Assembly (NCBI RefSeq): GCF_016907715.1
Contig: NZ_JAFBCM010000001.1
Coordinates: 4,278,001 to 4,342,000, forward strand
Origin: Tenggerimyces flavus
GTDB taxonomy: Bacteria > Actinomycetota > Actinomycetes > Propionibacteriales > Actinopolymorphaceae
Length of the DNA stretch: 64,000 bases
Reading direction: 5' to 3'
In this document: piece by piece, positions 1-64,000 of the stretch
Layout: each line of letters opens with the position of its first letter
Position numbering within the stretch: the stretch's first letter is position 1
Notes under the pieces: generated by a model
Databases searched by the model: none
The model's input: the letters and a program-made list of their open reading frames with translations, nothing else
What the model was told of the DNA's origin: nothing
Program-made: the position numbers and the translations under genes

Positions 1-1
1 G

Positions 2-1018
2 TTCGCCATCGCCCTCGTGGTGGCGAACGGCGTCACGATGGTGTTCGGCGAGCTCGTGCCGAAGAACCTCGCGATCGCCAGACCGTTCGACGTCGCGAAG
101 TTCGTCCAACGCCCGCAGCGCATGTTCACCAGCATCACCAGGCCGCTCACCGTCTCCTGCAACGCGGTCGCGAACGCGATCGTCCGGCTGTTCGGCATCG
201 AACCGCAGGAGGAGCTCAAGACCGCCCGCCTGCCTGAAGAACTCGCCAGCCTGGTCAGGCGGTCCGCCGAGTCCGGCACGCTCCCCGAACGCACCGCCAC
301 GCTCGTCGAACGCACGCTGCGGTTCGACGACAAGTTCGCCTCCGACGTCCTCACCCCGCGCACCAAGATGGTCACCGTCCCCGCGCGCGCCAGCCTGCAG
401 CACATCGTCGAGATGTCCCGCCAGCATGGCTTCTCGCGCTTCCCGGTCGTCGCCGACAGCGTCGACGACGTCGTCGGCATGGTCGAGCTCGCGCAGGCGA
501 TGAAGGCACCGTACGACGACCGCGGCCGGGTACGGATCCGCGAGATCATGGGCGACCCCGTGCTCGTTCCGGCCAGCCTCCCGCTCGACGAGCTGCTCTG
601 GCGGTTGCGCGAAGAGAACACCGAGCTCGCCGTCGTTGTGGACGAGTACGGCGGCACGGCCGGGCTCGTCACGTTCGAGGACCTCGTCGAGGAGATCGTC
701 GGCAGCATCGAGGACGAGCACGACCAGCGGACCGTCGACGTACGACGCACCGAGGACGGCGGCTGGCAGGTGTCCGGCCTGCTCCGCCCGGACGAGATCG
801 CCGACGCCACCGGGATCCGGCTGCGCGAGTCGCGCCTCGGCCACGAGACGATCGCCGGCCTGCTGCTCGAACAGCTCGGCCGCATCCCGGCCGTCGGAGA
901 CGAGGTCGTGATCGACGGCGTCCACCTCGTCGTGGAGAAGATGGACCGCCACCGGGTCGAGTGGGTACGCCTCTTCCAGGACGACGACGGCGCCGACGAC
1001 GAGAGCGACGACGCATGA
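2..1018 (+). CDS. CorC/HlyC-type membrane protein with CBS pair, 5' partial
   Basis: The reading frame is open from base 2, so the true start and the first membrane helices lie before the window. What remains begins in the end of a CNNM (DUF21) transmembrane domain, marked by FGELVPKNLAIARP. Two CBS motifs follow (around VLTPRTKMVTVPA and IMGDPVLVPASLPLDELL), then the typical VVDEYGGTAGLVTFEDLVEE stretch and a C-terminal CorC_HlyC domain (DGGWQVSGLLRPDEI). Such proteins are inner-membrane proteins linked to divalent-cation handling; the haemolysin name is historical. The stop overlaps the ATG of the next gene, a shorter paralogue, so the two are almost certainly one transcription and translation unit and may form a heteromer. 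The exact substrate cannot be read from sequence. Confidence 0.9.
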   Translation, partial: FAIALVVANGVTMVFGELVPKNLAIARPFDVAKFVQRPQRMFTSITRPLTVSCNAVANAIVRLFGIEPQEELKTARLPEELASLVRRSAESGTLPERTATLVERTLRFDDKFASDVLTPRTKMVTVPARASLQHIVEMSRQHGFSRFPVVADSVDDVVGMVELAQAMKAPYDDRGRVRIREIMGDPVLVPASLPLDELLWRLREENTELAVVVDEYGGTAGLVTFEDLVEEIVGSIEDEHDQRTVDVRRTEDGGWQVSGLLRPDEIADATGIRLRESRLGHETIAGLLLEQLGRIPAVGDEVVIDGVHLVVEKMDRHRVEWVRLFQDDDGADDESDDA

Positions 1019-2037
1019 GCCTCGGAACCGGCCTGCTGCTGATCGGCCTGCTGCTGTTGGCGAACGCGTTCTTCGTCGGCGCCGAGTTCGCGCTGGTGTC
1101 CGTACGCCGCGAACGGATCCAGTCGCTCGCCGAGGAGGGGTACGGCTCGGCCCGGATGGTCCTGTGGGCGCTCAAGCGCGTCTCGCTGCTGATCGCCGCG
1201 GCACAGCTCGGCGTCACGGTCTGCTCGGTCGCGCTCGGCGTCGTGGGCGAGCCGACGATCGCGCACCTGTTGGAGAAGCCGTTCGAGGCCGCGCACCTCC
1301 CCGACGAGGCGACGGGCTTCGTCTCGTTCGCGCTCGCCCTGCTCGTGGTGACGTGGCTGCACGTCGTCCTCGGCGAGATGGTGCCGAAGAACCTCACCCT
1401 CGCCGGCCCCGAACGTGCCGCGCTCATTCTCGGTCCGCCGCTGATCGGGTTGGCGCGGATCCTCAACCCGCTCGTGGTCGTTCTGAACGCGATCGCCAAC
1501 GGCACCTTGCGGCTGCTGCGGGTCGAGCCGCGCGACGACGTCGAGAGCACGATCGGCGAAGACGACGTGGAGGGACTCGTCGCGGAGTCCCACCGCGAGG
1601 GACTGATGGACCCCGACGAGCACGAGATCGTGCAGGAGGCGCTCGCGTTCAGCGACCGTCGCGTCGAGACCGTGCTGATCGACGTCGACCAGGTCGTCGT
1701 GGTCGCCCCGGAAGTCACGCCGGAACAGATCGAGCAGCACGCCGGGGCGTCCGGCTACACGCGCTTCCCGGTGTGGGACGGGTCGGCGTTCCATGGGTAC
1801 GTGCACCTCAAGGACGTGCTGCTCGACGACCAGGGCGTCCGCGCGGCGCCGGTGCGGCGGGAGCTGATCCGCGATCTCCCCGAGGTCAGCCTCGACACCA
1901 CGCTGGTCGCGGTGCTGTCGACGTTGCGACGTACGGGAACGCACATCGCCCAGGTGCTCGACGCCGACGCCACCCCGCGCGGCATCGTCGCGCTGGACGA
2001 CGTCCTCGCCAACCTGGTGCCGAACCGCCGACCCTAG
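1015..2037 (+). CDS. CorC/HlyC-type membrane protein with CBS pair
   Basis: This 340-residue protein starts at the ATG that overlaps the stop of the previous gene (ATGA), which decides the start against an upstream in-frame arginine-rich extension. It has an N-terminal CNNM domain with hydrophobic segments (LLLIGLLLLANAFFVGAEFA near the start, then LVVTWLHVVLGEMVPKNLTL), and a C-terminal CBS pair from about residue 210. Unlike its neighbour it ends right after the second CBS motif and lacks the CorC_HlyC domain. Tandem long and short CNNM/CBS paralogues are common in actinobacteria. A role in cation homeostasis is a family inference. Its TAG stop overlaps the stop codon of the convergent GH15 gene, so there is no spacer for a terminator between them. 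Confidence 0.9.
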   Translation: MSLGTGLLLIGLLLLANAFFVGAEFALVSVRRERIQSLAEEGYGSARMVLWALKRVSLLIAAAQLGVTVCSVALGVVGEPTIAHLLEKPFEAAHLPDEATGFVSFALALLVVTWLHVVLGEMVPKNLTLAGPERAALILGPPLIGLARILNPLVVVLNAIANGTLRLLRVEPRDDVESTIGEDDVEGLVAESHREGLMDPDEHEIVQEALAFSDRRVETVLIDVDQVVVVAPEVTPEQIEQHAGASGYTRFPVWDGSAFHGYVHLKDVLLDDQGVRAAPVRRELIRDLPEVSLDTTLVAVLSTLRRTGTHIAQVLDADATPRGIVALDDVLANLVPNRRP

Positions 2038-3815
2038 GAGTCGGCGGACAGCCGGAACGCGGTGTTGACTAACGAGATGTGGCTGTACGCCTGCGGGAAG
2101 TTGCCCAGCATCCGCTCCTGCGCAGGCGAGTACTCCTCCGCGAGCAGCCCGACAGCGTTCCGCCGCGACAGCAACCGCTCGAACAAAGCCCGCGCCTCGT
2201 CCTGACGGCCGATCAGATGCAGGCCGTCGGCGAGCCAGAACGAGCAGGCGAGGAACGTGCCCTCCTGCCCCGCGAGCCCGTCGACGTCCGACCCGTCGTC
2301 GAGGTACCGCAGGACCATCCCGTCGTGCGTCAACTCACGCTGGACAGCCTCGATCGTCCCCACCACCCGCGGATCCGAAGGCGGCAGGAAGCCGACCTGC
2401 GGGATCAGGAGCAGCGACGCGTCGAGTGCGGGCGAGCCGTACGACTGGGTGAACGTGTTCCGCGCGGCGTCGAAGCCCTTCGCGCAGACCTCGGCGTGGA
2501 TCTCGTCGCGGATCGTTCGCCAGCTCTCGACCGGCCCTGCCAGGCCGTACCGCTCGACGCCCTCGATCGCGCGGTCGAAAGCCACCCACGCCATCACCTT
2601 GGAGTGCGTGAAGTGGCGCCGGCCGCCGCGGACCTCCCAGATGCCCATGTCGGGCTCGCGCCAGATTGTCTCCAGGTGGTCGATCAGCAAGGACTGCAGC
2701 GACCAGCTCTCGGCGTCCGGCGGTATCCCGTGGGCGCGGACCAGGCTCAGCGCGTCCATCACCTCGCCGTAGACGTCGAGCTGCAGCTGGTCGACCGCGG
2801 CGTTCCCGACCCGGACCGGCCTCGAGTCCTCGTACCCGTCGAGCCACTTCACCTCGTACTCGAGCAGCCGCCGCTCGCCGGCGACGCCGTACATGATCTG
2901 CAGGTCGTCCGGCGAGCCGGCGATCGCGCGCAGCAGCCACTGCCGCCACGCGGCCGCCTCCTCGGTGAATCCGCCGCGCAGCAAGGCCGACAGCGTCATC
3001 GTGGCGTCGCGCAGCCAGCAGTAGCGGTAGTCCCAGTTGCGTTCGCCGCCCAACGACTCCGGCAGCGAGGTCGTCGCCGCCGCGACGATGCCGCCGGTCG
3101 GCTCGTACGTCAGCGCCTTCAGTGTCAACAGCGACCTGACAACGGCCTCGCGCCACTCGCCGGTGTACGTCCCGCGCGAGGCCCACTCCGCCCAGAGCTT
3201 CTCGGTCGCCGCGAGTTCCTCCTCGGCCGAGACCGGCGCCGGCGGCGGGAGGTGCGACGGGTGCCAGGTGAGCACGAAGCCGACGCGTTCGCCCTCCGAC
3301 ACGGCGAAGTCGGAGTACGTCGTGAAGTCCCGCCCGTACGTCGGAACGTCCGAACGCAGCCACGCCGAGTCCGGCCCCGCGACGCCCGCGACCTGGCCGT
3401 CGATGCGCCGCACCCACGGCACGATCTCGCCGTAGTCGAACCGCAGCCGCAGGCAGCTCCGCATCTCGACGCGACCGGACACGCCCTCGACGATCCGGAC
3501 GACGTCCGGCGCCTCGTCGCGCGGCGGCATCAGGTCTATGACCCGCACCGAGCCCGTGGGCGTGTCCCACTCGGTGTGCAGGATAAGCGTGTCGCCCCGG
3601 TACTCGCGCCGCGTCGCCGGACCGGTCGCGTCGACCGGCGCGAGCTGCCAGTGCCCGTTGTCCGTCGTGCCGAGCAGCGCGGCGAAGCAGGCGCCGGAGT
3701 CGAACCGCGGCAGGCACAGCCAGTCGATCGAACCGACGTTGCTCACCAGTGCCGCGGTCTGCAGGTCGCCGATGAGGGCGTAGTCCTCGATCCGGCGGGC
3801 GATGCGCTCTCCCAT
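2034..3815 (-). CDS. Glycoside hydrolase family 15 protein (trehalase/glucoamylase-like)
   Basis: The 593-residue protein has the two blocks typical of bacterial GH15 enzymes: an N-terminal beta-sandwich (IEDYALIGDLQTAALVSNVG, GSIDWLCLPRFDS) and an alpha/alpha toroid carrying GGERNWDYRYCWLRDA and, near the C-terminus, GNFPQAYSHISLVN. Family members hydrolyse alpha-glucosides; several actinobacterial ones of this length are trehalases, but starch-derived substrates are possible. No signal peptide is visible, so it should be cytoplasmic. The start at MGERIARR fits the family N-terminus (typically close to IEDYALIGD); a 23-residue upstream extension is open but looks non-family. It is transcribed towards the CBS gene with overlapping stop codons. 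Confidence 0.88.
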   Translation of the reverse strand: MGERIARRIEDYALIGDLQTAALVSNVGSIDWLCLPRFDSGACFAALLGTTDNGHWQLAPVDATGPATRREYRGDTLILHTEWDTPTGSVRVIDLMPPRDEAPDVVRIVEGVSGRVEMRSCLRLRFDYGEIVPWVRRIDGQVAGVAGPDSAWLRSDVPTYGRDFTTYSDFAVSEGERVGFVLTWHPSHLPPPAPVSAEEELAATEKLWAEWASRGTYTGEWREAVVRSLLTLKALTYEPTGGIVAAATTSLPESLGGERNWDYRYCWLRDATMTLSALLRGGFTEEAAAWRQWLLRAIAGSPDDLQIMYGVAGERRLLEYEVKWLDGYEDSRPVRVGNAAVDQLQLDVYGEVMDALSLVRAHGIPPDAESWSLQSLLIDHLETIWREPDMGIWEVRGGRRHFTHSKVMAWVAFDRAIEGVERYGLAGPVESWRTIRDEIHAEVCAKGFDAARNTFTQSYGSPALDASLLLIPQVGFLPPSDPRVVGTIEAVQRELTHDGMVLRYLDDGSDVDGLAGQEGTFLACSFWLADGLHLIGRQDEARALFERLLSRRNAVGLLAEEYSPAQERMLGNFPQAYSHISLVNTAFRLSADS

Positions 3816-3943
3816 CAGCCCAGTGTTACTGACGCTAGCCCCGATTGTCGCAGCCCCGCCTCGCTCAGTCTCGCCGCACGCCACCGCCCGTCGGAGTCAT
3901 CCGGATGTGCCGTTGGGGCTTCTTCGACGAGTCGGACTGCGAC

Positions 3944-4699
3944 CTACCGGTTGTGCCGGATGCGCTCCCGGAGCTTGCCGCCGTTCGCCTCGTCGAACGC
4001 GAGCAGGACCACCCCGACGGCCGCGATCAGCGCGAACAGGAACCACTGGAGCGCGTACCCCATGTGCGGTCCCTCGTCGAGCTCGGGCGCCGGCAGCAGG
4101 TGCGGGCTGTCGCCCGCCGCGGGCACCTGCTCGGTGAGCTCGAGGAAGCCGCCGTACGTGGGCGTCCCCAGCCAGCCGGCGATTCGCGGTACGACGATGA
4201 ACCGCACCTGCCCGGTCTCCGGGTGGACCTGGTTGGCGGAGCCGCGTTCGCTCAGCCGGAGCCGCCCGGTGACCGTGACGTCGCCGGCGGGCGGCTCGGG
4301 AACGTCGGACGGCTCGTTCGCGCTGCCGCCGGACGGCACCCAGCCGCGGTCGACGAGCAGCGTCGAGCCGTCGGTCGTGACCAGGGGCGTGAGGATCTCG
4401 AACCCGGGCTCGCCCTCGAGCGGGCGGTAGCGCACCAGCAGCTGGTGCTCGGTGTCGTACTGGCCAGTGGCCGTGATCGGCTGCCACTCGGCCTTGGCCT
4501 CGACCGGCTGGTCCGGCGTGAGGGCGTCGGCGACCGGACGCGGCGGGCCGTCGATGTTGGCCTCGATGATCGCGTTGTGCGCCCGCCGGGTCTCCAACCG
4601 GCTCAGCTGCCAGTTGCCGAGCCCGATGAACAAGGTGACGAGCAGTGCGACGACCAGGAGCATGAGCAGCCAGCGCGGCCGAAGCAGGACCCGATACAC
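3944..4699 (-). CDS. SURF1 family cytochrome oxidase assembly protein
   Basis: A 251-residue membrane protein with the SURF1 layout: a first helix at about residues 10-28 followed by GNWQLSRLETRRAHN, a long periplasmic-side domain, and a second helix near the C-terminus (LQWFLFALIAAVGVVLLAFDE). The motifs GNWQLSRL, VDRGWVP and LQWFLFALIA are diagnostic. SURF1 proteins help insert haem or assemble the aa3-type cytochrome c oxidase in the cytoplasmic membrane. The ATG start is 36 bp from the divergent moaA start, so the two promoters must share a very short region. Confidence 0.92.
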   Translation of the reverse strand: MYRVLLRPRWLLMLLVVALLVTLFIGLGNWQLSRLETRRAHNAIIEANIDGPPRPVADALTPDQPVEAKAEWQPITATGQYDTEHQLLVRYRPLEGEPGFEILTPLVTTDGSTLLVDRGWVPSGGSANEPSDVPEPPAGDVTVTGRLRLSERGSANQVHPETGQVRFIVVPRIAGWLGTPTYGGFLELTEQVPAAGDSPHLLPAPELDEGPHMGYALQWFLFALIAAVGVVLLAFDEANGGKLRERIRHNR

Positions 4700-4735
4700 G
4701 CCGACGACGCTACAGGGGCCCCGTAGGGTGGTGGA

Positions 4736-5740
4736 GTGCAGGAGAACGGAAAGCTCGCCGACCGCTACGGCCGGGTCGCGACCGACCTGCGGGTTTCACT
4801 GACCGATCGGTGCAACCTGCGCTGCACGTACTGCATGCCCGCGGAAGGTCTGGACTGGCTGCCGTCCGAGGAGCTGTTGACCAACGACGAGATCGTGCGC
4901 CTGGTCTCGGTCGCGGTCCGGCTGCTCGGCGTGGACGGCGTCCGCTTCACCGGTGGCGAGCCGATCGTCCGGCGCGGACTGGTCGAGATCGTCGCGGGCG
5001 TCGCGGCCCTGGAGCCGCGGCCGAAGATCGCGATGACGACGAACGGGATCGGGCTGGCCCGGCTGGCTGGCCCGTTGCGCTCGGCTGGGTTGGACCGGAT
5101 CAATGTGTCGTTGGACACGTTGCGCCCGGATCGCTTCGTCACGCTGGCGCGTCGCGACCGGCTGCCCGACGTTCTCGCAGGCATGGCCGCCGCGGCTTCG
5201 GCGGGGCTGACGCCGGTGAAGGTGAACGCGGTGCTGATGCGCGGGGTCAACGAGGACGAGGCGGCGTCGCTGTTGTCGTGGTGCCTGGAGCGTGGTTACG
5301 AGCTGCGCTTCATCGAGCAGATGCCGCTGGACGCCCAGCACGGCTGGCGGCGCGACACGATGATCACCGCGGACGAGATCCTGGAGCGGTTGAGCGAGAA
5401 GTTCTCTTTGACGCCGGAGCCTTCGTCTTCGCGGGGGAGTGCGCCGGCCGAACGGTTCGTGGTGAACGGCGGTCCCGGAACGGTGGGGATCATCGCGTCA
5501 GTGACCCGCCCGTTCTGCGGCGACTGCGACCGGGTGCGGCTCACGGCGGACGGCCAGGTGCGCAACTGCCTGTTCGCCCGGGACGAGTCGGACCTGCGAA
5601 CGGCCTTGCGGGCTGGCGCATCCGACGCTGAACTAGCCGTCCGCTGGCGCGCCGCGGTGGCGGGAAAGCAAGCAGGGCACGGAATCGACGACCCAACGTT
5701 CCTGCAACCCACCCGCCCCATGTCCGCCATCGGCGGCTGA
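4736..5740 (+). CDS. moaA: GTP 3',8-cyclase MoaA (molybdenum cofactor biosynthesis)
   Basis: MoaA is a radical-SAM enzyme that rearranges GTP to 3',8-cyclo-7,8-dihydro-GTP, the first step of molybdopterin synthesis. The 334-residue protein has the N-terminal radical-SAM cluster motif CNLRCTYC (C26, C30, C33), the FTGGEPIVR block, and the C-terminal second cluster cysteines in RPFCGDCDRVRLTADGQVRN. The family's C-terminal Gly-Gly tail is present (SAIGG). The start is a GTG at 4736. No other moa gene is adjacent, so the rest of the pathway is encoded elsewhere. Confidence 0.95.
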   Translation: MQENGKLADRYGRVATDLRVSLTDRCNLRCTYCMPAEGLDWLPSEELLTNDEIVRLVSVAVRLLGVDGVRFTGGEPIVRRGLVEIVAGVAALEPRPKIAMTTNGIGLARLAGPLRSAGLDRINVSLDTLRPDRFVTLARRDRLPDVLAGMAAAASAGLTPVKVNAVLMRGVNEDEAASLLSWCLERGYELRFIEQMPLDAQHGWRRDTMITADEILERLSEKFSLTPEPSSSRGSAPAERFVVNGGPGTVGIIASVTRPFCGDCDRVRLTADGQVRNCLFARDESDLRTALRAGASDAELAVRWRAAVAGKQAGHGIDDPTFLQPTRPMSAIGG

Positions 5741-5743
5741 CCC

Positions 5744-5880
5744 GCGACTTCACCCACGGAACCGGGGTTCTGCCACGTGGCAACGGCCGTCCGTACCCCA
5801 CTTCGGTGGGCAAAGTGGCAAGGATTGTGGACAGCGGCGAGTGGCTGAGCGTGCGGTGCGTGCTCAGCTGCGGACCGCGC
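5744..5880 (+). repeat. Intergenic repeat unit R1
   Basis: First of three direct repeats. It opens with gcgacttcaccca, contains the perfect 12-bp palindrome tgccacgtggca, and continues through ccccacttcggtgggcaaag. It matches unit R2 nearly base for base over the first 100 bp, then more loosely. Confidence 0.75.
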
Positions 5881-5947
5881 CCCGCTCGCGCGCTCACCCG
5901 CGCGCTGCACCTTCACCCACTGAACAGCGACTTCCCCACAGCCTGGT

Positions 5948-6085
5948 GCGACTTCACCCACTCAGCTGGGGTTCTGCCACGTGGCAACGGCCGTCCGTAC
6001 CCCACTTCGGTGGGCAAAGTGGCAAGGACTGTGGACAGCGCTGAGTGGATGGGCGCGGTGTGTGCTCATCCGCGGACCGCGGACC
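5948..6085 (+). repeat. Intergenic repeat unit R2
   Basis: Second direct repeat, nearly identical to R1 from gcgacttcaccca through gtggacagcg, and including the same tgccacgtggca palindrome. It is separated from R1 by about 70 bp of GC-rich sequence that carries a further fragment of the motif. Confidence 0.75.
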
Positions 6086-6262
6086 GCGCCCCGCGCTCAG
6101 CCCCATCGCGCCGCGTCGTGCGCAGCCACGTATCGCGTCGCGCGTGCTCAGCCACCACGTCACCCACCCAACCAGGCCCCGCGCCCGCGCATGCCGCGCC
6201 CGCACGCATCGCGTTGCGCCGCGCGACTTCACCCACCGAACCGCCACTTGCCCACAACCTGA

Positions 6263-6338
6263 GCGACTTCACCCACTGGGCCGGGGTTCTGCCACGTGGT
6301 AACGGCCTTCCGCGCCCCGGTTGGGTGGGTGAAGTCGC
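6263..6338 (+). repeat. Intergenic repeat unit R3 with 13-bp terminal inverted repeats
   Basis: Third, more diverged copy. Its ends are perfect inverted repeats, gcgacttcaccca on the left and tgggtgaagtcgc on the right, so the 76-bp unit could fold as a hairpin or be a small non-autonomous element. In R1 and R2 the right arm is degenerate. Confidence 0.7.
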
Positions 6339-6406
6339 AAGGAGGTGTGGCTGGGGTGGGTCTGTCCTGTTTCCGCCGTTGGGAAAACGGCGGAAAGCCA
6401 AGCCAC

Positions 6407-6619
6407 TTAGTTCAAGTCGTGATCTTCGAACGGCTCGATCTCGCGCAGAAAGCCCCGCGCTTCGAGAAAACTGGCCAACGAGGAACGGTGCTCCGAGCAC
6501 GCCAACCACGTCTTGCGCCGCTCGGGAGTGTGGATGCGCGGGTTGTTCCACAGCACTTTCCACAATGCAGGAGACGAGCAGCCGCGGGCGGAACAGAGGG
6601 GCTCTTCAGGCTCGTCCAT
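6407..6619 (-). CDS. Small conserved actinobacterial protein with Cys-His residues
   Basis: A 70-residue protein with CSARGCSSPALW, WNNPRIHTPERRKTWLACSEH and LEARGFLREIEPF. These are the hallmarks of a small actinobacterial family that some databases label acetone carboxylase, a name with no support in the sequence. Three cysteines and a histidine (C9, C14, C41, H44 by my count) could form a small metal-binding site. The function is unknown. In other actinobacteria I recall such proteins near SURF1, fabI and DUF3099 genes, all of which are in this window; that synteny is from memory. Confidence 0.75.
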   Translation of the reverse strand: MDEPEEPLCSARGCSSPALWKVLWNNPRIHTPERRKTWLACSEHRSSLASFLEARGFLREIEPFEDHDLN

Positions 6620-6857
6620 GACCTACTCGGCTGATAGGGAAGTCGGCTGCAAGGCGTGACATTTCACGAAGAGTAGCCGGTAAACGTGGAAGGGGCCGAG
6701 TTGTGACCGCGAAGAGTGAATGCATCCCGCGATGTGAAAACAACGAGAAGCGGTGCCGGGCAGCCACGGGGGAAGCCGCCCGGCACCGCATCACGTCGCA
6801 CTCCGACGGGGGAAGCGGAGCGCGCACGAAAAGTTTGGCACGAACGCTGTTTCAGGT

Positions 6858-7193
6858 CTAGACGGCATGCCCGGGATTTTGTTTCGGCGTGTCGGGCGGG
6901 CTTTCCGGACCCGCCGGAAGTTCCCGTCCCGTTGGGGGAACGAAGGCCGCCGGACCGGCTTCTCGACGCTCTCGACCGGCATTCGCGAGAACGACAGCGA
7001 CGTACGGAAGGACGAAAGCGGCTACGACGAGCAGCCAACGAAGAATGCCGTGAGTAACAATCGCCGCGACGAAACATGCGGTCCGGAAGCCCATCGACAG
7101 CAGATAACGCACCTCGCGGGAGCGCACGTCTTCCTTGAGAGCGCGCGGCGCCCCGGTGATCCGGAACACCTGCCTCTTCGGCTTGACCTGCAT
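6858..7193 (-). CDS. DUF3099 domain membrane protein
   Basis: A 111-residue protein matching DUF3099: an N-terminal ITGAPRALKEDVRSREVRYL segment, then two adjacent transmembrane helices (FRTACFVAAIVTHGILRWLL and LVVAAFVLPYVAVVLANAGR) and a proline-rich tail. The start at 7193 is favoured because a purine-rich gagggaggg lies just upstream; the open frame extends nine codons further without a better site. The function of the family is unknown. It is divergent from the ABC transporter operon. Confidence 0.82.
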   Translation of the reverse strand: MQVKPKRQVFRITGAPRALKEDVRSREVRYLLSMGFRTACFVAAIVTHGILRWLLVVAAFVLPYVAVVLANAGRERREAGPAAFVPPTGRELPAGPESPPDTPKQNPGHAV

Positions 7194-7267
7194 CGGGCCC
7201 TCCCTCGTCCTGCACTCCACCGTACGCCGCGTCTTTACCTGAGCTGACGCCGCAGGGCGCCTCGATG

Positions 7268-7295
7268 TGACATCCGGCCGGCATGACGGATGTCA
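7268..7295. promoter_or_regulatory. Perfect inverted repeat, candidate response-regulator operator
   Basis: The arms tgacatccg (7268-7276) and cggatgtca (7287-7295) are exact reverse complements separated by 10 bp. The site lies about 60 bp upstream of an ABC-HK-RR operon, where a LuxR-type regulator would be expected to bind. Binding by the response regulator at 10100-10705 is inferred. Confidence 0.5.
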
Positions 7296-7355
7296 CCCCC
7301 AGACCAGGACTCACGACATCGTTCCCAGCCGGGTCCAGGCGGCAGTCTCGACGCC

Positions 7356-8264
7356 ATGACGAACACCTCCGGTATGGCCGTGCGGCTCGACGGCCTGACC
7401 AAGAGCTTTGGAGCCGTACGTGCCGTGCGCGGCGTCGATCTCGACATCGCGCCCGGCGAGGTCGTGGCGCTGCTGGGTCCCAACGGAGCCGGCAAGTCCA
7501 CGACCATCGACATGCTGCTCGGGCTCGCCCGACCCGACCACGGCAGCGCGCGGATCTTCGGGCGCGAGCCCCAGGCGGCGGTGGCCGAGGGCCTCGTCGG
7601 CGCGATGCTGCAGGCGGGCACGATCCTCCCCGACGTGACCGTTGGTGAACTGGTTGACCTCTTTGGCTCGTTGCACAAGAAGCCGATCCCGGTCGAGGAG
7701 GCGTTGGAACGGGCCGGCATCGCCGACCTCGCCAAGCGCCCGACGAACAAGCTGTCCGGTGGCCAGATCCAGCGCGTAAGGTTCGCGCTCGCGGTCGTCA
7801 CCGACCCCGAGCTGCTCGTGCTCGACGAGCCCACGGTCGCGATGGACGTCGAAGCCAGGCGGTCGTTCTGGACCACGATGCACGAGCTCACCGCCACCGG
7901 GCGGACCGTGCTGTTCGCGACGCACTACCTCGCCGAGGCGGACGAGTATGCCGACCGCGTCGTGCTCATGCGCGAGGGCGAGATCGTCGCCGACGGCACC
8001 GCCGCGCAGATCAAGAGTCGCGTCGCCGGCCGTTCGATCAGCATGACGCTCGAGCACGCGGACCTGCGCCGGCTCGCCGAGCTTCCGGGCGTCGACGAAG
8101 CGCGACACGGACGGCAGGGCCGCGTCGTACTGCGCTGCGCCGACTCCGACCTCGCGCTGCGCGCGCTGCTCGCCACCTATCCGGACGCCGTCGACATCGA
8201 GGTCGAGAGCGTCGATCTCGAGGAGGCGTTCCTCGCCCTGACCTCCGTAGGGAGCACGTCATGA
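7356..8264 (+). CDS. ABC transporter ATP-binding protein
   Basis: A 302-residue ATPase of the DrrA/CcmA type. Walker A is GPNGAGKS (residues 41-48), the signature is LSGGQIQRVRFALAV, and Walker B is LLVLDEPTVAMD. A C-terminal extension follows, as in exporters of antibiotics or lipids. The start at ATG 7356 gives the usual short N-terminus before the Walker A motif. It overlaps the permease gene by ATGA and is the first gene of a four-gene unit (ATPase, permease, histidine kinase, response regulator). The transported compound is unknown. Confidence 0.92.
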   Translation: MTNTSGMAVRLDGLTKSFGAVRAVRGVDLDIAPGEVVALLGPNGAGKSTTIDMLLGLARPDHGSARIFGREPQAAVAEGLVGAMLQAGTILPDVTVGELVDLFGSLHKKPIPVEEALERAGIADLAKRPTNKLSGGQIQRVRFALAVVTDPELLVLDEPTVAMDVEARRSFWTTMHELTATGRTVLFATHYLAEADEYADRVVLMREGEIVADGTAAQIKSRVAGRSISMTLEHADLRRLAELPGVDEARHGRQGRVVLRCADSDLALRALLATYPDAVDIEVESVDLEEAFLALTSVGSTS

Positions 8265-8995
8265 TCGGCAAGTACCTTCTGCTCGAGGCGCGGCGGGCCT
8301 TCCGCAACAAGCGCTTCCTGATCTTCACGGTCGGGATGCCGGTGCTGCTGTTCCTCGTGTACGTACAGCTGTACGGCAAGAGCGGCGGCCTCGGCGGTGT
8401 CTCCACCACCGCGTACCTGATGACGAGCATGGCCGCGTTCGGTGCCATGGTCGGCGCGATGTCGGCTGGCACCCGCATCGCGGTCGAACGGCAGACCGGC
8501 TGGAACCGCCAGCTCCGGCTCACCCCGTTGACGCCGCTGGCGTACCTGCTCGGCAAGGGCGCGGTCGCGATGCTGATCGCCGCACCGGGCATCCTCATCG
8601 TCTACGCGGCCGGCGGCATCGTGTCGCACGTGCACCTGACCGCGGCGCAGTGGCTGGAGTCCGGCCTGGGTACGTGGGTCGCGATCCTGCCGTTCGCCGC
8701 GATCGGGCTGGTGATCGGGTACGTCGCGAATCCCGAGTCCGCGCAGGCGATCTTCTCGCTGTGCTTCATGGCGCTCTCGCTGTTCGGCGGGATCTGGGTG
8801 CCGGTCGAGGTGATGCCGAAAGTGATGGGGGAGATCGCTCAGGTGTTGCCGTCGTACTGGCTCGGCCTGATCGCCCGCGGCCCGTTGACCAGCCACGGGT
8901 TCGACTGGGTGGCGATCCCCGTCCTGCTCGGCTGGACCCTCGTCCTCGGCCTGATCGTGTCGCGTCGGTACCGCGTCGACACCGCCCGCGCCTAG
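8261..8995 (+). CDS. ABC-2 type transporter permease
   Basis: A 244-residue membrane protein with about six hydrophobic segments (for example FTVGMPVLLFLVYVQLY, LTSMAAFGAMVGAMSAGT-like, IFSLCFMALSLFGGIWVPVE) in the ABC-2 arrangement. It starts in the ATGA overlap with its ATPase, so the two form one exporter. The two-component genes start 13 bp after its stop, a layout known from Bacillus DesKR-type loci where an ABC-2 transporter sits next to a membrane-sensing kinase. The substrate cannot be deduced. Confidence 0.9.
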   Translation: MIGKYLLLEARRAFRNKRFLIFTVGMPVLLFLVYVQLYGKSGGLGGVSTTAYLMTSMAAFGAMVGAMSAGTRIAVERQTGWNRQLRLTPLTPLAYLLGKGAVAMLIAAPGILIVYAAGGIVSHVHLTAAQWLESGLGTWVAILPFAAIGLVIGYVANPESAQAIFSLCFMALSLFGGIWVPVEVMPKVMGEIAQVLPSYWLGLIARGPLTSHGFDWVAIPVLLGWTLVLGLIVSRRYRVDTARA

Positions 8996-9008
8996 TAACT
9001 TCTCATTG

Positions 9009-10103
9009 ATGGTTATCGCGAGCAGTCCACTCGTCCCCGGCACCAGCCGCCGGGGACGTGGGCTGATCATCGGCGGCCTGTGGCTGCTGTTCCTGGTCAG
9101 TCCCGTCACCGAGGCGCTGCACAAGCACCCCGGTCCGTGGGGCGCGGTCCTGACCGCTGCGGTGACGGTGGCGTTCGCGTTCAGCTATCTCGCCGTGCTG
9201 GGGAACGCCAGCAAGGAGGACAAGCGGCTCGGCTGGCTCGCCTTCGCCGGGATGGTCGCGATGGCCGTCGTCTTCTGCGTCGTCGCGGGCGAGGGCGGGA
9301 TGTTCACGTTCGTCTATCTGGCGGCCGGTGGCGCGATGATGTTGACGCCGTACGTCGCGCTGCTCTGGACGACGGGGCTCATCGCGGTCGCCTCGGCCAT
9401 CCCACTGGCGATCCCGAGCTGGGAGTTCGAGCCGTCGATCCCGTTCGCGGTGGGGATGAGCGCGCTGGCCTCGTTCGGCTTCATGCAGCTGCTCCGGCGC
9501 AACTGGGAGCTGGTCGCGGCGCAGGAGGAGATCGCGCGGCTCGCGGTGAACGAGGAACGCCTGCGGTTCTCCCGCGACCTGCACGACATCCTCGGGCACA
9601 GTCTCACCGTGATCACGGTGAAGGCGGAGCTGGCGGGCAAGCTCGTCTCGCGCGCTCCGGAGCAGGCCGGCGCGGAGATCGCCGACGTCGAGCGGCTCGC
9701 GCGGGAGGCGTTGGCGGACGTCCGTTCGACGGTCGCGGGCTACCGGGGAACCAGCCTGGCGGCGGAGATCACCCAGGCGCGGCGTTCGCTGGAGGCCGCG
9801 GGGATCGACGCCGTCCTTCCGCACGCGGTCGACGGGGTGACGGGACCGCAGCGGGAGTTGTTCGGCTGGATCGTCCGTGAGGGTGTGACGAACGTGGTGC
9901 GCCACAGCCACGCCCGGACCTGCACGGTGCGGATCACGCCGTCCAGCGTCGAGGTCGTGGACGACGGCTCGCTCGCGGCATCGGTCGCTGAGGGAAGTGG
10001 CCTTGCGGGGTTGAGAGAACGCGTCGTCGCGGCCGGCGGCACGCTCGTCGCCGGACCTGCTTCGGGCGGCGGCTTCCGGTTGTTCGCGGAGGTGCCGGCG
10101 TGA
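9009..10103 (+). CDS. Sensor histidine kinase (HisKA_3, DesK-like)
   Basis: This 364-residue kinase has an N-terminal membrane block of about five helices (residues 18-160), a short coiled segment, then the HisKA_3 dimerisation motif FSRDLHDILGHSLT with the likely phospho-acceptor H192. A small HATPase domain follows (GVTNVVRHSHARTC, VVDDGSLA, GLAGLRERVVAAGG). There is no extracytoplasmic sensor loop of any size, so the signal is probably sensed in or at the membrane, as in DesK. The start is ATG 9009; a TTG directly before it is also in frame. Its stop overlaps the GTG of the response regulator. Confidence 0.92.
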   Translation: MVIASSPLVPGTSRRGRGLIIGGLWLLFLVSPVTEALHKHPGPWGAVLTAAVTVAFAFSYLAVLGNASKEDKRLGWLAFAGMVAMAVVFCVVAGEGGMFTFVYLAAGGAMMLTPYVALLWTTGLIAVASAIPLAIPSWEFEPSIPFAVGMSALASFGFMQLLRRNWELVAAQEEIARLAVNEERLRFSRDLHDILGHSLTVITVKAELAGKLVSRAPEQAGAEIADVERLAREALADVRSTVAGYRGTSLAAEITQARRSLEAAGIDAVLPHAVDGVTGPQRELFGWIVREGVTNVVRHSHARTCTVRITPSSVEVVDDGSLAASVAEGSGLAGLRERVVAAGGTLVAGPASGGGFRLFAEVPA

Positions 10104-10705
10104 TCCGGATCCTGCTGGCCGACGATCAGGCCCTGGTCCGCGGAGCGCTCGCTGCCCTGCTGTCGTTGGAGAACGACCTGTCGGTGGTGGCCGAGGTCGA
10201 GCGCGGCGACGAGGTTGTCAAGGCGGCCTTGGCGGAACGTCCCGACGTCGCGTTGCTCGACGTGGAGATGCCCGGCCTGGACGGGATCGCGGCGACGCGC
10301 GAGCTGCGCCGCGCCCTGCCGTCCTGTCGGGTGCTGGTGGTGACGACGTTCGGGCGACCGGGCTACGTCCGGCGAGCGCTGGACGCCGGGGCGAGTGGGT
10401 TCGTGGTCAAGGACACCCCGGCCTCGGAGCTGGCCGACAGCATCCGCCGTGTGTACCAGGGGCTGCGCGTCGTGGATCCGTCGTTGGCGATCGAGTCGCT
10501 GGCCGCGGGCTCGTCCCCGTTGACGCCGCGGGAGCGGGACGTTCTCGAGGAGGCCAGGACCGGCGGGACCGTGGCGGACATCGCGCGGGCGCTGGTGCTG
10601 TCGGAGGGCACAGTACGCAACCACCTGTCGGCGGCGATCGGCAAGACCGGCGCCCGGACCCGGGCCGAGGCCGTCCGCATAGCGGAGTCCAACGGCTGGC
10701 TCTAG
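10100..10705 (+). CDS. LuxR/NarL-family response regulator
   Basis: A 201-residue regulator with a receiver domain (acidic DD at 8-9, phospho-acceptor D54 in LLDVEMPGLDG) and a C-terminal LuxR-type helix-turn-helix (LTPRERDVLEEARTG, TVADIARALVLSEGTVRNHL). The GTG start overlaps the kinase stop, so the two are a cognate pair. A likely target is the inverted repeat in front of the ABC genes. The last base of its TAG stop is also the first base of a MITE, so the 3' end has been remodelled by insertion. Confidence 0.93.
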   Translation: MIRILLADDQALVRGALAALLSLENDLSVVAEVERGDEVVKAALAERPDVALLDVEMPGLDGIAATRELRRALPSCRVLVVTTFGRPGYVRRALDAGASGFVVKDTPASELADSIRRVYQGLRVVDPSLAIESLAAGSSPLTPRERDVLEEARTGGTVADIARALVLSEGTVRNHLSAAIGKTGARTRAEAVRIAESNGWL

Positions 10706-10881
10706 GCCGTGTCTGCCAAAGATCGCCTGGCGCGCGACACCCCACATCCCGCCTGGCCGCGGTGCACCTCGTCACCCATATAACCAATATGAGTTCCTCC
10801 TGCACCACGCCCAGCCGGGCGCGGGGCGCCGCGCGCCATCGCGCTACGCGCGATGACCGGCGCTATTTGCCAGACACGGCC
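10705..10881 (+). mobile_element. MITE-like element, copy 1
   Basis: A 177-bp element with terminal inverted repeats ggccgtgtctgccaaa and tttgccagacacggcc (one mismatch). It is homologous to the inverted copy at 35623-35800, sharing long internal blocks such as atcgcctggcgcgcgacacc and tcctcctgcaccacgcccag. It contains no transposase. A TA precedes it (part of the response regulator's stop codon); on the right the matching TA is lost. The ends resemble those I recall for actinobacterial IS5-family (IS427-like) elements, which is an inference. Confidence 0.8.
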
Positions 10882-10955
10882 TCGCATTCCACCGCGAGCC
10901 GGCGGGCGTTCCGCGACACTGAGGGCGCCGGGTGGGAGTCCGCTGGGGAGTAGCC

Positions 10956-11396
10956 ATGGCGAGGGCAACGCATCTGACGGAGATCGACCGTGCTCCGGCG
11001 GAGGTGTTCGCGGTGGCCGCGGATCCGGAGAACCAGCCGCGCTGGGACGAGGCGGCCATGGTCGGCGTCGAGAAGCTCTCCGCCGGTCCGCTGGCGCGGG
11101 GCTCGCGCTACCGCGGCACCTGGAGGCGGTTCGGCGTGATCGACTACATCGTCGCCGAGTACGACCCGCCGCGCCGCTTCCAGCACGACGCCGCGACGAG
11201 CGTGGGCCGCGTGGTCCACACGTTCATGTTCGAACCCGCCGGCGACCACACCAGGCTCACCCAGGAGATCACGGTCGTCGAGCCGAATCTCGTCGGTCTG
11301 CTGATGAGCCCGTTCACGCCGGCGATCATGCGCCGGCGGTTGAGCGAGCTCGGCGACGAGCTCAAGGCGTACGTCGAGAACGCTCAGCCCGCGTAG
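10956..11396 (+). CDS. SRPBCC (polyketide cyclase/dehydrase-like) protein
   Basis: A 146-residue single-domain protein of the START/SRPBCC fold: ATHLTEIDRAPAEVFAVAAD at the start, a central DYIVAEYDPPRRFQ strand pair and a long C-terminal helix ending RRRLSELGDELKAYVE. Members bind small hydrophobic ligands, and most are uncharacterised. The ATG at 10956 has a ggggag ribosome site just upstream. Its 3' end overlaps the convergent CocE hydrolase by 13 bp. Confidence 0.82.
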   Translation: MARATHLTEIDRAPAEVFAVAADPENQPRWDEAAMVGVEKLSAGPLARGSRYRGTWRRFGVIDYIVAEYDPPRRFQHDAATSVGRVVHTFMFEPAGDHTRLTQEITVVEPNLVGLLMSPFTPAIMRRRLSELGDELKAYVENAQPA

Positions 11397-12970
11397 ACCG
11401 GCAGCTCCACGCGCGACTCGGTCCGCCCGCCGTGGTGGACGGTCTGCGTGCCGGCGGGGCTGAGGCCGAAGCGCGGGTAGTTCGACGAGGCGACCTCGAT
11501 CCGGACCCGGTGCCCCGCGAGGAACGTCAGGGCCGTCGAGCCAACCTCGATCGTGACCTCCGACGGCGTGCCGGGCGTCGAGGACACGTGCTGGATCGAG
11601 TCCACGACGAGCATCGCGCGACCGTCGGGGTGGACGTCGACGAGCTTCACCGTCACGTCGGCCTCGTCCGCGGTCGAGGCGAACGTGAGGTGCGCGCGCA
11701 CCGCGCCCATCACGGTGAGGTCGGACGCCAGGACGTCGCTCGTGTAGACGAGCAGGTCGGCACGTTCCTCGACCTCGCGCTGGTCCCGCGGCCCGGGCTC
11801 GGGCAGCACGGGGTGCAGCGTCCGCCCGCCGCTGGTGGGCACCGGCGAGGCGGGGTCGTGCACGTACGAGTCCGCGCCGCCCTCGCCGGGCCCGTCGAAG
11901 CTGAGCGCGCCGTCGGCACCGAGATGCAGCGCGGTGGAGGTCGCGGCCGGTGGCCAGGAGGGCAGGTCGATCCACTCGTTCCGGCCCATCACGTACACCC
12001 GCGCGCCGCTCGGCACGGGCTGCCCGGCGACGGCGGCCATCAGGAAGCGCACCTGCTCCTCGACCAACCCGCTCACGATCCCGTCGGCGGCGACGCCGAA
12101 GTCGAGCTCGCCGGTGAGCCGCCGGAGCATCGTCGCGTGTGCCCACGGTCCGACCACGAGCCGCTGCGACGCACGGACCGCTTCGGGCTTCGAGGGCGCG
12201 GTCATCGCCTGGTACGCGCGGAGGTTGCCCTCGCAGAAGATGTCGTGCCAGCCGGCGAGGTGGTAGCCGGCGACGTTCACCGAGTCGATCACCTTGGAGA
12301 CGTCCTGCCCGGACCAGAACCCGTCGTCGTCGGCGTGCGTCAGCCAGCGCAGACCGAGCGGGGTCGCCTGGGTGAGGACGGACTCGTCGATGGGCTGGCC
12401 GACCATCGCGGGCCACGCGTCGAGCTCGGCGGTCGCGGCCTTGACGATGTCCGCGTCGAGCCTCGATCCCGCCGAGGTCACGCCGAGCGCCCACGAGGTG
12501 TAGAGGCCGAGCTGGGCGACACCGTTCTCGTACGTCACGTCGTCGCGGATGCTCGGGCCGATGACCGCCGGCGAGATCGCCTTGAGCCCGCGCGGGCTGT
12601 CGGCCGCGGCGAGCCACTGGGTGCCGCCCATGTACGAGCCGCCGGTCATCGCGACCGAACCGTTCGACCACGGCTGGTCCGCGCACCACTCGACGGTGTG
12701 GAAGCCGTCGGCCCGCTCGTTCGCGAACGGGACGAAGTCGCCGGTCGAGTCCCACCGGCCGCGAACGTCCTGGGTGACGACGGCCCAGCCGATCCGCGCG
12801 AGGCCGATCGCGTCGTACATCCCGCGCACGGCGGCGCGGCTGTACGGCGTGCGGATGAGCAGAACGGGATGGCGCTCGCCATCGTCGGCGACCGTCACAT
12901 CGGTCGCGAGCTCCACGCCGTCCGGCGTGGTGACAACGGTGTCGTTGACGACGATCTTCGGCGCGGTCAT
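11384..12970 (-). CDS. CocE/NonD family hydrolase
   Basis: A 528-residue serine hydrolase of the X-Pro dipeptidyl-peptidase (S15)/CocE family. The nucleophile elbow is GGSYMGGTQ (S112), a likely acid is in HADDDGFWSGQD, and the histidine is in VGPWAHATM. A C-terminal jelly-roll domain follows (EVEERADLLVYTSDVLASDL, VTIEVGSTALTFLAGHRVR). Family members cleave esters or amides, including cocaine esterase and aminopeptidases; the substrate here is unknown. No signal peptide is present. It starts 9 bp after the stop of the FMN oxidase gene, so they are co-transcribed. Confidence 0.9.
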   Translation of the reverse strand: MTAPKIVVNDTVVTTPDGVELATDVTVADDGERHPVLLIRTPYSRAAVRGMYDAIGLARIGWAVVTQDVRGRWDSTGDFVPFANERADGFHTVEWCADQPWSNGSVAMTGGSYMGGTQWLAAADSPRGLKAISPAVIGPSIRDDVTYENGVAQLGLYTSWALGVTSAGSRLDADIVKAATAELDAWPAMVGQPIDESVLTQATPLGLRWLTHADDDGFWSGQDVSKVIDSVNVAGYHLAGWHDIFCEGNLRAYQAMTAPSKPEAVRASQRLVVGPWAHATMLRRLTGELDFGVAADGIVSGLVEEQVRFLMAAVAGQPVPSGARVYVMGRNEWIDLPSWPPAATSTALHLGADGALSFDGPGEGGADSYVHDPASPVPTSGGRTLHPVLPEPGPRDQREVEERADLLVYTSDVLASDLTVMGAVRAHLTFASTADEADVTVKLVDVHPDGRAMLVVDSIQHVSSTPGTPSEVTIEVGSTALTFLAGHRVRIEVASSNYPRFGLSPAGTQTVHHGGRTESRVELPVYAG

Positions 12971-12979
12971 GCTGCGACC

Positions 12980-13996
12980 CTACGACCTGGTGACGAGGTC
13001 CGGACCGATCTCGTCGATGCTGGTGCAGCCGGTTAAGGCCATCGTCTCCTCGACGTCCTCGCGGAAGCCGTTCAGCAGGTCGCGGACGCCGTCGGCGCCG
13101 CCGACCGCGAGGGCCCAGACGACCGGTCTGCCGACGAACGCGGCGCGCGCACCGAGGGCGAGCGCTCTCACGACGTCGCGGCCGGTACGGATGCCGCCGT
13201 CCACGTACACCTCTTCGTCTATGGCCTCGACGACCTCGGAGAGGGCGATCGCGCTGGGGATGGCGCCGTCGAGCTGTCTGCCGCCGTGGTTCGACACCCA
13301 GACGGCCTGCGCGCCGGCATCGATGCAGGCGCGGGCGTCGTCGCCGCGCAGGATGCCCTTGACAACGACGGGGACGCCGCCGGACAGGCCGGCGAGCCAC
13401 TGGATGTCCTCGAGCGTGACGTCGGGCGCTTGCCAGACGCCGAGGTCGTCGCGGGTCGCGAGCTCGGGGATGATCGGCGAACCGACGCTGGTGTCGAACT
13501 CGTACGACCTGGCCTTGCGCGCGACGTGCGGGGTGTGGACGGTGAGGACGACCGCTTGGGCGCCGGCCGCGGCGGCGCGGCGGACGATCTCGGCGGTCAG
13601 GTCGCGGTCGCGGAGAACGTACGCCTGCAGCCACCACGGCCCGGCGACGGCGCTGACCTCCTCGAGCGACGAGGTGGAGCGGCTGGAGAGAACGAGCAGC
13701 GAGCCTGTCTCGTTCGCCGCCTTCGCCGTCGCTGTCTCGCCGTCGGGGTGGACGATGCGCTGGAAGCCGGTGGGGGCGACGTGCACGGGTCCGCTGACCT
13801 TCGTGCCGAGCAGCGTCGTCGAGGTGTCGACAGCGGTGACGTCGCGCGGGAGCCGCGGGCGGAGGTAGTACTGCTGCCAGGCGGGCGCGGCCGCGGTCAG
13901 CGTCTCCTCGACGCCCGCGCCGGTGGCCACGTACTGGAAGACGCCCTCCGGCAGGATCGCGCGGGCCTCCTCGACGAGATCGAGATGGGAGATCAC
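12980..13996 (-). CDS. FMN-dependent alpha-hydroxy-acid oxidising protein
   Basis: A TIM-barrel flavoenzyme of the glycolate oxidase/lactate monooxygenase family, which oxidises 2-hydroxy acids to 2-oxo acids. Visible motifs are GVFQYVATGAGVEETL, the FMN/active-site lysine in PVVVKGILRGDDA, the catalytic His-Gly-Gly in WVSNHGGRQLDGA, and the phosphate-binding VDGGIRTGRDVVRALALGA with FVGRPVVWAL. The GTG at 13996 fits the family N-terminus (VISHLDLVEEARAILP); the frame is open back to a GTG at 14050, which would add 18 residues and cannot be excluded. It lies directly upstream of the CocE hydrolase. Confidence 0.88.
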   Translation of the reverse strand: MISHLDLVEEARAILPEGVFQYVATGAGVEETLTAAAPAWQQYYLRPRLPRDVTAVDTSTTLLGTKVSGPVHVAPTGFQRIVHPDGETATAKAANETGSLLVLSSRSTSSLEEVSAVAGPWWLQAYVLRDRDLTAEIVRRAAAAGAQAVVLTVHTPHVARKARSYEFDTSVGSPIIPELATRDDLGVWQAPDVTLEDIQWLAGLSGGVPVVVKGILRGDDARACIDAGAQAVWVSNHGGRQLDGAIPSAIALSEVVEAIDEEVYVDGGIRTGRDVVRALALGARAAFVGRPVVWALAVGGADGVRDLLNGFREDVEETMALTGCTSIDEIGPDLVTRS

Positions 13997-14068
13997 GTCC
14001 CGCAGTCTGCCCCGGCTCGAGCCCCGGCCGCACGCGAGTTCGTGCACCACCGTTCGGCGCCAACCCTC

Positions 14069-14144
14069 GTGATCATGAACGTGATCATGAAGGTAAACCC
14101 GGCGTATACGACCAGTTCGGCTTCATGATCACGTTCATGATCAC
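14069..14144. repeat. 76-nt hairpin repeat, family A copy 1
   Basis: Two perfect 23-bp inverted arms (14069-14091 and 14122-14144), rich in gatcatgaacgtgatcatg, enclose a 30-nt loop containing gtatacgaccagttcgg. The same structure recurs at 21339-21414 and, inverted, at 51078-51153. It lies between two minus-strand genes. Confidence 0.85.
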
Positions 14145-14178
14145 GGGCGATCCGCGGGCTGCGCGGTCAGGGGGAGGG

Positions 14179-17100
14179 CTAGCCGGAGGGGTAGATCGCG
14201 ATGTCGTCGACGAAGATCCAGTCCTGCAGGGAGCCGACCGAGAACTTCTCCATTTCCACCCGCACGAACCGGGCCGTCACCGCCCCGGTCGGCAGGTGGT
14301 ACCACTGCGAGCCCGACGACACGTCCGCCGAGGCTCGCAGGGTCAACGCACCCAGCGAGTCGCCGGTCAGGACGCGCACCGTGTCCGGGAAGTACTTCGC
14401 GGACAGGTCGAAGTTCTCCCGCACCGACACCAGCTCGAACCTCTTCGACGCGCCCAGGTCGAGGTCGACCTTCACCACGCCGGTCGTGCCCACCGGGATG
14501 TTCACGCCCCACCCGATCGCGTCCTGGTGGTGCCCCGCGATCACCCCGTCGGTCGACTCGCGCCCACCGTTCAGCGTGTCCTGGTAGGCGCCGCTCGGCG
14601 CGGGCGTCTTCGCGTACGACACCCCAGCGGCGAGGTTCGACGCGACCGAACGCAGGCTCTGGTAGATCTCGATCTCGTCCACGAACAGGGCCGACGCGTT
14701 GCCGCCGTACGTCTTGGTGAACGTCACCCGCACCCATCGCGCGGACGTTGGCGGGAACTCGAAGTCGTACCAGAGCCCCGACCGGTCGTTCGTCCGCGGC
14801 AGCCAGCCCTTCTGCGTGAACGTCGAGCCGTCCGTACTCGTCGAGACCACCACCGTGTCCGGCCGGTACGCCGGGTACTCCTCGTACGCGTGCACCCGAG
14901 CGCTGTCCACCGTCTGCGCAGAACCGAGGTCGAACGTCACCGACACCGGCGAGCTGCGGTACCCGTACTGCCGCTTGTCGCCCCAGTCGTCCGCCAGCAA
15001 CCCGTCCGACGACTCGAAGCCGCTGTCGAGATGGTCCGACACCGGCGCCGGTTTGCTGTAGTCCCGTCCGCCGGCCAGGTTCACCTTCGCCAGCGCGAAG
15101 CCCGCGACCTCGAACGAGCTCAGCCCGTACGCGGCGCCCGCCGCGCCCACTTCCAGCCGCAGGTACCGCGCCTTCCCGTTGACCCCGACGAAGTCGTCGC
15201 CCCCGCCGCCCGACGACGTGGAGAACGCGTCCGTCCAGCGCACGCCGTCGTACGAGATCTGCAGCTTGTACGACGAAGCGCCGGCCCCGGCCCAAGCCAG
15301 CCGCACCCCGTCAAGCTGGACTTGACGACCGAGATCCACCTGCAGCCACTGCGCGCCAGTCGACGAGGGCTGCCACGCGGTCGAAGCAGAACCGTCGAAC
15401 GCCTTCGAAGCCTCCGACCCCGCCACGGCACTGGACGCTGAAGCGGACCGACCCAGCGCCAGGTCCGAAGCGACCACCGGCCGCCCACCCGCCGCGTCCA
15501 GCATCAGCCGCCGGATCCGTGCCTGATACCCGGTGTCCGGCGAGTACTTCTCACCCGACTGCACCAGCGCGTAAGCCAGATCGTGCGCCAGCCCCGGATT
15601 GGTACGCCCCAGCAGAGCCAAAGCCTCGTAGTCCTCGATCCCGTCCCGCAACGACTCCCATCGGATCGACGACTCGATCGTGTTGTTCGGCTTGTCCGGC
15701 CACACGATGTAGTGGTCGCCCTTGACCTCGTCCTGCGCCAACGGAGCCAGCCAGCCCGACATCGAATAGTGCAGGTAGCCGTTCAGCCCGCGCGAGTACG
15801 CGTACCAGATCGTCATCCGCTGATGCCATTGCGGTTGGTCGATGAAGCGGTTGAGGTAGTTCCCGACCGGGATGTTGCAGTTGTAGATCCACACGTCCTT
15901 GCCGTCCTGGCGCAGCTGGTCGTAGTGCGCGGCGTTCGGGCCGTAGTTCAGCAGGTTCGGCACGACCACGTCGACGAGCGGCGACAGCCGCGTCGCCCAT
16001 GGCTCGGCGAACATCGCGTCGCCAACCTTCACGCTCGGCCAGTTCTGCTTCACCCGGCCGAGGATGTGCCGGTACGCCGTCTCCTCCGCGTCGGAGTGTG
16101 GCTCGTCGCCGATGTGCATCCAGAACAGGTCGTCCCAGCCCTTCGCCTCCAGATGCCCACGCAACGAGGTGACGAACTGGTCGATGTAGCTGTCCGCCTC
16201 CGCGGTGTTCCACGGCGCGTAGTCGCGGAACTGGGTACCGTTCGCCCGCCGGTTGATCAGCTCGACCTCGCGGACGCCGTCCTGGTGGTTGACGCGGTAG
16301 TTGTACGTGTCCGCCGCGACCCAGAAGCCCTCGATCCGCTTCACCGCATCGCGATCGAGGAAGAACTGCACGACCTCGTCGAACCGCGACCAGTTGAACG
16401 TGTAGGTCCCGTTGGCGTTCCGCGTCGAACCGGCGTCCATCAGCTGCCCGACGAGCGGGATCGTGAGCTGGTTGTGCCGGTGCCGCTTCATCTGCTCGAC
16501 GACGTTCTCCATCAGCTCCCACCACTTCGGCGAGAACCGGGTGAGCCCGTACGACGCCGCCATGTTGTCGCCGCCCGGATCCCAGGACAGCTCGCCGTTG
16601 AACGTGTTCCACAGCGAGTTGTCGAACGTCCCGTCCTTGGAGTCCGGCAGCTCCACCGCGCGGACGTCGACCGAGACCGGCACCGCGAGATCGCCGCGGC
16701 TGGTCCGGACCGTGGCTGTCCCGGTGTAGATGCCGGCGGCAGTGCCCTTCGGTACATAGAGATTCACCCAGATCGACTGCGTGGTCCGGGCTGGGACGTC
16801 GTACGCGAGCGCGTTGGACAGGTTGTCGGGGAACTCGCCCGGCGCGGTCCGGGTCACCGGGTAGACGGGCTGCTTGCTGCAGCAGCTGTCGAACATCGAG
16901 TTCGCGTTCAAGGTCTGGTACGTGACGAACTTGTACTCGAGGTTGCTCGCCGCGATCGAGCCGCCGCTGGACCGGGCCAGGGCGGAGAAGGTGACTCCGT
17001 CGACTCGGAACGCCACCGCCGAACGGACGACGATCTGCGCGCCCTCCCATTCGTTCGTCGCGGTGTCCAGTCCGATCGACCGGCCCGACTCCCTCGTTGG

Positions 17101-17241
17101 GAGGGTGTCCTTGAAGACGTTCGTCGAGGACGGCTCGGTCCAATAGTCGGTGGGCTGCCCGATGGCCGCCTGAGTCGGTCCGCTGGGGACGATCACGGCG
17201 AGGGCCGAGGCGAGCAGCGACAGAACCAACGCGCGACGCAT
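14179..17241 (-). CDS. Secreted DUF4091 (glycosidase-like) protein with three discoidin-type domains
   Basis: This 1020-residue protein starts at the ATG preceded by gaaggag and has a Sec signal peptide (RRALVLSLLASALAVIV, cleavage near TQA-A). A beta-sandwich and a barrel-like DUF4091 region follow; diagnostic are FWMHIGDEPHSDAEE, GYLHYSMSGWLAP and SIRWESLRDGIEDYEALALL. DUF4091 proteins resemble GH123-type N-acetylhexosaminidases. The C-terminal part holds three F5/8 type C (CBM32-like) modules beginning around NLALGRSASASS-like, NLAGGRDYSKPAP and NLAAGVSYAKTPAP. It is probably an extracellular enzyme acting on an amino-sugar polymer or glycoconjugate. It is monocistronic, divergent from fabG. 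Confidence 0.83.
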   Translation of the reverse strand: MRRALVLSLLASALAVIVPSGPTQAAIGQPTDYWTEPSSTNVFKDTLPTRESGRSIGLDTATNEWEGAQIVVRSAVAFRVDGVTFSALARSSGGSIAASNLEYKFVTYQTLNANSMFDSCCSKQPVYPVTRTAPGEFPDNLSNALAYDVPARTTQSIWVNLYVPKGTAAGIYTGTATVRTSRGDLAVPVSVDVRAVELPDSKDGTFDNSLWNTFNGELSWDPGGDNMAASYGLTRFSPKWWELMENVVEQMKRHRHNQLTIPLVGQLMDAGSTRNANGTYTFNWSRFDEVVQFFLDRDAVKRIEGFWVAADTYNYRVNHQDGVREVELINRRANGTQFRDYAPWNTAEADSYIDQFVTSLRGHLEAKGWDDLFWMHIGDEPHSDAEETAYRHILGRVKQNWPSVKVGDAMFAEPWATRLSPLVDVVVPNLLNYGPNAAHYDQLRQDGKDVWIYNCNIPVGNYLNRFIDQPQWHQRMTIWYAYSRGLNGYLHYSMSGWLAPLAQDEVKGDHYIVWPDKPNNTIESSIRWESLRDGIEDYEALALLGRTNPGLAHDLAYALVQSGEKYSPDTGYQARIRRLMLDAAGGRPVVASDLALGRSASASSAVAGSEASKAFDGSASTAWQPSSTGAQWLQVDLGRQVQLDGVRLAWAGAGASSYKLQISYDGVRWTDAFSTSSGGGGDDFVGVNGKARYLRLEVGAAGAAYGLSSFEVAGFALAKVNLAGGRDYSKPAPVSDHLDSGFESSDGLLADDWGDKRQYGYRSSPVSVTFDLGSAQTVDSARVHAYEEYPAYRPDTVVVSTSTDGSTFTQKGWLPRTNDRSGLWYDFEFPPTSARWVRVTFTKTYGGNASALFVDEIEIYQSLRSVASNLAAGVSYAKTPAPSGAYQDTLNGGRESTDGVIAGHHQDAIGWGVNIPVGTTGVVKVDLDLGASKRFELVSVRENFDLSAKYFPDTVRVLTGDSLGALTLRASADVSSGSQWYHLPTGAVTARFVRVEMEKFSVGSLQDWIFVDDIAIYPSG

Positions 17242-17429
17242 GGCGGCTCCTTCACAGGGCGGCGGGGGCACCACTATGTCCACCGGGGCGCCTGGGAGCC
17301 CAGAAAGTCGGGTAGACCAGTTGGCCGGTTCCTCTAGGGGGCGCGCCGGAAGATTGTCACCGGGGCGGGGCGCTCTGACCAGGCGCGATTGGTAGCGTCG
17401 CAGGCTGAACCGACAGTGAGGGAGGGTTC

Positions 17430-18134
17430 GTGGGCCGTTCCGTGCTCGTGACCGGAGGCAACCGTGGCATCGGTCTGGCGACCGCGAAGGCGTTCGCCGA
17501 GGCCGGCGACGACGTCGCGGTGACCTACCGTTCCGGAGACCCGCCGGAGGGACTCCTCGGCGTGCAGTGCGACGTCACCAACCCCGAACAGGTCGAGCAG
17601 GCGTTCAAGGACATCGAGGAGAAGCAGGGCCCGGTCGAGGTCCTGGTCGCGAACGCCGGCATCACCCGCGACACGTTGCTGCTCCGGATGTCCGAGGAGG
17701 ACTGGGCCGACGTGATCGAGACCAATCTCACCGGAGCGTTCCGGGTCGCGAAACGCGCCGCCAAGGGCATGCTGCGGCTGCGGCGCGGGCGGATCGTGTT
17801 CGTGTCCTCGGTCGTCGGGACGATGGGCTCCGCCGGACAGGTCAACTACGCGGCGAGCAAGGCCGGGATGATCGGCATGGCCCGTTCGATCGCTCGCGAG
17901 CTGGGCTCGCGTTCGATCACGGCGAACGTCGTCACCCCGGGCTTCGTGGAGACGCGGCTGACCGACGTGCTGCCGGAGGCGCAGCAGAAGCAGTACCTCG
18001 AGTCGATCCCGCTGGGACGCTTCACCACGACCGAAGAGGTCGCGAAGGTGATCCGTTGGGTGGCGAGCGACGAGGCTTCGTACATCACCGGTGCCGTCAT
18101 CCCGATCGACGGCGGACTCGGAATGGGGTACTGA
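17430..18134 (+). CDS. fabG: 3-oxoacyl-ACP reductase FabG (MabA-like)
   Basis: A 234-residue short-chain dehydrogenase that reduces 3-oxoacyl-ACP with NADPH in fatty-acid elongation. It has the TGGNRGIG cofactor loop, NAG (VANAGITRDTLLLRM), the serine in FVSSVVG and YAASKAG with the catalytic Tyr-Lys. The GTG start has gggaggg upstream. The arrangement with the enoyl reductase two bases downstream matches the mycobacterial mabA-inhA pair, which supports FabG rather than a generic SDR. Confidence 0.92.
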   Translation: MGRSVLVTGGNRGIGLATAKAFAEAGDDVAVTYRSGDPPEGLLGVQCDVTNPEQVEQAFKDIEEKQGPVEVLVANAGITRDTLLLRMSEEDWADVIETNLTGAFRVAKRAAKGMLRLRRGRIVFVSSVVGTMGSAGQVNYAASKAGMIGMARSIARELGSRSITANVVTPGFVETRLTDVLPEAQQKQYLESIPLGRFTTTEEVAKVIRWVASDEASYITGAVIPIDGGLGMGY

Positions 18135-18136
18135 CG

Positions 18137-18907
18137 ATGGGCGGCATCCTCGAGGGCAAGCGGATCCTCGTCGCGGGCGTGACCATGGACAACTCGCTCG
18201 GCTTCGCCGCGGCGAAGGTCGCGCAGGAGCAGGGCGCGACCGTCCTGATCACGAACTTCGGCCGGGCACTCAACATCACCAAGCGCATCGCGAAGCGCCT
18301 CCCGGTCGAGCCTCCCGTGCTCGAGCTGGACGTGACGAACGAGGAGCACCTCGCCGGGCTCGAGTCGGCGGTACGCGAGCACGTCGACGGCCTCGACGGC
18401 GTCGTGCACTCGATCGCGTTCGCGCCGCAGGATGCGCTCGGCGGCAACTTCCTCAACACCCAGTGGCCAGACGTCGCGACGGCCGTGCACGTGTCGGCGT
18501 ACTCGCTCAAGGGCCTGTCGATGGCCGCGATGCCGCTGCTGAAGGAGGGCGCGTCGATCGTCGGGCTGACGTTCGACGCCTCGGTGGCGTGGCCGTCGTA
18601 CGACTGGATGGGCGTGGCGAAGGCCGGCCTCGAGTCGTGCGCGCGCTACCTGGCCCGCGACCTCGGGCCGAAGGGCATCCGGGTCAACCTGGTGTCGGCC
18701 GGCTACACCAAGACGCTCGCTGCCGGCGCGATCCCGGGCGCCGACGTGATGGGCACGATCTGGGGCGAGCGCGCGCCGTTGGGCTGGGACGTGGAGGACC
18801 GCGAGGCCACCGGCCTCGCGGTCGTCGCACTCCTTTCGGACTTCTTCCCCAAGACGACCGGCGAGATCGTCCACGTCGATGGTGGCTACCACGCGATGGG
18901 GGCCTAG
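18137..18907 (+). CDS. fabI: Enoyl-ACP reductase FabI (InhA-like)
   Basis: A 256-residue NADH-dependent enoyl-ACP reductase, the last step of each fatty-acid elongation cycle. Motifs are GKRILVAGVTMDNSLGFAAA (atypical SDR cofactor loop), VHSIAFAP, FDASVAWPSYDWMGVAKAGL with the Tyr-X6-Lys catalytic pair, and GYTKTLAAGAIPG. The InhA-type NSLGFAAA block is the target region of isoniazid-like adducts in mycobacteria. It starts 2 bp after fabG, so the pair is translationally coupled. It ends against a convergent esterase gene 15 bp away. Confidence 0.93.
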   Translation: MGGILEGKRILVAGVTMDNSLGFAAAKVAQEQGATVLITNFGRALNITKRIAKRLPVEPPVLELDVTNEEHLAGLESAVREHVDGLDGVVHSIAFAPQDALGGNFLNTQWPDVATAVHVSAYSLKGLSMAAMPLLKEGASIVGLTFDASVAWPSYDWMGVAKAGLESCARYLARDLGPKGIRVNLVSAGYTKTLAAGAIPGADVMGTIWGERAPLGWDVEDREATGLAVVALLSDFFPKTTGEIVHVDGGYHAMGA

Positions 18908-18922
18908 TACTTCCGGCGACTT

Positions 18923-20437
18923 CTAGCGGGGGAGACCCGCCCAGAAGTCGCAGTGGTGGGTCCGTCCGTAGGGGGTCGGGGTCAGACCTTCGGCGGACAG
19001 GCCGGTTACCGTGCTGGTCCGGTTGAACGACGGCCAGTTCGGGCTGCCGGTGTGGGCGAACGCCGCCCACCTGTCGATGATCTGCGCGGACAGTTCCTGC
19101 TGCTCGGCGGTGAGCGGTGGGAAGTTGTTCGGGAAGCTGACGTCCCACAGGTACGGCAGGTCCAGGCTGTGGTACGCGCCCAGCGGATAGGGCTCGGTCT
19201 GGCGGCTGTCCTCGGCGAACTCGTACGCGTACACCCGCTGGTGCCTCGCCGCCGCCTGAGCCGTGCGCAGGACCGGGCAGGCGCCGACGAAGCCGCCCCA
19301 GTCGCCGAGCACGGTCGCCAGCGCGAGGGCGGGGGAGTCGTACGCGGCCGCCGGGTACTTCGCCAGCACCACGTCCGCCTGGGCGCCGAACGTCTCGACC
19401 ATCATCGTGCGGTAGCCCGCTTCGGTCAGCGCGGCGTCGTTCGAGACGAACCCGCGCATCTCGTCGCGGGTCCCGCCCAGCAGCAGCGGCACGCGGGCGG
19501 CGCGGCCGATGCGGATCGCCTCGCCCGGCTGGCGCGGCAGGAACGTCGTCCCGGCGACCGGTCCCCACGGGCGGTCGTCGGCCCGGCTGTGCACTGGCAC
19601 CCGACCGCCGTTCAGCAGGGGGAGCAGCCGCTCGGGAGCGACCGACCGCAGACAGGCCGCGGTGGTGCAGCCGAGGTCCGCGGTCGCCCGTGCGCCGAAG
19701 TCCTGAGCCTTGGCCGGCGTCAAAACCTTGTTCTCGCAGGCGCCGCTCTGCGTGATCGCCCGTTGGAACAGGCCGCGGGAGCTTGGCGCCGCGAGGTGGG
19801 CGCAGACCGAACGGGCACCCGCCGACTGGCCAGCCAGCGTGACGTTGCGCGGGTCGCCGCCGAAGCGCGCGACGTTCTCGCGCACCCAGCGGAGCGCGGC
19901 GGTCTGGTCCATCAGGCCGTAGTTCCCGCCACCGCCGAGCGCCGGCGCGGCAAGGAAGCCGAGCGCGCCGAGCCGGTAGTTCGGCGTGACGACGATCAGC
20001 TCGCCCGCGGTGGCGAACCGGGTGGCGTCGTACTGCTGCGCGCCACCGGAGGTGAAGCCGCCTCCGTACAGCCAGACCACCACGGGGAGGCGCTTGCCCG
20101 CCTTCCGGGGAACGGTGACGTCGAGGTAGAGGCAGTCCTCCGTTCCGGTCGCCCCCGTCATCGAGCCCTGTGGACAGAGCGGGCTCGGCTGGGTGGCGTC
20201 GCGGATGCCGCGCCAGGATTTCGCCGCGGCGGGCGGTTTCCAGCGTCGTTCGCCGACGGGTGGCGCGGCGTACGGGATGGAGGAGTAGGTCACGTGGTCG
20301 GCGGCGACGCTGCCGCGGAGCCAGCCGTCTCCGACCTTGACGACTCCGGGGTCGGTCGTGGCGGAGGCGGGGCTGGCGGCGAGCGTCGTGAGGGCGATGG
20401 CCGCGGCTGCGGCGACGGCGAGTGCTCGAATCGGCAT
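18923..20437 (-). CDS. Secreted type-B carboxylesterase/lipase
   Basis: A 504-residue protein with an N-terminal signal peptide (hydrophobic AVAAAAAIALTTLAA, cleavage near ASA-T) and the carboxylesterase type-B fold. Motifs are SSIPYAAPPVGERRWKPP, EDCLYLDVTVP, the oxyanion GGGF in VVWLYGGGFTSGG, the nucleophile elbow LAGQSAGARS (S205) and the C-terminal histidine in LGAYHSLDLPYLW. It is expected outside the cell hydrolysing esters of unknown identity. Four cysteines in conserved positions may form disulfides. It is monocistronic. Confidence 0.9.
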   Translation of the reverse strand: MPIRALAVAAAAAIALTTLAASPASATTDPGVVKVGDGWLRGSVAADHVTYSSIPYAAPPVGERRWKPPAAAKSWRGIRDATQPSPLCPQGSMTGATGTEDCLYLDVTVPRKAGKRLPVVVWLYGGGFTSGGAQQYDATRFATAGELIVVTPNYRLGALGFLAAPALGGGGNYGLMDQTAALRWVRENVARFGGDPRNVTLAGQSAGARSVCAHLAAPSSRGLFQRAITQSGACENKVLTPAKAQDFGARATADLGCTTAACLRSVAPERLLPLLNGGRVPVHSRADDRPWGPVAGTTFLPRQPGEAIRIGRAARVPLLLGGTRDEMRGFVSNDAALTEAGYRTMMVETFGAQADVVLAKYPAAAYDSPALALATVLGDWGGFVGACPVLRTAQAAARHQRVYAYEFAEDSRQTEPYPLGAYHSLDLPYLWDVSFPNNFPPLTAEQQELSAQIIDRWAAFAHTGSPNWPSFNRTSTVTGLSAEGLTPTPYGRTHHCDFWAGLPR

Positions 20438-20500
20438 GTGGCTGAGCCTCGCGGACCTGTCACGGTCGCGCGTACGTCCAGCGTGCCGACTTCGGCTACG

Positions 20501-21241
20501 TCAGTCCGCGTACACCGTCTCGACGTTCGCGGCGATCAGCGTGCCGTGCTCCTCGCCGTTGCAGAGCGCGGCGATCGTGCCCGTGGCGTCGATGTCGAAC
20601 ACGTGCAGCGGGAGCTTCTCGTCGCGGGCGAGGATGAACGCGGCCTGGTCCATCACGCGCAGGCCGCGGCTGAGGACCTCGTCGTAGCTGATCGTCCGGA
20701 AGCGCCGGGCGTCCGGATTGACGTTCGGGTCGCTGTCGAAGACGCCGTCCGCCCCGTGCTTGGCCACGAGGATCGCCTCGGCGTCGATCTCGGCGGCCCG
20801 CTGCACCGACGGGTAGTCCGTCGTGACGAACGGCTGGCCGATGCCGCCGGCGAGGATGACGATCTTGCCCTTCTCGAGGTGGTGCGTCGCCCGCAGCCGG
20901 ATGAACGGCTCGGCGATCGACGTGATCGGGAACGCGGTCATCACGCGGATGTCGTACTCGCTCAAGGCGGTCAGCCTCCCGCGCAGCAGGATCGCGTTGA
21001 TCACCGTGCCGAGCATGCCGATGTTGTCCGCCTCGACCCGGTCGATGCCCCAGTCGTCGGCAGACCGCCCGCGGAACACGTTCCCGCCGCCGATCACGAT
21101 GCCGACTTCGACGCCGAGCTCACGCGCGGCGAGCACCTCGCGCGCCAGATGGTCGAGCGCCGCCGCGCTGAACCCCGAGCTCTGCGCCCCAGCCACCGCC
21201 TGCCCGCTGAGCTTGATCAAGACCCGCTTGTAGCGCGCCAC
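20501..21241 (-). CDS. Divergent UMP kinase-like protein (PyrH family)
   Basis: A 246-residue amino-acid-kinase-fold protein recognisable as PyrH: YKRVLIKLSGQAVAG, IVIGGGNVFRG, GMLGTVINAILL, HHLEKGKIVILAGG and GVFDSDPNVNPDARRF. Canonical PyrH has G-x-GNPFFTTDTAA-like sequence where this has GIGQPFVTTDYPS, and the lysine-rich region differs. It is also not flanked by tsf or frr, the usual pyrH neighbours. It is therefore probably a second, diverged copy rather than the housekeeping UMP kinase. The GTG start has a very good aggagg four bases upstream. The hairpin repeats begin immediately before it. Confidence 0.8.
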   Translation of the reverse strand: MARYKRVLIKLSGQAVAGAQSSGFSAAALDHLAREVLAARELGVEVGIVIGGGNVFRGRSADDWGIDRVEADNIGMLGTVINAILLRGRLTALSEYDIRVMTAFPITSIAEPFIRLRATHHLEKGKIVILAGGIGQPFVTTDYPSVQRAAEIDAEAILVAKHGADGVFDSDPNVNPDARRFRTISYDEVLSRGLRVMDQAAFILARDEKLPLHVFDIDATGTIAALCNGEEHGTLIAANVETVYAD

Positions 21242-21253
21242 TGACCCTCCTGG

Positions 21254-21311
21254 TTTGGATGAAGGGCACCTTCATACAAACCTATGGGATGAAGGTGCCC
21301 TTCATACAAAC
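21254..21311. repeat. Paired GGCACC/GGTGCC palindromes, family B
   Basis: Two palindromes (tttggatgaagggcacc at the left, then gatgaaggtgcccttcat) are joined by a short cctat-type loop and are reverse complements of each other, so the whole block can fold as one long hairpin. Related copies are at 21454-21480, 51018-51046 and 51292-51346. Confidence 0.8.
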
Positions 21312-21338
21312 GCGCCGGGGGCTCGCCGCCACCTGCCC

Positions 21339-21414
21339 ATGATCATGAGCGTGATCATGAAGGCAAACCCTTCGTAAATGACCAGTTCGGCTTCACGATC
21401 ACCATCATGATCAC
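21339..21414. repeat. 76-nt hairpin repeat, family A copy 2
   Basis: Same layout as copy 1 (23-nt arms, 30-nt loop with gaccagttcgg) but the arms carry several mismatches, so it looks like an older copy. It is flanked on both sides by family B palindromes. Confidence 0.8.
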
Positions 21415-21453
21415 GGGCGTTGAGGAGGCCTGGCGGATGGGCAGGGGCGGGCC

Positions 21454-21480
21454 GTTTGGATGAAGGTGCCCTTCATCCAA
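21454..21480. repeat. GGTGCC palindrome, family B, overlapping a gene end
   Basis: The palindrome gtttggatgaagg...ccttcatccaa covers the stop codon (21473-21475) of the CPT-like kinase, so the last codon and the TGA are part of the repeat. Confidence 0.8.
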
Positions 21481-22078
21481 TAGCGAGCGCATGGAAGGCG
21501 GACGGCGGGGGATCGGTGGCGAGGCGGGAACGGATCAGAGCCGCGCTCTCCTCGGGGGTCACCACCGAGGTGTCCACCTTCAGGTCGTACGTCACCCCGT
21601 CGTGCACGGCCTCGTGCCACAGCGCCACGGGGTCGGCCAGCTGGGTGCTCGTCGCGAAGCCCTCGCCACCCCAGGTCGCGCGGCGGCGCTCCAACGCCAC
21701 GGAGACCGGGCAGTCCACGCCGACGAAGAGCACCGGCAGCCCGGCCAACACGGCAGCGCAGGAACGCAGGATGCCCAGCGGCGAGGAGTACCGGTCGTGG
21801 TGTCCGACGTCCACCACCACGTTCACCCCGAGCCGGCTGTGCGCCGCGATCGACTCGTACAGCCCGCGATACAGCACGGCGACCACAGGCTCCAGATCCG
21901 GCCGCTCACCGCCAGGCCGCAACCCGATCCCCGGCATGAACCGGGCCGGCGTCATCGCCATGAACCCGTCCACCCCGAGGTTCAGCCACACCCCGTCGAA
22001 CGACTCCTGGATCGCCGCGACGATCGAGGACTTCCCCGCCCGCGGCGGACCGTTCAGGATGACGATCTGCCCCGCCAC
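21473..22078 (-). CDS. Chloramphenicol phosphotransferase-like P-loop kinase
   Basis: A 201-residue P-loop protein with Walker A GPPRAGKSS (residues 10-18), the LGVDGFM motif, NVVVDVGHHD, LFVGVDCPVSVALERR and HEAVHDGVTYDLKVDT. This set matches the chloramphenicol 3-O-phosphotransferase (CPT) family, small kinases related to adenylate kinase; most homologues have no proven substrate, so resistance should not be assumed. The GTG start shares one base with the stop of the upstream response regulator (TAGTG), so it is translationally coupled to a two-component pair. Its stop lies in a family B repeat. Confidence 0.78.
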   Translation of the reverse strand: MAGQIVILNGPPRAGKSSIVAAIQESFDGVWLNLGVDGFMAMTPARFMPGIGLRPGGERPDLEPVVAVLYRGLYESIAAHSRLGVNVVVDVGHHDRYSSPLGILRSCAAVLAGLPVLFVGVDCPVSVALERRRATWGGEGFATSTQLADPVALWHEAVHDGVTYDLKVDTSVVTPEESAALIRSRLATDPPPSAFHALAIG

Positions 22079-22710
22079 TAGACGATCCCCGACCGGACGG
22101 CGTAGAGGGCGGCCTGCGTACGGTCGGCCAACCCCAGCTTCGCCAGGATCGACGACACGTGCGTCTTCACCGTCTTCTCCGACAACACCAACGCCCTCGC
22201 GATCTCTCGGTTCGACCGCCCGCGAGCGATCTCCGCCAGCACCTCGCGCTCCCGTTCGGTCAACGAGGTCGAACGGTCGCTCCTCCCGTCACCGGACACC
22301 AGGGCCGCCGCGACCTCCGGCTCCAGCAACACCTGGCCCGCGTGCACCGCGCGAACGGCCTGCGCCAACGCCTCCGGATCGACGTCCTTGAACAGATACC
22401 CCGAAGCCCCCGCCCGCAACGCCGGCACGACCGACGTCGGCTCGGTGAACGACGTCAGGATCAGCACCTTCGCCGTGTTCCCGCGATCACGCAGCATCCG
22501 CAACGTCTCGACCCCGTCGACCGTCGGCAGCTTCAGATCCAGCAGCACGACGTCGGGCGACAGCGCGCAGATCTGTTCGACCGCCTCGTTGCCGTCGCCG
22601 GCCTCGCCGATCACCTCGATGTCGTCCTGGATGTCGAGGAACGTCCGCAGCCCGTGCCGGACGACCTGGTGGTCGTCCACCACCACGACCCGAATCGGGC
22701 CTTCAGTCAT
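22078..22710 (-). CDS. NarL/LuxR-family response regulator
   Basis: A 210-residue regulator: receiver domain with DD at 12-13, phospho-acceptor D58 in VVLLDLKLPTVDG, the switch threonine in LILTSFTEP and the conserved lysine in YLFKDVDP. A LuxR-type HTH follows (LTEREREVLAEIARG, NREIARALVLSEKTVKTHV). The start overlaps the end of the kinase gene by 8 bp, so they are a cognate pair. The gene downstream is a CPT-like kinase, a possible target by co-expression. Confidence 0.94.
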   Translation of the reverse strand: MTEGPIRVVVVDDHQVVRHGLRTFLDIQDDIEVIGEAGDGNEAVEQICALSPDVVLLDLKLPTVDGVETLRMLRDRGNTAKVLILTSFTEPTSVVPALRAGASGYLFKDVDPEALAQAVRAVHAGQVLLEPEVAAALVSGDGRSDRSTSLTEREREVLAEIARGRSNREIARALVLSEKTVKTHVSSILAKLGLADRTQAALYAVRSGIV

Positions 22711-23851
22711 TCGGCACCTCCAGGCGCACGATCGTTCCCTGTCCGAGCTCCGAAGTGACCCGCAACCGCCCGCCGGCGCGGCGCGCGCGTTCGCGCATCG
22801 ACGCGAGGCCCAGGTGGTGGCTGCCCGCGAGCACCGGATCCGACTGGAAACCGGTCCCGTCGTCGGACACCGTGAGCACCACGAATGGCGAGGACGTGTC
22901 CAGGTCCACGCTCACCTTCGACGGCTTCCCGTGCCGCAGCGCGTTGTGCAACGCCTCCTGCGCCACCCGGAAGATCACGTCTTCCACCGACGCCGGCAAC
23001 GCGCACTGCCCGTCGCAGTCGGAGGTGAACGTGACCGGCACCTGCTGCGCTCGGCTGGTCACCGCGATGTGCTTGCGGAGCGCGGGAACGAGCCCGTCCT
23101 CCTCCAACGCCGGCGGCCGGAGCTCGGTGACCACGGCGCGCAGCTCGTCCAACGCCGAGCCCGCCAGCTCCTTCGCCCGCCGCAGCTCCTCGCCGACACG
23201 TTCCGGATTCGCCTTGTGCACAAGGGCTTCCGCCGCACCCACGGTGAGCCGCAACGAGAACAGCTTCTGCGCCACGGCGTCGTGCAGGTCTCGCGCGATG
23301 CGAGCGCGTTCCTCGATCAGCGTGAGCTCGCGATCCCGTTCGAACATCCGCGCGCGGGTCAGCGCGATCGCCGCGTGCGCGGCGAGAATCCCCAACAGCC
23401 GTTCGTCATCGGAGGTGAACTCCCGATCGCGGCCCTTGTTCGCGACCCAGACCGCGCCGAGGATCTCGCCCTGGTCGACGACGGGTACGCCGACGAACGC
23501 CCGCATGTCCGGATGCGCCGACGGCCACCCCGAGAAGCGCGGATCGTCCTGAACGTCGACCGCCCGGTGCGTCGTCGCCTCGCTCATCATCGCGCCCAGC
23601 AGCCCGTGCGCCCGCGGCACCGGCCCGATCGCCTGCCATTCCTCGTCCGACACGCCCGCGGTGTAGAACTCCGCGAACCGGCCGACCTCGTCCGGCACAC
23701 CCAGCGCCGCGTAGTCCGAGCCGACGAGCGAACGTGCCGACTCGACGATCATCTGCAACACCTCGCGCGTCGACGTCTGCTCGGTCACGGCGAGCACCGC
23801 CCGCGACAAGGCGTCGAGGTCGTCGCGGCTCACCTCGGCTGACCTTCCCAC
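22703..23851 (-). CDS. GAF-domain sensor histidine kinase (HisKA_3)
   Basis: A 382-residue cytoplasmic kinase. It has an N-terminal GAF domain (about residues 25-170, with GVPDEVGRFAEFYTAGVSDE and FVGVPVVDQGEILGAVWVAN), then the HisKA_3 motif ERARIARDLHDAVAQKLFSL with phospho-acceptor H190, and an HATPase domain (EALHNALRHGKPSKVSVDL, VSDDGTGF, HLGLASMRERARRAGG). It resembles the DevS/NarX-like soluble kinases whose GAF domain may bind a small ligand or haem; no ligand can be assigned. The start is taken as GTG 23851 to avoid running into the divergent gene; a GTG six codons further in is also possible. Confidence 0.88.
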   Translation of the reverse strand: MGRSAEVSRDDLDALSRAVLAVTEQTSTREVLQMIVESARSLVGSDYAALGVPDEVGRFAEFYTAGVSDEEWQAIGPVPRAHGLLGAMMSEATTHRAVDVQDDPRFSGWPSAHPDMRAFVGVPVVDQGEILGAVWVANKGRDREFTSDDERLLGILAAHAAIALTRARMFERDRELTLIEERARIARDLHDAVAQKLFSLRLTVGAAEALVHKANPERVGEELRRAKELAGSALDELRAVVTELRPPALEEDGLVPALRKHIAVTSRAQQVPVTFTSDCDGQCALPASVEDVIFRVAQEALHNALRHGKPSKVSVDLDTSSPFVVLTVSDDGTGFQSDPVLAGSHHLGLASMRERARRAGGRLRVTSELGQGTIVRLEVPND

Positions 23852-23885
23852 GCCGAAACCGTACCTCCCGGTATCGTCCGGAGCC

Positions 23886-24314
23886 GTGTCGCACACTCTC
23901 GCGCTCGTCCTCGTTCCCGCCGGCGAGCCCGATCCGGCCGGCCGGGCGACGGCGATGCTGAAGCGGTACTGGATCAGCGACCTCGCCGACAAGTACGACC
24001 TCAACCCCGAGGCGACGTGCGACGGCTTCACGATCGGCGGCCGGTACGACGGGATCATCTGGGGCAAGCCGCAGAACTACGACCTCGCGCCGCACGAGTT
24101 CCAGGCGAGGTACGGCTTCGACGTGGTCACCGACGACGACAACATCCGACCCGTCGGCCAACTCGTCCCGGTCGAGGACATGCGCGTCGGCGCCATCGTG
24201 ACGCCGGACGGCGCCTGGCACGAGTGGGCCGACGACACCTGGAACGACACGGCGCACGCGTTGCTGGCCGAGCACGGCGACTGCCTGGCCGTGGCGTTCG
24301 ACTGCCACTCCTGA
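23886..24314 (+). CDS. Conserved-looking hypothetical protein
   Basis: A 142-residue acidic, soluble protein that I do not recognise. Its composition and codon bias are those of a real gene. It is rich in Asp and Trp (GGRYDGIIWGKPQNYDLAP, VVTDDDNIRPVGQLVPVED, GAWHEWADDTWNDTA). The GTG start is 35 bp from the divergent histidine-kinase start. The repeated D and W motifs suggest a compact beta-rich fold. It has no signal peptide and no membrane segment. Confidence 0.65.
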   Translation: MSHTLALVLVPAGEPDPAGRATAMLKRYWISDLADKYDLNPEATCDGFTIGGRYDGIIWGKPQNYDLAPHEFQARYGFDVVTDDDNIRPVGQLVPVEDMRVGAIVTPDGAWHEWADDTWNDTAHALLAEHGDCLAVAFDCHS

Positions 24315-24425
24315 GGTCCTAGGTCCAACGGCCGACCCCGGTCGCACCCGCGGCCCGATGGAACGCGCGGCGAACGCGCCTAGCGTCGGCGGCAGAGGCA
24401 CTCTTCCCGTTCGAAGGAGACACCG

Positions 24426-25124
24426 ATGCCTGTCGCCATCGTCACCGGCGCGTCCCGGGGCCTCGGCCTCGCCCTCGCCCACGGACTGGCCGAACGCGGC
24501 TGGTCGCTGGTCGTCGACGCCCGCAACGCCGGGCCGCTCACCGACGCCGCGCGCGAGCTGAAGGGATGTACGAACGTGATCCCGCTGACCGGCTCGGTCG
24601 CCGACCCGCAACACCGCGCCGACCTGCTCGAGGCGGCGCGCTCGCTCGGCGGGCTCGATCTGCTCGTCAACAACGCGGGCACGCTGGGCCCGAGCCCGCT
24701 GCCGGCGCTCGGCGCGCTGAACGTTTCGGCGTACCGCGACATCCTCGAGGTCGGCACGGTCGCGCCACTCGCCCTCACCCAACAGGCGCTGCCGATCCTG
24801 CGCGAGAACGGCGGCGCGGTGCTCAACATCACCAGTGACGCGGCGGTCGAGGCGTACGAGGGCTGGGGCGGGTACGGCTCGGCGAAGGCCGCGCTCGAGC
24901 AGTGGTCGCACGTGCTCGCCGAGGAGGAGAAGGCCGTTCGGGTCTGGTGGGTCGACCCCGGCGACCTGCGCACCCAGATGCACCAGGACGCCTTCCCCGG
25001 TGAGGACATCTCGGACCGGCCGCTGCCCGACACCGTGGTGCCCGCGTTCGTGTCGCTCGTCGAGACGCGGCCCCCGAGCGGCCGCTACAAGGCCGCCGAG
25101 CTGCCGACCGGAGCCGTGGCATGA
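24426..25124 (+). CDS. Short-chain dehydrogenase/reductase
   Basis: A 232-residue SDR with TGASRGLG (residues 7-14), NNAG in LLVNNAGTLGPSP, a serine in NITSDAAVEAYEG and the catalytic GYGSAKAAL (Tyr-X3-Lys). It uses NAD(P)H on an unknown carbonyl or alcohol. A strong ribosome site (gaaggagacacc) precedes the ATG. Its stop overlaps the ATG of the QueA-like gene, so the two are coupled, which is an unusual partnership. Confidence 0.9.
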   Translation: MPVAIVTGASRGLGLALAHGLAERGWSLVVDARNAGPLTDAARELKGCTNVIPLTGSVADPQHRADLLEAARSLGGLDLLVNNAGTLGPSPLPALGALNVSAYRDILEVGTVAPLALTQQALPILRENGGAVLNITSDAAVEAYEGWGGYGSAKAALEQWSHVLAEEEKAVRVWWVDPGDLRTQMHQDAFPGEDISDRPLPDTVVPAFVSLVETRPPSGRYKAAELPTGAVA

Positions 25125-26137
25125 CGATGGCGACGGAACCGTCGCTCGACTTCGAGCTGCCGCCGGAGCTGGAGGCCCACGAGCCGCCCGAGGCGCGCGG
25201 CCTCGCGCGCGACGGCGTACGGTTGTTGACGAGCCGGCCCTCCAGCCTCGACCACGGTCGGTTCACCGACCTGCCCGAGCAGCTCGAGCCCGGCGACGTT
25301 CTCGTGGTGAACACGTCGGCGACGATGCCGGCCGCGGTGGACCTGGACGATGGCGATCGGACGGTGCACTTCTCGACGCTCGCGCCGGACGGGACCTGGA
25401 TCGTCGAGCTCCGCCGCGGGGCGTCGCCGGATTCCGCTGGTGTGGAAGGGGAGCGGATCGCGCTGCCGGGTCGTGTCAACCTGGTCTTGCTTCGGCGGCA
25501 CGCGTCGCGGCGGCTGTGGCACGCGTCGCTGTCTTCACCCGACGTTCCCTCGTACCTCGCGCGGTTCGGGCGGCCGATTCGCTACGGCTACGTGGCGGAG
25601 CGGTGGCCGATCGAGTCGTACCAGACGGCCTTCGCGACGGCGCCCGGCAGCGCGGAGATGCCGAGCGCGGGCCGTCCGTTCACGCCCGAGCTGGTGACCC
25701 GGCTGGTCTCGCGCGGCGTGCTGATCGTGCCGCTGACGCTGCATACGGGCGTGGCGTCGCCGGAGTTCCACGAGCCGCCGTACGCGGAGTGGTTCTCGGT
25801 ACCCGAGGTGACGGCGCGGGTCGTGAACGACGCCAAGCTCCGCGGCGCGCGCGTCGTCGCGGTGGGGACGACCGCCGTCCGGGCGCTGGAGTCGACGACG
25901 ACCTCGGGCTGCTGGGTCGAGCCGGCCTCGGGCTGGACCGACCTGGTGATCACCCCGGAGCGCGGCGTCTGCGTGGCGTCCGGGCTGCTGACCGGTTTCC
26001 ACGAGCCGAAGGCCTCCCACCTGCTGATGCTCGAGGCGATCGCCGGCCCAGACCTGGTGCGGCGCTCGTACGAGGCGGCCCTGGAACGCCGCTACCTCTG
26101 GCACGAGTTCGGCGACCTCAACCTGCTCCTGCCCTGA
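25121..26137 (+). CDS. QueA-like S-adenosylmethionine:tRNA ribosyltransferase-isomerase family protein
   Basis: A 338-residue protein with the QueA fold: LLTSRPSSLDHGRFTDLPEQ, GDVLVVNTSATMPAA, IRYGYVAERWPIESYQTAFA, the PLTLHTGVASPE block and VGTTAVRALEST, with LTGFHEPKASHLLMLEAI near the end. True QueA transfers the ribosyl part of SAM to preQ1-tRNA during queuosine synthesis. No tgt, queC, queD, queE or queF gene lies nearby, and the GTRPF-like N-terminal core of QueA is shortened, so another role for SAM-derived ribosyl transfer is possible. It is coupled to an SDR. Confidence 0.82.
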   Translation: MTMATEPSLDFELPPELEAHEPPEARGLARDGVRLLTSRPSSLDHGRFTDLPEQLEPGDVLVVNTSATMPAAVDLDDGDRTVHFSTLAPDGTWIVELRRGASPDSAGVEGERIALPGRVNLVLLRRHASRRLWHASLSSPDVPSYLARFGRPIRYGYVAERWPIESYQTAFATAPGSAEMPSAGRPFTPELVTRLVSRGVLIVPLTLHTGVASPEFHEPPYAEWFSVPEVTARVVNDAKLRGARVVAVGTTAVRALESTTTSGCWVEPASGWTDLVITPERGVCVASGLLTGFHEPKASHLLMLEAIAGPDLVRRSYEAALERRYLWHEFGDLNLLLP

Positions 26138-26191
26138 CCAGCCGGGAAGGGATTCGCCGATCGGGTGGTTGGGCTCAGCGTGAGCGAGCGC

Positions 26192-27121
26192 ATGAAGGCG
26201 ATCAAGCAGCAGTCGTTCGGCGGACCCGAGGTCCTGGAGCTGGTCGAGGTCGACCGCCCGGTACCCGACGGGACCCACGTGCTGGTCCGCGTCCGCGCGG
26301 CCGGCGTCAACCCGGTCGACTGGAAGATCCGTTCCGGCTACGACCCGGACACGCCGCTGCCGTACACGGTCGGCTGGGAGCTGTCCGGCGTGGTCGAGGA
26401 GCTCGGCGTCGGCGTGACGAGGTTCGCGCCCGGTGACGAGGTCTACGGGCTGGTGTGGTTCCCGAAGGAGGCCGGAGCGTACGCGGAGTACGTCGCGGCG
26501 CCCTCGCGGCAGTTCGCGCGTAAGCCCGCCTCGCTCAGCCACGAGGAGGCCGGATCCCTCGCTCTCGTCGGGCTCACTGCCTGGCAAGCGCTCGTTGACA
26601 CCGCGAATCTTCAACCAGGGCAGCGAGTTCTCGTCACCGCGGCCGCCGGGGGAGTGGGTCACGTCGCCGTCCAGGTCGCGAAGGCGCGAGGCGCGTACGT
26701 GATCGGCACCGCGAGCACCGGCAAGCTCGACTTCGTCAGGAGCCTCGGCGCCGACGAGGTGATCGACTACACGACGACCGATGTCGGCCAGACCGTCAAG
26801 GACGCGGACGTGGTGCTCGACATGGTCGGGCCGGACTACACGCTCGGGCTCGTTCCCGCGATGAAGCCGGGCGGCCACTTCATCCCGATCGGCGGCGGCG
26901 CCTCACCGGAGTCGGTGGAGGCCGCGAAAGCGAAGGGAGTGAACGTTCACCTGGTGTTGGCCGAGCCGGACGGGCACGGCCTGGACCAGCTGAACGCGCT
27001 GGTCGACGCCGGCAAGCTACGCGTGGAGATCGACACCGCGTACGCCCTGGCCGACGCCGCGAAGGCGCACGCGCACAGCCAGACCGGCCGCGTGCGGGGA
27101 AAGCTGGTGCTGGTCGTCTAG
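26192..27121 (+). CDS. NADP-dependent zinc-independent quinone oxidoreductase-like protein
   Basis: A 309-residue MDR-superfamily enzyme: the N-terminal GroES-like domain begins [19 protein letters not shown] and contains [13 protein letters not shown]; the Rossmann domain has [19 protein letters not shown] and [10 protein letters not shown]. The catalytic zinc cysteines of alcohol dehydrogenases are absent, as in quinone oxidoreductases (QOR/zeta-crystallin type). The ATG at 26192 gives the standard family N-terminus; GTGs at 26165 and 26180 are in frame alternatives. It is probably monocistronic. Confidence 0.88.
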
Positions 27122-27173
27122 CGCAGCCCGTACGCTGGGGGCGACCATCTGTCGCCTAAGAGAACCCAGTGGG

Positions 27174-27437
27174 ATGAAGACCTTCGACGAACTCTTCGCC
27201 GAGCTGTCCGCCAAAGCCGTCGACCGGCCCGAGGGCTCGGGCACTGTCGCTGCCCTCGACGCGGGCGTCCATACGATCGGCAAGAAGCTCGTAGAGGAGG
27301 CAGCGGAGTCCTGGATGGCCGCCGAGCATGAGACGCCGGAACGTGCCGCCGAGGAGATCTCGCAGCTGCTGTACCACGCGCAGGTCCTGATGCTCGCCTG
27401 CGGGCTCGAGCTCAAAGACGTCTACGCCCACCTCTGA
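27174..27437 (+). CDS. hisE: Phosphoribosyl-ATP pyrophosphatase HisE
   Basis: An 87-residue stand-alone HisE, which hydrolyses phosphoribosyl-ATP to phosphoribosyl-AMP in histidine synthesis. It has the MazG-like helical fold with [13 protein letters not shown] and [18 protein letters not shown] supplying the acidic Mg-binding residues. It is followed after 18 bp by hisG, a typical actinobacterial pair that encodes steps 1 and 2 of the pathway apart from the main his operon. Confidence 0.93.
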
Positions 27438-27455
27438 GGACGAAGGTTCACTCTC

Positions 27456-28301
27456 ATGCTTCGTGTTGCCCTTCCCAACAAGGGAGTTCTGTCCGAACCG
27501 GCTGCGGCGATGCTCCGCGAGGCCGGCTATCGCCAACGCTCCGACTCCAAGGAGCTGGTCACGCTCGACCCGGACAACGGGATCGAGTTCTACTACCTGC
27601 GCCCCAAGGACATCGCCGTGTACGTGGGCGAAGGGACGCTCGACCTCGGCATCACCGGCCGGGACATGCTGCTCGACTCGGGGTCGCCCGCGGACGAGAT
27701 CCTGTCGCTCGGCTTCGGCAAGTCCACGTTCTGGCTGGCCGCCAAGCCCGGCACGGCCACGTCGTTGTCGGAGATCGCCAACCTCCGGGTCGCGACCTCA
27801 TACGCGGGCCTGGTCGGGAAGTACCTCGCCGAGCAGGGGATCTCCGCCCAGGTGATCCGCCTCGACGGCGCCGTGGAGACCGCGATCCGGCTCGGCGTCG
27901 CCGACGTGATCGCGGACGTCGTGGAGACCGGCGCGACGCTGCGGCAGGCGGGGCTGGAGCTGTTCGGCGAGCCGCTGCTCGAGTCCGAGGCCGTGCTCGT
28001 CCGCCGTTCGACCGCGGCGCCGGTGGAGGGCCTCGACCTGATGATGCGTCGCCTCCAGGGCGTGCTCGTCGCGCGCAACTACGTGCTGATGGACTACGAC
28101 CTGCCAGAGGACAAGGTCGACGATGCCGCGAAGATCAACTCAGGCCTGGAGGGGCTGACCGTGTCGCCCCTTCATCGAGCGAACTGGGTCGCGGTCCGGG
28201 TCATGGTGCCCCGCCGCGAGGCCCAGCGCCTGATGGACGACCTCTGGGAGATCGGCGCCCGCGCCATCCTCGTCACCGACATCCACGCCTGCCGCCTGTA
28301 G
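27456..28301 (+). CDS. hisG: ATP phosphoribosyltransferase HisG (long form)
   Basis: A 281-residue long-form HisG, which joins ATP and PRPP in the first, committed step of histidine synthesis. The catalytic part has LRVALPNKGVLSEPA, the PRPP-binding DVVETGATLRQAGLELFG and GLDLMMRRLQGVL. The C-terminal 75 residues (EGLTVSPLHRANWVAVRVMV onwards) form the ACT-like regulatory domain through which histidine inhibits the hexamer. Regulation by histidine is inferred from that domain. It is co-transcribed with hisE. Confidence 0.95.
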   Translation: MLRVALPNKGVLSEPAAAMLREAGYRQRSDSKELVTLDPDNGIEFYYLRPKDIAVYVGEGTLDLGITGRDMLLDSGSPADEILSLGFGKSTFWLAAKPGTATSLSEIANLRVATSYAGLVGKYLAEQGISAQVIRLDGAVETAIRLGVADVIADVVETGATLRQAGLELFGEPLLESEAVLVRRSTAAPVEGLDLMMRRLQGVLVARNYVLMDYDLPEDKVDDAAKINSGLEGLTVSPLHRANWVAVRVMVPRREAQRLMDDLWEIGARAILVTDIHACRL

Positions 28302-28391
28302 CGGGAACGAACCGCGCCGCATAGCCGCCGGAAAGTCTCTGCAACACATCGTGGAGTACGAGCGCGCCGTAAACACGTTCGCAACAAAGCA

Positions 28392-28420
28392 TTGACGGCG
28401 CTTATGCGCATCAGTACCTT
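28392..28420 (+). promoter_or_regulatory. Sigma-70-type promoter of the lacI-sugar transport operon
   Basis: TTGACG (28392-28397) and TACCTT (28415-28420) are separated by exactly 17 bp, which is a good vegetative promoter for a high-GC genome. The predicted start of transcription is near 28427. The first LacI-type operator lies between the two boxes. Confidence 0.6.
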
Positions 28421-28450
28421 CGCGAAGCATCACCTACTGATGCGCATAAG
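28401..28450. promoter_or_regulatory. Twin LacI-family operators forming a perfect inverted repeat
   Basis: Arms cttatgcgcatcagta (28401-28416) and its exact reverse complement (28435-28450) flank 18 bp. Each arm contains the 8-bp palindrome atgcgcat with the central CG dinucleotide typical of LacI-family operators. The two centres are 36 bp apart; one sits inside the promoter, the other just after the predicted transcription start. Binding by the adjacent LacI protein is inferred. Confidence 0.75.
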
Positions 28451-28468
28451 CACAGGAGCACCAGCACG

Positions 28469-29542
28469 ATGGCAGACAGCCGGATCCCCGCGCGGCGGCG
28501 GCAGAGCGACATCGCCCGGACGGCGGGCGTGTCGCAGGCGACCGTGTCGATGGTGCTCAACGGCCGGACCGGCAAGGGCGCCGCGATCAGTCCGGACACC
28601 AGGGACCGGGTGCTGCGGGCGGCGGCCGAGCTGGGCTACGCGGGCAACCCCGCCGCGCGGAGCCTCGCCGGCGGCCGCAACCAGCTGCTCGGCGTCTACA
28701 CCTTCGAGTCGATCTTCCCGGCCGAGAGCGCCGACTTCTACCACCCGTTCCTCGTCGGGGTGGAACGCGAGGCCGAGGTCCGGGGGTACGACCTCGTGCT
28801 GTTCACGAGCTCGACGGGCTCGGACGGGAGCCGCCGGATCTTCCGCGACAACGTCAACCGGCTGCGGATGGCCGACGGGTGCGTCCTGCTGGGCAACGAC
28901 ACCGACCGCTCCGAGCTCGACCGGCTCGCCCAGGAGGACTTCCCGTTCGTGTTCATCGGTCGGCGCGAGGTGCCCGGCCGCCAGATCGCGTACGTCTCGC
29001 CCGACTACGTCGCTCCCACCGTCGAGGCGGTCGCCCACCTGGCCGAGCTCGGGCACCGCAAGGTCGCGCACGTCGGCTCCGGCTCCAGCTTCGAGCCGTG
29101 CGTCGATCGTGTCGACGGCTTCCTGCGCGGGCGGGAGAGGTACGGGCTGGACTCCGATCCTCGCCTCCGGCTGATCACCTCCGCCGCGGCGCTGCGGGCC
29201 GACGACGTCCGCGACCTGTTCGACGCCGGAGCCACCGCGTTCGTGACCGAGGACGACCGGATCCTGCGGCGGTTCCTGGCGATCACCGACTCCCTCGGCC
29301 TGCGAGCGCCTCGGGACTTCTCCGTGGTCACGCAGATCGTGCCGCCCGAAGGGCAACCCGGCGTGGCGGTGACCGGGTTGCGGATTCCGCAGCGCGAGCT
29401 CGGCGGCATGGCCGTCGGCCTGCTCGTCGACCTGCTGGACGGCGACGATCCCGACCAGCCCCGCCAACTGACGATTCCCTGCGAGCTCGTGTACAGCGAG
29501 TCGACCGGCCCGCCGGCAAGCTCACATCTTCCATGGAGGTAG
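28469..29542 (+). CDS. LacI-family transcriptional regulator
   Basis: A 357-residue regulator: N-terminal HTH (SDIARTAGVSQATVSMVLNG) with the hinge AAELGYAGNPAARSLAGG, then a periplasmic-binding-protein-like effector domain (HPFLVGVEREAEVRGYDLVL, AHLAELGHRKVAHVGSGS). The start ATG has an aggag site. It is the first gene of the sugar module and stops 2 bp before the binding-protein gene, so it is autoregulated if it binds the twin operators in front of it. The effector is probably the imported oligosaccharide or a derivative. Confidence 0.92.
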   Translation: MADSRIPARRRQSDIARTAGVSQATVSMVLNGRTGKGAAISPDTRDRVLRAAAELGYAGNPAARSLAGGRNQLLGVYTFESIFPAESADFYHPFLVGVEREAEVRGYDLVLFTSSTGSDGSRRIFRDNVNRLRMADGCVLLGNDTDRSELDRLAQEDFPFVFIGRREVPGRQIAYVSPDYVAPTVEAVAHLAELGHRKVAHVGSGSSFEPCVDRVDGFLRGRERYGLDSDPRLRLITSAAALRADDVRDLFDAGATAFVTEDDRILRRFLAITDSLGLRAPRDFSVVTQIVPPEGQPGVAVTGLRIPQRELGGMAVGLLVDLLDGDDPDQPRQLTIPCELVYSESTGPPASSHLPWR

Positions 29543-29544
29543 CG

Positions 29545-30921
29545 ATGACTGTTCTCCGTCGTGGGCTGATCGCCTGCGGACTGGCCCTTGCGCTGGGCGT
29601 GTCAACCGCGGCTTGCGGGTCGAACGGCGATCCGCCGAGCACGTCGGACCAGACCGACGGGCAGGTCACGATCAGCGTGATGGGCCTGCCGCCAGCCACG
29701 AACGCCGAGTCCCGCCAGGCGTTCCTCGACCAGGTGGCAGCCTTCGAGAAGGCCAACCCCGACATCAAGATCAAGCCGTCGGACGCGCCGTGGGACGTGA
29801 AGACGTTCGCCGCGAAGATGGCCGGCGGTCGGGCGGAGACCGTTCTCAAGATCCCGCTCACCGAGCCGCCCGGCCTGATCGAGCGCAAGCAGGTCGCGGA
29901 CATCACCGTGGAGGCGAAGAAGCTTCCGGAGTTCGCGTCGTTCGACCCCAAGGTGATGGAGATCCTCAGCAGCGAAGGCAAGGTGTACGGCCTTCCGGAG
30001 TCGATCTACGCGCTCGGCCTGGTCTACAACCGGAAGCTGTTCACCCAAGCGGGCTTGGATCCTGACGATCCGCCGGACACCTGGGAGGAGTTCCGGCACG
30101 CGGCCGACCAGATCGCGGAGAAGACCGGCAAGATCGGGTACGGCGCGCTGACCACGAACAACAGCGGCGGATGGCACCTCACCGCGATGACGTACGCCAA
30201 CGGCGGAACGATGCAGGATCTGGTCGACGGCAAGCCGACCGCCACGTTCAACAACGCCCCGACCCTCGAGGCGCTCAAGCTCCTTCATGACATGCGGTTC
30301 GTGGACGACTCGATGGGCACCCAGCAGCTCCGCAAGGGCGAGGACGCGTCTCCCGCGTTCGCTGCCGGCGAGATCGGGATGTGGATCAACGCGCCGCAGG
30401 CGTACAACAGCTACATCACCTTGTTCAAGGGCGATCCCGCCGACTTCGGGGCCGCGAGCCTGCCGCAGGGAGGCGGCGACGGGACCCTCGCGGGCGGCAC
30501 CGTGTTGATGGTGACCGCCAAGGCGTCCGACGCGGAGCGCGCCGCCGCGGTCAAGTGGATCGAGTACTCGTCGATCCTGCCGTCGTACGACACGGCAGCA
30601 GCCGTCACGGTCGCGAAGGCGCGAGCCGCGGACAAGCTCCCGGTCGGCGTGCCGGTGCTCCCGGTCTTCGACCAGGCGACCGTCGACAAGGTCGACGCCG
30701 CCATCAAGCCGTACGTCAACGTGCCGACCGAGCAGTTCGCGCCGTACGTCGAACGCACCAAGGACCTCGCCTTCGTACCGGAACCGGCCATCGCGGCGCA
30801 GGACCTGTACGCCGCACTGGATCCCGTCGTGCAAGCGGTCCTGACGAACAAGGACGCCGATCCCGCGGCGCTCCTCGCCGCCGCCGAAGACCAGGTCAAC
30901 GCGATCCTGCGGCGACAGTAG
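29545..30921 (+). CDS. Sugar ABC transporter substrate-binding lipoprotein
   Basis: A 458-residue extracellular binding protein of family 1. The start at ATG 29545 is decided by ggaggt just upstream and gives a lipoprotein signal (LIACGLALALGVSTAAC, lipid-bearing cysteine in TAAC-GS). The mature part has TVEAKKLPEFASFDPKV, YGLPESIYALGLVYNRKLF and TPEEF-like DTWEEFRHAADQI motifs typical of sugar-binding proteins. It delivers an oligosaccharide to the two permeases downstream. Its stop shares a base with the first permease start. Confidence 0.92.
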   Translation: MTVLRRGLIACGLALALGVSTAACGSNGDPPSTSDQTDGQVTISVMGLPPATNAESRQAFLDQVAAFEKANPDIKIKPSDAPWDVKTFAAKMAGGRAETVLKIPLTEPPGLIERKQVADITVEAKKLPEFASFDPKVMEILSSEGKVYGLPESIYALGLVYNRKLFTQAGLDPDDPPDTWEEFRHAADQIAEKTGKIGYGALTTNNSGGWHLTAMTYANGGTMQDLVDGKPTATFNNAPTLEALKLLHDMRFVDDSMGTQQLRKGEDASPAFAAGEIGMWINAPQAYNSYITLFKGDPADFGAASLPQGGGDGTLAGGTVLMVTAKASDAERAAAVKWIEYSSILPSYDTAAAVTVAKARAADKLPVGVPVLPVFDQATVDKVDAAIKPYVNVPTEQFAPYVERTKDLAFVPEPAIAAQDLYAALDPVVQAVLTNKDADPAALLAAAEDQVNAILRRQ

Positions 30922-31901
30922 TGCGGACCACCACGAGCACCGTCCCGGCCGGCGACGTCATGCCCGCCGGCCGGGACGTCACGGCCGACCGCACCGGCGG
31001 GGCGAAGGCTCCCCGCGGACCGAGGCGCGGGATCGGTGGGTGGCAGACGAACCTCGCCGCTCTGGTGTTCCTCCTTCCAGCGTTGGTGTTGTTCGGCTAC
31101 TTCTCGTGGTGGCCGATCCTCAGCAGCGTCATCCTCGGCTTCCAGCAGACCAACCTCGTCGAGCCCGCGATCTGGGTGGGTTGGGAGAACTTCCAACGCC
31201 TGTTCGCCGATCCCGTGCTGCCCATCGCCGTACGCAACACCCTCTGGTTCGCGGCACTGTCGCTCGCGATCGGCTTCCCGGTGCCCGTGCTGCTGGCGGT
31301 CTTCATGTCGGAGGTCCGGCGCTTCGGCGGCCTGTTCAGGGTTCTGGTCTACCTGCCCGTCGTGGTGCCGCCGGTCGTGTCGGTGCTGTTGTGGAAGTGG
31401 TTCTACAACCCCGACGCAGGCCTGTTCAACCAGGTGCTCGGCCTCGTCGGACTCGGCCCGTTCCCCTGGCTCCAGGACAGCGGGTGGGCGATGCCGAGCC
31501 TCGTCCTCGAGGCCACCTGGGCGGGTGCCGGCGGTGCCGTTCTCATCTACCTGGCAGCACTTTCCGGGGTGTCGACGGAGTTGTACGAGGCTGCCGAGAT
31601 CGACGGCGCCTCGGTCTGGCGCCGGGTCTGGCACGTGATGCTGCCGCAGATCCGCGGCGTGCTGTTGCTGATGCTGCTGTTGCAGGTCATCGGCGTGTTC
31701 CAGGTCTTCACCGAACCGTTCGTCATGACCGACGGCGGTCCCAGCAACGCCACCGTCACGGTCCTGCTGCTGATCTACCGGTACGCCTTCCTCTTCGGCG
31801 ACTACGGCACGGCGGCGGCGCTGAGTGTGCTTCTCGCGCTGGTCCTCGCCGTCCTGTCCGCGATCTATCTGCGCCTGACCAAGCGATGGGGGAGCCAGTG
31901 A
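30921..31901 (+). CDS. Sugar ABC transporter permease (MalF-like)
   Basis: A 326-residue permease with about six helices, starting with LAALVFLLPALVLFGYFSWW, and the cytoplasmic EAA loop YEAAEIDGASVWRRVWHVML that contacts the ATPase. The GTG at 30921 overlaps the binding-protein stop (TAGTG) and adds a 45-residue charged N-terminus; an ATG at 30960 is an alternative. It pairs with the MalG-like permease that follows with a GTGA overlap. Confidence 0.92.
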   Translation: MRTTTSTVPAGDVMPAGRDVTADRTGGAKAPRGPRRGIGGWQTNLAALVFLLPALVLFGYFSWWPILSSVILGFQQTNLVEPAIWVGWENFQRLFADPVLPIAVRNTLWFAALSLAIGFPVPVLLAVFMSEVRRFGGLFRVLVYLPVVVPPVVSVLLWKWFYNPDAGLFNQVLGLVGLGPFPWLQDSGWAMPSLVLEATWAGAGGAVLIYLAALSGVSTELYEAAEIDGASVWRRVWHVMLPQIRGVLLLMLLLQVIGVFQVFTEPFVMTDGGPSNATVTVLLLIYRYAFLFGDYGTAAALSVLLALVLAVLSAIYLRLTKRWGSQ

Positions 31902-32788
31902 GCATCGACACCGTGCGCGGTCGCGGGCTGCTCTCCCACGCCGACCGGCGCAGAACCCCGGTACGGCTGGGGTGGGGCGGTGCCCAGACCGTTCTGATGG
32001 GACTGGTTTTGCTCGCCGGCGCGGGACCGCTCTACTGGGCGGCGAAGAGCGCGGTCTCCTCCACCCAGGACCTGCTCCGCAACCCGTTGGCCCTGTGGCC
32101 GTCTCCGGTGGAGTGGCACAACCTCGTCGACGCCTGGACGATCCTGGAGATCGACAGGTACCTGCTCAACACCGTCGTCCTGGTGGCCGGCTCGTGGCTG
32201 ACCCAGCTCGTCGTGGCGACCACGGCGGGCTTCGCCCTGTCGGTGCTGCGGCCGAGGTTCGGCCGGTACGTCTACGGCGCGATCCTCGCGACGTTGTTCG
32301 TGCCCGGCACGGTGTCTATGGTCGCGCTGTACGTCACCGTCGTGGACCTGCCCGGGCTCGGCATCTCCCTAACCGACTCACCCTGGGCGGTCTGGCTTCC
32401 CGCCGGCGCGCACGCGTTCAACGTCCTGCTGGCCAAGCAGTTCTTCGACGCCATCCCTCGGGAGCTCTTCGAAGCCGCTCAGGTCGACGGAGCCGGACCG
32501 TGGACGGTGTTCCGTCGCATCGTCCTGCCGTTGTCGAAACCACTCGTCGCGGTCGTCTCGTTGCTGACGATCATGACGGCGTGGAAGGACTTCCTCTGGC
32601 CGCTCATCGTTCTCACCGACCCGACGAAGCAACCCATCGGCGTCGCGCTTCCGCGACTGGCCAACTCCGCTGACCAGGCTTTGCTCCTGGCCGGCATGTT
32701 CATGGCGATCGTTCCACCGCTCCTGATCTTCGTCATCTATCAACGGCACATCGTCCGCGGCATCGGCTTCACCGGCCTCAAGGGCTAA
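31898..32788 (+). CDS. Sugar ABC transporter permease (MalG-like)
   Basis: A 296-residue permease with six predicted helices and the EAA motif FEAAQVDGAGPWTVFRRIVL. The GTG start at 31898 lies in the GTGA overlap and has ggggag upstream. No ATPase gene follows, so this importer presumably uses a shared MsmK-type ATPase encoded elsewhere, as is common for actinobacterial oligosaccharide importers. Confidence 0.92.
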   Translation: MSIDTVRGRGLLSHADRRRTPVRLGWGGAQTVLMGLVLLAGAGPLYWAAKSAVSSTQDLLRNPLALWPSPVEWHNLVDAWTILEIDRYLLNTVVLVAGSWLTQLVVATTAGFALSVLRPRFGRYVYGAILATLFVPGTVSMVALYVTVVDLPGLGISLTDSPWAVWLPAGAHAFNVLLAKQFFDAIPRELFEAAQVDGAGPWTVFRRIVLPLSKPLVAVVSLLTIMTAWKDFLWPLIVLTDPTKQPIGVALPRLANSADQALLLAGMFMAIVPPLLIFVIYQRHIVRGIGFTGLKG

Positions 32789-32812
32789 TCCCCCAAGGGA
32801 GGGAGCACGGTC

Positions 32813-35623
32813 ATGCGCATCGCAGTCGTCGCAGCGCTGTTGGTCTCGTCGCTCATGTACGGAACGCCCGCGAAGGCGGCCGGCACCGTGACCGAGGTGG
32901 TGGTCAACCAGGCCGGTTTCAGCGCGGGTGCCCACAAGTCCGCCCACGTTCTCGCCACCGGCGTCCTCACCGACACCACGTACCAGATCCTCAACGGGGC
33001 AACGGTGATCGCGTCCGGCAGCCTCGTCGACCGAGGCTCGACCTGGGGCGCGCGCGTCTACGACCTCGACTTCAGTACCGTCACCCAGACGGGGACCGCG
33101 TTCACGGTCCGGTCGAACGGCGTCTCCTCGTACCCGTTCAGGATCAGCGCCAACATCTGGGACTCCTACAAGGACGAGATGACGGCGTTCTACCGCCTCC
33201 AACGCGCGAACGTCGCCACCAGCGCGGGCTATCCGACCGGCTACAGCAGCGTCGCCCCGTCAGCGAAGGTCTTCCACGCCGCCGGGCATCTCGATGACGC
33301 CGCGTCCGCGGACGGGACCCAGCACCACGACCTCACCGGCGGCTGGTACGACGCCGGCGACTACGGCAAGTTCGCCGGCAACCAGTGGGTGACCGGCGAG
33401 ATCGCGCTGGCGTACGTACGGCACGCAGACTCTCCGAACGTCCAGTACGACAACGACGCGAACGGCGTTCCCGACCTCCTCGACGAGGCCCGGGTCGGAA
33501 GCTCCTACCTGATCAAGTCCGCGAACCAGTTCGGTGGCGCCCTCTACGACCTCGCGAACGACTCCGGCTTCCAGCATCCGGAGTTCGCGACCGACAACGT
33601 CGTCGGCACGGCGGACGACCGGCGGATCCGCAACCTCAGCGTGGGTGGATCGGCCAAGGCCGCGGGTTCGCTCGCCGCGACCGCGAGGGCGATCGAGGCG
33701 GCGATCGCCGGCGGGAACATCGCGCCCGCGGCGGTCGCGGAGCTCACCTCGTTCGCCGCCGCCTGCGAGACCGCGGCGGTCACGTTCTACACCTACGCGG
33801 CAGCGAACCCGGCCGGCCCGGTCGGTTCGTATCCCGCGCTCGGCGGGATCCCCAACTCCATGCTGTGGGCCGAGGTGCAGCTGTACCTGTTGACCGGCAC
33901 CACCAGCTACGCGACCGCTGCCACGTCGAAGATCAACGGGCTGACGTTCGCCGACCTCAGGTCCACCAACTACTGGGACCAGCGGCCGATCTCGATGGCC
34001 GAGTTCTACCCGGTGGCGAACGCGGCGACGCAGACGCAGATCCGCACCCTGCTTCGGCAGCAGGTCGAGTACTTCCTGTCGAGCTCCGACGACACGCCGT
34101 ACGGCGTCCTCGACGTGTTCAGCGGGTTCGGGGTCAACGAGCCGCACATGTCGTACGTCGGCGACCTGATCCGCTACTACGAGCTGTTCGGCGATCCGAT
34201 CGCCTTGCGTGGGGCGCTGCGGGGAGTCAACTGGATCTTCGGCGACAACCCGTGGAACCTCAGCTGGGTCTCGGGCATCGGTGCCGACCACGTCGACTTC
34301 CTGCACACGCGACTGGACGAGCAGTCCTACGACCATGCCAACACCGGGATCGTCATCCCCGGCGCACTGGTCAGCGGTCCCAACATCAAGAGTCCGACCG
34401 ACGCCAACAGCGTGAGCCCCTGGTACGAGGACCGTCCGCTGTGGCAGGACGACATCCAGCAGTGGAGATACAACGAGTACAGCATCAGCATCCAGGCTGG
34501 GCTGCTCTACACGGTGATGGCGTTGAGCGACCTCAACGACGCCTCGAGCAGCGGGGGAGTGCTGCCGTTCAAGCTGCCGGTCACGACGCCGCTCATCGGC
34601 GACGTCGTCACCGGTGACGTGACGGTCCTGGTCCAGCCGGGCTCTGCGCTGTCCGCCGTGGAGCTCGGGACCACGCCGATGACGCTCCAGAACGGCATCT
34701 GGAGCGGATCGGTGAACGTCGACTCGTTCGCGCCGTACGCCAACCGCCAGCTCAACGTCCGCGGCACGCAGTCGGCCGGCAAGTACACCTACAGCACCAC
34801 CCACGTCCAGGTGGCGCCGCCGCTGCCGGATCCCGCACATCCCTTGCTGTACGACAACTTCTCCAAGGGCGGCACGTTCGGGTCGACCGCGTTCGGCTGG
34901 GTCAACTGGTTCAACCAGTCCGGTGGGACCGGGACGTACGCGGCGGCCGTCGTCGACGGTCGCGACATCGGCAAGTTCACCCAGACGCCGAGCTCGGCGA
35001 GCTCGTTGGCGAAGTTCGAGCCCTGGCACGACTATGGCGACTTCGCCGGCTTCCGGTACCTCAGCCTCACGATGAAGAACCCTGGCTACCCGAACGCCCG
35101 CTACCGGGTCAGCATCGGCGACGGAACCGACAACTGCAGCCTGACCAACGGTGTCTCCGTGCCCGTGGCGACGAACTGGACGGAGTACCGGTACGACCTG
35201 AACCTGTGCCCGCTCGTCGACAAGAGCCACGTCCACCTCTCGCTGTGGTTACAACAGACCGGCGGAACATACGGCGAGCTGCTGATCGACGAGATCAAGA
35301 CGACCGTCGACGCGACCGGCACGGCGCCGACGCTGACCGCCGGCGCGGTGAGCCCGGCGAGCGGGACGTCGACGACGCCGTTCACGTTCTCGGTGACCTA
35401 CACCGACGTGGACAACCAGGCGCCGCACGTCGTCGACGTCGTGGTCGACGGCGTCGTTCACCACCTGACGGGGACGAACCCAGCGGACGTCACGTACACC
35501 GACGGCAAGACCTACGCGTACACGACCTTGCTGGCCAAGGGAAACCACTCGTACTACTTCCGGACGACCGACACGACGTCCAACGCCGTGCGGACGAGTA
35601 CCCAGTCCGGACCGACCAACTAG
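32813..35623 (+). CDS. Secreted glycoside hydrolase family 9 protein
   Basis: A 936-residue secreted protein: signal peptide (residues 1-22), N-terminal CelD-type Ig-like domain (about 25-112), GH9 catalytic toroid (about 116-575), then a jelly-roll carbohydrate-binding-like module (about 675-840) and an Ig-like C-terminal domain. The catalytic aspartates are visible in GGWYDAGDYGKF (D180, D183) and the general acid in QWRYNEYSISIQAG (E555). The usual GH9 His-His-Arg block near the third catalytic loop is replaced by HTRLDEQSYDHANTG, so the substrate may not be cellulose. The ATG follows gggaggg. One rare TTA codon is present at 35249. It is probably in the same unit as the importer. Confidence 0.85.
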   Translation: MRIAVVAALLVSSLMYGTPAKAAGTVTEVVVNQAGFSAGAHKSAHVLATGVLTDTTYQILNGATVIASGSLVDRGSTWGARVYDLDFSTVTQTGTAFTVRSNGVSSYPFRISANIWDSYKDEMTAFYRLQRANVATSAGYPTGYSSVAPSAKVFHAAGHLDDAASADGTQHHDLTGGWYDAGDYGKFAGNQWVTGEIALAYVRHADSPNVQYDNDANGVPDLLDEARVGSSYLIKSANQFGGALYDLANDSGFQHPEFATDNVVGTADDRRIRNLSVGGSAKAAGSLAATARAIEAAIAGGNIAPAAVAELTSFAAACETAAVTFYTYAAANPAGPVGSYPALGGIPNSMLWAEVQLYLLTGTTSYATAATSKINGLTFADLRSTNYWDQRPISMAEFYPVANAATQTQIRTLLRQQVEYFLSSSDDTPYGVLDVFSGFGVNEPHMSYVGDLIRYYELFGDPIALRGALRGVNWIFGDNPWNLSWVSGIGADHVDFLHTRLDEQSYDHANTGIVIPGALVSGPNIKSPTDANSVSPWYEDRPLWQDDIQQWRYNEYSISIQAGLLYTVMALSDLNDASSSGGVLPFKLPVTTPLIGDVVTGDVTVLVQPGSALSAVELGTTPMTLQNGIWSGSVNVDSFAPYANRQLNVRGTQSAGKYTYSTTHVQVAPPLPDPAHPLLYDNFSKGGTFGSTAFGWVNWFNQSGGTGTYAAAVVDGRDIGKFTQTPSSASSLAKFEPWHDYGDFAGFRYLSLTMKNPGYPNARYRVSIGDGTDNCSLTNGVSVPVATNWTEYRYDLNLCPLVDKSHVHLSLWLQQTGGTYGELLIDEIKTTVDATGTAPTLTAGAVSPASGTSTTPFTFSVTYTDVDNQAPHVVDVVVDGVVHHLTGTNPADVTYTDGKTYAYTTLLAKGNHSYYFRTTDTTSNAVRTSTQSGPTN

Positions 35624-35800
35624 GCCGTGTCTCTTAAGTAGCGTCGGTCATCGCGCTCCGCGCGATGGCGCGCGGCGCCTCGCGCCCGGCTGGGCGTGGT
35701 GCAGGAGGAATTCATAGTTTGTCCTCTGGGTGACGAACTGGACCGCGGCCAGGCGGGATGCGAGGTGTCGCGCGCCAGGCGATAGTTAAGAGACACGGAC
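35623..35800 (-). mobile_element. MITE-like element, copy 2 (inverted)
   Basis: A 178-bp element homologous to copy 1 but in the opposite orientation. Its terminal inverted repeats are ggccgtgtctcttaag and agttaagagacacggac, and it is flanked by TA on both sides (35621-35622 and 35801-35802), consistent with a target duplication. As with copy 1, the left TA plus the first G of the element form the TAG stop of the upstream gene (GH9). An internal hairpin catcgcgctccgcgcgatg is present. No coding capacity. Confidence 0.82.
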
Positions 35801-35823
35801 TAGCAGTAGAGGATGCGAAAACG

Positions 35824-37470
35824 ATGCCCGAGCTACGTACCGACGTCGTCATCGTGGGCGGCGGGCTGGGAGGTGTCGCTGCCGCGCTCGCGGCCGCGAG
35901 CCTGGGCCGGTCCGTCGCGCTCACCGAGGAGACCGACTGGCTCGGCGGGCAGCTCACCGCGCAGGGCGTGCCGCCGGACGAGCACGCCTGGATCGAGGGC
36001 CCGTGGAGCTCCGACAGCTACCGGCGGCTGCGGAACGGGATCCGCGACTACTACCGGCGCGCCTATCCGCTCACGGCAACGGCTCGGGCCGAGGAACTGC
36101 TGAATCCCGGGCGCGGACTGGTCAGCAGGCTCTGCCACGAGCCGACAGTCGCGGTCGCGGTCCTCACCGAGCTGCTCGCGCCGTACCTGTCCAGTGGCCG
36201 GATTCGCCTGTTCCTACGGCACGAACCGGTCGCCGTGCACAGCGACGGCGACCGGGTTTCGGGTGTGGAGGTACGCGGTCTCGGCACCGGCGTGGCGACG
36301 ACGCTGCTGGGCGCGTACGTCGTGGACGCGACCGAGCTCGGCGACCTGCTGGAGCTCGGCGCGGTGGAGCACATCGTCGGCGCGGAGTCCCAGGACGACA
36401 CCGGTGAGCTGCACGCGCTTCCCGGCGCGCCGAACCCGCTCGACCAGCAGGCCATCACCTGGTGCTTAGCGCTCGAGCACCGTCCGGGGGAGGACCACAC
36501 CATCGACCGGCCCGCCAGCTACGACTTCTGGCGGGGCTACCAGGCCGACTTCCTGCCCGATCCGCAGCTCAGTCTGGCCGACGTCGACCCCGCGACATTG
36601 GTCCGGCGGGAGCTGCCGTTGTTCGTCGACCCTGTCGGCGAAGCGATTCCGCGCAGCCGGTGGTGCTATCGCCGCATCCGCAGCGCGGACCAGTTCACCG
36701 ACCCGATCGCGACCGATGTCACGCTCGTGAACTGGCCGCAGACCGACTACTGGCTCGAACCCCTGCTCGGCGTCGACGCGGCGACCCGTCAACGTGCGCT
36801 TGACGGCAGCCGCGAGCTCAGCCTGTCGTACCTCTACTGGCTACAGACCGAGCTCCCGCGCCCCGACGGCGGCACGGGCGATCCGTCCCTGCGGTTGTGC
36901 CCCGAGGTGATGGGCACCGCGGATGGGCTCGCCAAGTACGTGTACGTACGCGAAAGTCGCCGCATTCTGGCGGACCTGACGGTGACCGAGCAGCACATCG
37001 GCGTCGACGCCCGGGCGGGCCTCGATGGGCCTGTGCAGTTCCCCGACAGCGTCGGCATCGGGGCCTACCGGATCGACCTGCACCCGAGCACGGCGGGCCG
37101 GACGTTCGTGGACGTCGACAGCCATCCGTTCCAGATCCCTCTGGGCGCGCTCCTTCCCCAACGGGTCGACAACCTGCTGCCGGCGAACAAGAACATCGGC
37201 ACGACCCACATCACCAACGGCTGCTACCGCCTGCACCCCGTCGAATGGGCTATCGGCGAAGCCGTGGGCGCCCTGATCGCCTTCTGCCTGGCTGGCAACC
37301 ACACGCCGAGAAGCGTGCGGGCCGACGCGGTGGCGCTCGCGGACTACCAACGCCTGCTCACCGACCGCTTCGGCGTCCCCCTGGCCTGGCCCGAACCCGT
37401 GCGCACCCGTCCACTCGCGCAGGCGCACGAGACCGAGTCGTACGGCCGCCCGCTCGCGCTCAGCCGCTAG
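35824..37470 (+). CDS. FAD-dependent oxidoreductase (FAD_oxidored family)
   Basis: A 548-residue flavoprotein with an N-terminal dinucleotide loop DVVIVGGGLGGVAAALAAAS, an AEELLNPGRGLVSRLCHEP region, and the C-terminal FAD-binding block TTHITNGCYRLHPVEWAIGE. Proteins of this family are common near actinobacterial sugar-catabolism genes, but the substrate is unknown. The start at ATG 35824 excludes an upstream extension encoded by the MITE. A rare TTA codon lies at 36466. The MITE sits in its promoter region and could alter its expression. Confidence 0.87.
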   Translation: MPELRTDVVIVGGGLGGVAAALAAASLGRSVALTEETDWLGGQLTAQGVPPDEHAWIEGPWSSDSYRRLRNGIRDYYRRAYPLTATARAEELLNPGRGLVSRLCHEPTVAVAVLTELLAPYLSSGRIRLFLRHEPVAVHSDGDRVSGVEVRGLGTGVATTLLGAYVVDATELGDLLELGAVEHIVGAESQDDTGELHALPGAPNPLDQQAITWCLALEHRPGEDHTIDRPASYDFWRGYQADFLPDPQLSLADVDPATLVRRELPLFVDPVGEAIPRSRWCYRRIRSADQFTDPIATDVTLVNWPQTDYWLEPLLGVDAATRQRALDGSRELSLSYLYWLQTELPRPDGGTGDPSLRLCPEVMGTADGLAKYVYVRESRRILADLTVTEQHIGVDARAGLDGPVQFPDSVGIGAYRIDLHPSTAGRTFVDVDSHPFQIPLGALLPQRVDNLLPANKNIGTTHITNGCYRLHPVEWAIGEAVGALIAFCLAGNHTPRSVRADAVALADYQRLLTDRFGVPLAWPEPVRTRPLAQAHETESYGRPLALSR

Positions 37471-37542
37471 CGCCTCTGACGAACGTGGCTGGAGCGACAC
37501 AGTGGCGGCTCTGCGGAGGCTCCCGAGTGACTCCGCAGTGAG

Positions 37543-37631
37543 GGCCAATGATCATGTTTACATGATCATTGGCCGCTCTACGTGGGATACACCCCGCGTA
37601 GAGCACCCACTCGCCAGGTAAAGCGGCATCG
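37543..37631. repeat. Double-hairpin repeat, family C copy 1
   Basis: The first hairpin has 14-bp arms (ggccaatgatcatg) and a ttta loop at 37543-37574. The second (gctctacg/cgtagagc, 37575-37604) follows directly, and conserved sequence continues to cgccaggta and gcggcatcg. Copy 2 is at 46843-46931. It lies between convergent genes, so it could act as a two-way terminator. Confidence 0.8.
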
Positions 37632-37702
37632 GCGCCCATCCGCCAGCACCGCCGGCGGCCTCGAGAAGGCGCCGGGCGACGTCCCTCCGCTTCACGATCC
37701 TC

Positions 37703-37722
37703 ATCTCTACCTAGATAGAGAT
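37703..37722 (-). terminator. Possible hairpin terminator of the CoA-transferase gene
   Basis: A perfect 7-bp inverted repeat (atctcta / tagagat) with a 6-nt loop lies just after the stop of the minus-strand CoA-transferase gene. It is unusually A/T-rich for this genome. No T-run follows. Confidence 0.4.
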
Positions 37723-37727
37723 AGTTG

Positions 37728-38900
37728 TCAACGGTCCGTGGCGTCCAACCAGGCGAGCACGTCCTCGGTGTGCTGGCCCAGCGTCGGCGGTGCGGCGTTC
37801 GTCTCCTGACCGCCGGCGAACGGGTTGTCGTCCAGCCGGATCACCGGACCCGGGATCTGGATCTTCCCCAACGTCGCGTGCTCCACGTCCACCAGCAGCC
37901 CCTGCGACAGGGTCTGCTCCCACGTGTAGACCTGCTCGAGGTCCTTCACCTCACCCGCCGGGATGCCCAGCTCCGCCAGCTTCGGCAGCAGGTCGGCGAC
38001 CGGCCAGGACGAGAACGCCTCCTCCACGGCCGTGATCACGACGTCGCGCTGGCCGACGCGTTCGGCGTTCGTCGAGAAGCCCGCCGCATCGACAGGCAGG
38101 GCGAACGCGGGGGCGAAGCGCCGCCAGAGGCCCTCCGAGCCGACCGAGATCTGCACCAGCCCGTCCTGGCAGGCGAACAACCCGTACGGACAGATCGACG
38201 GATGGTGGTTGCCCAACGCCTGCGGCACCTCGCCGGCCACCGTGTACCGCGTGCCCTGGTACGCGTGCACACCGACGATCGCGGCCAGCAGCGACGTACG
38301 GACGACCCGCCCGACCCCGGTCACGGCGCGCTCGTGCAGCGCCGCCACCGCGCCGTACGCCCCATACATCCCCGCCAGCAGGTCGGCGATCGGCACGCCC
38401 ACCCGGATCGGCACACCCGGCGACGGCCCGGTGATCGACATCAGCCCGCCCTCGCCCTGCGCGATCTGGTCGTACCCCGCCCGGTCGCCCTCGGGGCCGT
38501 CGTGTCCGAAGCCGGTGATCGACAGCACGACGAGCCGCGGGTTGAGCTCACGCAGCGCGGCCATGCTGAAACCCAGACGGTCCAGCACGCCTGGCCGGAA
38601 GTTCTCCACCAGCACGTCCGCCCGCGCCAGCAGCCGCCCGAGGTCGCGCTTTCCCGCCTCGCTCTTCAGGTCGAGGACGACGGACTCCTTGTTCCGGTTG
38701 CAGGACAGGAAGTACGTCGCCTCCTTCGCGCCCTCCGGACCGACGAACGGCGGCCCCCACCCGCGCGAGTCGTCACCGCCCTCGGGGTGCTCGATCTTGA
38801 TCACCCGGGCGCCGAGGTCGCCGAGCAGCATCGCGGCATGTGGACCGGCGAGCGCTCGGGACAGGTCGATGACGAGGACGTCGGAAAGCGGGCCGGCCAC
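37728..38900 (-). CDS. CaiB/BaiF family (class III) CoA transferase
   Basis: A 390-residue class III CoA transferase with LVIDLSRALAGPHAAMLLGDLG, GARVIKIEHPEGGDDSRGWG, SFNRNK-like LSCNRNKESVVLDLKSE, ADVLVENFRPGVLDRLG and IAQGEGGLMSITGPSPG. The last motif sits next to the catalytic region that forms the acyl-enzyme anhydride. Such enzymes move CoA between carboxylic acids; the acid is unknown. The GTG at 38900 has gaaggga five bases upstream and matches the family N-terminus, so the 41 residues open upstream are left out. It has no adjacent partner gene. Confidence 0.9.
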   Translation of the reverse strand: MAGPLSDVLVIDLSRALAGPHAAMLLGDLGARVIKIEHPEGGDDSRGWGPPFVGPEGAKEATYFLSCNRNKESVVLDLKSEAGKRDLGRLLARADVLVENFRPGVLDRLGFSMAALRELNPRLVVLSITGFGHDGPEGDRAGYDQIAQGEGGLMSITGPSPGVPIRVGVPIADLLAGMYGAYGAVAALHERAVTGVGRVVRTSLLAAIVGVHAYQGTRYTVAGEVPQALGNHHPSICPYGLFACQDGLVQISVGSEGLWRRFAPAFALPVDAAGFSTNAERVGQRDVVITAVEEAFSSWPVADLLPKLAELGIPAGEVKDLEQVYTWEQTLSQGLLVDVEHATLGKIQIPGPVIRLDDNPFAGGQETNAAPPTLGQHTEDVLAWLDATDR

Positions 38901-39070
38901 GGTTTCCCTTCGGTGGGCGAACAGTCTTGTCAGCCTATAGACGGCCTGGCGCGGCTCCCGGCCGAGTTCGGCCAACCGTGCCACGATGCGGTCCGCCGTT
39001 ACCGGGCGATACGAGATCGACACACGGCTCGGCCAGGTTGTCGACCACTTGTCGAAGTTGGAGGTCCGCC

Positions 39071-40174
39071 ATGCTCTGGAAACGAAGCCGTTGGCTCGTC
39101 GCGCTGCTCTCGCTCGTCGTCCTGTTCGGAGGGAGCGTCGCGGCCGCCGCTCCGCCGAAGACGCGCGTGCCGAAGGTCGTGGTGATCGGTACGGGCGGCA
39201 CGATCGCCGGCGTCGCGGACAGCCGGGTCGCGCTGCAGACGTACCGCTCCGGCCAGATCTCGATCGCCGACCTGGTGAAGTTCCTGCAGCCCGAGCTGGC
39301 TTCTGTCGCGGACGTCTCGACGGTGCAGTTCGGCAACAAGGGCTCGGGCAGCTACACGATCCCGGAGTACTACGACCTCACCAAGGTCGTCGACCAGCAG
39401 CTCGCCCGCGCGGACGCGGTGGTGGTGACGACGGGCACGGACACGATGGAGGAGTTCGCGTACTGGCTCGACCTCACCGTTCGCAGCAAGAAGCCGGTCG
39501 TGCTCACCGGCGCGATGCGGCCGTGGAACGTGATCGGCACGGACGGCCCGGCGAACCTCTACAACGCGATCACGCTGGCCGCGAGCCAGCGGACGTCGTG
39601 CTTCGGCACCGTGCTGATGCTGAACGACGAGATCTACCCGGCGCGCGACGCGACCAAGACGAGCGGGCTGCGGATGGACACGTTCCAGACGCGGGAGTAC
39701 GGCGCGCTGGGCTTCGTCGACGAGAAGCGGGTCCGGCTGCTCCGGGCTCCGGCGCGGGTGGAGGAGTGCCGTACGTCGAAGTGGGCCACGCCGTTCGACC
39801 TGGGCAAGGTCGACCGGGCGAAGCTGCCGCGGACCGAGATCGTGTACGGCTACCAGGGCGCGGGCGGCGAGGCGATCACGGCGTTCGCGGACGCCGGCGT
39901 GAAGGGGATCGTGACGGCGGGAACGGGCGCCGGCGGGATCTCACCGGCGCAGAGCGCGGCGCTGGCCGCGGCGGCGAAGAAGGGCGTCACGTTCGTGTCG
40001 ACGACCCGTACCGGCTCGGGCGCGGTGTACGACGGCGGCGGCACCGCGATCGGCGGCGAGGACCTGCTGCCGCAGAAGGCGCGGCTGTTGTTGCTGCTGT
40101 CGTTGGCGAAGACGAACGACGTCGCGACGATCCGCGGCTGGTTCACCCGGTACGGCATGCAGCAGTTCGGCTAG
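39071..40174 (+). CDS. Secreted L-asparaginase (type II-like)
   Basis: A 367-residue asparaginase with a Sec signal peptide (LVALLSLVVLFGGSVAAA-AP). The two threonine motifs are VVVIGTGGTIAGVAD (T44) and VVTTGTDTMEEFAYWL, and the substrate-pocket block LTGAMRPWNVIGTDGP is intact. It hydrolyses asparagine to aspartate and ammonia outside the cell. The ATG has a strong ggaggt site, and the promoter lies in the 170-bp gap from the divergent CoA-transferase gene. It is followed by a hairpin. Confidence 0.92.
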   Translation: MLWKRSRWLVALLSLVVLFGGSVAAAAPPKTRVPKVVVIGTGGTIAGVADSRVALQTYRSGQISIADLVKFLQPELASVADVSTVQFGNKGSGSYTIPEYYDLTKVVDQQLARADAVVVTTGTDTMEEFAYWLDLTVRSKKPVVLTGAMRPWNVIGTDGPANLYNAITLAASQRTSCFGTVLMLNDEIYPARDATKTSGLRMDTFQTREYGALGFVDEKRVRLLRAPARVEECRTSKWATPFDLGKVDRAKLPRTEIVYGYQGAGGEAITAFADAGVKGIVTAGTGAGGISPAQSAALAAAAKKGVTFVSTTRTGSGAVYDGGGTAIGGEDLLPQKARLLLLLSLAKTNDVATIRGWFTRYGMQQFG

Positions 40175-40182
40175 CCGGGTGC

Positions 40183-40260
40183 CGTGGTCCTTTCCCTCTG
40201 GTCGGACGGTCTGCAGGTGACCGCCCACGTGGCCCTTCGGCCAGAGGGAAGGGGCCACGT
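40183..40260 (+). terminator. Long inverted repeat after the asparaginase gene
   Basis: Arms gtggtcctttccctctgg (40183-40200) and ccagagggaaggggccac (40241-40258) pair with three mismatches around a 40-nt loop. It lies 9 bp after the asparaginase stop and before a convergent gene, so a two-way terminator is likely. No T-run follows. Confidence 0.55.
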
Positions 40261-40304
40261 TCAAGCAACCGGCTCGGAGCGCGCCAGCGCGACCATGACA
40301 TCGA

Positions 40305-40772
40305 CTAGTCGTTGCGAACGGTGCGGGTGCGGGCGGCGATGAGGCGGGCGAGCTCCTTCGCCGCCGCCCGGGCGCGGGGACCGTCGGACGACTGGATGCC
40401 CATGACCGGCACCGACGTACCGTCGTCGATGTCGAGCCGCGCCCACGGGTCCCCCGAACGGAACCGCACGCTGACGACCTGCGCCCAGGCGAGGTGGTGG
40501 ATGCCGACGAGGTTGACGACCGTGAGCCCGTTCTCGTCTGCCCGAAGTCGAGAATGCCCAAGCAGGTAAAGGGCTCCGACGATGATCAGCAGGACGGCGG
40601 CGATCGTCAGGGTCTGCGGCCAGGTGAACGCGTCTCGGGTGTCGGACGGCATGCCGAACCACATGCCCAGCGAGGCGCCGACCAGCACGGCGCCGAGGAT
40701 GACCGCGGTGATCGGCATGAACCTCGGTCGCCACGTCTTGGGCAACGTCGGTTCGAGGGTCTCGTTGGTCAC
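40305..40772 (-). CDS. PH-domain-like membrane protein
   Basis: A 155-residue protein with two transmembrane helices (ITAVILGAVLVGASLGMWF and TLTIAAVLLIIVGALYLLG) followed by a bacterial PH-like domain (RADENGLTVVNLVGIHHLAW, VVSVRFRSGDPWARLDID). Proteins of this type are widespread in actinobacteria and have no assigned function. The GTG at 40772 gives the expected short N-terminus before the first helix; the open frame extends upstream through the neighbouring gene's region and is not used. Confidence 0.75.
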   Translation of the reverse strand: MTNETLEPTLPKTWRPRFMPITAVILGAVLVGASLGMWFGMPSDTRDAFTWPQTLTIAAVLLIIVGALYLLGHSRLRADENGLTVVNLVGIHHLAWAQVVSVRFRSGDPWARLDIDDGTSVPVMGIQSSDGPRARAAAKELARLIAARTRTVRND

Positions 40773-40791
40773 CCCGCGAGCATAGGGGCCG

Positions 40792-41538
40792 TCAGTGCTC
40801 GGCCAGCCAGCCGAGCAACGTGTCCTCCAGCCAGTCGCCGTGCGAGTGGTGGACGTCGTGCCCGGCACCCACGGCCTCGCGGAACTCTCCGCGCGGGATG
40901 GCGTTCGCGAACTCCTGGGCGGGTTCGGGCGGGGCCAGGAAGTCGTGCGTCCCATTGACCAGGAGGACGGGGCAGCTGATGTCCGCCGCGCGGGACCGGC
41001 TGAGGTCGCCGCCTCTGGCCACGATGTCGCCCATCGCCCGCGCCAGGCTGCTCGTCATCACCCGAGCACCGTCGACGCCGTACGCCTCGACGAGGTACGC
41101 GACGAGGGGAACGAACGGGTCGACCGGCTTGTCCACGATCGTGGCGAGCGCCGTGAGCTCCTCGGGGCTGGCGAAGATCTGCCCGACCGCGCCCCAGGTG
41201 GCGACGGACAGGGCGCGGTCCGGCCACAGCGCGGCCATGAGAAGAGCCTCCTCGCCGCCGTCGCTGAACCCGACGAGGTGCGCCTGGGTGATGCCGAGGT
41301 GGTCGAGCAGACCGAGGAGGACGGGAGCGTCTTCCTGGTAGTAGTCCGCGTGGTACTCGCGGGGTTGCGGCAGCGACCGCCCTGAGCCCGGGAGGTCGGC
41401 GGCTATGACGCGGAACCCGTCCACGAGGCGGGAGCGGAGCCGGTCGAGGTCGACGATGCTCCCGGCCTAGCCGGGCATGAGAAGCAGCGCGTCGCCCTGG
41501 CCGGAGTCCTCGTAGTTGAGCTGTCCAAACGTAGGCAC
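40792..41538 (-). pseudogene. Alpha/beta hydrolase gene interrupted by an in-frame TAG
   Basis: Reading the minus strand from GTG 41538, one frame encodes PTFGQLNYEDSGQGDALLLM-PG, then a TAG at 41467-41469 (codon 24), then AGSIVDLDRLRSRLVDGFRV and the rest of a complete alpha/beta hydrolase. That remainder has VIAADLPGSGRS, the nucleophile elbow LVGFSDGGEE, the acid in LLVNGTHDFLAPPEP and the histidine in VGAGHDVHHSHG. The two parts are in the same frame with nothing missing. A change from TGG (Trp) to TAG would explain it, since homologues often have PG-W-x-GS here. An internal GTG at 41424 could still yield a truncated protein. A sequencing error or read-through is possible. Confidence 0.8.
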
Positions 41539-41560
41539 GACCGCCAGCCTAGGGGTGCGA

Positions 41561-42190
41561 TCAGCCGAGGATGACGATCTCCGTCTCCTCGTCGTACGCC
41601 AGCGCTGAGTCGCCGTCCACGACGACGTCGGCGCGCTCGGCCGTACGTTCCCGCGCGAAGTGCAGGTCCTCGTCCGCCGCCCACGCGTCCCAGTACGGGC
41701 GGAATCCTTCGCCGTCGCGCTCGATGGCGCGCCGGTAGCGGACGTCCAGTGGGGCATCGACCCACATCTTCAACGTAGAAAGGTGATCGATCGCGCGGTC
41801 GGCCGACCCGACGCCCTCCACGATCAGTGCCGGGCGGACGGGGACGTCGTGCCATTCCGCGTACGAGCCCGACTCCCAGTCGTAGCGCTGGTACCGGCCG
41901 CGGAAGTTCGCGCGCAACGGCTGCAGCACCCAGGAGTCGAGCCGATCCCAGACCCGCGGCAGCCCGGACCACCCCTCGTACAGGTCGTCCAGATGCACGA
42001 TCTGCGCGTCCCCGAGGAACGACGCCAGCCGCCCGGCGAGCGTGCTCTTGCCCGCGCCCGCGCGGCCGTCGATGCAGACGAGCCGGACCGCGCCGAGTCG
42101 TGGGGGACCGGCGAGCACCTCGCGCGCGACGTCGGCAAGCCGTACGACCGCGGACCGCCGAGACGCCGTCACGGCGCCGTCCATCGCCAT
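41561..42190 (-). CDS. Uridine kinase-like P-loop protein
   Basis: A 209-residue nucleoside/phosphoribulokinase-like P-loop protein with Walker A in VCIDGRAGAGKSTLAGRLA, an IVHLDDLYEGWSGL motif, WESGSYAEWHDVPVRPALIV and VEGVGSADRAIDHL. Such proteins phosphorylate nucleosides or related substrates; the exact substrate is unknown. The start is ATG 42190. The broken hydrolase follows 22 bp downstream on the same strand. Confidence 0.85.
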   Translation of the reverse strand: MAMDGAVTASRRSAVVRLADVAREVLAGPPRLGAVRLVCIDGRAGAGKSTLAGRLASFLGDAQIVHLDDLYEGWSGLPRVWDRLDSWVLQPLRANFRGRYQRYDWESGSYAEWHDVPVRPALIVEGVGSADRAIDHLSTLKMWVDAPLDVRYRRAIERDGEGFRPYWDAWAADEDLHFARERTAERADVVVDGDSALAYDEETEIVILG

Positions 42191-42265
42191 GGCCGCAACC
42201 TACAGCGCGGACGATAAGGTCGAGCGGATCCCACGCTGGTGTGCCATGGAGGGGAGCACCGCCCG

Positions 42266-43078
42266 GTGCCGATCGTTCGACGCCTGCTGGCCGGGTGCGC
42301 GATCCTCGCGCTCGCCGGCTGCTCGTCCGGTACGAGCTTCAGCGCACCGATTTTCACCTCGACCCCCACCGCCAGCGCGACGCCGACACCGACGCCCGTA
42401 CCCACCGGTCCCACGCGGGTCACGTTGCCGCAGGGCCGGTCGTACGTGCTCGCCAACCCCGCACCAGGCAAGCCCCGACCGTTGCTCATCGTCCTGCACT
42501 CCTACCAGGGCACCTGGGAACGCCTCGACAAGGCCGCCAGCATCCTCACCCGCGCTCGCGCCGAGGGGTACGTCGTCGCGTTCGCCCAGGGCGTCGACCA
42601 GTCCTGGAACGCCGGCGGCTGCTGCGGTACGGCGAAACAACGCAAGCTCGACGACGTCGGCTACCTCGTCCAGCTCGCCCACGACGCCCACCGGCGCGTC
42701 CAACTCGGCGACGTCTACCTGCTCGGCTTCTCCGCCGGCGACATGATGGCGATCCGCGCCCTCTGCGCCCGGCCCGACGTGTTCCGGGCCGCCGCCGGTG
42801 CCGCCGGCAACCTGGTCGCCAGCTGCCACAGCGACAGCCCTGTTCGCTATCTCCACCTGCACGGCCGCGCCGACAACATCGTGCCGTTCGAGGGTGGCCG
42901 GGTCGACTGGCTCGGCACCACGTTCGCGCCCGTACGCGACCTCCCGAAGCGGATCAAGCAGCAGGCGAAGGGCTCGACCGTCAAGCTGGTCACCCACGAC
43001 TGCGGTCACGTCTGGCCCACGCTCGCGTCCTGCGGAACAGACGGGCTCGGCCTGGCGTTGGACTTCTTCGGCCGGTGA
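42266..43078 (+). CDS. Secreted PHB-depolymerase-like esterase lipoprotein (LpqC-like)
   Basis: A 270-residue alpha/beta hydrolase with a lipoprotein signal (RRLLAGCAILALAGC, lipobox LAGC) and a Thr/Pro-rich linker (STPTASATPTPTPVPTGP) before the catalytic domain. The active site shows in YLLGFSAGDMMA (nucleophile Ser), LHGRADNIVPFEGG and THDCGHVWP (histidine), as in poly(3-hydroxybutyrate) depolymerases and LpqC of mycobacteria. The GTG at 42266 is chosen because it gives a standard lipoprotein N-terminus; an upstream GTG at 42239 adds nine residues. It is probably anchored on the outer face of the membrane. Confidence 0.86.
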   Translation: MPIVRRLLAGCAILALAGCSSGTSFSAPIFTSTPTASATPTPTPVPTGPTRVTLPQGRSYVLANPAPGKPRPLLIVLHSYQGTWERLDKAASILTRARAEGYVVAFAQGVDQSWNAGGCCGTAKQRKLDDVGYLVQLAHDAHRRVQLGDVYLLGFSAGDMMAIRALCARPDVFRAAAGAAGNLVASCHSDSPVRYLHLHGRADNIVPFEGGRVDWLGTTFAPVRDLPKRIKQQAKGSTVKLVTHDCGHVWPTLASCGTDGLGLALDFFGR

Positions 43079-43156
43079 ACCCCTCCGGGTTCCGGTTGCG
43101 GCCACCCGCCTGGTAACCTAGGCGGTCGGCCGACTCGGGCAACTGGGTCAGCACAA

Positions 43157-43327
43157 GCGGAGGACCACCTCCCACCCGCATCGACCTCAGGGTTGTCGGG
43201 TCCAGGCCGATCGCCACACCCGCGCGGTATCGCGGATGGCGATCAGCTTTTCGTACCTGCGCTGGGGCAGGAACGATCAAGGTGGGCTTCCGCATACGAG
43301 AACGCGGGAGCCCTTTTTCGCGTTCTC
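43157..43327 (+). promoter_or_regulatory. infC leader with mutually exclusive hairpins (putative attenuator)
   Basis: A terminator-like hairpin pairs gggcttccgc (43284-43293) with gcgggagccc (43304-43313; one G-U pair) and is followed directly by TTTTT (43314-43318). A competing hairpin pairs gagaacgcg (43298-43306) with cgcgttctc (43319-43327) and uses part of the terminator's right arm. Further upstream, gcgga (43157-43161) and cccacc (43171-43176) can pair with the terminator's left arm. This is the layout of a transcription attenuator in front of infC-rpmI-rplT, as known for L20 control in Bacillus. The pairing is seen; the control is inferred. Confidence 0.6.
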
Positions 43328-43362
43328 ACCGCCCCAGATCACCGCACTACACAGGAGGAGAC

Positions 43363-44094
43363 ATAACCACAGAGCTTCGCGTCAACGACCGGATCCGGGT
43401 TCCCGAGGTTCGGCTCGTCGGACCGAACGGTGAACAGGTCGGCATCGTGCGCATCGAAGATGCGTTGCGCCTGGCGCAGGAGGCTGATCTCGACCTTGTC
43501 GAGGTCGCGCCCACCGCGCGCCCGCCGGTCTGCAAGCTCATGGACTACGGCAAGTTCAAGTACGAGACCGCTCAGAAGGCCCGGGAAGCACGCCGCAACC
43601 AGGCCCAGACGGTGATCAAGGAAATGAAGCTCCGGCCGAAGATCGACCCGCACGACTACGACACCAAGAAGGGTCACGTCGTACGGTTCCTTCGCCAGGG
43701 CGACAAGGTCAAGATCACGATCATGTTCCGCGGACGGGAGCAGTCCCGACCCGAGCTCGGCTTCCGGCTGCTGCAGCGACTCTCCGAGGACGTCGCCGAC
43801 CTCGGCTTCGTCGAGTCGAACCCGCGCCAGGACGGCCGCAACATGATCATGGTGCTGACCCCCCACAAGCGTAAGTCCGAGGCGCGAGCCGAGGTGCAGG
43901 CCGAGAAGGCGAAGAAGGCGGCCGAACGTGAGGCCGACCGCGAGGCCGAGCGCCTCGAACGCGTCTCCGGAAACCACCCCGTCGGCTCGAACGGCTCGAG
44001 CGCCCCGGCGGCCGAGGCCGAGGGCGAGCCGGCCGACACGGTCGATGAGGCCGCGGACGATGTGACCGCAGTACCCGAGAACGAAACAGCATAA
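43363..44094 (+). CDS. infC: Translation initiation factor IF-3 (ATA start)
   Basis: IF-3 binds the 30S subunit and checks the start codon. The protein begins [18 protein letters not shown], the normal family N-terminus, and the only possible start at that position is ATA (43363), preceded by aggagg four bases upstream. No ATG, GTG or TTG lies at the right place; the upstream in-frame GTG is inside the leader hairpin. Motifs [33 protein letters not shown] and RRGREQ-like [12 protein letters not shown] are intact. A 60-residue Ala/Glu-rich C-terminal tail extends the usual 180 residues. Rare start codons on infC allow IF-3 to limit its own synthesis. First gene of infC-rpmI-rplT. Confidence 0.9.
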
Positions 44095-44157
44095 GAAGTG
44101 AACCGCCCCGCACCAGGCCGACCGGACCTACCGACTGGCCGACCGAGGAGCTGAATC

Positions 44158-44352
44158 ATGCCGAAGAACAAGACGCATAGCGGCGCAAAGAAGCGCTTCA
44201 AGATCACCGGGACCGGCAAGCTGGTCCACGGCCGTACCAACCGCGGTCACCTGATGGAGGTCAAGCCCTCCACCCGTGCCCGTCGGCTCGCCGGCGAGGT
44301 CGAGGTCAACCCGGCCGACAAGAAGCGGGCCAAGAAGTTGCTCGGTCGTTAG
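44158..44352 (+). CDS. rpmI: 50S ribosomal protein bL35
   Basis: A 64-residue basic protein beginning PKNKTHSGAKKRFKITGTGK, which is the bL35 signature, and ending KKRAKKLLGR. It is a structural protein of the large ribosomal subunit. It lies 63 bp after infC and 63 bp before rplT, the conserved order. Confidence 0.97.
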   Translation: MPKNKTHSGAKKRFKITGTGKLVHGRTNRGHLMEVKPSTRARRLAGEVEVNPADKKRAKKLLGR

Positions 44353-44415
44353 TCCAGAAACCCACCGGCTAGGCGGGCATCCCGCCAAGGCCGTTCCCGA
44401 TAGGAGTCACCACTC

Positions 44416-44793
44416 ATGGCACGCGTGAAGCGGGCAGTCAACGCCCAGAAGAAGCGTCGCGTCGTCCTCGAACGGGCCAAGGGCTACCGCGGCCAGCGCT
44501 CGCGCCTGTACCGCAAGGCCAAGGAGCAGGTCACCCACTCGCTGGTCTACGCCTACCGTGACCGCCGCGCGAAGAAGGGCGACTTCCGCCGCCTGTGGAT
44601 CACCCGGATCAACGCCGCCGCTCGTCTGAACGGCGTCACGTACAACCGGTTCATCCAGGGCCTCAAGGCCGCCGGCGTCGAGGTCGACCGCAAGATCCTC
44701 GCCGAGCTGGCCGTGACCGACGCCCCGGCGTTCGCCGCCCTCGTCGAGGTCGCGAAGCAGGCCGTTCCCGCCGAGACCGAGGCGGCCGCCTGA
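44416..44793 (+). CDS. rplT: 50S ribosomal protein bL20
   Basis: A 125-residue protein with [36 protein letters not shown] and [20 protein letters not shown]. bL20 is an early assembly protein of the large subunit and, in Bacillus, the autoregulator of this operon by binding the leader. The leader found upstream of infC makes the same role plausible here. Its TGA overlaps the CTG start of the next gene. Confidence 0.97.
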
Positions 44794-45677
44794 CCGTCCC
44801 GGCCCAGGCCACGAACGCGAAGTCCGCGCGCCTGGCAGGTCCCGAGCTCACCGACCCGCGCAACAGCAGGGTCGCGGCGGCTCGCCGACTTGCCAAGCGC
44901 GCGTTTCGCGTCCGGGGCCGGCGATTCCTCGCTGAGGGACCGCAGGCCGTCCAGGAGGCGCTCGGCGTTCCCGGCGTCGTACTCGAGCTGTACGCCACCG
45001 GCGCGGCGGCCGACCGGCACGCCGACCTGGTCGTCGCTGCCAACGCCGCCGACATCCCCGTACGGCTGGTGTCCGGCGAGGTCTTCGCCGCGCTCTCCCA
45101 GACCGTGACGCCGCAGGGGCTGATCGCGGTCTGCGCGTTCGTCGACACCCCATTCGCCGACGTCGTCGCCACCGACCCACTGCTGGTCGCCGTGCTGGCC
45201 CAGGTCCGCGATCCCGGCAACGCCGGCACCGTCGTTCGCTGCGCCGACGCGGCCGGAGCCGAGGCGGTCGTGCTCACCGACGCCTCCGTCGACGTCTACA
45301 ACCCCAAGTGCGTACGTGCCTCCGCGGGAAGCCTGTTCCACCTGCCGGTCGCGGTCGGTGTGGACGCGACCGCCGGCGCGGCCGGCCTCCGCGAGCACGG
45401 GCTGCGCATCCTCGCCGCCGACGGAGCGGGCGAGCTCGACCTCGACACCGCGGCCGACGATGGCCTGCTGAGCGGCCCGACCGCGTGGATCTTCGGCAAC
45501 GAGGCATGGGGCTTGCCGCCGGAGACCAGGGCACTGGCGGACGCCGTCGTACGCGTTCCCGTCCACGGCCGGGCCGAGAGTCTGAACCTCGCGACCGCCG
45601 CGGCCGTGTGTCTGTATGCCTCCGCTCGTGCCCAACGCCAGCGTGGTGGGTGCCGGACACCCAGCAAACAGAGGTAG
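44790..45677 (+). CDS. TrmH/SpoU-family rRNA 2'-O-methyltransferase (probable CTG start)
   Basis: A SPOUT methyltransferase of about 295 residues: an N-terminal substrate-binding domain ([18 protein letters not shown]) and the SAM-binding knot ([57 protein letters not shown]). It probably methylates a ribose of 23S rRNA. No ATG, GTG or TTG exists in frame where the family N-terminus should be. A CTG at 44790 overlaps the rplT stop as CTGA, replacing the usual ATGA coupling, and is the best start. Genomes in which the same gene begins ATGA would support this. Confidence 0.85.
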
Positions 45678-45751
45678 TCTCCGCAGGAAGCGTCGAGAAC
45701 ACGGCGCTCAGGGAATGGGAATGGGCAACGCAGCGGCAGGGGGGCTTCGCC

Positions 45752-46828
45752 GTGGCTGACCCCGAGGACGGGCGTGCGGTGCCCGTCGTCGATCTCGACG
45801 ATGTGCCTGATGGGCTCATCGTCGCTGACGATCGTGCGTGCGTCACGGTCGTGAACCGGGTAGCGACCCGGCTCCTTCGCGTGCCCGCCGAGGACCTCGT
45901 CGGCAAGCACCTGTCCGACGCGCTGGCCCTGCAGGACCGGGACGGACGTGACTGGTGGGCGTCCGCGCGGCCGTACGACGGGCTGAACATCCGGACCGGC
46001 CATCCCGAGTGCAGCCTGTTCCTTCCCGATGGGCGGGAACTGCTGGTCGCGTCCAAGTTCATCCGCCCGAACGGGCCGTCCGGCAAGGTCGAGCGCGTCG
46101 TCATCACGTTGCGGAGCGCGCGGCTGCGGATCTACGAGGACGGCGAACGTTCCAACCTGATCGCCACCGTCGCGCACGAGCTGCGGTCGCCACTCACCAG
46201 CGTCAAGGGCTTCACCGCGACTCTGTTGCGCAAGTGGGACCGGTTCACCGACGAGCAGCGCCGGCTGATGCTGGAGACCGTCGAGGCGGACGCGGACCGG
46301 CTGGCCCGGCTGATCACCGACCTGCTGGACGTGGCGCGGATCGAGTCGAACCGGTTGTCGCTGCGCCGTCAGCCGATCGACCTCGGCGAGCACCTGGAGA
46401 AGACCGTCGCGTCGATGCAGGGCGCCGAACGGGTGAAGGACAACCTGATCCTGCTCGTCGACGGCCCGGTGCCGACGATGTGGCTCGACCTCGACAAGCT
46501 CGACCAGGTGCTCGCGAACCTGCTCGACAACGCCTTGCGCCACGGCGCCGGCACGGTGACAGTCCGGCTGAGCCGCTGGCAGGACGGCGTGCGGATCGTG
46601 GTCGACGACGAGGGCCGGGGGATCCCGGAGTCCGAGCGGGAGCGGGTGTTCGGCCGCTTCTGGCGCGGCACCGGCGGCAGCCGCGGCGGCTCGGGCCTCG
46701 GGCTGTACATCGTGCGCGGCCTCGTCGAAGCCCACGGCGGCTCGGTCCGCGTCGAGCAGTCGCCGGCCGGTGGTGCCCGCTTCGTGGTGGAGCTGCCGAA
46801 CGACATCCCCGAGGGGCTCACCGACTAA
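45752..46828 (+). CDS. PAS-domain sensor histidine kinase (orphan)
   Basis: A 358-residue soluble kinase: a PAS domain at about residues 15-125 (DVPDGLIVADDRACVTVVNR, LLRVPAEDLVGKHLSDAL), a HisKA domain with phospho-acceptor in LIATVAHELRSPLTSVKGF, and an HATPase domain (LANLLDNALRHGAGTVTV, VDDEGRGIPESERERVFGRF, GSGLGLYIVRGLVEAHGG). No response regulator is adjacent. The GTG at 45752 with aggggggc upstream is chosen because it gives a normal PAS N-terminus. Its place between the rRNA methyltransferase and pheS is, as I recall, conserved in actinobacteria. Confidence 0.88.
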   Translation: MADPEDGRAVPVVDLDDVPDGLIVADDRACVTVVNRVATRLLRVPAEDLVGKHLSDALALQDRDGRDWWASARPYDGLNIRTGHPECSLFLPDGRELLVASKFIRPNGPSGKVERVVITLRSARLRIYEDGERSNLIATVAHELRSPLTSVKGFTATLLRKWDRFTDEQRRLMLETVEADADRLARLITDLLDVARIESNRLSLRRQPIDLGEHLEKTVASMQGAERVKDNLILLVDGPVPTMWLDLDKLDQVLANLLDNALRHGAGTVTVRLSRWQDGVRIVVDDEGRGIPESERERVFGRFWRGTGGSRGGSGLGLYIVRGLVEAHGGSVRVEQSPAGGARFVVELPNDIPEGLTD

Positions 46829-46842
46829 CGCGCCCGAGGGAC

Positions 46843-46931
46843 GGCAAATGATCATGTTTACATGATCATTTGCCCCTTTACGTGGGGTGTACGCCGCGTC
46901 AAGCACCCATTCGCCAGGTAGAGCGGCATCG
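46843..46931. repeat. Double-hairpin repeat, family C copy 2
   Basis: The first hairpin has 14-bp arms (ggcaaatgatcatg) and a ttta loop at 46843-46874. The second stem is weaker than in copy 1, but the flanking cgccaggta and gcggcatcg are conserved. It lies between convergent genes, like copy 1. Confidence 0.8.
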
Positions 46932-46959
46932 CGAGCACTGCCGACTTACGCCACAGGTC

Positions 46960-47301
46960 CTAGCGCCCCCGCTCGTAGTGGTCGCCGACCTCGAGCTCGG
47001 CGTACACCTGCTGCGTCACGCAGTCCTGGCCTGTTCTGCCGTTCTCGTTCTTGAACGTGAGGCGGTAGCACTCGGGCTCGTGTCGGAAGTCGGACGTGGT
47101 GCCGCCAGGGACCTGGCGGCAGGTCGTGGTCGGCGGGAAGCCACCCGAGGTCGTGCACTCCGTGGTCCACGTGGTCGTCCCGGGCGAGTACCGGTAGCCA
47201 CCCTCTTCGAACCGCTTGCTCGTCACCGTTCCCGACGTGGCGCAACCCGCCAGGCTCGTCAGCAGCAAGCCGGCCACCGCCAGACCGAGCACCCTCCGCA
47301 C
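46960..47301 (-). CDS. Small hypothetical lipoprotein
   Basis: A 113-residue protein with a typical lipoprotein signal (RRVLGLAVAGLLLTSLAGC, lipobox LAGC) and a mature part containing four cysteines (TECTTSGG, TTCRQVPGG, PECYRLTF, GQDCVTQQ) that could form two disulfides. I do not recognise the family. The start is taken at GTG 47301 because it gives a compact signal peptide; a GTG at 47337 adds 12 residues. It is probably surface-exposed. Confidence 0.65.
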   Translation of the reverse strand: MRRVLGLAVAGLLLTSLAGCATSGTVTSKRFEEGGYRYSPGTTTWTTECTTSGGFPPTTTCRQVPGGTTSDFRHEPECYRLTFKNENGRTGQDCVTQQVYAELEVGDHYERGR

Positions 47302-47415
47302 AGCACTCAGCGTAACTCCGTGGCGACGCTCGTCCACAGCTAGCGACCACCACCGACAGGGCTCCCGGCACGCCTACCTAGACTCTCCGGGGAACCCCCT
47401 GTGCCGAGGAGATCG

Positions 47416-48525
47416 ATGTCGGGCCCGAACAAGAACTACGACCCCGTCGAGGTCACGCCGCTGCATGCCGACGAGGTGGAGCGGATGCGCGACGAGGCGC
47501 TGGCCGCGATCGCGAAGGCCGCCGACCTCGACGAGCTGCGCGACGTACGCCTCGGGCACGCCGGTGACCGGAGCCCGCTCGGCCTCGCCAACCGGGAGAT
47601 CGGCGCGCTGCCGCCGCAGGCCCGCAAGGACGCCGGCATGCGCCTCGGCGGCGCCCGCCGCGCCGTCAACGACGCGCTCGCCACGCGCCAACAAGAGCTC
47701 GAGCACGAACGCGACGAGCGCATCCTCATCGACGAGTCCGTCGACGTCACGCTCCCGTGGGACGGCGAGCCGCTGGGCGCACGACACCCGCTGACCACGC
47801 TGCAAGAACGCATCGCCGACGTCTTCGTCGCCATGGGCTGGGAAGTCTTCAACGGGCCCGAGGTCGAAGCCGAGTGGCTGAACTTCGACGCGCTCAACAT
47901 CGCGCCCGACCACCCCGCGCGGACGACGATGGACACGTTCTTCATCGACCCGCCCGAGGCCGGTCTCGTCCTCCGCACCCACACGAGCCCCGGGCAGGCG
48001 CGGACGATGCTGTCCAAGCAGCCGCCGATCTACGTGGTGTGCCCCGGCCGTACGTACCGCACCGACGAGCTCGACGCGACGCACACGCCGGTCTTCCACC
48101 AGGTCGAGGGCCTCGTCGTCGACGAGGGCATCACGATGGCCCACCTCAAGGGCACGCTCGACCACTTCGCGCAGGCGATGTTCGGCGCCGGCCTCACGAC
48201 CCGACTGCGCCCGTACTACTTCCCGTTCACCGAGCCGAGCGCCGAGCTCGACCTGCAGTGCTTCGTGTGCCGCGGCGAGTCGGTCGGCAACCCGGACCGC
48301 CCCTGCCGCACCTGCTCCAGCGAGGGCTGGATCGAGTGGGGCGGCTGCGGCGTCGTCAACCCGCGCGTACTCACCGCCTGCGGCATCGACCCCGAGCGGT
48401 ACTCCGGGTTCGCGTTCGGGATGGGGATCGAACGGACGCTGATGTTCCGCAACGGCGTCGAGGACATGCGCGACATGGTCGAAGGTGACGTCCGGTTCAC
48501 CCGGCCGTTTGGATGGGAGAGCTGA
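47416..48525 (+). CDS. pheS: Phenylalanyl-tRNA synthetase alpha subunit
   Basis: A 369-residue PheS, the catalytic subunit that charges tRNA-Phe. It has the N-terminal coiled-coil, then class II motifs: [33 protein letters not shown] (motif 2 region) and [20 protein letters not shown] (motif 3). A four-cysteine block ([18 protein letters not shown]) may bind zinc; it is found in many actinobacterial PheS. The ATG at 47416 has gaggag four bases upstream. The stop overlaps the start of pheT by one base. Confidence 0.96.
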
Positions 48526-51002
48526 TGCGGGTCCCGATCTCCTGGCTGCGGGAGTTCGTCGAGCTGCCGGAGTCCGAGACCGCCCGCGCTGTGGCGGACC
48601 GGCTGATCCGCGCCGGCCTGGAGGTGGAGGGCGTCGACGAGGTCGGCGCCGACGTCACCGGGCCGCTCGTGGTCGGCCGCGTCGTGTCGTACGAGGACGA
48701 GACGCACTCCAACGGCAAGACCATCCGCTGGTGCTCGATCGACGTCGGCGAGGACGAGCCGCGCGGCATCATCTGCGGCGCGCACAACTTCGCTCAGGAC
48801 GACCTCGTGGTCGTCGCGCTTCCCGGCGCGGTGCTGCCGGGCGGCTTCGCGATCACCGCGCGCAAGACGTACGGCCATGTCTCCGACGGCATGATCTGCT
48901 CGCAGCGCGAGCTCGGCCTCGGCGACGACCACACCGGGATCATCGTGCTGCCGCCCGGCGAGGCCGATCCGGGCGCCGAGGCCGCGCCGATCCTGCTGCT
49001 GCGCGAGGACGTGCTCGACATCGCCGTCACGCCCGACCGCGGCTACACGATGTCGGTCCGCGGCGTCGCGCGCGAGGCGGCGACCGCGTACGACCTGCCG
49101 CTGCGCGATCCCGCTGCCGGCGCCATCAACGCGCCCACCGACGCCGGCTACCCGGTGCGCTCGGAGGACCTCGACGGCTGCCCGGTCTTCGCGGCGGTCG
49201 GCGTCACCGGTTTCGACCCGACCGTGCGCAGCCCGCGCTGGCTGCAGCGGCGGCTGCAGCTCGCCGGCACCCGGCCGATCTCGCTCGGCGTCGACGTGAC
49301 CAACTACGTGATGTACGAGTTCGGCCAGCCGATCCACGGTTGGGACAGCTCGAAGCTGCGCGGCGGCATCGTCGTCCGTCGCTCGCAGCCGGGGGAGAAG
49401 CTGCTCACGCTCGACGGCGTGACGCGCGAGCTCGACCCCGAGGACCTCGTCGTCACCGACGACTCCGGCCCGATCGGGCTCGGCGGGGTGATGGGCGGCG
49501 ACTCGACCGAGCTCGACCCGTCGACGACCGAGATCCTGGTCGAGGCGGCGTACTGGGACCCGGTCACGATCGCCCGCACCGCCCGCCGGCACAGGCTGCC
49601 GAGCGAGGCGTCCAAGCGGTTCGAACGAGGCGTCGACTCCTCCGTCCAGGCCCACGCCGCGCGCCGGGTCGCCTCGCTGTTGGTCGAGCTGGGCGGCGGG
49701 CGGATCGAGTCCGAGTCGGTGTTCGGGACCAGCCTCGTACCCCCGACCGTTCCGATCGCCGCCGACCACGCCGCGAAGGTCGCCGGGTACCCGATCGCGA
49801 CCGACGTCTCGGTCAAGCGGCTGCGCGACGTCGGCTGCACGGTCGTCGAGCAGGGCTCGACGTTGCAGGTGACGCCGCCGTCGTGGCGGCCCGACCTCAC
49901 CGACCCGAACGACTTCGCCGAGGAGGTGATCCGGCTCGAGGGGTACGAGGCCGTGCCCAGCGTGCTGCCGGTCGCGCCTCCCGGCCGCGGGCTGACCGCC
50001 GAGCAGCGCCAGCACCGGCTGATCGGGCGGCGGCTCGCGGGAGCCGGGTACGTGGAGATCCTCGCGTACCCCCCGTTCATCGGCGAGTCCGACTTCGACA
50101 AGCTCGGCCTCCCCGCCGACGACGCGCGGCGGCACGCGCTCCGGCTGGCCAACCCGCTGTCGGAGGAGGCGCCGCTGCTGCGTACCTCACTACTGCCGGG
50201 CCTGCTGGCGACGCTCCGCCGGAACGTCGGGCGAGGCGCGACGGATGTCGCGTTGTTCGAGACCGGACGGGTGTTCCGGCCCTCGCCGGGTGCGCAGCAG
50301 GTCGCGCCGCGGCTGCGCGTCGACCAGCGGCCGACCGACGCCGAGCTGGCTTCGCTCGACGCCGTTCTCCCCGCGCAGCCGGACCGCGTCGCGATCGTGG
50401 CGGCGGGGGAGCGGTACGCCACCGGCTGGTGGGGTGCCGGCCGCCCGTCGACCTGGGCCGACGCGATCCAGGCCGGCCGGATCGTCGCGTCGGCGTTGGG
50501 CGTGACGGTCGACGTACGTGCCGACGACCACGCGCCATGGCACCCGGGTCGCTGCGCCGTACTGCTCGTCGACGGTCGTGTCGTCGGGCACGCGGGGGAG
50601 CTGCACCCGAAGGTGGTCGAGGCCTACGGGTTGCCTGCTCGGACGGTCGCGATGGAGCTGCAGCCGGATCTGCTCGGGGTGTTGGACTCGACCGTTCCTG
50701 CTCCCGCTGTGTCGACGTTCCCGCCGGCGAAGGAGGACGTGGCGCTGATCGTTCCGGCGTCAGTTCCCGTCGCGGACGTCGAAGCGGCACTGCGCTCGGG
50801 AGCGGGCCCGCTGCTGGAGTCGGTGCGGCTGTTCGACGTGTACGTCGGCACCCAGATCCCCGACGGCACGCGGTCGCTGGCGTTCGCACTGCGGTTCCGC
50901 GCACCGGACCGCACGCTGACCGACACCGACGTCTCGGCCGCGAAGCAGTCCGCCGTCGACTCGGCCGCCCGCCGAACCGGCGCCGTCCAGCGCGGCGCCT
51001 AA
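48525..51002 (+). CDS. pheT: Phenylalanyl-tRNA synthetase beta subunit
   Basis: An 825-residue PheT, which with PheS forms the (alpha-beta)2 enzyme. Domains in order: N-terminal [17 protein letters not shown], tRNA-binding EMAP-like domain ([20 protein letters not shown]), B3/B4 editing region, B5 domains ([20 protein letters not shown]) and the C-terminal anticodon-binding FDX-ACB domain ([35 protein letters not shown]). The ATG shares its A with the pheS stop (TGATG). It is followed by the palindrome-rich spacer. Confidence 0.96.
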
Positions 51003-51017
51003 CCGAGGCCACCGCCG

Positions 51018-51046
51018 TTTGGATGAAGGGCACCTTCATCCAAACA
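51018..51046. repeat. Perfect GGCACC palindrome, family B
   Basis: Arms gtttggatgaagg and ccttcatccaaac (13 bp, exact) around a gca centre, 15 bp after the pheT stop, in a position suited to a terminator. No T-run follows. Confidence 0.8.
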
Positions 51047-51077
51047 GGCCAGCCTCCTCCACGCGCCCTCAACGCCC

Positions 51078-51153
51078 GTGATCATGAACGTGATCATGAA
51101 GCCGAACTGGTCGTATACGCCGGGTTCGCCTTCATGATCACGTTCATGATCAC
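51078..51153. repeat. 76-nt hairpin repeat, family A copy 3 (inverted)
   Basis: Perfect 23-bp arms at 51078-51100 and 51131-51153 around a 30-nt loop. The loop, read on the minus strand, matches copy 1 except for two bases (cggcgtatacgaccagttcg is shared). Confidence 0.85.
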
Positions 51154-51179
51154 GGACCGGTGGCAGGTGGCGGGGGTTT

Positions 51180-51230
51180 GGGTCGGGGGCACCCTGGTCC
51201 CATAGGTTCGGACCAGGGTGCCCCCGACCC
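51180..51230. repeat. Long perfect hairpin, family D
   Basis: Two exact 21-bp arms (51180-51200 and 51210-51230), rich in gggggcaccctggtcc, with a 9-nt loop cataggttc. The GGCACC/GGTGCC core and the ataggtt loop are shared with family B, so D looks like a relative. Confidence 0.85.
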
Positions 51231-51291
51231 AGCCAGACCTCGCCACACCAGCACCACCGGCCACCACCCGCACCAGCCACCCCGCCACGTC

Positions 51292-51346
51292 TTGGATGAA
51301 GGGCACCTTCATCCAATAGGTTTGGATGAAGGTGCCCTTCATCCAA
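51292..51346. repeat. Paired palindromes, family B
   Basis: Left ttggatgaagggcacc block and right ggtgcccttcatccaa block are reverse complements of each other (25-bp arms) joined by taggt, and each half is itself a palindrome. The same paired layout occurs at 21254-21311. Confidence 0.85.
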
Positions 51347-51416
51347 CCAGGACAGCAGCCGGCGCGGCGCGTAACTGGGTGGCCTCACCCAGGGCCGCTC
51401 ACTAAGGTCGTCCCTC

Positions 51417-52298
51417 GTGCCTGACGCCGATCCCCTCGCGCCCGTTGCCAAGCTCGACGTCGACCAGCTCCTCGCCGCGGTCCACTCCGCCGGCGTGGAG
51501 CTCGAGGTGACCGGACGCGCTGCCGAGGGAGAGGTCGGCGCGGCGTTCGTCCGCTGGCCGGACGGCCGGGAGGGCGTGCTCACCGGAATCCCCGGCGGAC
51601 CGCTCGCCGGCGAGACTCGGCGGAACGCGTCGCTGCTCGAGCTCGCGCGCGACCAAGGCGTGCTCGTGCCCACGTACGACCTGGTCGTCGACGTACCCGG
51701 TGGTGGCGTCGCGATCGTGCAGCAGCGGCTGCCCGGATCGGTGCCAGCCGTTCGCGACAAGACGCTGGCCGAGGCGATGCTGGCGACGCTCGACTCGTTC
51801 GAAGGCGTGCTGGCCGAAAGGCCGGACGTCCCAGCACCGGAGCTCTACCTGCTGCGCAGCGGCCCGGGCTACTGCGTGCACGAGTCGCTCGAGGCGTTCA
51901 GTCCACGAACCCGCCGGCTGCTCGCCTGGGTCCGCGAGGTCGGCGCGGGCACGCCATCGACGATGACCGGCACCGATCTGGTCCACATGGACTACCACCC
52001 GGCGAACGTGCTGGTCGACGCCGCCGGACAGGTCACCGGCGTCGTCGACTGGGACGGCATCGGCCGCGGCGACCGCTGGTTCGGCCTGGTCAACCTGCGC
52101 TACGAGGCCGCCCCGGCCGGGTTCCCACCAGACGTGATCCGATGGCTCGACGGCCTCCTCGACGAACGCATCGACCCCGCCGTCCTCCGCCTCTACTGGG
52201 CGAGCATGAGCCTGCGCAGCGTCGACTGGGTGATCCGGCATTACTCGCCGGCCAACGTCGAGGACCGCCTCGACGTCGCCGAGTCGCGCATGACCTAG
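51417..52298 (+). CDS. Aminoglycoside phosphotransferase (APH) family kinase-like protein
   Basis: A 293-residue protein with the APH-type kinase core: the catalytic loop LVHMDYHPANVLVD (Asp and Asn of the HxDxxxxN pattern) and the metal-binding VVDWDGIGRGD. The N-lobe is divergent. Members phosphorylate sugars, fructosamines, aminoglycosides or other small molecules; nothing here points to antibiotic resistance. The GTG start at 51417 has no strong ribosome site. Its stop overlaps the stop of the convergent WYL regulator. Confidence 0.8.
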   Translation: MPDADPLAPVAKLDVDQLLAAVHSAGVELEVTGRAAEGEVGAAFVRWPDGREGVLTGIPGGPLAGETRRNASLLELARDQGVLVPTYDLVVDVPGGGVAIVQQRLPGSVPAVRDKTLAEAMLATLDSFEGVLAERPDVPAPELYLLRSGPGYCVHESLEAFSPRTRRLLAWVREVGAGTPSTMTGTDLVHMDYHPANVLVDAAGQVTGVVDWDGIGRGDRWFGLVNLRYEAAPAGFPPDVIRWLDGLLDERIDPAVLRLYWASMSLRSVDWVIRHYSPANVEDRLDVAESRMT

Positions 52299-53269
52299 TC
52301 GACGTCGGCCACGGCCGCCAGCGCGCGTTCGCCGAGCTCGCGGGCGGCGGCGCGGATCTCGGGGCAGCCCAGGATCCGGTACGGCGCGGGAAGCTTCGCG
52401 AGCATCTCCGCGCAGTAGTACGGGTTGCCCGTCGTCCCCACCAGCCGCGTCGTCTCCTCGTCGACCGCCGTCAACGTCCCGAGCGTCCGCGGCAGCCAGC
52501 GTCGCACTTTCGCCAACGGGATGGAGATCACGACCTCGACCTCGTACTCCCACCCGACCGACAGATGCTCCTCGAGCATCGCGACCGGATCGAGCTCGGC
52601 CGGCGGGAGAAACGTGTGGTCGAGCGGGTCGATCGAACGGATCCGGTCGACCCGGTACGCCCGCGTCGCGTCCGAACGGCGGTTGCGGCACAACACGTAC
52701 CAACGCCCGTGCCGAACGACGACCGCCCACGGCTCGACGTCCATCACCCACTCCGAGCCGGCCTCCGACTTGTAGTCCAGGCGGACGCAGCGGTGGTTGG
52801 AGCAGGCCTGGACAAGCGCGATCGTCGTCTCCGGATCGGGTCGGGCTGCGGAGTAGTCGGGCGCGGCGGCGGTGTTCCGGCGTACGGCCTCGGCCTGGGC
52901 CGCGACCGGCTCCGGCAGCGCCCGCACGATCTTGTCCAGCGCCCGGCCGACCAGCGTCGAAGGGTCGCTCGCGTCGTGGTGCCCGTCGAGGACGGCCATC
53001 ACCAGGCCCAACGCCTCGGCGGCGCCGAACATCAGCGGCGGCAGCCTCAGCCCACGACCGACGCGATAGCCGCCGTACGGGCCACGCACCGACTCGATCG
53101 GGATGCCCGCCTCGCGCAGGATCCCGACGTACCGCCGCGCAGCCCGCTCGGTGACGCCGAGCTTGTCCGCGAGCCGGTCCGCGGTGATGCCCGGGCTGCT
53201 CTGCAGCAGCTCCAGCGCCAGCAACGCCCGCGCGGTCGGGCTGGTCTCGGCCCTCACGACAGCCTCCAC
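52295..53269 (-). CDS. WYL-domain transcriptional regulator (YafY-type)
   Basis: A 324-residue regulator with an N-terminal winged HTH (ARALLALELLQSSPGITADR, LGVTERAARRYVGILREAGI, GPYGGYRVGRG) and a WYL domain (EPWAVVVRHGRWYVLCRNRR, RAYRVDRIRSIDPL). WYL domains bind ligands or nucleic acid; such regulators control metabolic or DNA-related genes, but the target here is not evident. The GTG at 53269 is used; a GTG four codons in is possible. It is next to a VOC protein on the same strand. Confidence 0.9.
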   Translation of the reverse strand: MEAVVRAETSPTARALLALELLQSSPGITADRLADKLGVTERAARRYVGILREAGIPIESVRGPYGGYRVGRGLRLPPLMFGAAEALGLVMAVLDGHHDASDPSTLVGRALDKIVRALPEPVAAQAEAVRRNTAAAPDYSAARPDPETTIALVQACSNHRCVRLDYKSEAGSEWVMDVEPWAVVVRHGRWYVLCRNRRSDATRAYRVDRIRSIDPLDHTFLPPAELDPVAMLEEHLSVGWEYEVEVVISIPLAKVRRWLPRTLGTLTAVDEETTRLVGTTGNPYYCAEMLAKLPAPYRILGCPEIRAAARELGERALAAVADVD

Positions 53270-53301
53270 GGATCCGGAAGTGACTCGTCCGGATTCAGAG
53301 G

Positions 53302-53658
53302 CTACTGCGAGCCGGCGACACCGATCAGGTTTCCCTCCGGGTCGGTGAACTGGCCGACGACCAGCCCGTTGCCCGAGGTCACCGGCCCGAACCGGCGGGT
53401 GCCGCCGAGCCGTTCCGCCGCGTCGAGTGCGTCACCGACGTTCGGCACGCCGACGTAGAAGACGACGTGCGGCTCGTACGCCGCGCCGCCACCGACCCCG
53501 CCGTAGATGCCGGCCTCGGTGAACCCGTAGCTCTCCGCCACCTCCTTCACCGGCTGCCCGCCGGTGTCGTACTGCCAGCCGAACAGCTCGCCGAAGAACG
53601 CGCGCAGCTTCTCCGGCTCGCGGCCGATGATCTCGAAGTGCACCACTGGATCGCTCAT
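53302..53658 (-). CDS. VOC (glyoxalase/bleomycin resistance-like) family protein
   Basis: A 118-residue VOC-fold protein, SDPVVHFEIIGREPEKLRAF at the N-terminus, FGWQYDTGGQPVKEV, HVVFYVGVPNVGDALDAAE and QFTDPEGNLIGVAGSQ at the end. The metal-ligand pattern (H8 and the C-terminal E in DPEGN) is present. Members bind or modify small molecules. The ATG at 53658 excludes a long upstream open frame that has no family features. It lies upstream of the WYL regulator gene on the minus strand, 32 bp away, and may share its transcript. Confidence 0.88.
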   Translation of the reverse strand: MSDPVVHFEIIGREPEKLRAFFGELFGWQYDTGGQPVKEVAESYGFTEAGIYGGVGGGAAYEPHVVFYVGVPNVGDALDAAERLGGTRRFGPVTSGNGLVVGQFTDPEGNLIGVAGSQ

Positions 53659-53835
53659 ACCTAAGAGTCGGAGCGGCCAGTTGGATTTCGACAGCCCTCT
53701 TTGGCGCGGTCCGAGTCGCTCAGTTTCGCTGCGTCTGACACGGGGCCGGCAATGCCAAGCACTGCCACGTGGTGGGCGACGTGCGTGGTGGGCTGCTTCG
53801 ACGACCCGGACCGCGCGGGTGCAGACTCTTCGATC

Positions 53836-54639
53836 ATGGTCGAAGCCAGCAAGGTCGCCCTCGTCACCGGAGCCAGCCGCGGGATCGGGCGCGAGATCGC
53901 GCTCTCCCTCACCCGCCGCGGCCTCGCCGTCGGGCTGCTCGGGCGGGACGTCGCGGCGTTGGAGGCGGTACGCGACGAGTGCGGGCCTACTGCGAGCGTC
54001 GCGGTCGCCGACGTGACCGACGAGGCTGCCGTGCGTTCCGCCGTCGCCTCGGTCGAGCAGGTGCTCGGGCCGATCGACCTGCTGGTCAACAACGCGGGCC
54101 GGATCGAGTCCAGCGAGCAGTCGCTGTGGGAGACCGACCCGGCCGAGTGGTGGGCGGTGGTCGAGACGGATCTGCGCGGCCCGTTCCTGTGCTGCCACGC
54201 CGTCCTGCCCGGGATGGTCGCACGCCGCCGCGGCCGCATCGTCAACCTCACCAGCGGAATCGCGATCCGCGACAGCGACATCTACAGCGGGTACGCCGCG
54301 GCGAAGACCGCGCTGGTCAGGCTCACCGGCTCGATCGTCGCGGCCGCGGGGGAGTACGGCGTGACCGCGTACGACCTCTCGCCCGGCCACGTCGAGACGT
54401 CCATGACCACGTCGATGGCGATGCACCACGGCCGGACGTCGTGGACCCCACCAGCGGCGGTGACCGACCTCGTCGACGCGATCGCCGCGGGCCGCGCGGA
54501 CGCGTTGACCGGCCGATACTTCCGCTCCGGCGCCGACGACCTCGAGTCCCTGTTGGCGAATGCCGACGCGATGACCGCCGCCGACGCCCGCACACTGCGA
54601 CTCCGCCCGTATGGCGCCGACGACCCGCTCGCCCCATGA
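53836..54639 (+). CDS. Short-chain dehydrogenase/reductase
   Basis: A 267-residue SDR with VALVTGASRGIGREIALSL, LLVNNAGRIESSEQ, the catalytic serine in IVNLTSGIA and SGYAAAKTALVRL (Tyr-X3-Lys). The substrate is unknown. The ATG at 53836 follows the family pattern, with a short N-terminus before the first strand. Its stop overlaps the ATG of the next gene, a lipoprotein, so the two are translationally coupled. Confidence 0.9.
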   Translation: MVEASKVALVTGASRGIGREIALSLTRRGLAVGLLGRDVAALEAVRDECGPTASVAVADVTDEAAVRSAVASVEQVLGPIDLLVNNAGRIESSEQSLWETDPAEWWAVVETDLRGPFLCCHAVLPGMVARRRGRIVNLTSGIAIRDSDIYSGYAAAKTALVRLTGSIVAAAGEYGVTAYDLSPGHVETSMTTSMAMHHGRTSWTPPAAVTDLVDAIAAGRADALTGRYFRSGADDLESLLANADAMTAADARTLRLRPYGADDPLAP

Positions 54640-55391
54640 AGCTCGCGATCCTGCTCGGCCTGGTCGCCGGCCTCCTGGTCGGGTGCACGGGACCCGACTC
54701 GACCGTCGCGACCTGCCAGAACGCGGTGTCGGCGTACCTCGGCGCGGACGAGGACGTGCCGAGAGTCGTGGAGCGGCTTCGCGCCGACGACCGCTTCACC
54801 GACCTCCACACCGAGACCAGCGCCCGGGCGGCGAAGCGGCTCGCCACCTGGTACCCGGCCATGGCGCCTGTCGCGCAAGGTCGCACGGCTGCCGCGGTGC
54901 ACCTCGCGGTGACCGATCCGGATCGCCGCCAGGACCGTGTCGAGGGACTCAACGCCATGCTGCGCGGCGTGGGAGTCGCCCGCCGGGCCGACTGTGACCA
55001 GAAGGACGAGGAACGCGGACGCCAGCTGGTCGAGTTCGGCGAGAAGCTGCTGTGCGGGCAGACGGTGAGCATCCGGTTCGCGCGCGACGAGGACCTGCGA
55101 CCGGCGCTCGAGGTCGCTCGGAACAACGCACGCGTCCAGAAGGTCGCCGTGGTGTCGCGGGCGGAGGCGTTCGAACGTGCCAAGGAACTCTTCCGCGACC
55201 AACCCGATCTTGAGAAGGTCCTGACGCCCGAGGACACGTCCCCGTACCTGGAGGTCACGGTGGTCGACTCCGCCGACCCCAAGGCGGTAGGCGCCCAGCT
55301 CACCGGCATCCTCGAGGGTGCCGACCAGGCTCAGCTCCAGGTGTGCGTCACGGTCCCGCATCCGGTCGTCCCGGCGCGTCAGGGGCGATAG
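54636..55391 (+). CDS. Lipoprotein with an FtsX-ectodomain-like region
   Basis: A 251-residue lipoprotein (KLAILLGLVAGLLVGC, lipobox LVGC). The N-terminal part (residues 18-135) I do not recognise. The C-terminal part (about 145-245) resembles the extracellular domain of FtsX: VSIRFARDEDLRPALEVARN, VQKVAVVSRAEAFERAKELF and SPYLEVTVVDSADPKAVGAQ correspond to its strand-helix-helix-strand order. FtsX is the membrane part of FtsEX, which activates cell-wall hydrolases in division; here the permease helices are absent. A decoy, chaperone or partner role is possible. It is coupled to an SDR gene. Confidence 0.72.
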   Translation: MKLAILLGLVAGLLVGCTGPDSTVATCQNAVSAYLGADEDVPRVVERLRADDRFTDLHTETSARAAKRLATWYPAMAPVAQGRTAAAVHLAVTDPDRRQDRVEGLNAMLRGVGVARRADCDQKDEERGRQLVEFGEKLLCGQTVSIRFARDEDLRPALEVARNNARVQKVAVVSRAEAFERAKELFRDQPDLEKVLTPEDTSPYLEVTVVDSADPKAVGAQLTGILEGADQAQLQVCVTVPHPVVPARQGR

Positions 55392-55877
55392 CGCTCCCAC
55401 GAAGCCCCGGCGATCACGGGTGGCGTGTCGATCTCGGGCCTGATCGCGTGCCACGACGCCCGCCACTCACCCGGCGGACGCGCCAGGGTCGTACACACGT
55501 CGCGGGCAAGCTCCTCGGGTCCGCGACCGAGCCACGGCGTGTCGACGAAGATCTGATAGCCGTCGAGGTGGAGAGCCACGCGGAGGAACGCTGGATCTTC
55601 AAAGCTGTTGCCAGCCCAGCCCACTGTGAACCCGTGGGTGAGCAGGTGTAGCCGGTCCACGTTCTCCAGAACGAGCCGACCCGCGGTCCGCTCCGGCGTC
55701 TCCCACGACGTAACACCGGGCGATCGGCGAACGGAGCGGCTCAGGCGTCGCCTCCAGACGGTTCACCGGGATGAGGAGGTCGTACGGATCCATGCCGAGA
55801 CCCGCGCCCGCGGACGTCAGCTCCACGTCGTTCACATAGACCCGCACCTCGAACCCGCCACCCGAGTCGGCGGACAC
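55379..55877 (-). pseudogene. Decayed conserved actinobacterial gene with internal deletion
   Basis: The minus strand from 55877 encodes [48 protein letters not shown]; then the frame goes wrong at about 55705-55715. A second frame continues WETPERTAGRLVLENVDRLH and runs to FVDTPWLGRGPEELARDV and the stop at 55379. Homologues I recall have about 35 extra residues with Cys-Gly motifs between the two halves, so an out-of-frame deletion of roughly 110 bp is the simplest explanation. It overlaps the lipoprotein gene on the opposite strand by 13 bp. Function unknown. Confidence 0.65.
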
Positions 55878-55937
55878 GGGCGCGACCTCGAGGCGCAGTG
55901 AGTCGATTCAGTCACCACATCCCCCAACAACGGATAC

Positions 55938-55968
55938 GGCCGGAGCAGGACAGTGCCCTGATCCGGCC
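55938..55968. repeat. Hairpin in the spacer upstream of the arginine operon
   Basis: Arms ggccgga and tccggcc plus inner cagg/cctg pairs form a stem of about 11 bp around acagtg. It lies in the 251-bp gap before argC that otherwise holds only the argC promoter region. A terminator for incoming transcripts is possible. Confidence 0.45.
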
Positions 55969-56092
55969 GTACTTTCCCAACCCATTCCCGGGCGTCAGGG
56001 TAGGCCGGGGTCAATCTCATGTCCACGACCAGCCACATGTCGAAGACGATCTTCATCCTGGGCACACGAATGATCACCGCACGTATATCGCC

Positions 56093-56129
56093 TTGCATGA
56101 CAATCCATCATCGGGAATACTCATGCACA
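56093..56129 (+). promoter_or_regulatory. argC promoter overlapped by a putative ARG box
   Basis: TTGCAT (56093-56098), 17 bp, then AATACT (56116-56121) form a sigma-70-type promoter. The expected transcription start is at about 56128-56129, which is the argC start codon. The sequence ttgcatgacaatccatca over the -35 box and gaatactcatgcaca over the -10 box resemble ArgR binding sites, so repression by the argR product encoded in the operon is likely. Confidence 0.55.
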
Positions 56130-57160
56130 TGGGTATGAGGGCCGCGATCGCCGGCGCCAGCGGCTACGCGGGAGGCGAGCTGCTGAGGCTGCTGCTCCAG
56201 CACCCCGAGATCGAGATCGGCACCCTCACCGCGGGCAGCAACGCCGGCAGCAAGCTCGGTCAGCACCAGCCGCACCTCCTCCCGCTCGCCGACAAGGTCC
56301 TCGAAGACACCACCGCGGACACGCTGCAGGGCCACGACATCGTCTTCCTCGCCCTCCCGCACGGGCAGTCCGCGGCCATCGCGGCCCAGCTGCCGGACGA
56401 CACGATCGTCATCGACTGCGGCGCGGACCACCGCCTGGAGAACGAGGAAGACTGGCAGCACTGGTACCAGAGCGACCACGCCGGCACCTGGCCGTACGGT
56501 CTCCCAGAGCTCCAAGGCCAGCGCGAGAAGCTCAAGCAGGCAAAGAGAATCGCCGTCCCCGGGTGCTATCCCACCGTCGCCACACTCGCCCTCGCCCCGG
56601 CCATCCAAGCCGGCATCGCCGACGCCGACGACGTGGTGATCGTCGCCGCGAGCGGTACGTCTGGCGCCGGCAAGAGCCTCAAGCCGAACCTGCTCGGCAG
56701 CGAGGTCATGGGCGCGGTGTCCGCGTACGGCGTCGGCGGCACCCACCGCCACACCCCCGAGATCATCCAGAACCTCGGCAAGCTCACCGACGAAGCCGTC
56801 ACAGTGAGCTTCACCCCCACCCTCGCTCCCATGCCGCGAGGCATCCTCGCCACCTGCACGGCCAAGGTGAAAAGGGGCATCGATCAAGGCAGAGCGAGAG
56901 CCGCCTACGCCGCGGCCTGGGCCGGCGAGCCGTTCCTGCACCTGCTCCCAGAAGGCACCTGGCCCACCACCGCGGCCACCCTCGGCGCCAACACCCTGCA
57001 CGCACAGGTCACCGTCGACGAGCGAGCGCAAAGACTCGTCGCCGTCGCCGTGATCGACAACCTCACCAAGGGCACGGCCGGCGGCGCGATCCAGTGCATG
57101 AACCTCGCACTCGGCCTCCCCGAGACCACCGGCCTCCCCACGACCGGGCTCGCGCCATGA
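56129..57160 (+). CDS. argC: N-acetyl-gamma-glutamyl-phosphate reductase ArgC (probably leaderless)
   Basis: ArgC reduces N-acetylglutamyl phosphate to the semialdehyde, step 3 of arginine synthesis. The 343-residue protein has [19 protein letters not shown], the active-site cysteine in [14 protein letters not shown], and the C-terminal VVDEN-like [20 protein letters not shown] with [20 protein letters not shown]. No ribosome site precedes any of the three candidate ATGs (56123, 56129, 56135), and the promoter puts the RNA start at about 56129, so a leaderless start is likely. First gene of the arg operon; its stop overlaps the next start. Confidence 0.93.
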
Positions 57161-57564
57161 CCCAAGAGCGCAGCTGGTCCCTCCGCCGCTACGCCACGCC
57201 CGTCGCGGTCTGCAGGCTCGCCCCCGACGCCGACGTCCCCCAGTGGGCCAATGCGCCGACGCCGCTCTCAGCGATCGTCCGTACGGCGAACGAGCTCTCC
57301 CTCGTCTGTGCCGCCGACGCCGTGCCGAGCCAGGAACGCATGCTCGGCCCGTACGTCGCGTACGAGATCGCCGGCCTGCTCGACCCCGACCTCGTCGGGG
57401 TGCTCGCCGAGCTCCTCGAACCCCTCGCCGAGGCGAGCATCAGCGTCCTCACGGTCTCCACCTTCGACACCGACTGGGTCCTGGTCCCCGAACGCCAAGC
57501 CGACGCCGCCGACACCGCCTGGCGACGACGGCGTCACACGGTGCTCGACCACATCCCCGCCTGA
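57157..57564 (+). CDS. ACT-domain protein (CASTOR-like ACT_7 family) in the arginine operon
   Basis: A 135-residue protein with the two-ACT arrangement of the ACT_7 family: [40 protein letters not shown], and the conserved [29 protein letters not shown] block. Related ACT domains occur in the eukaryotic arginine sensor CASTOR1, where they bind arginine at the domain interface. Here the gene lies between argC and argJ, overlapping argC by ATGA, so arginine (or an intermediate) is a reasonable ligand. That is inferred from family and position. It has no catalytic motif. Confidence 0.85.
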
Positions 57565-57594
57565 AGAGACCAACCCCGAAAGGGAATCACCACC

Positions 57595-58742
57595 GTGAGC
57601 GTCACCGATCCGAAGGGTTTCCGCGCCGCCGGCGTCACCGCCGGGCTGAAGCCGAGCGGCAAGCCCGACGTCGCCCTCGTCGTCAACGACGGCCCGTCGT
57701 ACGCGGCCGCCGCCGTCTTCACCCTCAACCGCTGCAAGGCCAACCCCGTGCTGTGGAGCGAGACCGCCGTCAAGGACGGAACGGTCAAGGCCGTCGTGCT
57801 CAACTCCGGCGGCGCCAACTGCTACACCGGCCCGGCCGGCTTCCAGAACACCCACGCCTCCGCCGAGCTCGTCGCCGAGAAGCTGGGCATCGGCGCGATC
57901 GACGTCGTCGTCTGCTCCACCGGCCTGATCGGCGAGCAGTTGCACACCGAGAAGCTCCTGAACGGCATCGCCGAGTCCGCCGACAAGCTCGCGACGACCG
58001 GCGGGCAAGATGCGGCGACCGCGATCATGACCACCGACACCGTCTCCAAACAGTCCACGTACGTGGGCGAAGGCTGGTCGATCGGCGGCATGGCCAAGGG
58101 CGCGGGCATGCTCGCGCCGTCCCTGGCCACCATGCTCGTCGTCATCACGACCGACGCCGACGTCGACCCGGTCACCGTCGACCTCGCGCTGAGAGCAGCC
58201 ACCAAGCAGACGTTCGACAGGCTCGACTCCGACGGCTGCATGTCCACCAACGACACGGTCCTGCTGATGGCCAGCGGCGCCAGCGGCGTCAAGCCGCCGT
58301 ACGACGCGTTCGCCCAAGCTGTCAAGGAAGTCTGCCACGGTCTCGCCCAGCAGCTGATGTCCGACGCCGAGGGTTCCGACCACGACATCGCGATCGAGGT
58401 CGTACACGCCGCCAGCGAGGACGACGCGGTCGAGGTCGGCCGTTCGATCGCCCGCAACAACCTGTTCAAGTGTGCGGTGTTCGGCAAGGACCCCAACTGG
58501 GGCAGGATCCTCGCCGCCGTCGGCACCACCAACGCCGCGTTCGACCCGGCCACGTTGGACGTCGCGTTCAACGGCGTCTGGATCTGCAAGAACGGCGAGC
58601 CCGGCGAGTCCCGCGACAAGGTCGACTTGACAGACCGCGAGGTCACCGTGACCGTCGATCTCAAAGCGGGCAACGAGACCGCGACGATCTGGACCAACGA
58701 CCTCACCCACGCGTACGTTCACGAGAACTCGGCCTACTCCAC

Positions 58743-58746
<4 letters not shown>
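57595..58746 (+). CDS. argJ: Glutamate N-acetyltransferase / amino-acid acetyltransferase ArgJ
   Basis: ArgJ transfers the acetyl group from N-acetylornithine to glutamate, recycling it, and in some bacteria also makes N-acetylglutamate from acetyl-CoA. The 383-residue precursor has [28 protein letters not shown] and the self-cleavage region [11 protein letters not shown], whose internal threonine becomes the nucleophile of the beta chain. The GTG start follows aaaggga. It overlaps argB by ATGA. Having argJ in the operon means the cyclic pathway is used. Confidence 0.96.
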
Positions 58747-62266
<3,520 letters not shown>

Positions 62267-62270
<4 letters not shown>

Positions 62271-63466
62271 CCGAGCGCATCGTGCTCGCCTATTCCGGTG
62301 GGCTCGACACCTCCGTGGCGATCGGCTGGATCGCCGAAGAGACCGGTGCCGAAGTGATCGCGTGCGCGGTCGACGTCGGCCAGGGCGGCGAGGACCTCGA
62401 CACGATCGCCGCGCGGGCCAAGGCCTGCGGCGCGGTCGAGGTGTCCGTCGTCGACGCCAAGGACGAGTTCGCCGAGCAGTTCTGCATGCCCGCCATGCAG
62501 GCGAACGCGCTCTACATGGATCGTTACCCGATCGTGTCGGCACTGTCGCGGCCGCTGATCGTCAAGCACCTCGTGGCCGCGGCCCGCCAGCACGGCGCGT
62601 CGACGGTCGCGCACGGCTGCACGGGCAAGGGCAACGACCAGGTCCGGTTCGAGGTCGGCGTCGGCGCGCTCGCGCCCGACCTGAAGGTGATCGCCCCGGT
62701 CCGCGACTTCGCGTGGACGCGGGAGAAGGCGATCGAGTACGCCGAGAAGCGTTCGCTGCCGATCGACGTGACGAGGAAGTCGCCGTTCTCAGTCGACCAG
62801 AACGTGTGGGGCCGCGCGGTCGAGACCGGCTTCCTCGAGGACCTGTGGAACGCGCCGACCAAGGACGTCTACGACTACACCGAGGACCCGACGCAGTGGA
62901 AGGCGCCGGACGAGGTCATCGTCACGTTCGACCGCGGCCTTCCCGTGGCGATCGACGGCGACGCGGTGACGCCGCTGCAGGCGATCCAGCTCCTGAACAA
63001 GCGCGCCGGCGCGCACGGCGTCGGCCGGATCGACATGGTCGAGGACCGTCTCGTCGGCATCAAGAGCCGCGAGGTGTACGAGGCACCGGGCGCGATGACG
63101 CTGATCACCGCGCACCACGAGCTGGAGAACGTCACGGTCGAGCGCGACCTCGCCCGCTTCAAGCGCCAGGTGGGGCAGCGCTGGACCGAGCTGGTCTACG
63201 ACGGGCTGTGGTTCTCGCCGCTGAAGTACGCGTTGGACGCGTTCCTCGCCGAGTCGCAGCAGCACGTGTCCGGCGACATCCGCCTCGAACTGCACGGCGG
63301 GAACGCGGTCGTCAACGGGCGCCGCAGCGAGAAGTCGCTGTACGACTTCAACCTCGCGACGTACGACGAGGGCGACTCGTTCGACCAGTCCTTGGCGAAG
63401 GGCTTCGTCGAGCTCTGGGGGCTGCCGAGCAAGATCGCCGCCAAGCGCGACCAGTCCGACAGCTAG
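62267..63466 (+). CDS. argG: Argininosuccinate synthase ArgG
   Basis: ArgG joins citrulline and aspartate with ATP. The 399-residue protein has the PP-loop [33 protein letters not shown] and [15 protein letters not shown]. The GTG start overlaps the argR stop. It is followed by the family C hairpin copy 3 rather than directly by argH, so the transcript may be reduced here. Confidence 0.97.
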
Positions 63467-63480
63467 CCGCCGCCAGGGTG

Positions 63481-64000
<520 letters not shown>

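Follow-up and report, generated by a model that had tools for sequence, protein, structure and literature searches.

A predicted half-CASTOR protein encoded between argC and argJ in Tenggerimyces flavus and its possible role in amino-acid sensing

The arginine operon of the actinobacterium Tenggerimyces flavus encodes, between argC and argJ, a 135-residue protein with two ACT domains that is, as judged by its predicted structure, a half-CASTOR, i.e., one half of the animal arginine sensor CASTOR1, of the two-ACT-domain A9CJY8/CASTOR type. The reading preferred here, with a probability of roughly 0.5, is that this ACT protein is a detached amino-acid-sensing subunit of arginine biosynthesis that acts on acetylglutamate formation, the candidate ligands being arginine in first place and ornithine in second. 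The window, which is the whole stretch of 64,000 nucleotides that was analysed, includes the following features:

56135 to 57160, forward strand: argC, N-acetyl-gamma-glutamyl-phosphate reductase, 341 aa counted from the start codon used in the analysis (TIGR01850, 386.8 bits, cut-off 233.6)
57157 to 57160, forward strand: ATGA overlap of the argC stop and the ACT start, read from the sequence
57157 to 57564, forward strand: ACT gene (predicted half-CASTOR, stand-alone tandem-ACT protein), 135 aa (PF21631 and PF13840 over cut-off)
57442 to 57444, forward strand: codon of S96, aligned by phmmer with CASTOR1 S111
57472 to 57474, forward strand: codon of D106, aligned by phmmer with CASTOR1 D304 (ACT4) and D121 (ACT2)
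57595 to 58746, forward strand: argJ, ornithine acetyltransferase and possible N-acetylglutamate synthase (NF003802, 458.8 bits, cut-off 351; TIGR00120, 354.1 bits, cut-off 298)
58743 to 59636, forward strand: argB, acetylglutamate kinase (TIGR00761, 250.6 bits, cut-off 151.3)
59633 to 60823, forward strand: argD, acetylornithine transaminase (NF002874, 596.5 bits, cut-off 457)
60829 to 61746, forward strand: argF, ornithine carbamoyltransferase (NF001986, 400.1 bits, cut-off 306)
61734 to 62270, forward strand: argR, arginine repressor, start codon picked by hand (NF002880, 228.1 bits, cut-off 200)
62267 to 63466, forward strand: argG, argininosuccinate synthase (NF001770, 589.8 bits, cut-off 334)

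The gene order is thus argC-ACT-argJ-argB-argD-argF-argR-argG. The seven neighbours (ArgC, ArgJ, ArgB, ArgD, ArgF, ArgR and ArgG) each score over an NCBIfam cut-off, and no NCBIfam family matches the ACT open reading frame (ORF) itself. Its ATG lies inside the ATGA that closes argC, with which it shares 4 bp and through which the two genes are probably coupled in translation; the stop is at 57562-57564, and the GTG of argJ (57595) follows after 30 bp. The protein matches A9CJY8-like_N (PF21631) at residues 17-58 with 46.1 bits and ACT_7 (PF13840) at residues 75-118 with 53.5 bits (Pfam cut-offs of 27), which confirms the initial annotation of a 135-residue ACT_7 protein that overlaps argC by 4 bp and precedes argJ. 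Elsewhere in the 8.5-Mb genome, ACT_7 has only one other match, in a gene named from its sequence as an aspartokinase (L177:4774-6156). A promoter and terminator scan of the operon returned nothing that exceeds the shuffled controls.

The proposed relation to CASTOR holds at the level of sequence, as phmmer aligns the ACT protein with CASTOR1 at an E of about 1e-8; the closest solved relative is Atu0741 (1zhv), at 1.1e-11. An AlphaFold2 model built from an input alignment of 24 operon members reaches a pLDDT of 93.1 and a pTM of 0.86. In VIA-align, this model ranks closest to Atu0741 (Z 19.2 over 131 residues, rmsd 2.1 A) and then to VC0802 (1zvp, Z 13.6), followed by the CASTOR1 chains (Z about 11, over the N-terminal half, CASTOR1 residues 1-149), the regulatory domains of aspartokinases (Z about 8-10) and, lower, YdjB (9vp8, Z 7.2) and BT0572 (2f06, Z 7.1). 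Foldseek agrees, with 1zhv at an E of 5.1e-13 and a TMq of 0.87. The domain order, the chain of about 130 residues and the fold all fit the stand-alone A9CJY8-like/ACT_7 group, to which the protein belongs. As the model resembles one half of CASTOR1, two copies would form a CASTOR-like unit.

The candidate ligand pocket agrees with that of CASTOR1 in part. The CASTOR1 mutations that hurt arginine binding most are those of S111 and D304 (accessible sections of PMC5020642 and PMC5187391). S111A alone is described as abolishing binding in one study (PMC5020642, in the part available) versus raising the Kd to 9.68 uM in the other (PMC5187391, likewise), and F275A abolishes arginine binding (PMC5020642, same part). 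The ACT protein has equivalents of S111 and D304 in S96 and D106, and its V97, L75, G81, T102 and F103 are likewise identical to CASTOR1 V112, L273, G279, T300 and F301. CASTOR1 I280 and V281 become V82 and L83, and G274, F275, E277 and F303 differ, being D76, P77, L79 and T105, where D76, like L75 above, lies just beyond the aligned stretch and is positioned by ungapped extension of the phmmer alignment. D106 is an aspartate in 90% of the 94 members of the window's clade (lost in 9 of the 94), in 22 of 22 proteins of a second arg-associated group described below and in all 45 homologues that belong to neither arg group. The residue is therefore conserved throughout the family and is no indicator of arginine. 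In the pocket comparison with CASTOR1 suggested in the initial annotation, the two most sensitive positions are matched, those of F275, G274 and F303 differ, and the aspartate is not specific to arginine. The adjacent W107 is invariant in the window's clade (94/94) and is a tyrosine in the second arg group.

Homologues of the ACT protein match in 56 of the 394 sampled genomes of the window's class (58 matches). The operon-type loci, 24 with the window counted, all have the gene in the slot between argC and argJ; the other 34 homologues have no arg gene nearby at an E of 1e-5 (0/34), in loci examined with about 3 kb on each side, less at contig ends, and with two too weak for re-detection by tblastn. 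A scan of genome contigs extends the slot: among the best 80 of 192 relatives, argC is upstream and argJ downstream in 80 of 80, in an uneven sample retrieved with two peptide patterns conserved in the clade and with argC present only as a short remaining piece at one contig end (L065). The titles of these 80 include Nocardioides, Marmoricola, Pimelobacter, Pedococcus, Phycicoccus, Piscicoccus, a Microlunatus metagenome-assembled genome and others. The 94 distinct operon proteins group into one clade, with support of 99/95, in a tree built from 125 proteins. The tie to arg operons thus stands for the window's clade and fails for the family across the class, in which 34 of 58 matches lie at loci without an arg gene. 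In 19 close pairs picked by hand, dN/dS is 0.05-0.53, as expected under purifying selection; the highest values (0.45 and 0.53) come from pairs that include members without D106. The constant slot and these ratios argue that the ACT gene is more than a chance ORF. No relative of the protein was found in viral contigs. Two contigs of Nocardioides sp. GY 10113 (L072 and L083) each have the gene in an arg operon and encode identical ACT proteins, either because the operon is duplicated or as an effect of assembly.

The gene is also readily dispensed with. None of seven relatives from the window's family carries it (0/7). ArgJ is present in 29 of the 30 genomes chosen for lacking an operon copy, and 19 of the 29 have an argC-argJ overlap of 1-4 bp. 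The seven family relatives (L113-L115 and L117-L120) have a gap of 99-164 bp between argC and argJ, which may be a relic or serve in regulation. A quickly built ArgJ tree with 60 rows requires 9 gains or losses to explain the presence of the ACT gene, at least 4 of them forced by starred branches. The absence from relatives and the nine changes indicate that the gene is accessory and often gained or lost. In one genome (G033), the argJ match is in two pieces (L142:1498-2838), with about 170 extra in-frame bases between query residues 100 and 99, a possible insertion of 57 residues in ArgJ.

A comparison of arg operons across actinobacteria, as the initial annotation had advised, finds the slot kept in the window's clade and, in another class, a separate arg placement. 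In a sample of the phylum, a homologue is present in 29 of 296 genomes at an E of 1e-8; argC, argR or argG is nearby in 15 of 28 further loci from other classes, and all 15 belong to family f59. This second class (that of genome G438) is represented by 39 genomes, all of f59. A homologue is found in 26 of the 39 and has an argC-argR-ACT-argG context in 24 of the 26, where context means argC-argR upstream and/or argG downstream within reach of the contigs; G460, G665 and an additional copy in G540 do not fit this pattern. In the loci read, argJ is transcribed apart from the ACT gene, and at the G470 locus, as read by eye, argJ, argB and argD run opposite to argC. The best tree separates the two arg placements with 5 label changes, none of 200 bootstrap trees has just one change, and a single clade for both is not rejected by the AU test (p 0.286). 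These results, from a tree with 17 divergent homologues dropped, 32 of the 94 operon proteins kept and a bootstrap that had not settled, are compatible with one origin of the two placements or with two. At four second-class loci (L218, L222, L226 and L227), the arg cluster contains, directly beside the ACT gene, an ORF that resembles metal-dependent hydrolases and has a THTHNDHWDG-type motif seen by eye. In G683 (L237 and L240), two open frames that overlap take the place of a single ACT gene, through decay or sequencing error.

Eight of the 24 second-class genomes with an arg context encode the ACT protein and a GNAT acetyltransferase in frame in one ORF. Five fusions are GNAT-first (G559, G671, G617, G678 and G569) and three ACT-first (G627, G637 and G470), and the occurrence of both orders argues that ACT and GNAT function together. 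Several of the fusion genomes are drafts, with G617 and G470 in 2 and 3 contigs. Four more genomes (G673, G680, G449 and G683) have an unfused GNAT gene adjacent to the ACT gene, and GNAT homologues have a match in 17 of 23 chosen genomes. One of the twelve GNATs, tested against domain families, has PF00583 and generic matches, and falls in no specific NCBIfam family. Its assignment to a known acetylglutamate synthase was rejected, since none of these families is over cut-off for this one of the twelve (CG3035-type, 22.5 bits against a cut-off of 280). The short acetylglutamate synthase S-NAGS is likewise over cut-off in none of the 39 second-class genomes. Six weak matches occur, two of which (G438 and G410) are within about 5 kb of arg genes; by eye, the G438 match is part of an arsenic-resistance cluster. 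The GNAT-ACT fusions are a candidate new type of acetylglutamate synthase.

In the window's class, S-NAGS (NF005921) is over cut-off in 295 of 394 genomes. It is present in 5 of the 24 operon carriers (G055, G097, G135, G185 and G320) and over cut-off in none of the remaining 19, which all belong to the window's order, nor in the window's genome or any sampled genome of that order, carrier or not. ArgJ may therefore make acetylglutamate in the window's order; the five carriers with S-NAGS indicate that a link to ArgJ in the role of synthase does not hold for all carriers. A role of the ACT protein as a partner of S-NAGS was rejected, as these counts give no link either way. An N-terminal extension is reported for arginine-sensitive acetylglutamate kinases (PMC3329491, in the part available). 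The window's ArgB keeps this extension and a C-terminal stretch, and the ArgB of non-carriers looks alike. Second-class ArgB, inspected by eye at 30 loci (L257-L286), has neither stretch in carriers and non-carriers alike, so that arginine control may act elsewhere in that class. A role in replacing a lost arginine site of ArgB is not supported in the window's lineage, where the window's ArgB keeps both stretches, and in the second class these are missing from carriers and non-carriers together.

The mechanism proposed for the ACT protein would start with a dimer whose two copies lie next to each other, as the halves of CASTOR1 do and as aspartokinase regulatory domains do. Amino-acid sites would form at the interface from S96 in one chain and D106 in the partner chain, and there a pathway amino acid, arginine first and ornithine second, would bind and alter the docking of the ACT dimer on a pathway protein. 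The target would be acetylglutamate formation, by ArgJ in the window's lineage and by the adjacent or fused GNAT in the second class. Arginine itself is a possible ligand at somewhat less than even odds, and ArgJ as the direct target is more doubtful and put forward tentatively. The ACT gene may have come to lie next to argJ just once, long ago, and this adjacency argues only weakly for the target. Regulation of arginine-synthesis enzymes was raised as a possibility for CASTOR1 itself in the accessible part of PMC5020642. Against a sensor stand the nine of 94 members that keep the gene without D106, the replacement of F275 and other pocket residues and the dispensability of the gene. A further count against it is that, in the window's lineage, ArgR already senses arginine and ArgB probably does too.

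Other readings of the same data place the output of the protein elsewhere. The sensor may work through ArgR, the ligand-bound dimer helping or hindering the repressor in a transcriptional circuit. The sharing of a transcript by argR, argC, argG and the ACT gene in both arrangements fits this reading, as does argR directly upstream of the ACT gene in the second-class loci that have no GNAT; however, ArgR binds arginine by itself, the window's argR is four genes from the ACT gene and the GNAT fusions point to an enzyme, so that control through ArgR is considered unlikely. An action on ArgB that tunes or relieves arginine inhibition, as PII does in cyanobacteria, is rated similarly improbable. 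Control of acetylglutamate kinase by a small sensor has a precedent in PII-NAGK complexes (in the part of that literature consulted), and the window's argB is two genes downstream of the ACT gene. Against it, the N-terminal extension of ArgB looks alike in carriers and non-carriers (the C-terminal stretch is comparable in few carriers, since the loci end early), and the second-class ArgB without the extension is likewise the same in both.

The GNAT fusions bear on the preferred reading of a sensor of acetylglutamate formation and also on the idea of a sensor module for a protein acetyltransferase such as AAPatA, with lysine acetylation rather than acetylglutamate as the output. The ACT protein is fused to a general GNAT in eight second-class genomes, and an ACT-GNAT enzyme activated by Asn or Cys is on record (PMC6434083, accessible part); however, the ACT domain of AAPatA is of the classical type, with a DXPGXL motif, and N-terminal to the GNAT (PMC6434083, same part). 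The tandem CASTOR-type ACT, the two fusion orders, the placement in arg operons and the absence of a GNAT from the window's protein further make this output very unlikely. It is just as improbable that the ACT protein is a ligand-free structural or assembly partner, kept in some lineages after loss of its pocket. Such a partner would account for operon members that lost D106 (9/94) and yet all kept W107; the 90% that keep D106 and a fold that is that of known amino-acid sensors count against it.

Homologues outside arg operons widen the range of possible ligands for the proposed sensor. On plasmids of Burkholderia and Paraburkholderia (L288 and L289), an ACT_7 homologue follows hutH and genes for an amino-acid ABC transporter, with one permease annotated as histidine HisM. 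Plasmid copies in Peptoclostridium, Ruminococcus and Selenomonas have mixed neighbours, including a glutamate-5-semialdehyde dehydrogenase and a histidinol-phosphatase-family protein. Such non-arg neighbours hint at amino-acid sensing in general and not of arginine alone.

In the open-access literature searched, no function is described for these bacterial proteins, in keeping with the initial annotation, and their placement in arg operons is not reported; a CASTOR-type ACT-GNAT fusion was also not found there. A broader and rather speculative proposal, which we regard as more doubtful than not, is that the half-CASTOR is the arginine sensor of bacterial arg operons, occurring as an unfused dimer alongside ArgJ in the Propionibacteriales and their relatives and as the GNAT-fused feedback domain of a new N-acetylglutamate synthase in the second class, with CASTOR1 the duplicated and fused descendant of an arginine-reading sensor of this bacterial type. 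If true, CASTOR-like bacterial proteins that so far lack a described function would gain a pathway, a testable ligand and a candidate partner, the beginnings of an animal arginine sensor would come into view, and arginine synthesis, a pathway used in industry, would have an extra layer of control.

Among known systems, Atu0741 (1zhv) and VC0802 (1zvp) share both Pfam domains, length and fold with the window's ACT protein. The PF21631 namesake A9CJY8 is, we presume, Atu0741. No function was found for either protein in a literature search partly drowned by the plant actin ACT7. CASTOR1 and CASTOR2, the mTORC1 arginine sensors of animals, share the tandem ACT fold and the S111 and D304 equivalents; by contrast, CASTOR1 has four ACT domains per chain and the ACT protein two, which places it outside CASTOR proper. 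GATOR2, which CASTOR1 binds, is not known from bacteria. The regulatory ACT domains of aspartokinases have the fold in common and bind Lys or Thr where two ACT domains meet (PMC5187391, accessible part), whereas the Pfam scan detects no kinase domain in the ACT protein and the genome's aspartokinase is a separate gene. Actinobacterial AAPatA joins ACT to GNAT as the second-class fusions do and acetylates acetyl-CoA synthetase (PMC6434083, in part). The PII proteins of cyanobacteria and plants, as far as the PII-NAGK literature was consulted, control arginine synthesis as small, separately encoded sensors; they are an unrelated trimeric family, with no P-II domain in the ACT protein by Pfam at E up to 10.
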